Below are positions 1 to 38,292 of a stretch of DNA of 38,292 nt, one piece after another. Origin of the DNA: a virus; the IMG/VR virus record IMGVR_UViG_3300009128_000056, positions 1 to 38,292 of that record; one strand, written 5' to 3'. The notes under the pieces were generated by a model. That model made no database searches, was not told where the DNA came from, and worked only from the letters and a program-made list of their open reading frames with translations. The number at the start of each line of letters is the position of its first letter. Position 1 is the stretch's first letter. The translations under genes and the position numbers were made by a program.

Positions 1-119
1 TGATGAGATGGTGAAGTTTAACCAGATAGTTAGCGCTGCGAATAAGAAGGGTGCAGACAAGGAAAGAATTAAACACTTAGATACAGTTGCTAAGAATGTT
101 TTAATGAACTTTGAAGCTA
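1..119. repeat. Terminal direct repeat, left copy (contig overlap)
   Basis: Bases 1-119 are identical to bases 38174-38292. The reading frame of the gene starting at 37899 continues through the overlap into 1-205 without interruption, so the two ends are the same locus. A length of exactly 119 fits the k-mer overlap left by a de Bruijn assembler on a circular or circularly permuted molecule, which is inference. The non-redundant length is 38,173 bp. Confidence 0.95.
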
Positions 120-205
120 AAAAGAACATGACTATTTTAATGGAAAACATAACAAGAATTAATGAACAATTAACGTTTATTGAGAAGAATTTCCAGCCTG
201 CTTAG
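1..205 (+). CDS. 3' end of coiled-coil hypothetical protein that starts at 37899
   Basis: This is the C-terminal part of a 159-residue protein whose start codon is at 37899 on the other side of the circular join. Codons begin at base 2 of the window, and the stop is at 203-205. The visible part is Lys/Glu/Asn-rich and predicted helical, ending in NFQPA. An ATG at 8 is internal and should not be taken as the true start. No family is recognised. Confidence 0.85.
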   Translation, partial: DEMVKFNQIVSAANKKGADKERIKHLDTVAKNVLMNFEAKKNMTILMENITRINEQLTFIEKNFQPA

Positions 206-206
206 A

Positions 207-623
207 ATGGATTGTGTTAAACATTTGGATATTTGTAAAGCCGAGTGCTGTAAGTGCTTGGTTTTTACATTACCAAGCACGACTTCTGCTGAAACAGTTT
301 TAAAGCTAAAAGAATTAACAGTTAGGCTACATCCATTTACTTTAGAACAAAAGAAATATTATAACTATCATGCGGGCGTCAAGGTGATATATAAAAACCG
401 CGTTCCTTACGTAGTGATTCAAAACACTGGCAATATTGAAATCTTATCGTCGGACGAGAAAGGTTTGGTAATTTTAGTGCATGCGATTTGTAACCAGTTA
501 GATGAGAACAATTTATGTAAACAACACGCTCAAGGAATAAAACTAAAGATGTGTGCTAATCTAGATGAAGATAATCAAGAAGGTTATTATATAACTCCGA
601 ACTGTCTTTTGAAGAAAAATTGA
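207..623 (+). CDS. YkgJ-like Cys-rich metal-binding protein
   Basis: 138 residues from the ATG at 207, just after the stop at 205; this start is preferred to 180, which overlaps the previous gene. It has a CxxxxCCxxC cluster near the N-terminus (CKAECCKC) and a later cluster of the form CNQLDxxxxC(x)H...C, followed by a last Cys near the C-terminus (PNC). This spacing resembles the YkgJ/UPF0153 family, annotated as putative zinc- or iron-chelating proteins, possibly Fe-S. Its viral role is unknown. It is cotranscribed with the terminase-side genes and ends exactly where the first late-type promoter starts. Family call likely, function not. Confidence 0.7.
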   Translation: MDCVKHLDICKAECCKCLVFTLPSTTSAETVLKLKELTVRLHPFTLEQKKYYNYHAGVKVIYKNRVPYVVIQNTGNIEILSSDEKGLVILVHAICNQLDENNLCKQHAQGIKLKMCANLDEDNQEGYYITPNCLLKKN

Positions 624-640
624 GATTAATTATATAAATA
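622..640 (+). promoter_or_regulatory. Late-type promoter P1
   Basis: GATTAATTATATAAAT at 624-639 contains an archaeal TATA element and overlaps the stop codon of the preceding gene. It matches the cores at 6563 and 13155 at 15 of 16 bases. A TTCTTATTCTT tract follows at 665-675. It serves the operon starting at 752. The leader of roughly 85 bases contains a possible GACCC/GGGTC hairpin near 698-720 and ends in an AGGAGG Shine-Dalgarno. Confidence 0.7.
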
Positions 641-751
641 AGTATGGCCTTAATGTTAATTAGATTCTTATTCTTTCAGATTTTAAGCAATAATATGATG
701 ACCCAATCTTCTACGGGGTCGGATTAATAAAAGATACAGGAGGCATATAAT

Positions 752-1879
752 ATGGCAACACATACATTAACAGACAGAAAATATTCTAGTCTGATTGAAA
801 ATAATAAAACTTCTGCTGAAAATAATCATCCTGGTAGCGTACCTTATGGTCAGATAAGTGCAGGATTATATACAACAGCGGCACCGACATTAGCAAATAA
901 CGATTTTGGATTTATGAGATTAGACGATGAAGGTTATTTGTTATGTACATTAAAATCCGCAATAGAAGTTGGCGGAGATTTAGCAGTAGACGTTTGGTCT
1001 TACCAATTAGTCGATGGTACTGATGCAAATGCATGGGTATTTACTCATGACGCGGACTTAAGTGCAGTATCTGAAGTATGGCAAGGATTTGGCGGTTATG
1101 ATGAAACTGCTGATAGATTTAGAGCTTTTCCAATAGGAACTGATAATGCAGCAGCTCCTACAGATGCGCAAGGTGTACCTGTAATGGGAGAATATAACGC
1201 AACACCAGTAGTGTATGGGGATGGCGATTTTACAATATTACAGACAACTTCTGCTGGAGCTTTATGGATTGTTGGTGGAATAATTGATGAATCAGCTATG
1301 CCAGCAACTCCAGAATTTGTAGCTACTGGTGGAGAATACCGAGCATCAGAAACAACTTACACTGACGGAGATGCAACAGTTCTTCAATCTGACGTAAATG
1401 GTTATTTGAAAACCAGACCAAAAGGTTACGATGTTGGTACTGATTCACAGAAAGTGTTTGAAGTTAGTCCGGTTAATCAGCAGTTTGTAAGTGAGAGTTT
1501 GGCTGATGTAGATGCAGCTTACGCAGACAACACAACTACCCGTTACCCAAGCAATACTGGGGCAACAATGGATGGTTATGCAGACTTTTCATTAACTGGA
1601 AAACTTATTTGTTCAGGTGGAACTGTTACCTTAACGATTGAAGCAACCAATGATGAAGACACAACAAATGCAGATTGGATTGACGTAACTAAAGCATTTT
1701 ACGATGCAGAAAACAACACAACTGGAAATGCAAATTATCAAGCAGCCGGAGCAACACTAACTTATGCAATTGATGCTGATAATTTTAACTATAGGTATTA
1801 TAGGGTTGTTGTAATTTCAGCAGGAGTAGGTGATGCTGCCAGTACAGTGATTGTTAAGGCACGGAGGAAAGCAATATGA
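752..1879 (+). CDS. Virion structural protein with internal repeats
   Basis: 375 residues, preceded by an AGGAGG site seven bases before the ATG. The middle carries at least two related segments of about 70 residues (around 145-180 and 190-230) with the pattern Y..GD.T.LQ....G.L, and a divergent one near 45-75. The C-terminal part (about 275-375) is Thr/Asn-rich beta-sandwich-like and ends in a basic KARRKAI tail. Such composition is typical of virion decoration or fibre proteins. First gene of the P1 operon and overlaps the next by four bases. No exact family recognised. Confidence 0.7.
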   Translation: MATHTLTDRKYSSLIENNKTSAENNHPGSVPYGQISAGLYTTAAPTLANNDFGFMRLDDEGYLLCTLKSAIEVGGDLAVDVWSYQLVDGTDANAWVFTHDADLSAVSEVWQGFGGYDETADRFRAFPIGTDNAAAPTDAQGVPVMGEYNATPVVYGDGDFTILQTTSAGALWIVGGIIDESAMPATPEFVATGGEYRASETTYTDGDATVLQSDVNGYLKTRPKGYDVGTDSQKVFEVSPVNQQFVSESLADVDAAYADNTTTRYPSNTGATMDGYADFSLTGKLICSGGTVTLTIEATNDEDTTNADWIDVTKAFYDAENNTTGNANYQAAGATLTYAIDADNFNYRYYRVVVISAGVGDAASTVIVKARRKAI

Positions 1880-2535
1880 GACCGCAAATAGCTAAGGAAG
1901 ATTTGGCTGTACCCACAGCTGATACAACTGACAATGCTTATGCAATGGATGTCGTTGGGAATAAAACTGATGCAGCAGCGGCAGGGGCAGTTACAGCAAC
2001 AGAGTCAGTAATGGCTTATGCTAAACAGAATGTAACCAATACCGAAGCAGCAGCAACAGCAATTGCTACAATTGATAGTGAAGTTGGTGTGATTGACGGG
2101 ATTGTTGATGATTTGAAAGCAGTTGCAGAATATACTGCAACAACAGCTTCAATAAATTTGGCAGTAGGAAATAATAATATTTTCACAGTTACTGGCGTAG
2201 TTCAAATAGTTGAGATTATTGGTACTGTTGATACCACTTTTAAAGTGATAGCTAATAATACAAAGATTGTAGCAGGTGGAGGTTCAGTAGATATTTGTGG
2301 AGTCGTTGATATAACTGGGGCTGCACAATTTAGTATTTTTTCTATTACTGGCACTTTTGCTAACGCAATGATAATTAATACTGGTGGTGCATTCGTATCA
2401 CAGCCAGGTGCAATAACTGTTGGAACAGGAAACATTGTTGTTAACTGTGCAGGAGATGATGACAGCACTGGAGCAGTAACTTGGATGGTCAGATACAAAC
2501 CAATAAGTTCAGATGGCGCAATTGCAGCAGCATAG
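1876..2535 (+). CDS. Virion structural protein, helical stalk plus beta domain
   Basis: 219 residues, ATG overlapping the previous stop. The first 90 residues are Ala/Thr-rich and likely helical (VVGNKTDAAA..., ...ATAIATIDSEVGVIDGIVDDL), a pattern seen in phage fibre or decoration proteins. The rest is Val/Ile/Thr/Gly-rich and beta. It probably works on the virion surface with its neighbours, which is inferred from composition and operon position. Confidence 0.65.
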   Translation: MRPQIAKEDLAVPTADTTDNAYAMDVVGNKTDAAAAGAVTATESVMAYAKQNVTNTEAAATAIATIDSEVGVIDGIVDDLKAVAEYTATTASINLAVGNNNIFTVTGVVQIVEIIGTVDTTFKVIANNTKIVAGGGSVDICGVVDITGAAQFSIFSITGTFANAMIINTGGAFVSQPGAITVGTGNIVVNCAGDDDSTGAVTWMVRYKPISSDGAIAAA

Positions 2536-2547
2536 GAGGATTGAAAA

Positions 2548-2820
2548 ATGTACTTAAAAGGTAAAAAATATAAGGAACCAAAAAAGGCAGAAAAGCTTAT
2601 TCTTCCGAAAGAAGAAGCCAAAGCATTGATTAAAGAGTTTGTTACAGATGAAGGTAAAAAATCTTACTATGACATCTGTCAACACGTTCTTCAACATTAC
2701 TATAAAGAAGGAAAATATTATAGTAGCAGAGATGTTATTGTAGCGATTAAAGAAGTCAATGCGGAGTGGCACCCACCAGTGGTTGAAGAAAAGATTAAAA
2801 CAATTAACAAAGGAGTATAA
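2548..2820 (+). CDS. Hypothetical basic protein
   Basis: 90 residues with a good GGAGG site upstream. Lys-rich N-terminus (KGKKYKEPKKAEK) followed by a helical region with several Tyr and His. No domain is recognised. Packed between two virion genes with 12- and 3-base gaps, so it is expressed with the P1 operon. Confidence 0.65.
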   Translation: MYLKGKKYKEPKKAEKLILPKEEAKALIKEFVTDEGKKSYYDICQHVLQHYYKEGKYYSSRDVIVAIKEVNAEWHPPVVEEKIKTINKGV

Positions 2821-2823
2821 ACA

Positions 2824-4131
2824 ATGCCGTACAAATACCCTACAATTCCAGCAGAGGATGTTTTATTTAGAGAGCAGTTCATTAATGTTCAGTATGTTAC
2901 TGATAATGGGGGTTCTTTTAGTGGTACTCCTTCTATGGCACAGAACATCATAACTTTCAACGGCGTAGATGAAAAAGTCACTTATAACAAATCATTAGAT
3001 ATTGGATTAAGAGATTTTAGCATTAGTGGTAGATTTTTAACAAATTCTAAGACGGGTTCTCCAAGAATCACAGGCACGAGAGTTGGAACAGAAGGTGTGG
3101 ATGTTTACTTGGATGCGACGACTGGTAAAATTAGTTTTTATTTATCAGATGCAGGGGCTGGAACTATTTTCGGATTTAACAACGAAGTAGATAGGAGTGA
3201 TGGAAACCCTTACTTTTTCACTATTTCTTTTGATAGAGATAATAGAGCAACTCTTTATGTAAACGGGTTACTGGTTGGCACAAGTACGGCTGTTATTAGT
3301 GGTGAGGCTGGCAGTTTAGATACTGCTGAAGTTTGGATTGGAGATTTTAGTACAGGTTGGTTTAATGGTCAGATTGGAGAGATTGTTTATTATAGTAAAG
3401 CACTTACTGCAGAAGAAATTAATGATATTTATACTCAACAAACATTCGGCGAAGTTAAAATAGATCAATTGGAGTTCTTTTTAGCTTTAAGGACCCATTA
3501 CAATAATGGAACAACAGAATTAACTCCTAACACTGGAGTAATTGGTGACGATACGATTAGGTGGGGAGATGGTTCAACATCTTCAACATATCCTACTCTT
3601 CTACCAAATAATGGTGTAAGTTTTGATGGCGGAGATTATATTTATATTAATAATCCATTAATTCTCGCCAATACAGATACGTTTTGTTTAGGTTGTTTGT
3701 TCAGGTCAACAGATACAAATACAGTATATATGATGGATTGTAGAGAAGCTGGAAATGAAGGTTTTGGAGTTGCTTTTGTTGGGGGAAAAATAAGAGCGTT
3801 TACTGATGCAGGCGGTGTAGGTAACTGGGCACAAACTGATGGTACTTATGTTGATGACCAATGGCATTCTTGTATTGTTAATTTTTCAGAAAACGGAGCA
3901 AACACAGATATAGCTATTTACATTGATGGGGAATTAGCGAAGAGTGACACTATTAATAAATTTACAACAACAGATACCACTGGAGCAAAACCAGTTCTTG
4001 GTGCAATTTACACAAGGGGGTCTAACTTTTATGTTGGAGATATGAAATTTCCATTCTTGTGGAGATTTGATTTAACACCAACGCAGGCCAGATGGCAACA
4101 CTTTAAACTATTCAGGGAGCTGAATATATAA
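2824..4131 (+). CDS. LamG/concanavalin-like virion protein (two domains)
   Basis: 435 residues. Two concanavalin-A-like (LamG, laminin G-type) jelly-roll domains are suggested at about 25-210 and 225-430. Signs are a 'V.FNGVDEKVTYNKSLDIG' type opening, 'F..SFDRDNRATLYVNGLLVG', 'WIGDF..GWFNGQIGEIVYYSKALT..EIN.IY', and the parallel second set with 'IAIYIDGELAKS'. LamG domains in virions usually bind host surface glycans, so receptor binding is a reasonable inference. The gene overlaps the next by one base. Confidence 0.8.
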   Translation: MPYKYPTIPAEDVLFREQFINVQYVTDNGGSFSGTPSMAQNIITFNGVDEKVTYNKSLDIGLRDFSISGRFLTNSKTGSPRITGTRVGTEGVDVYLDATTGKISFYLSDAGAGTIFGFNNEVDRSDGNPYFFTISFDRDNRATLYVNGLLVGTSTAVISGEAGSLDTAEVWIGDFSTGWFNGQIGEIVYYSKALTAEEINDIYTQQTFGEVKIDQLEFFLALRTHYNNGTTELTPNTGVIGDDTIRWGDGSTSSTYPTLLPNNGVSFDGGDYIYINNPLILANTDTFCLGCLFRSTDTNTVYMMDCREAGNEGFGVAFVGGKIRAFTDAGGVGNWAQTDGTYVDDQWHSCIVNFSENGANTDIAIYIDGELAKSDTINKFTTTDTTGAKPVLGAIYTRGSNFYVGDMKFPFLWRFDLTPTQARWQHFKLFRELNI

Positions 4132-6143
4132 TGACAATCAAAGAAACTTATAGAGCCAACATTGTTGGACATTGGGATTTTAGGACTGGAACAATAAAAG
4201 ATCAGAGTGCAAATAGTAATGATGGCGTTTTTGGTGGAACTATAGGTTGGCATAATTCTTCTGGTGGAAGAGTTTTAAACTTTGAAGGCTCAAGTGGCTA
4301 TATTGATATTGACACAATTGTTGGTGATTTGGCTTCCGATACTGTTGGAACTTGGGTGGCGTGGATAAAGACTGATGATGCTAGTACAACTCAAGAAATA
4401 ATTAGTTTTGGAGATACTAATGCAGACACAAGGATTCAGTTCGATATTGATGGTGCTGGTTTGTTAAGAGCTCTTGCAGGTTCAGCAGGAGTAACTCAAT
4501 GGGCAGTAGATACAGATGCAACACAATTGGTTAATGGTGTTTGGACTATGGTTGGTATTGTTCAAGATGGAACAGAACCTATATTATATGTTAATGGGAC
4601 TGCACCTGCTCAAACATTTTCTACGTCAACAGATAAAACTGTTTGGCATAATGATCTTGGCGGTTTAGATAATGGTAGAATTGGTTGTGGTAATTGGAAC
4701 AATGGCGGTAATGCTACATTTTTTGATGGAGAAATGCGTGAAGCAATTATTTTTGATACAAACTTAACAAGTTTAGAAATGGCGCTACTTTACGAAGAAT
4801 CAGTTAAAGAAGGACATTATGATTATACACCTCAAAGAACTCATTTATCGGAAGAATATTTCGAATCCTCTGTAACAGGGGCATGGGATATGAATGTTAG
4901 AGAAGGTGTGATTTTAGATATTACTGGGGGAGGGAATAATGGAGTCATCTCTGGTACTGGTTCAACGCAGGTTGATGGAGTTTTTGGCAAAGCATTACAG
5001 TTTCCAGGAGTAGATAATAATTCAGGAGTTCAGATTCAAGAAGATCCACTTATAGATAATGTTTTCAGTGGTGGTGGTGCATTAGAAGCTTGGGTTTTGG
5101 CTACAAGTGATGGTGGTACTAGTTTAGGAAGAATTGCTGATAAGAATGCATGGTTTTTATTGGTTCAATCAGAAACAGCAGGATTTGTAAAATTATTTTT
5201 TAGAAAAGGGTTTGATGGTACTAATGGTGATTGGAAAACTACAGATATAGTAATGCCTTTAAACACACCAGTCCATCTTATTGTTTCTTATGATGATAGT
5301 TCGGTAGCAAATAACCCTACATTTTTCATTAACGGTACAGAGTATACTGTTGGCAGTGGTTTAGATGAAATACAGACACCCGTAGGTACAGCAACTAATG
5401 ATTCTGCTTTAGATTTATGGATAGGGAGTACAGCCTCTAACGATGGAATCTGGGGTGGATGGATTGATACTATTAAACTCCACAACACCGAATTTACTCA
5501 GGCAGAAGCGCAAATTCAATACGAGAAAGGTAAAGCTAAACTTGCATATTATTCTGAAGGTGAAGAGTGGAATGTAAGTACTGGCAATATAACTTCAGGC
5601 ATTCTAGAAAACACAGGTTGGAATGTAAGCACTGGCACTTGGCAGGTTGATGATAGTTCTGATGGACATAAACAAATTACCTGTGTTAATGATGGAATTA
5701 TAAGTATAGAATCACAACAAGGTTTTGGTACTTGGGAATTTGATTGGTATAAGAAAGATGCTAGCACATTTTGGTTAGGTTTTATGGCAGAAGATATTGG
5801 TGCTCATAATGCAGCTGGACAGAATGGTTATTTCTTAGAGTTTGGCCAAAATGAAAATGTAACTTTATTTGAAACCAGTGCTGGAACACCAACAGCAATA
5901 ATGAATACTGTTAATAGCTTTTTGTCTGTTGATACTTGGTATAGAATAAAAGTCACTAGAAATGGAGGCGTTTTCTCTGTTTATTATTCAAGCGATAATG
6001 GTGAAACATACACCTTATTTCCTGCAGACTATGGAAGTAACCCCGTAACTGACACAACCCATCTAGCTCTTAACTATGTTGTACTAATTATGGATCAAGA
6101 CGATGCAATAAGAAACTTTAGGTTTAGTCCGGTGGTACAATGA
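4131..6143 (+). CDS. Large LamG-type adhesin or fibre protein
   Basis: 670 residues. A first LamG-like domain spans about 10-215 (opening VGHWDFRTGTIKDQS, then 'LNFEGSSGYIDI', 'ILYVNGTAP', 'MREAIIFDTNLTS'), and a second about 240-460 ('ALQFPGVDNNSGVQI', 'PTFFINGTEY', 'WGGWIDTIKLHNTEFT'). A third beta-rich region follows at about 475-670 and carries a short internal repeat (WNVSTGNI / WNVSTGTW). Same family as the upstream gene and probably derived by duplication. Likely host-binding virion protein. Confidence 0.8.
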   Translation: MTIKETYRANIVGHWDFRTGTIKDQSANSNDGVFGGTIGWHNSSGGRVLNFEGSSGYIDIDTIVGDLASDTVGTWVAWIKTDDASTTQEIISFGDTNADTRIQFDIDGAGLLRALAGSAGVTQWAVDTDATQLVNGVWTMVGIVQDGTEPILYVNGTAPAQTFSTSTDKTVWHNDLGGLDNGRIGCGNWNNGGNATFFDGEMREAIIFDTNLTSLEMALLYEESVKEGHYDYTPQRTHLSEEYFESSVTGAWDMNVREGVILDITGGGNNGVISGTGSTQVDGVFGKALQFPGVDNNSGVQIQEDPLIDNVFSGGGALEAWVLATSDGGTSLGRIADKNAWFLLVQSETAGFVKLFFRKGFDGTNGDWKTTDIVMPLNTPVHLIVSYDDSSVANNPTFFINGTEYTVGSGLDEIQTPVGTATNDSALDLWIGSTASNDGIWGGWIDTIKLHNTEFTQAEAQIQYEKGKAKLAYYSEGEEWNVSTGNITSGILENTGWNVSTGTWQVDDSSDGHKQITCVNDGIISIESQQGFGTWEFDWYKKDASTFWLGFMAEDIGAHNAAGQNGYFLEFGQNENVTLFETSAGTPTAIMNTVNSFLSVDTWYRIKVTRNGGVFSVYYSSDNGETYTLFPADYGSNPVTDTTHLALNYVVLIMDQDDAIRNFRFSPVVQ

Positions 6144-6376
6144 AGGAGATTTGCGTGATATGTTCGAAAGAGAAAGAGATTAATGACATTCATACACAGG
6201 TTGATTCGATGGCTGTTAAATTAGACATAATATATAAAGAACTAATGGGTAACGGCAAACAAGGATTATTAAAAAGCTGGTGGGAACTAAGGGGCAGTAT
6301 AAAAACATGGAAACTCATTGCAGGCGGAGGCGGAGTAGTAAGCATCGCGGCAGTATTGCTTTCAGTATTCCTATAG
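6140..6376 (+). CDS. Small membrane protein, XhlA/holin-like architecture
   Basis: 78 residues, start overlapping the previous stop by four bases. A CVIC pair at the N-terminus is followed by a coiled coil (about 13-40), a GNGKQGL motif and one C-terminal membrane span (about 58-78). Coiled coil, then NGxxG, then a single membrane span resembles XhlA-type phage membrane proteins. Membrane anchoring is visible, while a lysis role is inferred and the lysis cassette at 22808 is the stronger candidate. Confidence 0.6.
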   Translation: MKEICVICSKEKEINDIHTQVDSMAVKLDIIYKELMGNGKQGLLKSWWELRGSIKTWKLIAGGGGVVSIAAVLLSVFL

Positions 6377-6385
6377 GAGGTTAAA

Positions 6386-6568
6386 ATGGCACATAAATTT
6401 CCAGAAGATCATCCATTATTAACAATAAAATTACATACTAGTAAGAAAAAGAAACCTAAACCTAAGAATTTAGTTTGTAAAAGCTACATATTCAAAAAAG
6501 GTAAAATGATTAAGAAACCTAAGAAAAAGGTTAGCAAACTTAAGAAATTTCTAGGTTTTAGAGATTAA
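6386..6568 (+). CDS. Small Lys-rich protein
   Basis: 60 residues with an AGGAGG site upstream. About a third of residues are Lys (KKKKPKPKN, KKPKKKVSKLKK). Such small basic proteins bind nucleic acid or fill capsids, but no family is recognised. The last gene of the P1 operon, its stop codon lies in promoter P2. Confidence 0.6.
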   Translation: MAHKFPEDHPLLTIKLHTSKKKKPKPKNLVCKSYIFKKGKMIKKPKKKVSKLKKFLGFRD

Positions 6569-6578
6569 TTATTTAAAT
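6563..6578 (+). promoter_or_regulatory. Late-type promoter P2
   Basis: GATTAATTATTTAAAT, identical over 16 bases to the core at 13155, overlaps the stop codon of the Lys-rich gene. TTCTTATTCTT follows at 6601-6611, close to the expected transcription start. It serves the head operon; the portal start codon at 6631 has no strong Shine-Dalgarno. Confidence 0.75.
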
Positions 6579-6630
6579 ATAAATCACTATTAAAGTTTTA
6601 TTCTTATTCTTCTATGCGGTAACTGATAAA

Positions 6631-8247
6631 ATGGGACTATTTAGAAAAGATAAACCAACGATCAAAGCTGAGCCTGAAGTAAAAGCTAGTCAACAATCTA
6701 ATGATGTAATTGAACGTGACAATATTGCTGGCGGCATATTTAAGGCGTATATTCCAAAATTCTTATACAAACCCCCCTATGGTTATCCTAGACCGGAAAA
6801 CATACCGTTATTGAAAGTATTTGGAAAATATCCTTATATCTTTGGCGTTATTAATTTGCTTCAAGAAGAGGCCGCAGGTAATCCGTGGAAGATCGTACCT
6901 AAAGACGGCTCAGTTCGCATAGAAGACAATCCAGAATTAATGGCTAAGCGTGACCAAATATGTGATTTTCTTAATAATCCTAACGGTAATAAAGAAAGTT
7001 TTGGGGATTTAACTAAGGCGTGTATTAGAGATATTTGCGAGGTAGACGCAGGATGTTTTGTTAAGGTGTTTAATCGTGCAGGGAAAATGGTGCAATTGTT
7101 TGCTAGAGATGGTGGTGCTTTCTTAAAAAATCCAGATATTTATGGTTACATGGGTGATAGAGAAGATATTATTTTACCTGCTTCACACTTTGATATTTCA
7201 GGCATGACAGAAACTCAACAAGTCCAGCATTATGATTTGCATTACAGAAATCAAGCAGCATATTTCCAATACAGTTGGACTAGTGCAGCTATGCCTATTC
7301 CTTTTGGTAAACGTGAGATTGTTTATTTCATGAAAAACCCAAGAACGGATTCAATGTATGGTATAAGTCCTGTTCAGGTTTTAGCAGATATTATTTTAAC
7401 ATTAGTTTACGGTTCACAATATAATTTGGATTTTTACATGAATAGTAATATTCCAGAAGGAGTTTTACAACTAATAGGTGCACAATCAGCACAAGTAAAA
7501 TCAGTTAAAGAAAGATTAGAAAATAGTAATCGTTTCAAAGATTCTGTAACTGGATTCTTCAGAAAGGTTGGCTTTAAGATGCCTGTTGTAAATGTTGAAG
7601 CTAAATTTACGCCGTTCCAATTACCAGCTAAAGAACTACAAATCATTGAACAACAAGAATGGTTTACTAAGGTTGTTTGGATGTGCTTCGGTATTAGTCC
7701 CGAAGACATGGGTTTCACTCAAGATAGTAATAAAGCTGTCTCACAAACTGTGGCTAAACGTTTCGCACGAAAGGCAGTTAGGCCTTTGTTAAGACTTATG
7801 GAAGAAAGAATTAACATGGAAATTATCCCTGAGTTTGGAACGAATGATTTAAAGTTTAAGTTTGAGGACTATGACTTAGATGAAGATATTCAAAAGCATT
7901 CATTGTATGAAGCACAATTAAGACTGGGAATTAAAACTCCGGAAATGATTGCTGAAGAAGAAGGAATTGATCTTGCTAAATTAAAGAAAAGTAAAGAGGA
8001 GAAACAGAAAGAAGATGAAGCCCTATTTGGCAACCAGGATAAAGGAGAGAATTTCAAAGATAAAGAAGGACAGAAAGATAAAGATAACAAAGACAAAAAT
8101 GACGTTGGGATAAAAGCCAATCCGGCTGATGAGTTCGAAACAACAGAATTAGAGACTGAATTAGTTAATCAAATTAAGAGTAATGCTACTAAGGTCGTTG
8201 ATGCTTTAAAGTTATATGATGAGGGTAAGTTGGACAATGTCAAGTGA
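6631..8247 (+). CDS. Portal protein
   Basis: 538 residues. Portal proteins form the dodecameric ring at the capsid vertex through which DNA enters. Recognisable features are 'YPYIFGVINLLQEEAAGNPW' near 70-90, 'REIVYFMKNPRTDSMYGISP' near 230-250, 'QEWFTKVVWMCFGISPEDMG' near 345-365, and a highly charged C-terminal tail (about 450-510). First gene of the head operon. It overlaps the next gene by 11 bases, followed by Mu F-like, protease-scaffold and capsid genes in classic order. Confidence 0.88.
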   Translation: MGLFRKDKPTIKAEPEVKASQQSNDVIERDNIAGGIFKAYIPKFLYKPPYGYPRPENIPLLKVFGKYPYIFGVINLLQEEAAGNPWKIVPKDGSVRIEDNPELMAKRDQICDFLNNPNGNKESFGDLTKACIRDICEVDAGCFVKVFNRAGKMVQLFARDGGAFLKNPDIYGYMGDREDIILPASHFDISGMTETQQVQHYDLHYRNQAAYFQYSWTSAAMPIPFGKREIVYFMKNPRTDSMYGISPVQVLADIILTLVYGSQYNLDFYMNSNIPEGVLQLIGAQSAQVKSVKERLENSNRFKDSVTGFFRKVGFKMPVVNVEAKFTPFQLPAKELQIIEQQEWFTKVVWMCFGISPEDMGFTQDSNKAVSQTVAKRFARKAVRPLLRLMEERINMEIIPEFGTNDLKFKFEDYDLDEDIQKHSLYEAQLRLGIKTPEMIAEEEGIDLAKLKKSKEEKQKEDEALFGNQDKGENFKDKEGQKDKDNKDKNDVGIKANPADEFETTELETELVNQIKSNATKVVDALKLYDEGKLDNVK

Positions 8248-8848
8248 ACTTAAGAATATAATTGGTTCAATAGTGAAAAGTTTATCTTCATTATTTGCTA
8301 TTGATGTTGGTAAAGATATTGTTGCCAGATCATTAATGAAGTTTTATGATAAAGGATTACAAGACATGGAAGTAAAATTTAACATGAATTTTACAAGAAA
8401 GGATAATCGTGTTGAATTGCTTAATGATTATGTTGCTGAGAATATAAAAGGTATGAACGAAGAGATGCAAGAAAAAATTCGAAAAGAAGTCACGCAAGGA
8501 GTTATGAATAATGAAAGCGTCGCCGCAATTGCAGAACGGATTCAAGGCGTATCAGAGATGGCACAAACTAGGGCTAAAATGATTGCAAGAACTGAATCCA
8601 ATCGTGCTGAGGGTATGGCACACCGAGATGCGGCTAGACAAACTGGTTTACAATTGGTTAAGTATGTTGATGCTCATTTGGATAAGAGAACTTCAAGTAT
8701 ATGTCAAGGTTTAGATCAAAAGTATGGATCCGCAGATAAAGCTATTCCTACTGATGCTAAGTTTGAATTGGATGGTCAGGAGTGGGATATTAATCCGTTT
8801 CATGTTAATTGCAGATCAAGAGTAGTTTATGTAGAGGGAGGTAGTTAA
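8237..8848 (+). CDS. Mu gpF-like minor head protein
   Basis: 203 residues from the ATG at 8237, chosen because a GAGGG site lies about ten bases upstream; a start at 8216 would overlap portal more. The C-terminal half has the family signature: 'MIARTESNRAEGMAHRDAA', then 'VDAHLDKRTSSICQGLDQK', then 'NPFHVNCRSRVVY', with Cys and His likely binding metal. This family (Mu gpF / SPP1 gp7) sits beside portal and helps head assembly. Confidence 0.85.
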   Translation: MSSELKNIIGSIVKSLSSLFAIDVGKDIVARSLMKFYDKGLQDMEVKFNMNFTRKDNRVELLNDYVAENIKGMNEEMQEKIRKEVTQGVMNNESVAAIAERIQGVSEMAQTRAKMIARTESNRAEGMAHRDAARQTGLQLVKYVDAHLDKRTSSICQGLDQKYGSADKAIPTDAKFELDGQEWDINPFHVNCRSRVVYVEGGS

Positions 8849-9820
8849 ATGACGCATGCATATCAAACACAAGAATTTCACTTTACTGAAGTAGAGTTAA
8901 AAGGAGAAAAGAAGTATTTCATTGAAGGTTATATTAGTTCAATTAAACCAGATGATTTTAATGAAGTTGTAACTCTCAAAGCTCAAGAATCTTTAGCTAG
9001 GCAAGTTCAAAACAAAATCATTACTATGGATGTTGAGCATGAAGAGTTTTTAGACGGTAATGGTCAAGTATTACCTAGACCTAAAAGCAATCACGTCCCA
9101 GTCGCAAAGATAGTTGAAAGCGAATTAAGATCGAAGGGCGTATGGGTCAAAGCTGAGATAAATAAAAATTCATCTAGATTTGGGGAAATTTGGGGAAGTA
9201 TTAAAGATCAGTTTTTACATTCATTTAGTATTGCATTTGCGACTGTTAAAGCCATCACTAAAGAAGTTCAAGGAAGAGCTATGCGTTTCATTGAAGATTT
9301 AAACTTAATTAATGTAACACTGACAGGATGCCCTGTCAATAAGAATGCCACATTTACACCAGTAATGAAGGCTGTTTTAAAAACCATGGAGGGAAGTAAT
9401 ATGTCAGAAGAAGAAAGTAAAAAACAAGAAGAAAATAAAGAACCAGAAAAAGATGCTGGTAAAAAAGAAGAAGATAGTAAAGCAGCAGAAGCTGATAAGG
9501 CTGAAGAAGATAAAGAAAAAAGCTCTTTAGAAGAAGTAAAAAAAGATATTGAAGAACAAAAAGCAGCGTTGGAAAAAGAGAAAAAAGCCTTAGAAGACGC
9601 TAAGAAAGTTTTTGAAGACGATAAAAAGAAACAGGAAGAAGCATTAAAAGATCCTGAAGGGCCAATGGCTCAGATTAAATCTTTGAAAGCCCAAGCTGAA
9701 GAAAACAAAAAAACAATGGCTGAATTAAAAGCCAAACTTGAGGCTCCTATTCTTAAATCTCGTGTAGAGAAGGAGAAAAAAGAAGGATTGTATAAACAAG
9801 ATCCTTTAGATACAATATAA
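8849..9820 (+). CDS. Prohead protease fused to scaffold
   Basis: 323 residues. The N-terminal 180 residues look like an HK97-type (S78/U35) prohead protease: His in 'MDVEHEEF' (about residue 64), Ser in 'LHSFSIAFA' (about 125-127), and 'LINVTLTGCPVNKNATF' near the end of the domain. Residues about 185-310 are a long charged coiled coil of Lys/Glu/Ala expected to be the scaffold. The protease cleaves scaffold and capsid during maturation. An internal start at 9401 could make free scaffold (see separate entry). Confidence 0.85.
   Translation: MTHAYQTQEFHFTEVELKGEKKYFIEGYISSIKPDDFNEVVTLKAQESLARQVQNKIITMDVEHEEFLDGNGQVLPRPKSNHVPVAKIVESELRSKGVWVKAEINKNSSRFGEIWGSIKDQFLHSFSIAFATVKAITKEVQGRAMRFIEDLNLINVTLTGCPVNKNATFTPVMKAVLKTMEGSNMSEEESKKQEENKEPEKDAGKKEEDSKAAEADKAEEDKEKSSLEEVKKDIEEQKAALEKEKKALEDAKKVFEDDKKKQEEALKDPEGPMAQIKSLKAQAEENKKTMAELKAKLEAPILKSRVEKEKKEGLYKQDPLDTI
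9388..9403 (+). promoter_or_regulatory. Internal ribosome binding site and in-frame start for free scaffold
   Basis: GGAGGG at 9388-9393 lies seven bases before an in-frame ATG at 9401. Translation from it (MSEEESKKQEENK...) gives about 139 residues, almost exactly the coiled-coil part of the fusion. This copies the logic of lambda C/Nu3, where scaffold is made from a nested start. Confidence 0.6.
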
Positions 9821-9835
9821 ACGGAGGAATGCAAA

Positions 9836-10996
9836 ATGGAAGAAGGAACAGGAACAAAAGCTGTTGGCGGAAATTTCAATGCAGCTGGTGCTTATCAGCA
9901 AAGTTTTGGAATGTTGCCACACAAGACAGTTTATCAATCAGCTAACCTAAAAAGTTTAGCAACTGGTAAACCGACTTTTAATGTTGATCTGAGAAACAAC
10001 CTAAACGGCGCATTTCAAGTAGGCCTAAAAGCCCACTCTACCACATCAGGCGGAGCAGGTACGGCAGGTTATGCTATGGTGCCAATTTTCGTTGATCCTA
10101 AGATCATAGACCAAACAAGACAATATACCCCAGTGGTAGAAATTATACCAAGGGTAACAAATCAGGGAATGTTTGCTGATTATAACAACATAACAGCAAA
10201 AGGTGGTGCATACACTAGAGGAGAAGATGCAGCATTAAGTGAAACAAATACAACATACGACAGAAACAGCACTGAGATTAAGTTTTTATACGCTGTAGGA
10301 AGAGTAACTGGCCCATCTAAGGCAGCACAACCTAGCTATGTTTTAGCAGGAATGCAACCTGGAAGCGGTGCAACAGGCCCTTTCTCAGACCAAAGTGCTC
10401 CTAATGCTAAGCAACAGGAAGTATTGGTTAAATCAAGAGAAATTAGAGAACTTGAAGAGAACTTAATCATAAACGGTAACGCTACAACATCAGGTATTGC
10501 TGGTAACCCTAATGGAACTGAGTACGATGGAATCATTACTTTAATGAGTTCAACAAACACAGTTGCAAAAGGTACAACTGCATTAGCTTTAGGCGATATG
10601 GATTTAGCTGTTAGATATGCGTTTGATGATGGTGGAAGACCTAACTTTGGTGTATGTTCTAGTGGAGTTTACACAGACATCCTAGGATTATTACAGCAGA
10701 AAATAGGTTACATGCAAGCTACTAGTCAAGTATTCTGGGGCTTTTCAACAATTGTATATCACACAATGGTTGGAGATATTCCAATTATACCGAGCATGTT
10801 TATGAGTAACGTATCTGGCAGTAAGGCTATTTACTTTTTAGACTTAAGTGTTGTTGAAATGAGAGTTTTACAAGACCTAACCTTTGAAGAGTTAGCACAT
10901 ACTAACGACAGTGACAAGTTTATGTTGAAGATTTACGAAGCTTTAATCATAAGAAACACCGCATTTTGTTCTAGCGTAACTGCTATATCAGGTTGA
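9836..10996 (+). CDS. Major capsid protein (HK97 fold)
   Basis: 386 residues, directly downstream of the protease-scaffold with an ACGGAGGA site. Position, length and composition fit an HK97-fold capsid protein: flexible N-terminus, 'FVDPKIIDQTRQYTPVVEIIPRV' near 80-100, 'EENLIINGNATTSG' near 205, 'VCSSGVYTDILGLLQQKIGY' near 270, and a C-terminal 'LKIYEALIIRNTAFCSSV'. No clear N-terminal delta domain, in keeping with a separate scaffold encoded upstream. Confidence 0.85.
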   Translation: MEEGTGTKAVGGNFNAAGAYQQSFGMLPHKTVYQSANLKSLATGKPTFNVDLRNNLNGAFQVGLKAHSTTSGGAGTAGYAMVPIFVDPKIIDQTRQYTPVVEIIPRVTNQGMFADYNNITAKGGAYTRGEDAALSETNTTYDRNSTEIKFLYAVGRVTGPSKAAQPSYVLAGMQPGSGATGPFSDQSAPNAKQQEVLVKSREIRELEENLIINGNATTSGIAGNPNGTEYDGIITLMSSTNTVAKGTTALALGDMDLAVRYAFDDGGRPNFGVCSSGVYTDILGLLQQKIGYMQATSQVFWGFSTIVYHTMVGDIPIIPSMFMSNVSGSKAIYFLDLSVVEMRVLQDLTFEELAHTNDSDKFMLKIYEALIIRNTAFCSSVTAISG

Positions 10997-11006
10997 GGTG
11001 GTTTGA

Positions 11007-11276
11007 ATGGCTAATGTAAATGCAGCAGTAGAAGAAGTGGCTCCTTTAGGGGCAGCAAATAACTCAGGCTTCAGGCTTGGTTATTTGAATAGTGCAACTA
11101 AGGCAGCGCAAAACGACACCGTAACCATTACTAATGCTTTTGCTGTTGAATGGGCAACATTAACAATAGATGCAGATGGAACTGAAGAAGCAGTAACTAT
11201 CGCAACTAACGTTATTACGTTGACTGATACAACAACAGGTGCAGTTAGTGGATTGGTTTTTTATAGAGCGAGATAG
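11007..11276 (+). CDS. Small head protein (decoration candidate)
   Basis: 89 residues. Thr/Ala/Val-rich and beta-predicted, without charged clusters. Follows the major capsid gene, the usual place for capsid decoration or fibre proteins. Loosely similar in composition to the next gene. No specific family recognised. Confidence 0.6.
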   Translation: MANVNAAVEEVAPLGAANNSGFRLGYLNSATKAAQNDTVTITNAFAVEWATLTIDADGTEEAVTIATNVITLTDTTTGAVSGLVFYRAR

Positions 11277-11289
11277 GAGGTAAAACAAA

Positions 11290-11550
11290 ATGGCAGCAAT
11301 ATTATTAAGCGATTGTACTGTTAGTCAATGGAATGTTAATGGATGGAAAATGGTTCAGATAGTTACACCTGCAACTGCAGATGATGGAGACACAATTGAT
11401 GCTTCATCTTTGTTTGATTCAGTATGCTTTTCATTTGTTAGTGCAGCAACAGATGGAACTCTTACAGATGTAGCAACAACCAGTACAACCATAACATTGC
11501 CTGGTTCGACAGACAATGAGGCTAGAACAATTTTATCAATAGGCCACTAA
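11290..11550 (+). CDS. Small head protein (decoration candidate)
   Basis: 86 residues with an AGGAGG site upstream. Beta-rich (VTPATADDGDTID, TLTDVATTSTTITLPG), possibly a paralogue of the preceding protein. A T-rich tract follows its stop. Assignment rests on location between capsid and connector genes. Confidence 0.6.
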   Translation: MAAILLSDCTVSQWNVNGWKMVQIVTPATADDGDTIDASSLFDSVCFSFVSAATDGTLTDVATTSTTITLPGSTDNEARTILSIGH

Positions 11551-11552
11551 GC

Positions 11553-11577
11553 CTTTTGATTTTTTTATTTTTTCATT
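11553..11577 (+). terminator. T-rich tract, archaeal-type terminator
   Basis: After the stop at 11550 the sequence is almost pure T with runs of seven and six T separated by A. Archaeal RNA polymerase terminates on such tracts. It may lower expression of downstream head genes relative to capsid. Confidence 0.45.
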
Positions 11578-11596
11578 ATTAATGGAGGTTATAACT

Positions 11597-11788
11597 ATGG
11601 AAATTAAAGTATTAGAAAGAAACGAAAAGGCAGAAGTTCCTTATGAACTTGTTCAGGAAGTTTATCAAAATGGAACTACGAGATTGGCGTGTAGACCGTT
11701 AGTTAAGAGGGACGCAGAAGATGTGCCTTTGTACGAACAAGAAGCAGTTAAAAAACCAAAAAAGAAAAGTTCAAAGAAAAAGAAATAA
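11597..11788 (+). CDS. Small protein with Lys-rich tail
   Basis: 63 residues from the ATG at 11597, supported by GGAGG at 11584-11588. The C-terminal 12-15 residues are nearly all Lys and Ser (KKPKKKSSKKKK). Possibly binds DNA or capsid interior. No family recognised. Confidence 0.6.
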   Translation: MEIKVLERNEKAEVPYELVQEVYQNGTTRLACRPLVKRDAEDVPLYEQEAVKKPKKKSSKKKK

Positions 11789-11800
11789 TAGAGGTTTAAA

Positions 11801-12628
11801 ATGTATGTTACAGCCGATGAAGTATATGGTGCTACTACTTTAACTAGTAGTGAAGTAACTGAAGCTAATGTGAATGCTTTTATATTGGCAGCAGAGAAAG
11901 ACGTAGATAGATTTACGTTTACTACTTATTGGAATGTTGAAAATAGTGGAACTGCTAGCTCAGGAGGTAGCACTACTTTAGTAGACACTGGCATAGGTTG
12001 GGTTGCAGATGCTTACATTGGCAACTATGTTTGGGTTTATGGTGGAACTGGTTCAGGTCAAGTTAGAGAAATAACAGACAACACTACCGATACGTTGACA
12101 GTTGATAGAGCTTGGGACGATAACCCAGATAACACTAGTACATACAGAATAATTTACACCGCTACACCCCCTTATTATTCTACGCCGAGTGTTGACGGTA
12201 CAGGCATAGATACATTATTTATAGAATTTTATCCTCTAAGGATTTTAGAATCCTTAACAATAAATACGACTTCAGTAACCACAACTAATGTTTATCAATA
12301 TCCAGAGATTGGAAAGTTAATTATAAGTTCAGATGGCGAAACTGGTACTTTCGACAATTCGAAACCTCAATTGATCGATATAGATTACTGGTGGGGAGTT
12401 TATCCTTTGCCGGAAGATGTTAAACGTTTTGTGATAGTTTCAGCAGCATTAAAGACTTTAGAAGCTCAAATGGGTGGAACACATAATCTGCCTTCAACAT
12501 ATAATCTGCCAGAAGGAAGTGTAACAATAGGTCAGGCGTATGTTAATGTAAGAGGAACATATGATGTACTAAAAAAAGAATATGATGAATTAAAAGAGCG
12601 CTTAATTCGCTATCCTACATTACTTTAA
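11801..12628 (+). CDS. Head-tail connector (gp6-like adaptor)
   Basis: 275 residues. The helical ends, 'MYVTADEVYG...NVNAFILAAEKDVDRFT' at the N-terminus and 'PLPEDVKRFVIVSAALKTLEAQMGG' plus 'YDVLKKEYDELKERLIRYP' at the C-terminus, match adaptor proteins (HK97 gp6 / SPP1 gp15) that bind below portal. A beta-rich insert of about 130 residues lies between. Last gene of the head operon before the HNH gene. Confidence 0.75.
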   Translation: MYVTADEVYGATTLTSSEVTEANVNAFILAAEKDVDRFTFTTYWNVENSGTASSGGSTTLVDTGIGWVADAYIGNYVWVYGGTGSGQVREITDNTTDTLTVDRAWDDNPDNTSTYRIIYTATPPYYSTPSVDGTGIDTLFIEFYPLRILESLTINTTSVTTTNVYQYPEIGKLIISSDGETGTFDNSKPQLIDIDYWWGVYPLPEDVKRFVIVSAALKTLEAQMGGTHNLPSTYNLPEGSVTIGQAYVNVRGTYDVLKKEYDELKERLIRYPTLL

Positions 12629-12630
12629 CG

Positions 12631-12644
12631 TAAAATATATAAAG
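12631..12644 (+). promoter_or_regulatory. TATA promoter of free-standing HNH gene
   Basis: TATATAAAG starts at 12636, 31 bases before the ATG at 12667, so the transcript should be leaderless or nearly so. No Shine-Dalgarno is present. The arrangement is almost the same as that of the out-of-frame HNH gene in the terminase intein (30 bases). Confidence 0.65.
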
Positions 12645-12666
12645 CCGCACTTTTAGTGTATGGTTT

Positions 12667-13155
12667 ATGGCAACAAAACAATGTGTTCAATGCAGTAAGA
12701 GCTTTCGAGTCGAACCTGCAAGAATCAACAAAGCAAAATTTTGCTCATACACATGTTACTGGGCTAATAAGAAGAAACAAGGCAAACCTAGTCACTTAAA
12801 GGGCTTTCAAAAGGGCAATAAAGTTAATGTTGGAAGAAAGCGTCCAGACACAACTTATCGTAATATGTACAACAATGGGCTTTGGCGAACCAAAACTAAA
12901 AGGCAAATATCTCCGGGCAAATTAGAACATAACGGTTACATTTGGTTATTAATGCCAAGACATCCTCATGCAAACTCTCAAGGATATGTGAGAGAGCATA
13001 GAGTCATAATGGAAAAACACATAGGACGATTTTTAGAACCTAAAGAAGTCGTTCATCACAAAGATAACAATCCGTTAAATAACGAGTTAAATAACTTAGA
13101 ATTGTTTAATTCACATTCAGAACATATGAAAGCACATCATAATCCAAATATTTAG
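12667..13155 (+). CDS. Free-standing HNH homing endonuclease
   Basis: 162 residues. N-terminal treble-clef-like zinc finger (CVQCSKSF...FCSYTC, residues about 6-33), then a basic linker, then an HNH nuclease of the phage HNH_3 type: 'YVREHRVIMEKHIGRFL' (about 105-122), 'VVHHKDNNPLNNELNNLELF' (about 128-148) and a final His-rich helix 'HSEHMKAHH'. It cuts DNA at a specific site to spread itself. Sits between connector and stopper genes with its own promoter, so it looks inserted. Its zinc finger resembles that of the HNH protein at 35871. Confidence 0.88.
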   Translation: MATKQCVQCSKSFRVEPARINKAKFCSYTCYWANKKKQGKPSHLKGFQKGNKVNVGRKRPDTTYRNMYNNGLWRTKTKRQISPGKLEHNGYIWLLMPRHPHANSQGYVREHRVIMEKHIGRFLEPKEVVHHKDNNPLNNELNNLELFNSHSEHMKAHHNPNI

Positions 13156-13170
13156 ATTAATTATTTAAAT
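13155..13170 (+). promoter_or_regulatory. Late-type promoter P3
   Basis: GATTAATTATTTAAAT, identical to P2, right after or touching the stop codon of the HNH gene. A TTCTTATTATTCT tract follows at 13208-13220. Spacing from core to tract is longer (about 55 bases) than at P1 and P2 (about 40). The leader ends in CACC-AAGG-GGTG, a hairpin that could hide the GGGGTG Shine-Dalgarno. Confidence 0.72.
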
Positions 13171-13257
13171 CAATAAAGTATAACAATAATAGTTCATAGG
13201 AACTTTTTTCTTATTATTCTAAACCGCAGGGTAAAAATCACCAAGGGGTGTTAAACA

Positions 13258-13614
13258 ATGAGTATAAACTTTGATACAGCTGGGTTCACAGCACTTTTAG
13301 ATAATTTTGCAAAGACTATTAGTAGAACTCCTGTTACAAAAACCACTTCTAACATTTCAGGTGATGAGACTTTAACTGAAGGTACTCCTGCAAACATATC
13401 TGGTGCTTTCTTTCGTAAAATCGATGTGCACAATCCTGATAAGTTTGGTTTACTACAAAACGCAGATGCAGTTCTGTTAGTTAAACCTGCAGTAACTGTC
13501 AATAAAGAAGACAAATTAACTTATGAATCTGAAGATTATAGAGTTGATGATGTCGTAACGAGGAGGCTTGGAACTACTGCTTTTTATAAGGCGTGTCAAT
13601 GTTTTAAAATATGA
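13258..13614 (+). CDS. Head-tail stopper-like protein
   Basis: 118 residues. Beta-barrel-like pattern with 'TPANISGAFFRKID', 'LLQNADAVLLVKPAV', 'DKLTYESEDYRVDDVVTRRLG', matching the SPP1 gp16 / HK97 stopper class that closes the head and joins the tail. Located directly before a gp10-like gene, the usual order. Overlaps the next gene by four bases. Confidence 0.7.
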   Translation: MSINFDTAGFTALLDNFAKTISRTPVTKTTSNISGDETLTEGTPANISGAFFRKIDVHNPDKFGLLQNADAVLLVKPAVTVNKEDKLTYESEDYRVDDVVTRRLGTTAFYKACQCFKI

Positions 13615-14006
13615 CTATAATTGAAATTGATGCAAGTGACTTTTTGAATGCTGTATCTTTAGATATTAATGCAGCACTAGTTAGAAAAGCTCCTGTTGAT
13701 ACTGGCAGATTAAAGAACAGTGTTAAATGGGAGGTAAATTATAAAGATAGTTCAATTGATTTTTACATGGTTGATTATGCAAGTGACGTTGAATTTGGAA
13801 CCAAACCTCACGTTATTGTTCCTAAGAATAAGAAAGCATTACATTGGAAATCAGGCGGAAAAGATGTGTTTGCTAAGAAAGTTAATCATCCTGGAACTAG
13901 ACCACAACCATTCATAAGAAACACTTTTTATCACGATTTACCAAATATTTTAGAGAAGAATGCTAAAAGACATTTGAATATGGATGCAGAGGCGAATGTA
14001 TCATGA
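13611..14006 (+). CDS. HK97 gp10-like tail completion protein
   Basis: 131 residues. The motif 'RKAPVDTGRLKNSVKWEV' (about 25-42) with 'YASDVEFGTKPHVI' and 'HPGTRPQPFIRNTF' is characteristic of the gp10/neck family found in siphophages. It acts at the head-tail interface. Overlaps both neighbours by four bases, so translation is probably coupled. Confidence 0.82.
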   Translation: MTIIEIDASDFLNAVSLDINAALVRKAPVDTGRLKNSVKWEVNYKDSSIDFYMVDYASDVEFGTKPHVIVPKNKKALHWKSGGKDVFAKKVNHPGTRPQPFIRNTFYHDLPNILEKNAKRHLNMDAEANVS

Positions 14007-14674
14007 CATCAGTTGTAGATTTAAGAGAAGTAAAAGAAGAGTTGGCAGTTAGCTTAAAGAATGCAGATATATTAACAATAACTCAAAGAGGTGTAACAAC
14101 TGCTACCGACACTGGAACATTTGCTGCAGACTCTACTCATTTGATAGCTGTTTCAACCGTGAGAAATATACGTAGCATAACTGTTGGAGGATCACCGTTA
14201 GCTTTTGGCACAGATTATTCTGTTGATTATGATTATGATGATGCTGGAACTATTAAATGTCAGATTACTTTTGTAGCTGCGCAAACTGGTGCTTATTCAA
14301 TTCCGTATGACTTTGGTGCGGATGAAAGAATCTTTGTAGGTTTCCCAAAAAATACTAGAAAGATAAGCGATTTCCCCGTTATTGGAATGGATATTATTGG
14401 AGCAGATAGTAACGATATTGAAATAACTGGCAGTACTGAAAGACTTAACTTGACTTTAACAATCATAGTTTACGATAAAAAGGTAGAAGATATTGAGGGT
14501 TATATTAAATCAATTAAAGAGCACATAATTGCTAACAAGAAATCATTTTTTCATTTAGCTTATATTCGGCTTTTAGCGATGGGTAACATTGGGCTATTCA
14601 GTGAAGGTAATAAACAAAAAGTGTTCCAGAGAAATATAGATTATCTGGCACCGTTTAATTATGAAACAGTATAG
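14003..14674 (+). CDS. Tail terminator-like protein
   Basis: 223 residues. By position (after gp10-like, before tail tube) it is the tail terminator/completion protein. N- and C-terminal parts are helix-beta (VVDLREVKEELAVSL; VEDIEGYIKSIKEHI), with a beta insert of about 70 residues (IRSITVGGSPLAFGTDY...). The insert resembles viral Ig-like or carbohydrate-binding add-ons. Assignment is by synteny and fold pattern. Confidence 0.65.
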   Translation: MTSVVDLREVKEELAVSLKNADILTITQRGVTTATDTGTFAADSTHLIAVSTVRNIRSITVGGSPLAFGTDYSVDYDYDDAGTIKCQITFVAAQTGAYSIPYDFGADERIFVGFPKNTRKISDFPVIGMDIIGADSNDIEITGSTERLNLTLTIIVYDKKVEDIEGYIKSIKEHIIANKKSFFHLAYIRLLAMGNIGLFSEGNKQKVFQRNIDYLAPFNYETV

Positions 14675-14688
14675 GAGGATAAATAAAA

Positions 14689-15714
14689 ATGGCAAGATCA
14701 ATATACAAAGGATTTGATACTTATGTAATATATGCAGAAGATTCTGCATTTGGAACTCCAGGAACGCCAAGTGGAAGTTCAACATTCGGAAAAGTGACTA
14801 ATTTCACTTATACAATGACAAACAACCTAATTAGATCTCAAGGGATTGGTGAAGGTAGAAATGCAACACAAGTAAGATTGGGTAACTTAGAGATTAAAGG
14901 TTCAATGGATTTTGAAGTAGATAACTTTTCAATATTTCAATATGCTATAGGCGAAGTTTCAGGTGCAGGAGCAATTGCAGATCCATATCAAGTAGACGAA
15001 ATGGATAATATTGGATATGCTTCTGGATTTACGCCGACTTTAACCGTTGAAGTTGGTTCTGAAGGAGGAACTAATGATGACGTAGTTCAGTTAGATGGAG
15101 TAGCATTTGAATCACTTAGAATACGAGCAGAAATAGGACAAGCAGTTACTGGTAGCATGGCTTTTGTTGCTAGGAAAGCTACTAGTTCCACAACTTTAGA
15201 AACATATACTCCTAATGCTGACGGGCCGTTTGTTCCTATTTCAGGGAATGTAACTGTTGGATCAGATTCAGGCAAGGTTGTTAGCTATGAGATGAATGTA
15301 ACTACAGGATTAACTTGGTTTTGGGAATTTGATAGTAGACTAATTGCTCAACCCTTAACTGGTCAACGAAGATATGATTTTACTTTAGTTATGAAGAAAG
15401 ACTATAACGATACTGCGTCTACGTTAAGTGCTATAGAAGCGCGTGGTAGAGTTTTAAATGGTGCAACAAACGGTACAACAAACATTGATGCAGCAGAGAT
15501 TCCTAGCGCAGGAACAGTTAGTTTAGATTTAACCGAAGGAGCAGCTTCAGGAGATAGGGTGGTAAACATAGATCTTGAAACTTGTTATTTCGAAAGCTGG
15601 GATGAAACAGTTGGCTTAGATGGAGAAATTGAAGTAACTATTGGTGGCTTTGGTTTAGCAGGTTTAACAGATGGTGCGGATAATGTGCCAATCAGATGGT
15701 ATGCTATTGCTTAG
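14689..15714 (+). CDS. Major tail tube protein
   Basis: 341 residues with an AGGAGG site. Opens 'ARSIYKGFDTYVIYAEDSAFGTPGTP', a typical tail tube beginning, and is beta-rich throughout, including 'LGNLEIKGSMDFEVDNFSIF' and 'YFESWDETVGLDGEIEVTIGG' near the end. Followed by the tail assembly chaperone with frameshift signal and tape measure, which fixes its identity by order. Confidence 0.82.
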   Translation: MARSIYKGFDTYVIYAEDSAFGTPGTPSGSSTFGKVTNFTYTMTNNLIRSQGIGEGRNATQVRLGNLEIKGSMDFEVDNFSIFQYAIGEVSGAGAIADPYQVDEMDNIGYASGFTPTLTVEVGSEGGTNDDVVQLDGVAFESLRIRAEIGQAVTGSMAFVARKATSSTTLETYTPNADGPFVPISGNVTVGSDSGKVVSYEMNVTTGLTWFWEFDSRLIAQPLTGQRRYDFTLVMKKDYNDTASTLSAIEARGRVLNGATNGTTNIDAAEIPSAGTVSLDLTEGAASGDRVVNIDLETCYFESWDETVGLDGEIEVTIGGFGLAGLTDGADNVPIRWYAIA

Positions 15715-15726
15715 GAGGGATAAAAT

Positions 15727-16047
15727 ATGGTAGAATATAAAGCAAAAACGAGCAAAGGAATTGTAGAATTAAGGAAGCCATTAGCTGGCTCAAGAAATGC
15801 AGCAATACTAGCTGCCGAAAGAGCGGATGGAACTCTTAGCGAATACAAATTTAGGTTTGAGCTTTTGCCTTACTGTATAAAATCTCATCCTTTTGGTGTT
15901 AGACCAATAAGGGAAGTGCTTAACGGTTTAGATACTGAAGACTATGATCCCATAATTCAAGAAATGGATAAAATGTTAATTGAATTGGCGGAATTAAAAA
16001 AAAAATCCTCAGGGTCTGTGACGGAGCCAGGCCCGACCAATCAGTAG
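15727..16047 (+). CDS. Tail assembly chaperone, short form
   Basis: 106 residues ending at 16045-16047. Lies between tail tube and tape measure genes, as G of lambda. Helical with acidic C-terminus. Ten A residues at 15996-16005 lie near its end and allow a -1 slip into a long open extension (next entry). The short form is expected to be the major product. Confidence 0.75.
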   Translation: MVEYKAKTSKGIVELRKPLAGSRNAAILAAERADGTLSEYKFRFELLPYCIKSHPFGVRPIREVLNGLDTEDYDPIIQEMDKMLIELAELKKKSSGSVTEPGPTNQ

Positions 16048-16241
16048 CTAAAGAACTAGCTTATTTTATTTTTGCAGATAAATTAGGTTTCACGCCTGAA
16101 CAAGTAGATAACTTAACAATAGAACAATATGATGCTTTTTTAATTATATTAAATAAGAGAGAGGAACGAAACAAAGAATATGGCAACCCAACAAATAACA
16201 GCCAAATTAGTACTAGACACGTCTACGGCAGGAGTCTCTAG
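15727..16241 (+). CDS. Tail assembly chaperone, -1 frameshift form (G-T type)
   Basis: Slipping back one base on the A run at 15996-16005 gives about 93 residues of the first frame plus 78 of the -1 frame, ending at the TAG at 16239-16241. The extension reads KILRVCDGARPDQSVAKEL, then a helical AYFIFADKLGFTPEQVDNL segment, which looks like a real protein and explains the 130 bases between the short form and tape measure. It overlaps the tape measure start by 62 bases. Programmed frameshifts in this gene are conserved in long-tailed phages. Confidence 0.7.
15996..16005 (+). promoter_or_regulatory. Slippery A10 run for programmed -1 frameshift
   Basis: Codons read TTA AAA AAA AAA TCC in frame 0 and ...AAA ATC CTC in the -1 frame. 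A GC-rich stretch follows (GGGTC at 16012 with GACC at 16034-16037 and GGCCC between), which could form a stimulating structure. Placement at the end of the tail chaperone matches the known device. Confidence 0.7.
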
Positions 16242-17211
16242 AGGGAAGGATGCAACATCAGATATAGTTGATGGTATAAGAAAACAGACTAGCGTTATTC
16301 AGAAAACAGTAGGTGCGCCTTTAAGGTTTTTAACTAGGAAGTTCGCCTTTGGAATTGGTGGCGGAGGTTTAGGCGGGGGCGCATTATCTGCAGCAGTGGG
16401 GGCAGCTTTACCTGCTATTATAGCTGGTTTAACAGCAGCAGCTCCAGCAGTGGCAGTGGTTGCAGCCGCAGCTATAGGTGCCGCAGTAGTTAAAAAAGCA
16501 ACAGACAAATTAGTTGAAGATATGGGGGCTGGTCAGAAATTAACTTTTCCTAGTCCTCAAGTAACGCAAGATGATATAAGAAGATTTGGCATGACAGATC
16601 CTACTAAAGGTCAAGGAACAATTCCTTTAACTTCAGATCCAATAAATCAAACCAAAGTATTGAATGAAGAAGTTGGCAAGCAAATAGTTGCCTATTCTCA
16701 AATAGATCCTAAACAAAAACAATTTAGAGATAATACTAAAGCGATAGTTGAAGCACATTTTGCGGCAAAGAAACCTCTCAGTGAATTAACTGCAGAACTT
16801 GCATTAAACGAAGATCAGGTGGCTTTATTGAATAATGTTATGGGAACTAATATCGGAGTTCACAGTCAAAGTAATGTTTTGACTGATGTAGAGTTTAATA
16901 GTATATTAAGATTAAATCCTCAAAAAAAGACAGAGGCTGAGCGAAGAAATGCAAACGCATCAGCAATCAATAAAGAAGCAGACGCAATAAAGCGGTTAGT
17001 TAGAGCCAAAGAATTAGAGGCTGGAAGAAGATTTGAAGTTCCTAAGGGTAGTGCTGTAGATGCATTAAATGTTACTAAGGGCTTTTCATTTGGTCAAATG
17101 TCTTCTAAAGGAAGAATCAGTTTAGCTCCTGGAAGTTTGTTAGATAATCCATTCAATAGACCAAATTATACTCCAATAACTGGTAGCTTCTATAATGCGG
17201 AGAGCTTTTAG
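16180..17211 (+). CDS. Tape measure protein (short)
   Basis: 343 residues. Starts inside the frameshift extension of the chaperone. A Gly/Ala-rich hydrophobic segment (about 58-108) is typical of tape measures; the remainder is helical with many Lys, Gln and Asn. Position between chaperone and distal tail genes supports the call. At the usual 1.5 angstrom per residue the tail would be about 50 nm, which is short (inference). Confidence 0.72.
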   Translation: MATQQITAKLVLDTSTAGVSRGKDATSDIVDGIRKQTSVIQKTVGAPLRFLTRKFAFGIGGGGLGGGALSAAVGAALPAIIAGLTAAAPAVAVVAAAAIGAAVVKKATDKLVEDMGAGQKLTFPSPQVTQDDIRRFGMTDPTKGQGTIPLTSDPINQTKVLNEEVGKQIVAYSQIDPKQKQFRDNTKAIVEAHFAAKKPLSELTAELALNEDQVALLNNVMGTNIGVHSQSNVLTDVEFNSILRLNPQKKTEAERRNANASAINKEADAIKRLVRAKELEAGRRFEVPKGSAVDALNVTKGFSFGQMSSKGRISLAPGSLLDNPFNRPNYTPITGSFYNAESF

Positions 17212-17219
17212 GTGATAAT

Positions 17220-17606
17220 ATGGCAATAGCAATTAGTGAAATATCGAACTTAGGAATAGTAGACTTTTTCGAACAGATAGTAGATAACAACTTTTTTGAT
17301 TTAACGATTCCTTTTTTACAGTCAGCTAGTGCAACATACTCATTAAACACTACGACAAAAAGAATACTAACTGTTTCTGGGCATGTGGATGGCACTACTA
17401 CGGTGTTGAATAATTTTGTGACTGATGTAAATTCTTGGGTCAATGTCACTGGAACGCAGGCGGATGCTACACTCACAGATGCTTTTGGTAATACATTTAC
17501 AGTGATTTGTAATAGATTCCAGTATTCGATTGATTCAAACCAAAGTGGAATCCCTAACAGGCTGAACTACGTTTTAGAATTAAAAGAAGTAGCTAACTCA
17601 TTTTAA
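17220..17606 (+). CDS. Distal tail protein
   Basis: 128 residues. A helical start (ISEISNLGIVDFFEQIVDNNFFD) followed by beta strands (TYSLNTTTKRILTVSGHV; LNYVLELKEV). Location between tape measure and hub suggests a distal tail or baseplate part. No exact family recognised. Confidence 0.6.
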   Translation: MAIAISEISNLGIVDFFEQIVDNNFFDLTIPFLQSASATYSLNTTTKRILTVSGHVDGTTTVLNNFVTDVNSWVNVTGTQADATLTDAFGNTFTVICNRFQYSIDSNQSGIPNRLNYVLELKEVANSF

Positions 17607-17608
17607 AA

Positions 17609-19540
17609 ATGGCAATATCAACAAGTAGAAAATTAACGCAAGTAGAAATTAATGGGGTTGATGTTAGTCAGTACGTTCTTCGATATGAAATTAAAGATAC
17701 TGTTGAAGATGATTTAGTTGAATGTAATATTGATTTAGTTTCGGATTTTGCAACGATATTTCCATCTGTAGATATTAATCAAACTATAGAAATTTATAGA
17801 GGTTACACTACTGCAACGGATACTAAGATTTTTAGTGGATTTGTTTCTGAATTTACTAAGAATAGACCGATGGTTAATGTTAAAGGTAAGGATAAAATGT
17901 GGAAATTGGCAACCACAGAAGTCACAAAATCTTATCAGAAAAATATTGATCCTGAAGCTGGTGTTATAAGTGATATATTCCTAGATTTAGTTACAACATT
18001 TGGAGAATTAAATGCGGATGCAACTTCTATTGAAGATAGTGGAACTGCAGTAACGTTAGATATTTTCTTTTGCGACCATGATAAGATATTAGAACGTTGT
18101 CGAGCTTTAAAACGGATATTAGATTGGCACATGTTTTATAGGGCAACTACTGATAAAGTTAATTTTCAACCTGTAGGTTTCTTTGATTATCCGACAACTT
18201 TGGAAGTTGGAGTTAATATTGCTAACAAACCTATCTGGGAATATAATTCTACCCAAATGATTAATCAGTGTACGGTTTTAGGAGCTGTCGATGAAGTTGA
18301 AACAACTGAAACTTTCGATGGGGATGCTTTAGAAACAGATTTTGAATTGGATTTTGCACCTAAATCAGTTAAGGTTTTTGTTGGTGGAACATTACAATCG
18401 GGAGGAAATGAAGAAGATTCTGATACTGCAGATTATTATGTTAGAAAAGAACCAGGTATTCAAAAGGTAGTTTTCTTTATTGCGCCAGGTGTTGGTGTAG
18501 GTAATATTGAGATTCGTTATTCATATTTTCAACCTAGAGCAGTTATTGCTGATGATGAGGATAGCATTGATGCTTATAATTTAAAGGAAACAACGTTGAC
18601 AGTAGATGATTTCAAAACTGTAGATGACGTAACTGAAAAGACTCAAGCCATAGTAGATACTTTTAAAGATCCTTTTGTTAATACTAGTTTAGAAGTTTTC
18701 GAAGTTACAGACATTTTTGCTGGATATAGAGTTAGAGTTATTGATTCTCCTCAGAACGAAGATCGTTCTATGGTGGTTAGGGAAGTTTCTTTAAGATGGC
18801 CTGAACAAACAGATATTTTAAGAGTTGGAGATAAAGAATGGAAATTAAGTGAGTTTATTGACCAACTTGAAAGTAAGGTTGTTGCCTTACAGAAAGAGAA
18901 GTTAAGAAATGTAGGCAAATTATTGCACTTGATTAGAAAAACTAGAACCTTCAAATATCGTCGTAGATATATGGAAGTACAAAAGACAGAACTAGACCTA
19001 GATAATAGTTTTGTTTTAGGGCATCCAGATGCTGGAGTTTTAGGAACTGATATACTTGGTAAAACAACTAATACAGCGGACGTGCCTGTTAAGATTGTTC
19101 AAGGTCAGAATACTTACAAGGAATATATTTATGATACTGATTTCCACGATGCGGTTAATTCAACGGCAACCTTTTCAGAAGTTAGCGGTGACATCCATTT
19201 CTCTCAGAATGAAATCTGGTATTCAAGCGCGATAGATATTGGAACTACATTAAGTTGGATAACTGTAACTTTAGGAACTACAATTGGAACTTTAGTTATA
19301 GAGATCAGTTCAGATAATAAAGTTAGCTGGGAAACAGTTACTAATGCTACAAGAACAGCTGTAGCTTCAAGCGACGGAACAGGAACTTATATTCGAATAA
19401 CTGCAACGGATGTTGACGCGCCTTTGTTTGGTGGAGGGTTAGGATTTCCAATAATATTTGGCGCAGGATACATAACCAACACTCAAGATATTTATAGTAG
19501 AAAAACTGCACCCGGAATAAGTGCATTAATGGAGGAATAA
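17609..19540 (+). CDS. Tail tip/baseplate hub protein (gpD/gp27-like)
   Basis: 643 residues. The opening 'KLTQVEINGVDVSQYVLRYEIKD' with 'IEIYRGYTTATDTKIFSGFV' and 'RALKRILDWHMFYRATTDKVNFQPVGFFDYP' fits tail hub proteins related to Mu/P2 gpD and T4 gp27. A beta insert (about 230-310) and a C-terminal extension (about 460-643), the latter resembling fibre-attachment domains, are added. Forms the tail tip that contacts the host membrane, by family. Confidence 0.75.
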   Translation: MAISTSRKLTQVEINGVDVSQYVLRYEIKDTVEDDLVECNIDLVSDFATIFPSVDINQTIEIYRGYTTATDTKIFSGFVSEFTKNRPMVNVKGKDKMWKLATTEVTKSYQKNIDPEAGVISDIFLDLVTTFGELNADATSIEDSGTAVTLDIFFCDHDKILERCRALKRILDWHMFYRATTDKVNFQPVGFFDYPTTLEVGVNIANKPIWEYNSTQMINQCTVLGAVDEVETTETFDGDALETDFELDFAPKSVKVFVGGTLQSGGNEEDSDTADYYVRKEPGIQKVVFFIAPGVGVGNIEIRYSYFQPRAVIADDEDSIDAYNLKETTLTVDDFKTVDDVTEKTQAIVDTFKDPFVNTSLEVFEVTDIFAGYRVRVIDSPQNEDRSMVVREVSLRWPEQTDILRVGDKEWKLSEFIDQLESKVVALQKEKLRNVGKLLHLIRKTRTFKYRRRYMEVQKTELDLDNSFVLGHPDAGVLGTDILGKTTNTADVPVKIVQGQNTYKEYIYDTDFHDAVNSTATFSEVSGDIHFSQNEIWYSSAIDIGTTLSWITVTLGTTIGTLVIEISSDNKVSWETVTNATRTAVASSDGTGTYIRITATDVDAPLFGGGLGFPIIFGAGYITNTQDIYSRKTAPGISALMEE

Positions 19541-19544
19541 TAAA

Positions 19545-19955
19545 ATGACATGGTACGGTACACAAACTGCATCAACATCAATCACTCATACTGAATGGAA
19601 TAACATGGTGGATTGGATTAAAAGAACTGATGTTACACATCAGACAGACACAGCTTTAGTATTAGATGATACTCATAGTATAATTACTTGCGATACAACT
19701 GGAAATGTAATAACATTAACATTACCTGAGGCTTCAACAGTTTTAGGTAAAAGATACATGGTAGTTTTAACTACTGATGGCGGAAATGATGTAACTATTA
19801 ACTGTGCTGGAGGAGATGTCTTTATAGGGATAGGTAATCCAGCAGGCGGTAATTCTGCAGTATTAGCAAATGAAGAAGATCATATTGACATTATGGCCGT
19901 TTCTGCTTCTGAATGGCTCAGCATTAGTATTGGTGGCGGAGTGGGGTTCCCTTAA
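19545..19955 (+). CDS. Tail fibre-type protein
   Basis: 136 residues. The N-terminal part 'TSITHTEWNNMVDWIKRTDV' is followed by a beta-helix-like section, 'ITCDTTGNVITLTLPEAS...GKRYMVVLTTDGGNDVTINCAGG', of a kind common in phage fibre and virion proteins. Ends with a Gly-rich tail. Receptor binding or virion decoration is likely. Confidence 0.65.
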   Translation: MTWYGTQTASTSITHTEWNNMVDWIKRTDVTHQTDTALVLDDTHSIITCDTTGNVITLTLPEASTVLGKRYMVVLTTDGGNDVTINCAGGDVFIGIGNPAGGNSAVLANEEDHIDIMAVSASEWLSISIGGGVGFP

Positions 19956-19956
19956 A

Positions 19957-20874
19957 ATGGCAAACGGATCAATAATCACCTCTTTAGGAAAGAACATCTT
20001 GCTTAATCGAGGCTATAAAGGTTCGCCAGATTACAACGAGATTAGCGACTTTAAAGTGGGTATATCTAATACAACTCCTTTAGCGCCAGATACAGATTTA
20101 GATATTGCAATTCCCATAACAGATGGAACGGTAAATGACGATGGGAGTAATCTATTGACTGGAGCTGATGGCGGAGATAACACTACTGATAATGTTGCCA
20201 CTTACAAAGAAGGCGCAGGCATAAATGATAATACTGCTCAGAATCTTATTGCTAACAACACTGACACTTCGAAGCGTTGGTTCATTGCGGATTTATCTGC
20301 GCTTGGCTCGTTAATTACTGGAACTGAACCTTTCGGTTTATGGTTTTATATTAAAGATGCAACTGCTTTTGCAAAGTTTTTAATCAGTGGTACTGCTGTA
20401 GAAGTTAAGTTGGGCAGCGATAATGCTAATTACTATAGTCAAGTTTGGACTGTGGCTCAATTGGCAACAGGTTGGAACTGGTTAACATCAAACACAACTG
20501 CAGTTAATGCTTTAACAGAAACCGGAACTGTTGCAGGAAACATTGATTATTTTGAAATCGAAGTGACTACTAATAATGCAACTGATACTTTTGTAGCTGG
20601 GGATGTAGTTTATGATTTACTTAGACAATGGGCAACGACTGATTTGCTTAAAGTTATATTAACAAATTTCCCAGACATAGATGAATCCAATTTCCAAGCA
20701 GAAACTAGATGTTTAATTAATGCTGCGGAAGCTAATGGTTTTGATTTGAATGCGCTAGGAATCTTTAATGATGACACTAGCATTAGGCTTCATGGTGAAG
20801 ATGTTCACACTGCAGAAAGTAAAGGTTCAACTGATGAGTTTTTATATATAATAAAGGATAGGATAGAGGATTAA
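19957..20874 (+). CDS. Tail structural protein
   Basis: 305 residues from the ATG at 19957; the open frame extends back to 19870 but that would overlap the preceding gene fully. N-terminus 'ITSLGKNILLNRGYKGSPDYNEISDFKVGISN' is common to phage tail-fibre-like proteins. Beta-rich middle with a jelly-roll-like 'WFIADLSALGSL...GLWFYIKDATAFAKF'. Likely distal tail or fibre. Confidence 0.65.
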   Translation: MANGSIITSLGKNILLNRGYKGSPDYNEISDFKVGISNTTPLAPDTDLDIAIPITDGTVNDDGSNLLTGADGGDNTTDNVATYKEGAGINDNTAQNLIANNTDTSKRWFIADLSALGSLITGTEPFGLWFYIKDATAFAKFLISGTAVEVKLGSDNANYYSQVWTVAQLATGWNWLTSNTTAVNALTETGTVAGNIDYFEIEVTTNNATDTFVAGDVVYDLLRQWATTDLLKVILTNFPDIDESNFQAETRCLINAAEANGFDLNALGIFNDDTSIRLHGEDVHTAESKGSTDEFLYIIKDRIED

Positions 20875-20875
20875 A

Positions 20876-21091
20876 ATGCAATATTTCACTGAAGACGGAA
20901 AAGAAGCAATGCGGAAGTATTTAGAAAGCCTCGAACAGCTTTTATTGAAGACTCATAAGTTTCCAATTAAGTTAAGATTTTATGGATTTCCGAGTTTAGA
21001 ATTAGAAAGTCGTGACGAGTTATATATTCGTATAATGATGTTGAGAGACTTGGTTAATATGATAAAACTACAAGACAAGGAGGATAATTAA
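20876..21091 (+). CDS. Hypothetical helical protein in tail operon
   Basis: 71 residues, ATG one base after the previous stop. Charged and helical (EDGKEAMRKYLESLEQLLL; LRDLVNMIKLQDKEDN). No family recognised. Operon position suggests a tail assembly or fibre-chaperone role, which is only inference. Confidence 0.6.
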   Translation: MQYFTEDGKEAMRKYLESLEQLLLKTHKFPIKLRFYGFPSLELESRDELYIRIMMLRDLVNMIKLQDKEDN

Positions 21092-21093
21092 AA

Positions 21094-21438
21094 ATGGCAG
21101 CAAGCGGATTTTTTCCAAAGATTAATGGAGATATATTTTACGGGCCCGATGCTAATGCTTCATATTATCAAGGGGCTTTATCGTCAACTTTAAACTATAG
21201 TAATATTAATGTAGCAACGTCTGCAACATTAATTAAAGCAGCAAATAGTGGCAGAAAGTCAATGTTAATATTCAACAATAGTGATACTGTTATATATGTT
21301 GGAGCGGCTGGAGTAACAATTACAGATGGGTTCGAGATTGGTTTGAATGAATCTTTTTACTATGAAGATCCTGAAGCAATTTATGGTGTGCATGGTGATG
21401 CAGGTACTAAAGATATAAGATATTGGGAGGTTGAATAA
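21094..21438 (+). CDS. Virion beta-sandwich protein, paralogue 1
   Basis: 114 residues with an AGGAGG site. 'SGRKSMLIFNNSDTVIYVGAAGVT' aligns with 'ANRKQLIMKNIGNVPIYIADDNS' of the next gene, so the pair are tandem paralogues of a small beta-sandwich found in many tailed viruses next to fibre genes. Likely on the virion. Confidence 0.65.
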   Translation: MAASGFFPKINGDIFYGPDANASYYQGALSSTLNYSNINVATSATLIKAANSGRKSMLIFNNSDTVIYVGAAGVTITDGFEIGLNESFYYEDPEAIYGVHGDAGTKDIRYWEVE

Positions 21439-21439
21439 A

Positions 21440-21706
21440 ATGGCAATGAATACTGACCAAATAACTGTGACTGATGCAGCTGGTTTAATTGTAGCTTCTA
21501 ATGCAAATAGAAAACAATTAATCATGAAAAATATTGGTAATGTTCCAATTTATATTGCAGATGATAATTCTGTAACTGCAGCTAATGGTTTGCCTATCTT
21601 AGGCGGCAAAACATTTAATCAAAACGATTTTACAGGAGATGTTTACGGAATTTGTGACACCGGCGAAAGCGCAGACATGGAATTTTTAGAACAGGACATG
21701 AGTTAG
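21440..21706 (+). CDS. Virion beta-sandwich protein, paralogue 2
   Basis: 88 residues from the ATG at 21440, chosen because GGGAGG at 21425-21430 sits at good distance; a TTG at 21431 is less likely. Shares the R-K-x-L/M-I-x-x-N pattern with the preceding protein. Function on the virion surface is inferred. Confidence 0.65.
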   Translation: MAMNTDQITVTDAAGLIVASNANRKQLIMKNIGNVPIYIADDNSVTAANGLPILGGKTFNQNDFTGDVYGICDTGESADMEFLEQDMS

Positions 21707-21716
21707 GTGATGCAAA

Positions 21717-22811
21717 ATGATGGAAATACTAGGAAATACTATTAACGGACCAACTTATGAAAGTGCAGTTGAATTGCCTTTCGCAATGAATGTGGTGTTT
21801 AGAACAGAGATTATTGATGATTTTGAAGATGGTGCAGTTGATGCTCAATGGGTTACAGGAACAGGTTTAACTGTGGCAGAGACTAATGGAGCTTTATACA
21901 ACACGAACTTTCCAAATAATGGTTATGTGGAACTTAATTTAGATTTAAGCACTCTTGAAATAGGGGAAGGGATTTTTATGCCTGTTATGTTTCCAATGAG
22001 ACATGACGGAGGCGGTGGAGGTGCAGCTAATTCAGGTGTAGCTGTAAGTGTTGGAGGAACAACTATATTTTCTGCTGATAATTCTAGCGGAGTAGGCACT
22101 GCTTATAATGCATCTGCAGGAGCTTTAACTGTTTTTAAAATTGCGTCTGACCAATATGTTGCTACTGGAGACAAAGGTACTGATACTGCAGACAATAAAA
22201 GATGGAGAACTTTAAATTTAGGTGGCGCTCCTAAGATAAGATTAACTACTACAACTAATGTGGCTTCAGGAAAAGGAGGTTTTGTTATTCCGTTTTGTAT
22301 GAAATTTGCATCAGATAGCAATACGTTATGGTCTCCTCATGGAAGTTTTGCTTTGGGTTCAACTTTGCACCCTAACGGATGGGACAATGGCTTAGATAGT
22401 CGCTTTTGGGTAGGTTCGTATTGTGATACTACAGTTAATGCTACTTTGTTTTCCAAGGATCTAAAAGGTTTTAGAAGAGTTATGACTTGTGGATGTTTCA
22501 GGCAAGCTAATGATAAATTGACAATCTTCTCCGGAGATCATGTTGATAGTCAAGCCGAGGCTAACGATTCAAATCCTGATGCTACCGCGTATATAGTTAA
22601 ATTAACAATGGATGCAGATGGCAACTCGTATGACGCAACAGTTAATACTTGGGTGACTAGTGTAGCAACTCCGATGACAACTGCAACAGCAACAAATACG
22701 AGAGACACATCAACGTGGGATGGAGATTTAGTTATTGGTGTGGATAACGGAAACGTTTCAACAGATCACCACAACTGTGGATGGTTTTTAACAAGAGACT
22801 TTGACTTATGA
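21717..22811 (+). CDS. Tail fibre/adhesin-like protein
   Basis: 364 residues (a second ATG directly follows the first). Starts with a short helical 'MEILGNTINGP' region then beta-rich, including a Gly/Ala-rich loop near 98-106 (GGGGGAANSG). Ends with Cys and His-rich 'GNVSTDHHNCGWFLTRDFDL'. Last gene before the lysis-like cassette, so probably an outer tail protein. No family recognised. Confidence 0.6.
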   Translation: MMEILGNTINGPTYESAVELPFAMNVVFRTEIIDDFEDGAVDAQWVTGTGLTVAETNGALYNTNFPNNGYVELNLDLSTLEIGEGIFMPVMFPMRHDGGGGGAANSGVAVSVGGTTIFSADNSSGVGTAYNASAGALTVFKIASDQYVATGDKGTDTADNKRWRTLNLGGAPKIRLTTTTNVASGKGGFVIPFCMKFASDSNTLWSPHGSFALGSTLHPNGWDNGLDSRFWVGSYCDTTVNATLFSKDLKGFRRVMTCGCFRQANDKLTIFSGDHVDSQAEANDSNPDATAYIVKLTMDADGNSYDATVNTWVTSVATPMTTATATNTRDTSTWDGDLVIGVDNGNVSTDHHNCGWFLTRDFDL

Positions 22812-24379
22812 AATTATGGACTGATAAGTTGGCAGAGAAATATAAATCAATGACTGGTAAGAATATATCTACAATATTACATGATTGGTTAGATTCTAAG
22901 TGGTCGCCTTTTACAGTTTGGTATAGATTAGACTGGCGTAAGAACGAATTGAAAGATGTTAGTAAATGGTTGAAGAAACAATTAAATAATCCCCACATTG
23001 ACTTGTTAGAAGAAGTCCAAAAGATCAAACATAAAGACCCTGACAAAACTGTGGTCTATGCATTGAGATTGGTTAAGAAGCTTTTAAAATATAAGCCAGA
23101 CATAGAAACTTGGAAAACTTGGGAATATTGGGCTGAAGCTTATGAAGCTTTAAATAAAGGTTTTGACGATTGTCTAGCCTGGGATACGAAATTACTTAAT
23201 TCCGATGGAGCGTTAGTTAATATAGAGGATGTGGCTATAGGCGAAAAAATCATTGGCAAAGGTGGTAAATTAAAAACCGTAATTAACAAATGGGCGAAGG
23301 GGAAAAAAGCAGTTTATGAATTAGAATTAAATAATGGTTCACAAATTTTGGCAACGGAAAAGCATAAATTCATATTGGCAGATGGTTCTCAGAAGCCTTT
23401 AGACGCGCTCAGAATAGGGGATGCACTGAGGCAGATAAACCAAATTTCCTTGGATTCAGAGGAACCGTTAGACTTAGATTACTGGTACTTGAAAGGTCTT
23501 TTTGTAGCTGATGGTTGGACTGATAAGGAACACAAATCCATATTTATATCTGGTAAAGATGGCCACCCCAAAGAGAAGCAAAAGGAATGGGTAAAGCGCT
23601 ATTGTGAAAGTAATAATATCAAATATACTTGGAATGAGCGTTATATTGTTGTAAAGAGTAAAGAATTATATCTGGACTTTAGAAAATGTGGTCGGCGAGC
23701 CATTGAAAAGCATGTTGATACATTACCGCAAAATCCTGAGAATGTCAACGCACTTATTGAGGGCTTAAAAGCGGATGCACATATTAGAAAACGTTGGCAG
23801 ACTGAAGAGATCGTGTTTGCAACAATTTCTGAAAAGCTAAAGAATCAAATTCGTGTCTTGTTAAAAATGCAAGGTAAAGAATGTTATACTTCTCTAGTAC
23901 AACCAACTAGAACTCAATTTGGAAACAATCCAATATGGAGAATTAGAGTTAGATCGTTATCTAAACCTTTGAAACTAATTGGAATCAGAAAATCAATAGA
24001 AACTGATGTATATGACATAGAAGTCGAAGATCATGAAATCTATCTGCCATCAAGTGATTGTGTAGTGCATAATTGTGATGGTGGTGCGGTCTTGTTATTG
24101 GTGCTGTGTCGTTTGGCAGGAGTTCCAGCTAATCAAATAAGAATACAAGGCGGCCCTGTTATTGATCCTAACAATCCTAAGAAAACTGTTGGGCATTTGT
24201 ACGTTCGATACAGGGCAAATAAGGACTTTAAATGGTATCATCTTGATTGGTGTTATCATCAAGATTCAAGAGCTTTAGATCAAAGATTTAACACCTTAGA
24301 AAGTGATTTAAGGTATCATAAGGAGTGGTGGTCGTGCAATGACTGTCGTGGCTATAAGAAATTCAAATTAAAAGCTTAA
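22808..24379 (+). CDS. Transglutaminase-like cysteine peptidase (likely endolysin), intein-split
   Basis: 523-residue precursor; removing the 301-residue intein (122-422) leaves 222 residues. The extein joins as DD-CDGGAVLLLVLCRLAG, the nucleophile motif of transglutaminase-like enzymes, followed by 'GHLYVRYRANKDFKWYHLDWCY', which supplies His and Asp. The intein therefore sits directly before the catalytic Cys, so the precursor should be inactive until spliced. Archaeal viruses such as psiM2 carry endolysins of this superfamily (pseudomurein endoisopeptidases). A holin-like gene follows, so lysis is the best guess; a virion-associated peptidase is the alternative. Confidence 0.78.
   Translation: MKLWTDKLAEKYKSMTGKNISTILHDWLDSKWSPFTVWYRLDWRKNELKDVSKWLKKQLNNPHIDLLEEVQKIKHKDPDKTVVYALRLVKKLLKYKPDIETWKTWEYWAEAYEALNKGFDDCLAWDTKLLNSDGALVNIEDVAIGEKIIGKGGKLKTVINKWAKGKKAVYELELNNGSQILATEKHKFILADGSQKPLDALRIGDALRQINQISLDSEEPLDLDYWYLKGLFVADGWTDKEHKSIFISGKDGHPKEKQKEWVKRYCESNNIKYTWNERYIVVKSKELYLDFRKCGRRAIEKHVDTLPQNPENVNALIEGLKADAHIRKRWQTEEIVFATISEKLKNQIRVLLKMQGKECYTSLVQPTRTQFGNNPIWRIRVRSLSKPLKLIGIRKSIETDVYDIEVEDHEIYLPSSDCVVHNCDGGAVLLLVLCRLAGVPANQIRIQGGPVIDPNNPKKTVGHLYVRYRANKDFKWYHLDWCYHQDSRALDQRFNTLESDLRYHKEWWSCNDCRGYKKFKLKA
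23171..24073 (+). other. Intein with in-frame LAGLIDADG endonuclease
   Basis: 301 residues from Cys1 (CLAWDTKLLNSDG) to the terminal His-Asn, with Cys as the +1 extein residue. Block B is 'GSQILATEKHKFIL' (T..x.H) and the C-terminal blocks are 'DVYDIEVEDHEIYLPSSDCVVHN'. Between them two dodecapeptide motifs occur: 'YLKGLFVADG' (precursor residues about 227-236) and 'LIEGLKADA' (about 315-323), both with the acidic residue kept. It is therefore a full-length homing intein of standard in-frame design. Confidence 0.9.
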
Positions 24380-24392
24380 TGGAGGCAATAAA

Positions 24393-24578
24393 ATGGTAAA
24401 GAGGGAAAAGAACTTTTTGAAGAGTAAAACGCTTTGGATTAACGTTGCATTACTTGTTGGCGGCATATCTTTAGCAGCTGCAGATCACATGCAGGCTGGC
24501 GGTGTTTTAAGTGCAGTAGCGGTGGCTAATTTAGTCTTGCGAGCAGTAAGTAAACATAAACTGGTGATAGTTGAATAA
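24393..24578 (+). CDS. Small membrane protein, holin-like
   Basis: 61 residues with GGAGG upstream. The 'FLKSKTLWINVALLVGGISLAAADHM' segment followed by 'GGVLSAVAVANLVLRAVSKHK' gives two short hydrophobic segments with a Lys-rich N-terminus and a basic end, a pattern of small phage holins. Next to the endolysin-like gene. Function inferred from size, topology and location. Confidence 0.6.
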   Translation: MVKREKNFLKSKTLWINVALLVGGISLAAADHMQAGGVLSAVAVANLVLRAVSKHKLVIVE

Positions 24579-24605
24579 ATTTAATTTTTTCTTTGGTCTA
24601 AAACG

Positions 24606-24683
24606 ATGCCGATTTTATACTGGGTTGGCTTCTTTGGACTCCTTTTAATAGTCATTGCGATAGTTCTAATGTTGGGTGAGTGA
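24606..24683 (+). CDS. Tiny single-span membrane protein
   Basis: 25 residues, nearly all one membrane span (MPILYWVGFFGLLLIVIAIV). No clear Shine-Dalgarno. Followed one base later by another tiny membrane gene. The pair fit the lysis-region context but may be fortuitous. Confidence 0.4.
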   Translation: MPILYWVGFFGLLLIVIAIVLMLGE

Positions 24684-24684
24684 A

Positions 24685-24780
24685 ATGTTAGAAGTAATGT
24701 TATCATTTGGTTGGGTCGAATGGTGCTTACTTATAGTTTGTACATTTATTGCTTGTTCGATTGCTTATTTGCAAGATTAA
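24685..24780 (+). CDS. Tiny single-span membrane protein
   Basis: 31 residues with GGTGAG nine bases before the ATG. Central span 'WVEWCLLIVCTFIACSIAYL'. Overlaps by four bases the 3' end of the convergent minus-strand gene. Possible antiholin or holin accessory, inferred only from context. Confidence 0.45.
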   Translation: MLEVMLSFGWVEWCLLIVCTFIACSIAYLQD

Positions 24781-25412
24781 ACTCTTCTTCTATATTCGCA
24801 ATTTTCACAGCGTTTAGAATTAATACCCCTATAGGTAAAAGTGATGAGCCTGCCCTTACAAGAAGGACAGACTTCCACCCCCTTAACCTTATACGCCAAA
24901 ACTACAGATACCAATAAAGCATAAACCAAAACAGCCCAGAACAAAATGTGGTAATTTTTTTTGAAAGTATTTGGTGAAAGAATAGGTTCGTTAGAACCAT
25001 TTTTTTCGGTTAGGTTTTGAGCTGCTTTGGGTAGAGTTGTTTTTTGTATGAGATTGTTAGTTGTGATATTCGTTAAGACTTCTTTTGGTTTAACTTGTGG
25101 TTCACGACAAGCAGTGCCTAAATATTTTGAAGTTAGATCTGTACGAGTATGATCGGGAAGTTTCATTAGAACCTTGCCGCAGAATCCTTCTCTTTTGCGA
25201 TGGTCTATTGCATCTCTAACCCATAGTTTAATGTGTGGATCTAAAGTTAGTATTGTTGAATCCGTTAATGAAGTTATACAAATTGTTTCAGCAGAACATT
25301 GCATGTCACAGTTACAATACTGGTTTTCAATCTTCATGACCTCGAACTGTCCAGCATAAACAATAGGTAGAACCAAAATAAGAATACAAAGTAAAGTTAG
25401 TTTTCTCTGCAT
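24777..25412 (-). CDS. Signal-peptide membrane protein with intracellular zinc ribbon
   Basis: 211 residues on the minus strand, the only clear gene in this orientation. N-terminal signal peptide (residues 1-20, ...LVLPIVYAG), an extracellular Cys-rich part (CNCDMQC), several N-x-S/T sequons (NIT, NLT, NGS) in a Ser/Thr/Asn stalk about 110-145, a membrane span about 153-176, and a cytoplasmic zinc ribbon CPSC...CENC at the end. The topology resembles a receptor. Candidate roles are superinfection exclusion or modification of the cell envelope; both are inference. Confidence 0.75.
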   Translation of the reverse strand: MQRKLTLLCILILVLPIVYAGQFEVMKIENQYCNCDMQCSAETICITSLTDSTILTLDPHIKLWVRDAIDHRKREGFCGKVLMKLPDHTRTDLTSKYLGTACREPQVKPKEVLTNITTNNLIQKTTLPKAAQNLTEKNGSNEPILSPNTFKKNYHILFWAVLVYALLVSVVLAYKVKGVEVCPSCKGRLITFTYRGINSKRCENCEYRRRV

Positions 25413-25434
25413 ATCTGTGCAAGAATGTATTACT

Positions 25435-25446
25435 GATATATAAATG
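25435..25446 (-). promoter_or_regulatory. TATA promoter of minus-strand membrane gene
   Basis: On the minus strand the sequence reads CATTTATATATC, about 30 bases before the start codon at 25412. No Shine-Dalgarno stands before that ATG, in keeping with a short or absent leader. Confidence 0.55.
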
Positions 25447-25533
25447 TTGCTTACATTTTCAATAGTTTTATATAAAATTAATACTGACGTTTAATATTAG
25501 CTTGGTTGGTTTTAATTCTATGTGCTCTGCATA

Positions 25534-25543
25534 GTTATTACTT
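25534..25543 (+). promoter_or_regulatory. Operator-like half site
   Basis: GTTATTACTT, an exact inverted match to AAGTAATAAC at 25613-25622. Lies between the minus-strand promoter and the rightward TATA. Confidence 0.45.
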
Positions 25544-25600
25544 GCGTGCCAGCTAAGCTAATTTTCTTATAGGAAGTTTTATATATTTGTCCACAATTCT

Positions 25601-25622
25601 TTGTAATACGCGAAGTAATAAC
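25601..25622 (-). promoter_or_regulatory. Operator-like site, minus orientation
   Basis: On the minus strand it reads GTTATTAC, then TTCGC, then GTATTACAA. Both outer parts match the site at 25790-25811 perfectly while the five-base spacer differs, as expected of a protein-binding site. It lies right where transcription from the TATA at 25577 should begin. Confidence 0.6.
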
Positions 25623-25789
25623 AAACAGATAGCCTCATACAGGTGTTCAACGTTTTGATGACAGAATCGCTTGGAAATATACAAAAAAGTATATTATTGA
25701 GATTTAAGTAAAAGACAGAATAAATAGAGGTTTCGTTAGTTTATTAATAAAAATGCATTAATGGGACGACGCTGCAGAGACAAATGAAA

Positions 25790-25811
25790 GTTATTACAAC
25801 TAGTATTACAA
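25790..25811 (+). promoter_or_regulatory. Operator-like site upstream of regulator gene
   Basis: GTTATTAC, then AACTA, then GTATTACAA, ending 12 bases before the start codon of the ribbon-helix-helix-like gene at 25824. Suggests autoregulation by that protein. Confidence 0.6.
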
Positions 25812-25823
25812 AACGAGGTCAAA

Positions 25824-26129
25824 ATGCCAGAGCCGAAAAAAGAAGTTTTTTCAATAAGACTGAGTACTAAGTCTATACGACTTTTGCAGATTAGAGGTTT
25901 TTTAAATAAATTGAGAAGATCTACTTGGAAGAAAGGAGAACTTAGCTTGAGTCATTATGTTAATGATTTGATTGCTAAAGATTGTTTAAAATTGATTGAC
26001 GGTAAAAGCATAGAAGAAGTACGTTTAATTGAAGAGTTGCAATCAGCCCAATCTGAAAGAGATAAATTAGAATGTAAAATAGCGAAAATTGCAGGAGAAC
26101 TGAGCAGTATTAAAAATGGTAAGAATTAA
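25824..26129 (+). CDS. Ribbon-helix-helix-like transcription regulator
   Basis: 101 residues. Residues about 6-14 form the expected beta strand (EVFSIRLST), followed by a helix with Arg/Leu, a basic loop, and a second helix 'LSLSHYVNDLIAKDCLKL' (about 38-55), the strand-helix-helix layout of RHH/CopG-type DNA binders. The last 30 residues are a coiled coil (EELQSAQSERDKLECKIAKI). First gene rightward of the divergent control region with GAGGTC upstream, next to repeated operator-like sites. Function inferred from fold pattern and position. Confidence 0.6.
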   Translation: MPEPKKEVFSIRLSTKSIRLLQIRGFLNKLRRSTWKKGELSLSHYVNDLIAKDCLKLIDGKSIEEVRLIEELQSAQSERDKLECKIAKIAGELSSIKNGKN

Positions 26130-26310
26130 GCATAAAAATCAATTTGCAGCTGTGAAGAGTGAAGAAAGCTGCCCTTTGTGTAGTCAACTTTACGATTTAG
26201 GAGATCATATTAAAACTCATATAACTAGTAAGCTTTACTGTTGTAGACATTGTTTTCTAAGCACTTCAAGTATTAAAATCTTAATTAAACAATTAAGAGG
26301 GGGAAAATAA
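26116..26310 (+). CDS. Small zinc-finger protein
   Basis: 64 residues overlapping the previous gene by 14 bases. 'CPLCSQLYDLGDHIKTHI' gives a C2H2-type ligand set and 'CCRHC' a second pair. Probably nucleic-acid or protein binding in the early region. Confidence 0.6.
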   Translation: MVRIKHKNQFAAVKSEESCPLCSQLYDLGDHIKTHITSKLYCCRHCFLSTSSIKILIKQLRGGK

Positions 26311-26311
26311 G

Positions 26312-26527
26312 ATGAAACCAGATTATGTAAGTTTTAAAGTAGAACATGGCGAACATTTGGAAGGTATAGGAAAAAAGTTCGAGATATTATGTTTTGATAA
26401 CAATACTAAAACATTCAGTTTTATGGGCTTTTCAGGCTCTAAAAAGGACATATTGGAACTTTTGGATAATGCTAAGAGTATAGTGGCCAGATTAGATAAG
26501 TGCTACGAAACTACAACCAAGGCTTAA
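26312..26527 (+). CDS. Hypothetical early protein
   Basis: 71 residues. Mixed alpha/beta, with a C-terminal helix 'KKDILELLDNAKSIVARLDK'. No family recognised. One base after the zinc-finger gene, within the same early operon. Confidence 0.55.
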   Translation: MKPDYVSFKVEHGEHLEGIGKKFEILCFDNNTKTFSFMGFSGSKKDILELLDNAKSIVARLDKCYETTTKA

Positions 26528-26560
26528 AAGTAGGTGTTCAATGTAAACATTAAACGAAAG

Positions 26561-26570
26561 CTTTAAATAT
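26561..26570 (+). promoter_or_regulatory. TATA promoter, CTTTAAATAT type
   Basis: CTTTAAATAT lies about 38 bases before the start at 26600, which has an AGGTG Shine-Dalgarno. Same TATA class as at 34376 and 34588 and different from the late type. An AGGTGTTCAATGT element lies just upstream (26532-26544). Confidence 0.6.
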
Positions 26571-26599
26571 GAGCTTTACTTACCTGTAGATTAGGTGAT

Positions 26600-26992
26600 A
26601 TGATGGAATCAAAAGATAATTTTGAAATGCCGAGTTCTGATAAAATTGCAGAAGTTCTAGTGACGTTTCCTGAGAAGTTAATGGCTAAGGAAACTTGTTT
26701 AGTCGAGCTAGCTGAAAGGGTCTCTGATTTGGGTTTGTTAATTAATGCTATGGAAGAGAAGACTTATCAAGAAGTGGAAGAAGAAATTGATGCAGAAGAT
26801 AAAAAGAAATATTCTAACGAAGCTAAACGAAAGGCAGAAACTAAGAAACGTTTAGGCTTAAATGACCGATACAAAGACACAATTAAAGAACTGGATAAAA
26901 AGAAAGCTGAGTTAAAGGCTCTGGAAATTGAGACTAAATATATGTCTAAATTATTTAGAAGTTTCTTGGCTTTAGCTAATTTAAAGAGGTGA
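26600..26992 (+). CDS. Coiled-coil early protein
   Basis: 130 residues (a second ATG at 26603 is equally possible). Helical throughout with strong coiled-coil character, residues about 30-120, rich in Lys/Glu. Proteins of this build are common in front of annealing-type recombination genes in phages, but no firm family is recognised. Confidence 0.6.
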   Translation: MMESKDNFEMPSSDKIAEVLVTFPEKLMAKETCLVELAERVSDLGLLINAMEEKTYQEVEEEIDAEDKKKYSNEAKRKAETKKRLGLNDRYKDTIKELDKKKAELKALEIETKYMSKLFRSFLALANLKR

Positions 26993-26996
26993 AACT

Positions 26997-27125
26997 ATGA
27001 TATATAAAAACCTGAAACTAAAAGGAATTAAGTTAGATTCACAAGGTAACGTCTCTGAAGCTTGTGGATTTATTGTTGTGAAAAAGAACTTTGCAAGAGA
27101 ATTGGGGATTGAAGGTGTTTGTTAA
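26997..27125 (+). CDS. Small hypothetical protein
   Basis: 42 residues with AGAGGTG upstream. Reads MIYKNLKLKGIKLDSQ and ends in GIEGVC. No family recognised. Confidence 0.5.
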   Translation: MIYKNLKLKGIKLDSQGNVSEACGFIVVKKNFARELGIEGVC

Positions 27126-27204
27126 ATGTGATAATTGTCTTGAAATTTATAATAGAATGAGGTGTTTAATAAATGCAAAAAAAATTAATAGAAAGAAAAA
27201 TTGA
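27109..27204 (+). CDS. Possible truncated small zinc-ribbon gene
   Basis: 31 residues from a TTG at 27109, overlapping the end of the previous gene and the start of the next. Contains VKCDNC and a later RC, like the first half of a CxxC...CxxC ribbon, then runs into Lys/Asn residues encoded by the AT-rich start of the methyltransferase gene. May be an older gene cut by arrival of that module. Weak evidence. Confidence 0.3.
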   Translation: MKVFVKCDNCLEIYNRMRCLINAKKINRKKN

Positions 27205-28561
27205 ATTTGAATATGTAAAAAGCGTAATAGGCTCTGGTTATGAGGTTAAATTAGCAGATTTGGCATTAAGAGATAAAGTAGCATATAGAGCAGCAAGAAA
27301 GAATATGCAAATACATTCAGCAATAATTTTAAAAATAGATGATGAATTTTCTGGTTTTTTTACTTTTGAAATTAATCATAATGCTAAAGAGTTTTGTTTA
27401 CTTCAGTCAGCTATGGAATTAGATAGAAAAGATAAAGAAATATATAGCCAAATGGTTAAAGAAATAATAAAACAAAATACATATAGGTATCCTATGATAA
27501 TGACTGTTAGTACAAAACACGACTTAGAATGTCCAAAAGTTTTCGAAGCTATTGGATTTAAAACATACCTTAATTTGAGTGGTTATGCTTACATGGTTTA
27601 TGGAACTTTAGAGCAGGTTAGGATTAAAAGATTGGCTCATGCAACAATGACAAATGCATGGACTACAACTCGTTCAGATTGGTTAAAAATAAAAAGAGAA
27701 TGGAATGAAAAAATAGAAGAAGCAGGAAAAAAACATAATATTTTAAACCCAAAATTTGCCTCAAGAGATGGATGTTGGCAAGGTAAAAACGGATTTTCAA
27801 ATATTGTATTATCTAATAGAGAAATAAAAGATAATAAAATAATACATAATAAGGGAAAATCTTTTAATGGAAATGCTTCAGTGTTAGATCCGTGTGCTTG
27901 TGAAGTTATACTTAGATTTTTTATGCCCACTAATGGAAAAAGAGTTTATAATCCTTTTGGTGGAGGTGTCCAGTTTGGTTTTGTATCTGCAAGTTATGGT
28001 TACGATTATGTTGCAAGTGAAATAAGAAAAAATCAATGTGATGTAAATAATAAATTATGTAGTGATTTAAAAGGCAATGCTAAATGGATAAAGTCGGATA
28101 GTTCAAAATATGAACCGGAAGGTATGTTTGATTTATGTTTTATGTGTCCACCATATTATAAAGTTGAAAAATATATAGATTATGATGGTGTTATTCCAGA
28201 AGGAGAATTAAATAATAAAAAAACTTATGAAGAATTTAGAGATTCATTATTTGAAGGTTATAAAAAAGCAATAAAACATCTAAAAGATAATTGTTTCTTC
28301 GTTGTTATGACTGGTGATTCTAGAGATAAGTATGGTGGTTATTATGGTTGTGAAGCAGAACATGAGTTGTTCTTTAAAAATCAAGGATTACATATTTATA
28401 ATAAAATTGTATATTTAGAATGTGAGTTTACAAGGTTAGCTCATGCAAAAAGGATTTTAGATTATAGGAAGTTTCCTAAAAGAGAACAAAAGATATTGGT
28501 TTTTTATAAAGGGGATATTAAAAAGATAAAAGAACTATATCCGCCAATAGGTAGATTATGA
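27173..28561 (+). CDS. GNAT-like domain fused to DNA methyltransferase
   Basis: 462 residues. The N-terminal 150 look like an acetyltransferase fold (GNAT), ending 'VFEAIGFKTYLNLSGYAYMVYG'; phage Mu Mom, which alters DNA adenine, has this fold. The C-terminal part is an amino-methyltransferase: 'YNPFGGGVQFGFVSASYG' (about 258-275, SAM-binding region) and 'LCFMCPPYYKVEKY' (catalytic motif IV with CPPYY in place of DPPY, about 320-333). The target base is unknown. The gene is more AT-rich than its neighbours, using AAA, ATA and AGA heavily, and overlaps the next gene by four bases. It may take part in base hypermodification with that gene; inference. Confidence 0.72.
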   Translation: MQKKLIERKIEFEYVKSVIGSGYEVKLADLALRDKVAYRAARKNMQIHSAIILKIDDEFSGFFTFEINHNAKEFCLLQSAMELDRKDKEIYSQMVKEIIKQNTYRYPMIMTVSTKHDLECPKVFEAIGFKTYLNLSGYAYMVYGTLEQVRIKRLAHATMTNAWTTTRSDWLKIKREWNEKIEEAGKKHNILNPKFASRDGCWQGKNGFSNIVLSNREIKDNKIIHNKGKSFNGNASVLDPCACEVILRFFMPTNGKRVYNPFGGGVQFGFVSASYGYDYVASEIRKNQCDVNNKLCSDLKGNAKWIKSDSSKYEPEGMFDLCFMCPPYYKVEKYIDYDGVIPEGELNNKKTYEEFRDSLFEGYKKAIKHLKDNCFFVVMTGDSRDKYGGYYGCEAEHELFFKNQGLHIYNKIVYLECEFTRLAHAKRILDYRKFPKREQKILVFYKGDIKKIKELYPPIGRL

Positions 28562-29367
28562 TGAAAAAATATCTTAATAAAATAGAATTAAGTAAAAACT
28601 CTAGGGGGTGCTGGGATTTAGACCCATTTAAAGGGTGTGTAAATACTAGATTAAATAATGGTACTGGTTGTTATGGTATTTGCTACGCAGTAAAAATATC
28701 AAAATCTAAAGGTTATAATTTCAGTGATGTGGTAAGAAGATATTTCATAAGTGATAAACATTTTTTTGAGATAGTGCAGAAACTCAAAAAAATTCCATTT
28801 GTTAGATTAGGTGTTATGTGTGACCCTTCATTTGATTGGGAGCATACATTAAATATTGTTGATAAAATAAGACCATACCAAAAAAATATTATTATTGTTA
28901 CAAAACACATAAAACGATTGAATGATGAACAAATTAAAAGATGTAAGGGATTAATAATTAATACATCTATTTGTGCGTTAGATAATATCAAAGATAGAAA
29001 AAAAAGATTATATGAATATAATAGATTGAAAAAATATTGTAAATCTGTATTAAGAGTTAATACAGCAAGTTATAAAGATAATAATTTAGAGGAAATACAA
29101 ACTGAATTGTTAAATAATGATGATGTTATTGATAATGTTTTAAGATTTCCTAAAAATCATATTCTTGTAAAAAAAGGAACAATTAATATTAAACATCATA
29201 AATTTCTTAATAGTTTTGTTTATGCTAGTAAACATAAAGACAGCGTATTTTTTGGTCATTGCTACAAGTGTAAAGATTTATGTGGAGCAACATCAGCATT
29301 ACAAAGTGAACTATTAGATTATTTAAAACTAAAGCAGGGGGTGAGTGCTGATTCCTCCCAACCATAA
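28558..29367 (+). CDS. Cys-rich Gp37/Gp68-like, possibly radical-SAM protein
   Basis: 269 residues. Cys18, Cys27, Cys38 and Cys42 (GCVNTR...GTGCYGICYA) form an iron-sulfur-type cluster of spacing Cx10Cx3C, unlike the standard Cx3Cx2C but close to phage Gp37/Gp68 (DUF5131-like) proteins. 'VRLGVMCDPSFDWEHTLNIV' (about 80-100), 'NIIIVTKHIKRLNDEQI' and 'GLIINTSICALDN' fit a TIM-barrel. A second Cys cluster 'HCYKCKDLC' lies near 240. The stop codon is in the loop of the hairpin at 29345-29388, and the last residues (GVSADSSQP) are encoded by it. Likely partner of the methyltransferase. Confidence 0.6.
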   Translation: MMKKYLNKIELSKNSRGCWDLDPFKGCVNTRLNNGTGCYGICYAVKISKSKGYNFSDVVRRYFISDKHFFEIVQKLKKIPFVRLGVMCDPSFDWEHTLNIVDKIRPYQKNIIIVTKHIKRLNDEQIKRCKGLIINTSICALDNIKDRKKRLYEYNRLKKYCKSVLRVNTASYKDNNLEEIQTELLNNDDVIDNVLRFPKNHILVKKGTINIKHHKFLNSFVYASKHKDSVFFGHCYKCKDLCGATSALQSELLDYLKLKQGVSADSSQP

Positions 29368-29388
29368 ATGGTTGGGTATCCTCAGCAC
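29345..29388 (+). repeat. Hairpin H1 closing methyltransferase module 1
   Basis: Outer stem GTGCTGA/TCAGCAC, internal loop TTCCT/TATCC, inner stem CCCAACCA/TGGTTGGG, loop TAAA. The stop codon of the preceding gene is the TAA of the loop (29365-29367). Loop and internal loop are identical to hairpin H3 at 33651 while both stems differ by compensating changes. Resembles the subterminal hairpins of IS200/IS605 elements, but no transposase is present. Confidence 0.8.
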
Positions 29389-29394
29389 ATTTTT

Positions 29395-29529
29395 ATGAGT
29401 AAAAAGCTAATAGTTTATTTTGATGAGAATGACGACCTTGAGATGGCTCTAGAGCTTATTCAAAAACTTATCGCTGAAGGTTATACTTCAGGTATTGATC
29501 CGCATTTTGAAATAGTGGAGGATGAATAA
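29395..29529 (+). CDS. Small acidic protein
   Basis: 44 residues from ATG 29395, directly after hairpin H1 and without a Shine-Dalgarno. Acidic (MSKKLIVYFDENDDLEMALE...). No family recognised. Upstream of the annealing protein gene with a two-base gap. Confidence 0.5.
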   Translation: MSKKLIVYFDENDDLEMALELIQKLIAEGYTSGIDPHFEIVEDE

Positions 29530-29531
29530 AA

Positions 29532-29942
29532 ATGGAACAAAAAGAAATCGAAGATACTTTCAAAGAATTGTCTCTAGTTAATTGTGACGTTGTTAAAAAA
29601 GGGAATCTAAATTATGTTAGTTGGGCTGAAGCATGGAAACAACTTAAACTAAAATTTCCTAAAGCTCGCTACCTAGTTTATGAAAATGAACAAGGTATGC
29701 CTTATTTTGCAGATTCAACTGGGGGATTTGTTAAAGTTAGTGTTATAGTAAACGAACTTCATCATGTGGTTTTTTTACCCATAATGGATTTTAGAAATAA
29801 AAGCTTAAAACAGGACGAAATAACTACTTTTGATATTAATAAAGCAATCCAGCGAGCTTTAACTAAAGCCATTGCAATGCATGGTTTAGGTTTATATGTT
29901 TACAATGGAGAAGATTTGCCTGAGAAAGACACAGAGGTTTAG
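29532..29942 (+). CDS. Sak3/DUF1071-type single-strand annealing protein
   Basis: 136 residues with GGAGG upstream. 'LNYVSWAEAWKQLKLKFPKA' near the N-terminus, 'VVFLPIMDFRNKSLK' in the middle, and 'TTFDINKAIQRALTKAIAMHGLGLYVYNGEDLPE' at the end match the DUF1071 (Sak3) family of phage annealing proteins. It anneals complementary single strands in viral recombination and replication. No exonuclease partner is obvious, although 30779 encodes a nuclease-like protein nearby. Confidence 0.85.
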   Translation: MEQKEIEDTFKELSLVNCDVVKKGNLNYVSWAEAWKQLKLKFPKARYLVYENEQGMPYFADSTGGFVKVSVIVNELHHVVFLPIMDFRNKSLKQDEITTFDINKAIQRALTKAIAMHGLGLYVYNGEDLPEKDTEV

Positions 29943-29945
29943 ATA

Positions 29946-30095
29946 ATGGAAATAGAACGAGATAGTATAACAAAGAAAAATAACTTTCAGATAACAATTA
30001 TTAACAAACGCAAAGGTGACACTAAAACTGAAAGCATATATGCTGGCACGGACGAAGCCGAGGCGCTATTAGAATATTTATTAGACACAGAATAA
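29946..30095 (+). CDS. Small hypothetical protein
   Basis: 49 residues, ATG three bases after the previous stop. Beta strands followed by an acidic C-terminal helix (DEAEALLEYLLDTE). No family recognised. Confidence 0.55.
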   Translation: MEIERDSITKKNNFQITIINKRKGDTKTESIYAGTDEAEALLEYLLDTE

Positions 30096-30107
30096 TGAGG
30101 TGTTACT

Positions 30108-30371
30108 ATGGATGATGAAACGAAAAAGTTTATTGAGAAACTGAACAATGATTTCAACCAATTTGCAGATGAAGGTGCCGAGTTAGAAGCTATGGTGGAA
30201 TTAAAACAGGCAAGAGATAAAATATTAGTTGCTCATGTTGTTGCATTACAAGAGCTTTTAGTTGAGAAGAAAGTTTTTACTAACGAAGAATTTGGAGATA
30301 AGTTAAAACAGTTTTTTAAGAAAGCTGAAGATGTAAAAGAATTTATAGGTAAACTAGATCAAGGAGCGTGA
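30108..30371 (+). CDS. Hypothetical helical protein
   Basis: 87 residues with GAGGTG upstream. Helical and acidic (MDDETKKFIEKLNNDFNQF...). Follows the annealing protein, so a role in recombination or replication is possible but not shown. Confidence 0.55.
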   Translation: MDDETKKFIEKLNNDFNQFADEGAELEAMVELKQARDKILVAHVVALQELLVEKKVFTNEEFGDKLKQFFKKAEDVKEFIGKLDQGA

Positions 30372-30372
30372 T

Positions 30373-30618
30373 TTGTTGAAAAAGATTTTAATTAATGGTT
30401 ATAAACTGTTAAACTCTGATGAAGTTAAATTGCTTGTTGAAACTCCATTATTCTATAGCTTCGAAGTCAAACAGAAATATTCGGTTCTGTTGTATAAGGG
30501 TAGCAAGTCTGGAAAGTTCAGTTGTACTTGTAACTATGGTAGTATGCAAGGAACAAACGGCGCAGTTTGTCAGCACGTTTTTGGATGTATGTTAAAATTA
30601 ATGGGGGTAAGCAAATGA
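30373..30618 (+). CDS. SWIM zinc-finger protein
   Basis: 81 residues, started by TTG at 30373 or 30376 after AAGGAG. The C-terminal half has CTCNYG...AVCQHV, the CxC...CxH pattern of SWIM zinc fingers, which bind DNA or protein. In archaea and phages SWIM proteins often accompany recombination genes. Overlaps the next gene by four bases. Confidence 0.72.
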   Translation: MLKKILINGYKLLNSDEVKLLVETPLFYSFEVKQKYSVLLYKGSKSGKFSCTCNYGSMQGTNGAVCQHVFGCMLKLMGVSK

Positions 30619-30782
30619 AAAACAAAGTACTAGATAAATTGGTTGGTAGTCACAATGTAAATTATCTACCATTCAAAGATAGTTATTATGAATTTTTAAC
30701 ACTTTTAGCTAACTTGGCAACAGAATATGAGAAAACCAAACCTCACAAAGAAATACCAGACGGAGTTATAACTACAGAATGA
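30615..30782 (+). CDS. Small hypothetical protein
   Basis: 55 residues from ATG 30615, preferred over 30567 because GGGGGT lies just upstream and the longer form overlaps the SWIM gene. No family recognised. The stop overlaps the next start (ATGA). Confidence 0.55.
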   Translation: MKNKVLDKLVGSHNVNYLPFKDSYYEFLTLLANLATEYEKTKPHKEIPDGVITTE

Positions 30783-31174
30783 AACCATACGATAAAGCAG
30801 TTTTAATGGCTAGAGAATTTCAAGCAGGCAAAATCTATCCTATTAATTGCGTTAGGATTCATAACAGTAAAGAAACTATGGCGCATTGGATAATGAAATG
30901 TTTAATAGCTAAAGGTTTAACTGAACGTAAACAACAATGGATGACGGAATTTGATTTCCGTGGTAACGTTTGTGATGTTTGGAATTTAACTCAAGATACA
31001 ATATTAGAAGTTGAAACTCAACCTAGTAAACAATCGGTTGAAAAAAAGAAAAGACAATACAAAGAACACACTGATTTGTTTGTATTTGATTTAAAGGATA
31101 AAAAACAATTCAAGAAGATTTGTGACATACTGGATGAATTTAAGGATAAACTCATGGAGGAAATGGGGTTATGA
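30779..31174 (+). CDS. PD-(D/E)XK nuclease-like protein
   Basis: 131 residues. 'GNVCDVWNLTQDTILEVETQPSKQSVEKKKRQY' (about 61-93, quoted in parts: D67, then E-V-E near 77-79, then K/Q) fits the D...ExE/K core of restriction-like nucleases, followed by 'HTDLFVFDLKDKKQF'. Such enzymes resolve or trim DNA ends and would suit the adjacent annealing protein. Fold call is tentative. Confidence 0.5.
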   Translation: MKPYDKAVLMAREFQAGKIYPINCVRIHNSKETMAHWIMKCLIAKGLTERKQQWMTEFDFRGNVCDVWNLTQDTILEVETQPSKQSVEKKKRQYKEHTDLFVFDLKDKKQFKKICDILDEFKDKLMEEMGL

Positions 31175-31437
31175 TGGTAAGACAGACTTCATTATTGGCT
31201 TATGAAGAGTTAAAATTAAGTGGTGAACTAGGCAAAAGACAGAAAGAAGTATATGATTACTTGTTTAATAATCCTGACTCTTCTGACTTTGAGATGGCTA
31301 TTGGTTTAGGCTATAATGACAGAAATGCGGTAGCTCCTAGGCGTAAGGAGTTGTTAGATGGTAAATGGATTGAGAGTGTTGATAAAAGAAAATGTACTAT
31401 AACTGGCAGGTTGGTTCATGTTTGGAGGTTAGTTTGA
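31171..31437 (+). CDS. Winged-helix DNA-binding protein
   Basis: 88 residues (start at 31171 or 31174). 'LGKRQKEVYDYLFNNPDSS' followed by 'FEMAIGLGYNDRNAVAPRRKELLD' and 'WIESVDKRKCTITGRLVHVW' shows a helix-turn-helix plus wing of the kind found in phage and archaeal regulators. Overlaps the previous stop; TGATG overlap with the next gene. Confidence 0.65.
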   Translation: MMVRQTSLLAYEELKLSGELGKRQKEVYDYLFNNPDSSDFEMAIGLGYNDRNAVAPRRKELLDGKWIESVDKRKCTITGRLVHVWRLV

Positions 31438-31643
31438 TGTTGCCTATTGTTATTGTTCAGTGTAACAAATGTGGAAAGCGACAGAAGTTTCAACCTACTA
31501 AGTTGACTTATAATAGTTATTGGGGTAACAAACGTAAGAAGTGTATTAAGTGCGATAAGTATATTCGGGTAAAAAACTGTATTGTTAGAAATTTAACCGA
31601 TAATGTTAAAGCTCACGATTTCGTAAATTATAAAATAACATAG
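31437..31643 (+). CDS. Zinc-ribbon protein
   Basis: 68 residues from the ATG at 31437, which overlaps the previous stop; an earlier start at 31392 would overlap the winged-helix gene. Cys pairs CNKC (9-12) and CIKC (about 36-39) with a late Cys. Typical small archaeal zinc ribbon. Confidence 0.65.
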   Translation: MLPIVIVQCNKCGKRQKFQPTKLTYNSYWGNKRKKCIKCDKYIRVKNCIVRNLTDNVKAHDFVNYKIT

Positions 31644-31654
31644 AAGGGTTCAAA

Positions 31655-31753
31655 ATGGTTAACACATTGGCCGCCAAGGCCAGGAGTGAAAGACGCTATC
31701 AAAATACTTCACACTGCCTTCGCAGATGTGTGCGGAAAGGAGGCGAAAGGGAA
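31655..31753 (+). other. GC-rich structured leader of membrane gene
   Basis: Unusually GC-rich for this genome. Contains TGGCC-GCCAA-GGCCA (31664 region) and CACAC-TGC-CTTC-GCA-GAT-GTGTG hairpins, then an AGGAGG site before the ATG at 31754. Could be an RNA element or a leader controlling translation. An open frame runs through from 31655 but has no protein-like character before 31754. Confidence 0.35.
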
Positions 31754-31924
31754 ATGAACAGTTGCACAGTTAAAGGTTGTTTTATAATGCTGGCAAGCGT
31801 CTTCGGATGTGGAATAACTGCAATGGTAATTAAAGGATTTAGTTTTAAAATTGCGATTTGGTTGGTGGCAGTATTAGTAGTTATGTTGATGATTGGAGGT
31901 TTGATAAAATGGAATGGGAACTGA
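31754..31924 (+). CDS. Small two-span membrane protein
   Basis: 56 residues from 31754, chosen for its AGGAGG site. Two hydrophobic segments: 'CFIMLASVFGCGITAMVI' and 'IAIWLVAVLVVMLMIGGLI'. No family recognised. Confidence 0.55.
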   Translation: MNSCTVKGCFIMLASVFGCGITAMVIKGFSFKIAIWLVAVLVVMLMIGGLIKWNGN

Positions 31925-32025
31925 CACAAATGGAATGGGAACATTTAATGAAATTGATTGAATTAAAGAGAGAGAAACCAGAAGAATACAAAAAGTTACT
32001 AAAAGATATTGCAGAAATTGTGTGA
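31909..32025 (+). CDS. Small charged protein
   Basis: 38 residues overlapping the previous gene by 16 bases. Helical (MEWELTQMEWEHLMKLIELK..., ending KDIAEIV). GGAGG at 31895-31899. No family recognised. Confidence 0.45.
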   Translation: MEWELTQMEWEHLMKLIELKREKPEEYKKLLKDIAEIV

Positions 32026-32075
32026 TATAAGTAGTATTGCTAAAAATGTTGCTGAAAAAATGAGGGGAGATTGAA

Positions 32076-32216
32076 ATGTTAATAACTTTAAGTTATATGT
32101 GGTTAAGCCTTTACTTTGGCACAATTACATTTAGTTGGTGGTTTGGATTGTTAGCCATAATCATAGATATGTGTGTTGGTGGCAATTTAATAAAAATAGT
32201 TAAGGGGTTAAAATGA
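32076..32216 (+). CDS. Small membrane protein
   Basis: 46 residues, with GGGGAG upstream. Aromatic hydrophobic segment 'YMWLSLYFGTITFSWW' then 'GLLAIIIDMCVGG'. Overlaps next start by four bases. Confidence 0.5.
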   Translation: MLITLSYMWLSLYFGTITFSWWFGLLAIIIDMCVGGNLIKIVKGLK

Positions 32217-32350
32217 CAATGGGAAAAATAAACAGATGGTTACTGAAACTAGAAATAAACTCAGTAGAAAGACAACTTAAATCATACCAAAAGAAAATTA
32301 AAGAAGGGAAAATAGTCTTAAAAAAACTGAAAAAAGAATATGATAGATGA
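32213..32350 (+). CDS. Small basic coiled-coil protein
   Basis: 45 residues, Lys-rich (KKIKEGKIVLKKLKKEYDR). Overlaps neighbours by ATGA at both ends, suggesting translational coupling. No family recognised. Confidence 0.5.
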   Translation: MTMGKINRWLLKLEINSVERQLKSYQKKIKEGKIVLKKLKKEYDR

Positions 32351-32541
32351 CACTTACTAAAACTTGCAAGGACTTTTTTCACACTTTTTACCAGTGTGGG
32401 CTGAGCCCCTATTTTTTCCTCTTTATTATCTTCTTTTTTTACGATACGTTGACTAACACTGCTGCCGAGAGGGGTGGCAGAAACTGTGAAAGAACTGTTC
32501 TTTCTCTGATTTTGACAGTGTGTGTTATTGGTCTTGTCTAA
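32347..32541 (+). CDS. Possible small membrane protein
   Basis: 64 residues. ATG overlaps previous stop. Hydrophobic segments 'PYFFLFIIFFFY' and 'TVLSLILTVCVIGLV'. The DNA also has hairpins and long pyrimidine runs (see terminator entry), so it may be non-coding. The coupled start favours a gene; the odd composition argues against. Confidence 0.4.
   Translation: MTLTKTCKDFFHTFYQCGLSPYFFLFIIFFFYDTLTNTAAERGGRNCERTVLSLILTVCVIGLV
32380..32417 (+). terminator. Hairpins followed by T run, terminator-like
   Basis: CACACT (32380) pairs with AGTGTG (32393-32398); GGGC-TGA-GCCC follows (32398-32408), then CTATTTTTT. Similar to an intrinsic terminator. A further CTGCC/GGCAG hairpin lies at 32462-32480. 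Lies inside the open frame 32347-32541. Confidence 0.4.
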
Positions 32542-32555
32542 ATAAGGTTTCAATC

Positions 32556-32693
32556 TTGAAAGAATTAAAAGAAACAAAAAAGAAAGTTTTACAAGAATTA
32601 GTTGAATGGTTAGATGCTAATCCTGGGAAGGAAGTAAGAGATTATTTGTTAACGCTGGGAGAATTTAAAGAAGATGTCCAAAGTAATGACTGA
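32556..32693 (+). CDS. Small acidic helical protein
   Basis: 45 residues from a TTG start at 32556 (upstream AAGG at 32544). Charged helix 'KELKETKKKVLQELVEWLD' then 'EVRDYLLTLGEF'. No family recognised. Start codon choice uncertain. Confidence 0.4.
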   Translation: MKELKETKKKVLQELVEWLDANPGKEVRDYLLTLGEFKEDVQSND

Positions 32694-32716
32694 ACAACAT
32701 TAAAGGAGGTTTAAAA

Positions 32717-32893
32717 ATGACATCCTCTAAACCCACTAAAGTGGGTAGTTTCCACTCTCAAGAAAAAGAAAGAAAAATGGCATACATTAACGAGCAAGAA
32801 GGAAAAGATGTATTTGAATATTCTGTCTTTGGAAGTCCTAATCAGAAGATAGGACAGTTTGCACAAACTAAACTGGGTGATTTCAATGCTTGA
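32717..32893 (+). CDS. Small protein whose 5' end contains hairpin H2
   Basis: 58 residues with AGGAGG upstream. The first 20 residues (MTSSKPTKVGSFHSQEKERK) are encoded by the H2 hairpin region; an in-frame ATG at 32777 (MAYINEQEGKDV...) may be the original start. Its stop overlaps the methyltransferase start at 32886. No family recognised. Confidence 0.5.
   Translation: MTSSKPTKVGSFHSQEKERKMAYINEQEGKDVFEYSVFGSPNQKIGQFAQTKLGDFNA
32731..32746 (+). repeat. Hairpin H2, left of methyltransferase module 2
   Basis: ACCCAC-TAAA-GTGGGT, flanked by CATCCTC on the left and TTTCCACTC on the right. Shares the TAAA loop and CCCAC stem with H3 but not the exact internal loop. May be the left end of a 0.95 kb unit ending at H3. 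Confidence 0.6.
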
Positions 32894-33701
32894 AATCAAT
32901 CAAGTCTATAATATGGATTGCATAGATGGATTAAAACAGATTCCAGATAATTCAATAGATTTAGTTTTTACAAGTCCTCCATACAATATGCGTTTAAGAG
33001 TGAGAAATGGACAATATACAGAAAGAGAAAAAGGAGAACATTTCAGTAAGAAATATGCACATTTTGACGATGCTTTACCTTTAGAAGATTTTTATAAATT
33101 TCATAAAAAATGTATTAAAGAAATGTTAAGGGTTTCTAAAATCATCTGTTATAATTTTCAAATAGTTACTGGGAGTAAAGAAGCATTTTTTAGATTAATT
33201 GGTGATTTTAGCAAAGAGATTAAGGATATTTTAATATGGGATAAAGGTAATGGGCAACCTGCTATGAACCAAAAGGTAACAAATGCTTGTTACGAATTTA
33301 TTTTAGTTTTAGAATCTGATGGTAATAAAGGAAGGATGATAAGAAATGCAACATTTGAAAGAGGAACATTTGATAATATTTTAAGAATAGGCAGACCTAA
33401 AAAGATAACCAAAGAACATAATGCTGTTTTTCCAATAAATTTAGCAAAAAAGATTATTAAAAACTTTTCTTCTAAAGGAGATATAGTTTTAGACCCTTAT
33501 ATGGGTTTGGGAACTGTTGGAGTAGCTTCTAAACAACTCAATAGGAATTACATAGGATTTGAAATTAATAAAGAATATGTGGAAATAGCACAGAAAAGAT
33601 TAAGTCAATCTGTGTTGTTTCCTCTTGATACTAAACAAGAAGGAGGTAACGGCATTCCTCCCACTAATAAATTAGTGGGTATCCTGCCTAAAATTTTATG
33701 A
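32886..33701 (+). CDS. Beta-class DNA methyltransferase (N6-A or N4-C)
   Basis: 271 residues from the ATG at 32886 (an in-frame ATG at 32859 overlaps the upstream gene more). Motif IV TSPPYN at residues 29-34 precedes motif I 'DIVLDPYMGLGTVGVASKQL' at about 199-218, the order of beta-class enzymes such as CcrM-like and SPPY types. It methylates DNA, probably to protect the virus from host restriction. No restriction partner seen. The C-terminal 20 residues (GGNGIPPTNKLVGILP...) are encoded by hairpin H3, so they look added. Confidence 0.88.
   Translation: MLEINQVYNMDCIDGLKQIPDNSIDLVFTSPPYNMRLRVRNGQYTEREKGEHFSKKYAHFDDALPLEDFYKFHKKCIKEMLRVSKIICYNFQIVTGSKEAFFRLIGDFSKEIKDILIWDKGNGQPAMNQKVTNACYEFILVLESDGNKGRMIRNATFERGTFDNILRIGRPKKITKEHNAVFPINLAKKIIKNFSSKGDIVLDPYMGLGTVGVASKQLNRNYIGFEINKEYVEIAQKRLSQSVLFPLDTKQEGGNGIPPTNKLVGILPKIL
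33651..33688 (+). repeat. Hairpin H3 closing methyltransferase module 2
   Basis: GGCA/TGCC outer stem, TTCCT/TATCC internal loop, inner stem CCCACTAA/TTAGTGGG, loop TAAA. Same architecture and identical loops as H1 at 29345. It lies inside the 3' end of the methyltransferase reading frame. Confidence 0.8.
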
Positions 33702-33922
33702 AAAAGAAACAAGAAAGTAATGCGAGTAGAAACTGTGGAATCTTGGGAATAATATTTTCTTTATTAGTTCCATTAGTTGGTTTAATCTTAGGTATTATAG
33801 GATTAAGCATAAAAAAGCATTCAAAACATAGAACGAGAGATATAGCATTAAATGTAATTGCTCTTTGCTTATTTCCAGTAGGCTGGGCATTAGGTTTTGC
33901 GATTTTGGCTGCAATGTTTTGA
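33698..33922 (+). CDS. DUF4190-like two-span membrane protein
   Basis: 74 residues, start overlapping the previous stop. 'CGILGIIFSLLVPLVGLILGIIGLS' and a second span 'IALCLFPVGWALGFAILAAMF' separated by a basic loop (KKHSKHRTRD). The pattern is like DUF4190 membrane proteins. Role unknown. Confidence 0.6.
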   Translation: MKKKQESNASRNCGILGIIFSLLVPLVGLILGIIGLSIKKHSKHRTRDIALNVIALCLFPVGWALGFAILAAMF

Positions 33923-33927
33923 GGTGA

Positions 33928-34182
33928 ATGATGACTGAATTATCTGATTTAACGCACAACGAACGCATACTAGCAAAAAGAATCATGGAATGTCAAGTTA
34001 ACCAAAGGTATGCTGGTTTAATGACTAAACCAAATTGTAGATGGTGTGCTTTAATTATGGATGAAGTGCCCACTATAGATTGCTGTTATAAAGGTAGAGA
34101 ACTGTTTAAAGTAATTGAAGTGGGCAGAGATGTTGAACCGACAGTATATTATCGTTGCGATAACAATTTAGAAAGGAAATAA
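33928..34182 (+). CDS. Cys-rich small protein
   Basis: 84 residues (second ATG at 33931 is possible) with GAGGTG upstream. CRWC and CC pairs with a C-terminal Cys (YYRCDNN) suggest a metal site. Its stop lies in the left arm of the inverted repeat at 34175. Confidence 0.55.
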   Translation: MMTELSDLTHNERILAKRIMECQVNQRYAGLMTKPNCRWCALIMDEVPTIDCCYKGRELFKVIEVGRDVEPTVYYRCDNNLERK

Positions 34183-34238
34183 GTAGGTCATAGATTTCAT
34201 TGATTCACCTCATTTGATGGTTGTCGTTTCTTATTTCC
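34175..34238. repeat. Inverted repeat around the end of the Cys-rich gene
   Basis: GGAAATAAG (34175-34183) and CTTATTTCC (34230-34238), nine paired bases around 46 bases. The left arm holds the stop codon region. Could be a terminator or a recombination remnant; function not known. Confidence 0.5.
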
Positions 34239-34245
34239 CTGAAAT

Positions 34246-34380
34246 ATGTTAGATAAATATCAAGAATTGATGCAAAAGAAGAACGAGTTAAAACAGGATT
34301 GGGTTAAAGTTTTGGCCAAAATAAAAAGGATTAATAAGGACTTGCTTCTTCTAGAAGAAGGTTTATTAAGAAAACTTTAA
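34246..34380 (+). CDS. Small coiled-coil protein
   Basis: 44 residues. Helical and Lys/Leu-rich (MLDKYQELMQKKNELKQD...). No clear Shine-Dalgarno (CCCTGAAAT before the ATG). No family recognised. Confidence 0.45.
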   Translation: MLDKYQELMQKKNELKQDWVKVLAKIKRINKDLLLLEEGLLRKL

Positions 34381-34387
34381 ATATAAG
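34376..34387 (+). promoter_or_regulatory. TATA promoter, TTTAAATATAAG
   Basis: Begins in the previous stop codon and lies 30 bases before the ATG at 34406, predicting a leaderless transcript. Confidence 0.55.
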
Positions 34388-34405
34388 TATTACTTTATAA
34401 ATAAT

Positions 34406-34528
34406 ATGGATGTTATTAAGATAAAAGATACTACCTTAACTTCTACAGAATTACAATTAGAGATACTTAAAGAGCTAAAGAGTATAAATGAAACATTAAA
34501 AGACATAATACGTTTTAAGTCTATGTAG
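34406..34528 (+). CDS. Small helical protein
   Basis: 40 residues (MDVIKIKDTTLTSTELQLEI...), possibly leaderless. Ends 'IIRFKSM'. No family recognised. Confidence 0.5.
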   Translation: MDVIKIKDTTLTSTELQLEILKELKSINETLKDIIRFKSM

Positions 34529-34587
34529 GAATTAACTCTTAATAAATGCGAGATATTCACTAACTAAATATGTATTTGTAGGAATGC

Positions 34588-34597
34588 TTTATAAATA
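34588..34597 (+). promoter_or_regulatory. TATA promoter of terminase operon
   Basis: TTTATAAATA about 25 bases before the ATG of the small terminase at 34613, again leaderless. No Shine-Dalgarno precedes that ATG. Confidence 0.6.
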
Positions 34598-34612
34598 CGA
34601 TAAATAAACAAA

Positions 34613-35020
34613 ATGCCTAAATCAACAACGTATTATAAAAAGAAGAAATTTTTTATAGAGGCATATATAAAAAGTGGTTGTAATGTAGGCATAGCTTGTA
34701 ACAAAGTAAAAATTTCTAGAGCAACTTATTATTTATGGTTAAGAGACTTTCCTAAATTTAAGCAAGAGATAGAAGATGCCCAAGAGAGTTTAATTGATAT
34801 AGTTGAAACTCAAGCATTAAAACAGATAAAAGAAGGCAATTCTCAAATGATAATATTCTATTTAAAGACTAAAGGTAAAAATCGAGGTTATACTGAAAGG
34901 CAAGAAATAGTAGGAGATATTAATTTTGGTTTAAGAGAGTCTGAAAGGTTACAAAAAATAGTGGAGGAATTGGACGATGGAAATAAACAGCTTAAAGATT
35001 CCAGAAATGGAAAGGCTTAG
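34613..35020 (+). CDS. terS: Terminase small subunit
   Basis: 135 residues. N-terminal helix-turn-helix (about 12-45, 'FIEAYIKSGCNVGIACNKVK' then 'ISRATYYLWLRDFPKF'), then a helical oligomerisation region 'VETQALKQIKEGNSQM' and the typical 'IFYLKTKGKNRGYTERQEI'. It recognises viral DNA for packaging. Directly precedes the large subunit. Confidence 0.82.
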   Translation: MPKSTTYYKKKKFFIEAYIKSGCNVGIACNKVKISRATYYLWLRDFPKFKQEIEDAQESLIDIVETQALKQIKEGNSQMIIFYLKTKGKNRGYTERQEIVGDINFGLRESERLQKIVEELDDGNKQLKDSRNGKA

Positions 35021-35099
35021 TACAGGCAAAGTCTTGATTGACAATAAAAACCCTAACAAGATGAGTAAGGCTAACTGGCAAAAAGGCAGTAAAAACTAA
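34977..35099 (+). CDS. Small protein between terminase genes
   Basis: 40 residues overlapping the 3' end of the small terminase by 44 bases, with GGAGG at 34962-34966. MEINSLKIPEMERLSTGKVL..., ending in a basic QKGSKN. No family recognised, may aid packaging. Confidence 0.5.
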   Translation: MEINSLKIPEMERLSTGKVLIDNKNPNKMSKANWQKGSKN

Positions 35100-35101
35100 T
35101 A

Positions 35102-37543
35102 ATGCTTGATATCGCACAATATGTTAAACAAAAGAATGTTAAGGTTTTAGTTAAGTATTACTTTAAATTTAATTTAACTCCTAAACAAGAAGAAATAGTT
35201 CGACTGATAGCTTATGCTGAACATCCTAGAGCATGTATTAATGCTATGACTAGATATGGTAAGTCTAGGTGCGTGGCTATTGGAGTTGCATTATATATTC
35301 TATTTCATAAAGATAAACGTATCGCTATTATAGCTCCTCAAGAAGAGCAAGCCTCTATTATTAGAAATTACATAGCTGAACATATTGTCTGCTGTCCAAT
35401 TTTGGCTGGTTTAGTTGATATAGATCGGGACAATTCTATTGAAAGATTAAAACGAGAAACAAGCAGAAGGCGTTGGACATTTAAGAATGGTTGTCAGTTA
35501 TTAACTATTTCTGCTCATGGTGAAGCCACTAGATTAATGGGATTTGGTGCTGATCTTGTCATATGTGTACCTAAAGGTCAAAGAGTTATGACAAATAAAG
35601 GGGAAAAGGATATAAAAAACATAGTTGATAAAAAATTAAAATTAAAAGTTTTATCTTATAATACAGACACTCAAAAATTAGAATATCAACCTATTAAGAG
35701 ATATTTTAAGAATGCTAGAAAAGATAAGATTTTAGAAATAGAAACTAATTTGGGCAGTTTTAGAGTAACTGAAAATCATCCTGTATTTGAGGAAAAAAGA
35801 GGTTATATTGCCGCTAAAAAACTAAGGGAGAACGATAAGATATATAAATGCGTAACGACTTCTAAGAAAGATGCCAATAGTTATGTGCAATATTTGCAGA
35901 ACCCCATTTTACAAGAGACCGAGCCATATAAAAAGGCAGAAGAATCAGAACTTAAATTTTTGCAGTCACAAATGCAGAGGAGACTGGCAGAAAGGAGAAA
36001 AAAATCCTATGTGGGGAGGTGGCAAGAAAGAAATATTGTGCAAAGAATGTGGAAGTTCTTTTTATGTAGATCCAAACACAAAGAAAAAAAGAGTGTTCTG
36101 TTCAGTAATTTGTCGTTCGCAGAATATCCAAAAGCAAGAAAAAAAACGTTTTTTGATTTCATGCGTATATTGTGGAAAGCAATTAAAGGTAATTCCTGCA
36201 ATGAAAGACACGAGACAATATTGTTCAAGAAAGTGTGCGAACAGAGGTCATTCAGAGAAAATGCTAATGGAGGGCAATCCTGTATGGAGGGGAGGGATAG
36301 GAAATCTTCCTTGGCCTCCAGAGTTCAATATAAAACTAAAGAGAAAAATCAAAAAAAGAGATGGAAATGTGTGTTTTCTTTGTGGGAAAACTGGAAAGCT
36401 TTGTGTTCATCATATAGATTACGACAAAAACAATTCTCAAGAAAACAATCTAATAACTCTTTGTGTGAGCTGTCACACAAGAACAAATTACAAAAGAGAA
36501 ATGTGGAAATCGCTACTATCAAATCAATTAAAAGTGTCAACACAAAAGACAAATATGTCTATAATTTAGAGATAGCAAACAATAATAATTATTTTGTAAA
36601 TGGTTTTCTAACACATAATTGTGATGAGAGCGCTAAAATAAGTAGAGAAGCTTATGCTAAAATAGTTAGAATGCTTGGAGATGACCCTGAGAATAGTGTT
36701 TTGATAGAGTTAGCTAACCCATGGGATATGGATAATAAATATTATGATCATTATGTTTCTGGCAGATTTTTAGTGATTCATGTTGGTTATAAAACTGCTA
36801 TTGAAGAAGGTAGAGTGACAGAGACCTTTATAGACGAGATGAGAGATGAATTAACGCCTATTGAGTTTACAGTTTTATATGAAAGTGTTTTTCCACCTGA
36901 AGCTGAAGATAGTTTATTTCGGTTAAAAGACATCAATAATGCAATAGAAAATAACTTTCTTTCTAGAGGAGATGGCATAATTGCCTGTGATCCTAGCGAT
37001 AAAGGTTTGGATTTTACTGTTATTATGTATGGTCATGAATCGGATGGCTTGTTTAAAGTTGAATATGTTTATCATGAACCTAAGAGTGACAATATGCAAA
37101 TAGTAAACCGCATTGTTAGGTTAGTTGATGAAAAGGAAGATGTGGCTAAGATTAATGTTGATTGTATAGGTATAGGTGCAGGCATAGTGAGTCGTTTGAA
37201 TGAGATATATCCTGATGGCATCATCCAAGTAAACGCGTGTCACTTTGGAGAAGCTCCCGAAGAAGCGACTACTGTGCAAGCCAAGTTACCAACTTCTAGC
37301 AGGAAACGCTTTATGAATAAAAAAGCAGAACAATACTTTAGGTTACAAAATTTGATGGTTGAGAAAAGGGTTGACATACCTAACAACATCACTTTAAGAT
37401 CTGAGTTAATGAAAATGAAGTGGGACAAGACTTTAAGCGAAAAGATTAAAATAGTTGACCCTGAAGATAAGAGCCCAGATTTTGCAGATTGCCTAGTTTA
37501 TTTTGTTTGGTCTGCAAATAAAGAAGTCGTGGTGATGTGGTAA
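35102..37543 (+). CDS. terL: Terminase large subunit, intein-containing
   Basis: 813-residue precursor; after removing the intein (155-506) the mature motor has 461 residues. Walker A-like 'MTRYGKSR' lies at about 49-56. Walker B 'DLVI-CDESA' is split by the intein between I and C, so the ATPase is dead until splicing. The nuclease shows 'ACDPSDKGLDFTV' (about 628), 'INVDCIGIGAG' (about 685) and 'PDFADCLVYF' (about 792). It pumps and cuts DNA into the prohead. Ends one base before the next start. Confidence 0.93.
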   Translation: MLDIAQYVKQKNVKVLVKYYFKFNLTPKQEEIVRLIAYAEHPRACINAMTRYGKSRCVAIGVALYILFHKDKRIAIIAPQEEQASIIRNYIAEHIVCCPILAGLVDIDRDNSIERLKRETSRRRWTFKNGCQLLTISAHGEATRLMGFGADLVICVPKGQRVMTNKGEKDIKNIVDKKLKLKVLSYNTDTQKLEYQPIKRYFKNARKDKILEIETNLGSFRVTENHPVFEEKRGYIAAKKLRENDKIYKCVTTSKKDANSYVQYLQNPILQETEPYKKAEESELKFLQSQMQRRLAERRKKSYVGRWQERNIVQRMWKFFLCRSKHKEKKSVLFSNLSFAEYPKARKKTFFDFMRILWKAIKGNSCNERHETILFKKVCEQRSFRENANGGQSCMEGRDRKSSLASRVQYKTKEKNQKKRWKCVFSLWENWKALCSSYRLRQKQFSRKQSNNSLCELSHKNKLQKRNVEIATIKSIKSVNTKDKYVYNLEIANNNNYFVNGFLTHNCDESAKISREAYAKIVRMLGDDPENSVLIELANPWDMDNKYYDHYVSGRFLVIHVGYKTAIEEGRVTETFIDEMRDELTPIEFTVLYESVFPPEAEDSLFRLKDINNAIENNFLSRGDGIIACDPSDKGLDFTVIMYGHESDGLFKVEYVYHEPKSDNMQIVNRIVRLVDEKEDVAKINVDCIGIGAGIVSRLNEIYPDGIIQVNACHFGEAPEEATTVQAKLPTSSRKRFMNKKAEQYFRLQNLMVEKRVDIPNNITLRSELMKMKWDKTLSEKIKIVDPEDKSPDFADCLVYFVWSANKEVVVMW
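35839..35850 (+). promoter_or_regulatory. TATA promoter inside the intein for the HNH gene
   Basis: GATATATAAATG, with TATATAAA starting at 35841, 30 bases before the HNH ATG at 35871. Spacing copies that of the free-standing HNH gene at 12667 (31 bases). No Shine-Dalgarno follows. Confidence 0.55.
35871..36569 (+). CDS. HNH homing endonuclease nested +1 in the TerL intein
   Basis: 232 residues in the frame one base ahead of terminase. Three Cys-rich zinc fingers lead: CNIC...FCSHKC (about 6-35), CKEC...FCSVIC (about 57-82) and CVYC...YCSRKC (about 97-121). Then a GNPVWRGG linker and a canonical HNH nuclease at about 155-215: 'KKRDGNVCFLCGKTGK', 'LCVHHIDYDKNNSQENNL', 'ITLCVSCHTRTNYKREMW', with the His-His at 180-181 and Cys pairs at 168/171 and about 202/205. 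An in-frame TAA at 35853 shows it cannot be a fusion to upstream code. Presumably drives intein spread. Confidence 0.88.
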   Translation: MPIVMCNICRTPFYKRPSHIKRQKNQNLNFCSHKCRGDWQKGEKNPMWGGGKKEILCKECGSSFYVDPNTKKKRVFCSVICRSQNIQKQEKKRFLISCVYCGKQLKVIPAMKDTRQYCSRKCANRGHSEKMLMEGNPVWRGGIGNLPWPPEFNIKLKRKIKKRDGNVCFLCGKTGKLCVHHIDYDKNNSQENNLITLCVSCHTRTNYKREMWKSLLSNQLKVSTQKTNMSII

Positions 37544-37692
37544 TGCCTTTCTGTAAAAGATGTAGGAATCAATTTGCAGATTTACAACAAAGATTTAAAC
37601 GTCCTAAGGTTTGTCCTGCTTGTAGGGTTAAAATCGAGCAAGAACGTTTAAAAAATATGAAAGAGACGGTGAGGAAGAAATGGAGCAAATAA
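37543..37692 (+). CDS. Small zinc-ribbon protein
   Basis: 49 residues, ATG overlapping the terminase stop by one base. CKRC (4-7) and CPAC (about 27-30), then a basic helix. Probably nucleic-acid-associated. Overlaps the next gene by 13 bases. Confidence 0.6.
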   Translation: MPFCKRCRNQFADLQQRFKRPKVCPACRVKIEQERLKNMKETVRKKWSK

Positions 37693-37895
37693 GTAAATAT
37701 ATTGGACGTACAGTATCTGTTAAATTAGAGGGGGATGAGAAGATTGAAGGAACTTTATGTTTTTTTAATTTTCAACATCAAGTTATTCATTTAGGCAGGT
37801 ACACAGAATATACGTCAGAAGGAACTAGTAAAGGCGGGTGTTTTAAAGTAATAAACGCCAAAGAGTGGAAAACAATAGAAATTAAGGAGGAATAA
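37680..37895 (+). CDS. Small Sm-like barrel candidate
   Basis: 71 residues with GAGG upstream. 'IGRTVSVKLEGDEKIEGTLCFF' followed by 'HQVIHLGRYTEY' and 'GGCFKVINAKEWKTIEI' resembles the strand pattern and G-T-L-x-x-x-D/N region of archaeal Sm (LSm) proteins. If right, it would be an RNA-binding ring protein of viral origin. Fold guess only. Confidence 0.5.
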   Translation: MEQISKYIGRTVSVKLEGDEKIEGTLCFFNFQHQVIHLGRYTEYTSEGTSKGGCFKVINAKEWKTIEIKEE

Positions 37896-37898
37896 AAA

Positions 37899-38292
37899 AT
37901 GAACTTTGAAACAAAGATGAAAGTAGACGAAAACGGAGATATGTATTCGGATGCAGTATATGCAGAGAAGAATGTAGTATTGAAATTGAAAGATGGCAAA
38001 GAAGCAGTTGTAGGTGTGCAGCCAAGTTATAGCGTGCCAAACGTAATTAAGAAGGAGAACATAGGCATTTTGTATAGCTACTTAAACGAACAAAAGGATT
38101 ACTTAGTAGAGAGACATAACAAAGCTAAGCAAGTAATTGCTGACACTGAAAAGTTTAGCTTAGAAGGTTTAAGTGATGAGATGGTGAAGTTTAACCAGAT
38201 AGTTAGCGCTGCGAATAAGAAGGGTGCAGACAAGGAAAGAATTAAACACTTAGATACAGTTGCTAAGAATGTTTTAATGAACTTTGAAGCTA
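37899..38292 (+). CDS. Coiled-coil hypothetical protein, runs across the circular join
   Basis: Start at 37899 with AAGGAGG upstream; the 5' 394 bases are here and the 3' end is at 1-205, giving 159 residues in all. Beta-rich first 60 residues then a helical, charged part 'KDYLVERHNKAKQVIADTEK'. No family recognised. Last gene of the terminase-side operon, followed by the YkgJ-like gene. Confidence 0.85.
   Translation, partial: MNFETKMKVDENGDMYSDAVYAEKNVVLKLKDGKEAVVGVQPSYSVPNVIKKENIGILYSYLNEQKDYLVERHNKAKQVIADTEKFSLEGLSDEMVKFNQIVSAANKKGADKERIKHLDTVAKNVLMNFEA
38174..38292. repeat. Terminal direct repeat, right copy (contig overlap)
   Basis: Identical to bases 1-119. See the left copy for interpretation; one copy should be removed when the circle is closed. 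Confidence 0.95.

Follow-up and report, generated by a model that had tools for sequence, protein, structure and literature searches.

The hairpins H1 and H3 in the window (the whole 38,292-nt stretch of viral DNA analysed here) come from a family of IS200/IS605-type elements, in which they form the right end (RE). H3 closes module 2, which is a complete but non-autonomous unit made up of a left end (LE), a decayed tnpA gene, a DNA methyltransferase as cargo and the RE. We give a probability of about 0.85 to the reading that the hairpins are transposon right ends and that module 2 is a non-autonomous IS200/IS605-type methyltransferase element, in the way explained below.

Structure and detection of the right ends

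The two hairpins are located as follows, with outer stem, internal loop, inner stem and loop read from the sequence:
29345-29388, + strand, hairpin H1
33651-33687, + strand, hairpin H3

Both consist of an outer stem, a TTCCT/TATCC internal loop, an eight-pair inner stem starting from CCCA and a TAAA loop, just as the initial annotation had described them. A covariance model (R1, from 38 sequences) gave only two matches in the window, H1 with 75.0 bits and H3 with 75.3 bits (E about 1e-18), the third-ranked place reaching 10.7 bits only. Folded as single-stranded DNA, H1 has an energy of -14.3 kcal/mol (z -4.0) and H3 of -8.8 kcal/mol (z -2.4). Over 38 distinct hairpin copies the covariation score was 0.615, compared with 0.128 for shuffled copies and at most 0.082 when partners were slid by 1-3 columns, and 134 double compensated stem changes were counted vs a single one-sided change (G-T), which upholds the earlier claim that stems changing in pairs mark a selected structure.

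Both a genome collection and a public collection of viruses were searched for the motif TTCCTCCCA...TGGGTATCC, and while many of the matches are due to chance, a class could be set apart with a span of 27-32 nt, a four-pair variable stem, a TAAA or TGAA loop, an outer stem and an ATGA downstream. The motif was present in 10 of 371 genomes of one phylum (reversed control: 0). An association with methyltransferases or transposon proteins had been proposed as something that a covariance search of the hairpin could reveal, and beyond the two matches in the window, the motif in relatives does adjoin TnpA, IscB/IsrB and methyltransferase genes. In 650 kb of Sak-bearing viral loci, used as control DNA, neither the RE nor the LE model had a match.

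The unit closed by H3 and its relatives

Module 2 (32717-33701) and its surroundings contain the following features:
32705-32720, + strand, left flank with a GGAGG ribosome-binding-like site and the ATGA target, where the interrupted gene has its start codon
about 32716-32758, + strand, LE (LE model R2): ATGA followed by CATCCTCTAA, the hairpin ACCCAC-TAAA-GTGGGT (32731-32746) and TAGTTTCC
about 32777-32893, + strand, C-terminal remnant of a Y1 (HUH) TnpA (hmmsearch 5.5e-17)
32886-33701, + strand, cargo N4/N6-type DNA methyltransferase of 271 aa (PF01555 4e-36; phrog_67 3.5e-56)
33639-33701, + strand, RE with H3 and terminal ATGA (model R1, 75.3 bits, E 1e-18)
33698-33922, + strand, downstream gene, with its ATG from the RE

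The LE model R2 finds one place in the window (58.3 bits, E 3e-14), from which it is 985 bases to the end of H3; the third hairpin at 32731-32746, which had been left unpaired with H3 before, is thus the left end belonging to it, of a type shared with L174, L182, L135 and other loci. The initial annotation had also stated that no transposase is present, a statement corrected by the Y1 TnpA remnant between LE and methyltransferase. This remnant covers positions 142-186 of 187 (the last ~38 codons), shares its reading frame with the peptide that the LE encodes (ORF 32717-32893, 58 aa), is about 90% identical over its length to intact TnpAs including that of L172 (alignment A1), and has 90% nucleotide identity to L025 over 94 nt. 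The HUH part is missing, and therefore the module 2 copy cannot be autonomous; the 38-kb window contains no intact TnpA, and the window's modules contain no IscB. Palindromes lie near both ends of module 2 (in LE and RE) and there are no terminal inverted repeats, and because only these TnpA positions remain in the window of the Y1 HUH transposase by which IS200/IS605 elements are recognised, module 2 was filed as a non-autonomous IS200/IS605 derivative, not as an autonomous member. It fits the earlier idea of cargo units lacking their own transposase.

The methyltransferase ORF overlaps the stop of the TnpA remnant by 8 nt. About 25 of its C-terminal residues are encoded by the RE, and the homology to phage methyltransferases stops near residue 243-255. 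In the terminal ATGA, the TGA is the methyltransferase stop and the ATG is the start of the next gene. Joining the flanks of module 2 gives GGAGG-N7-ATGAAAAAG (GGAGGTTTAAAAATGAAAAAGAAA), a normal start of ORF 33698-33922, with GGAGGTTTAAAAATGA directly followed by AAAAGAAACAAG as the expected empty-site junction.

Complete versions of this arrangement exist: L172, L174, L182, L173/L181, L177 and L175 have an LE, a full Y1 TnpA and a cargo, with the RE found in all of them. A complete Y1 transposase followed by a cargo gene is also located upstream of the motif in L054, and L179 has a complete Y1 transposase upstream of the motif with a probably degenerate cargo. The TnpA of these relatives belongs to PF01797 (1.2e-34) and matches the solved structures of the ISHp608 and related transposases, and the second hairpin at the other end starts with ATGACATCCTC or ATGACATACTC. 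The likeness to IS200/IS605 ends, noted from the sequence alone, is supported by both an LE partner and a Y1 TnpA in relatives. L020 and L189 show the same succession of TnpA tail, methyltransferase and RE, and L031 contains a TnpA tail and an MT-A70 methyltransferase, its locus beginning inside the tail with the left part unseen. The RE also adjoins IscB (RRXRR+HNH) genes in L022 and L122 and an IsrB-like gene in L043, which ties the family to the ISC transposons. Exact LE patterns gave few matches in viral contigs because LEs vary more than REs. There were no close TnpA relatives among 50,697 phage records, and the distant ones had ~39% identity at best among the matches listed.

In total 29 LE-RE units of 195-2335 bases were delimited, that of the window included, the least certain being L012, L008 and L036 with low LE scores. 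Their left ends follow ATGA or, as a second type, ATAA or GTAA, while the right ends finish with ATGA, rarely ATAA, and the flanks beyond differ. The combination of ATAA on the left with ATGA on the right in L005, L044 and L121 would argue against target duplication. One Woesearchaeota MAG has four copies (L049, L078, L130, L142), and L033 and a Chlamydiae MAG (L082, L107) have two each; within each genome the copies match through the ATGA and then diverge. Contig IMGVR 3300005253_000032 contains at least five REs (L012, L026). When the flanks of L135 are joined, an ATGA stop/start overlap is restored. An occupied-empty pair or empty site was not found for any unit among the collected loci, the Sak relatives and the genus/family genomes of two chromosomal units, where the relatives are too distant.

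The ATG supplied by the RE opens an ORF of at least 40 codons in 65% of 71 cases, vs 38% for other ATGAs (p=8e-6). At the left boundaries the enrichment of gene starts and stops is modest, with a GGAG-like site at 9/23 left ATGAs (vs 13%, p=0.002) and an ORF closed by 5/23 (vs 8%, p=0.03). Among 63 RE-adjoining ORFs, some few of which are perhaps non-coding, 27 have a ..SSx tail with the loop TAA as stop in nearly all, and 20 have a ..PPxxxxxGI.. tail mostly stopped by the TGA of the terminal ATGA.

Exchangeable cargo, module 1 and alternative explanations

A Pfam match to a DNA methyltransferase family (N6_N4, C5, Eco57I-like, MT-A70 or MTS) was obtained for 11 of 22 RE-adjoining viral ORFs vs at least 2 of 100 further ORFs on those contigs (Fisher p=3e-8), where the 2/100 is a lower bound tabulated for the 25 commonest families only, and the 11 is the sum of Pfam rows, judged to be at most one per protein, with several of the matches weak. 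At least four methyltransferase families are represented among the cargos. Other cargos are PAPS-reductase-like (L038, and L039 by eye), radical-SAM-like (L042, weak, and L175, by similarity), IscB/IsrB, and small ORFs without known identity. The REs that adjoin other cargos in L031 (MT-A70), L010 and L019 are 90.5%, 95.7% and 98.4% identical to the window RE, respectively, while nothing in these three loci aligns to the window methyltransferase gene itself; for L031, both a 66-nt TnpA tail and a 95-nt RE are 91% identical around unrelated methyltransferases. As judged from the sequences, such near-identical ends on unrelated cargos indicate direct cargo exchange. Conversely, the window methyltransferase has relatives in other viruses (55-61% identity) that lack both the RE and the tail it encodes, and the hairpin is absent from 18 loci with such relatives. 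Since these relatives do without it, the hairpin belongs to the element and not to the methyltransferase gene.

This exchange could also come about if the units no longer transposed in viruses, the cargo being swapped by homologous recombination of co-infecting viruses at the conserved TnpA-tail/LE and RE. The ends shared by the window and L031 fit such swapping, as do the recurring units with only a TnpA tail (window, L020, L189) and the Sak annealing protein encoded by the window virus. However, the units occupy different positions in genomes and their ATGA boundaries are exact, there are several copies per genome, and relatives have an intact TnpA, and we therefore regard recombination alone as unlikely. 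Far less probable still is the earlier suggestion of a new 3' RNA element of modification genes, be it a terminator, a stabiliser or a guide-RNA scaffold. While hairpins mostly at the 3' end of genes and on the coding strand, with strongly covarying stems, are what it predicts, the same hairpin is also 3' of IscB and of small unmatched ORFs, it has an LE partner and a TnpA, it is missing from the 18 loci mentioned above, and an Rfam scan of the window gave no match at the gathering score. RNA helices ordinarily tolerate G-U pairs, and because these are nearly absent here, the stems point to a DNA hairpin rather than an RNA; this near absence of G-T pairs is the one feature that would be consistent with single-strand transposition.

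A transposon right end is also our reading of H1, although what lies to its left is less clear:
27173-28561, + strand, methyltransferase-like gene (C-terminal half; phrog_498 DNA methyltransferase 8.6e-39 over 226-458; PF01555 9e-5)
28558-29367, + strand, ORF of 269 aa without family match, ending inside H1 (tail ..VSADSSQP before the stop)
29336-29398, + strand, RE with H1 and terminal ATGA (model R1, 75.0 bits, E 1e-18)
29395-29529, + strand, small ORF, with its ATG from the right end of H1

The description of two methyltransferase modules, with the hairpins at the 3' end of modification genes, holds fully for module 2 and H3, but the ORF that H1 closes cannot be recognised as a methyltransferase, and it is the gene preceding this ORF that is methyltransferase-like. 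For the 269-aa ORF no relatives were found outside the window's own contig, and AlphaFold without alignment gave a low-confidence fold (pLDDT 45). By eye only, the cysteines of this ORF (GC..GC..CYA) are reminiscent of DUF5131/radical-SAM proteins, and the N-terminal half of the 27173-28561 product resembles a GNAT acetyltransferase. Most likely module 1 is an older related unit in which nothing but the RE can still be recognised, its LE being lost or unrecognised. To a complete module of its own, with an LE too diverged to detect, we would give slightly less than even odds: LE types are variable (ATGAC.., AATAACACCTTCCC, AGTAACACAATCCC), the LE model rests on 16 training sequences, and the REs nearest to H1 are those of L008 and L012, whose LEs reach only ~20 bits, but an LE-model search of the + strand from 26,000 to 29,300, with filters off and a list to E-value 5, contained no LE-like place.

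Proposed mechanism and comparison with known systems

For module 2 as a non-autonomous element, family knowledge suggests that a TnpA made elsewhere, encoded by another element or on the chromosome of the host, would recognise the two hairpins in single-stranded DNA, cut out the unit in trans and join it behind an ATGA. As both the target and the terminal ATGA are stop/start motifs, the upstream gene may end there and the downstream gene would keep its ATG, while the RE would stop the cargo ORF by the loop TAA in one frame or the terminal TGA in another. The ribosome-binding site of the interrupted gene now heads a row of ORFs that overlap one another (first the LE peptide with the TnpA tail, then the methyltransferase, then the original gene) and are probably translationally coupled, and this junction design (ATGA in, ATGA out, RE stops) may explain how units enter gene-dense viral operons without breakage. 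Most likely the methyltransferase shields the virus genome from host restriction, which would be a reason for the virus to keep the element. On balance we favour, by a small degree, a wider scheme in which an exchangeable DNA-modification gene has taken the TnpB/IscB slot, with a Y1 transposase acting in trans to spread single-gene cassettes of counter-restriction cargo, which would enter ATGA stop/start junctions in viral operons and be exchanged among viruses, many of them probably of DPANN archaea. It looks like a mobile-cassette system moving DNA-modification genes between viruses. If true, a branch with rotating DNA methyltransferases is a concrete route for viruses to swap such genes, and it becomes testable whether a transposon can be kept in its host by a methyltransferase in place of a guide-RNA nuclease.

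IS200/IS605 elements are known for accessory genes that encode RNA-guided nucleases. Those elements (IS608/ISHp608, ISDra2) and the present family have in common a Y1 HUH TnpA (here in the full-length relatives), a subterminal hairpin at each end and, probably, insertion behind a short fixed target, but their accessory slot usually contains TnpB, whereas here it contains DNA methyltransferases or other single genes, and the window copy has a TnpA remnant only. The ISC transposons (IscB/IsrB), reportedly described by Kapitonov et al. in 2016, carry between their ends an omega RNA and the gene of an RNA-guided nuclease, a gene which the window units lack, while the identical RE type adjoins the IscB/IsrB-like genes mentioned above (L022, L122, L043). 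PATEs and IS200-derived MITEs are non-autonomous units with IS200/IS605-type ends, and thus alike in end type, but the present units differ in carrying an intact gene and in recurring with different methyltransferases. No published IS200/IS605 element with methyltransferase cargo was found, which with limited literature coverage is weak evidence, and a 2019 survey of thaumarchaeal elements stated that in archaea composite transposons with passenger genes had yet to be detected (PMC6563490). Within this limited literature, methyltransferases are an apparently unreported cargo class of IS200/IS605-derived non-autonomous elements.

Outside this family, methyltransferase passengers are also present in DDE insertion sequences, and the Mariner elements of giant viruses carry them as well (PMC3627910). 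These elements resemble the units described here in having a DNA methyltransferase passenger, in viruses too, but they differ in their unrelated DDE transposase, their double-strand mechanism and their ends, which have no hairpins.

Further end types and a contig with several right ends

A second type of left end, AATAACACCTTCCC with ATAA as its target, was found in four of the relative loci (L005 4730-5444, L044, L121 and L026), where it is partnered by right ends finishing in ATGA. In L121 this left end lies where a BadF-type gene ends; the ATAA target can itself serve as a stop codon. A separate family of right-end-like sequences, GATAGATCACTCCCAATTCCTCCC...TTGTGAGGAA, is present in L069, L096, L028, L041 and L015, in Oligoflexaceae and viral contigs, and is positioned at the starts of other genes. 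The 35-kb virus contig IMGVR_UViG_3300005253_000032, which carries L012 and L026, has at least five right ends, some of which close tiny units of 246-312 bases with one gene each.

Termini and inteins of the window

Identical terminal repeats of 119 nt are located at 1-119 and 38174-38292, which suggests that the viral contig is circular or complete. The window also contains two inteins:

22808-24379, intein in a 523-aa protein (PF14890, 4e-11; Hom_end_hint, LAGLIDADG)
35102-37543, intein-bearing ORF at the terminase position (PF14890, 1.1e-16, residues 163-506)
35871-36569, same strand, other reading frame, 232-aa ORF nested in the latter intein (Cys-rich motifs; weak HNH match, 5.8e-4)

A putative endonuclease gene enclosed out of frame within an intein would be an unusual arrangement.
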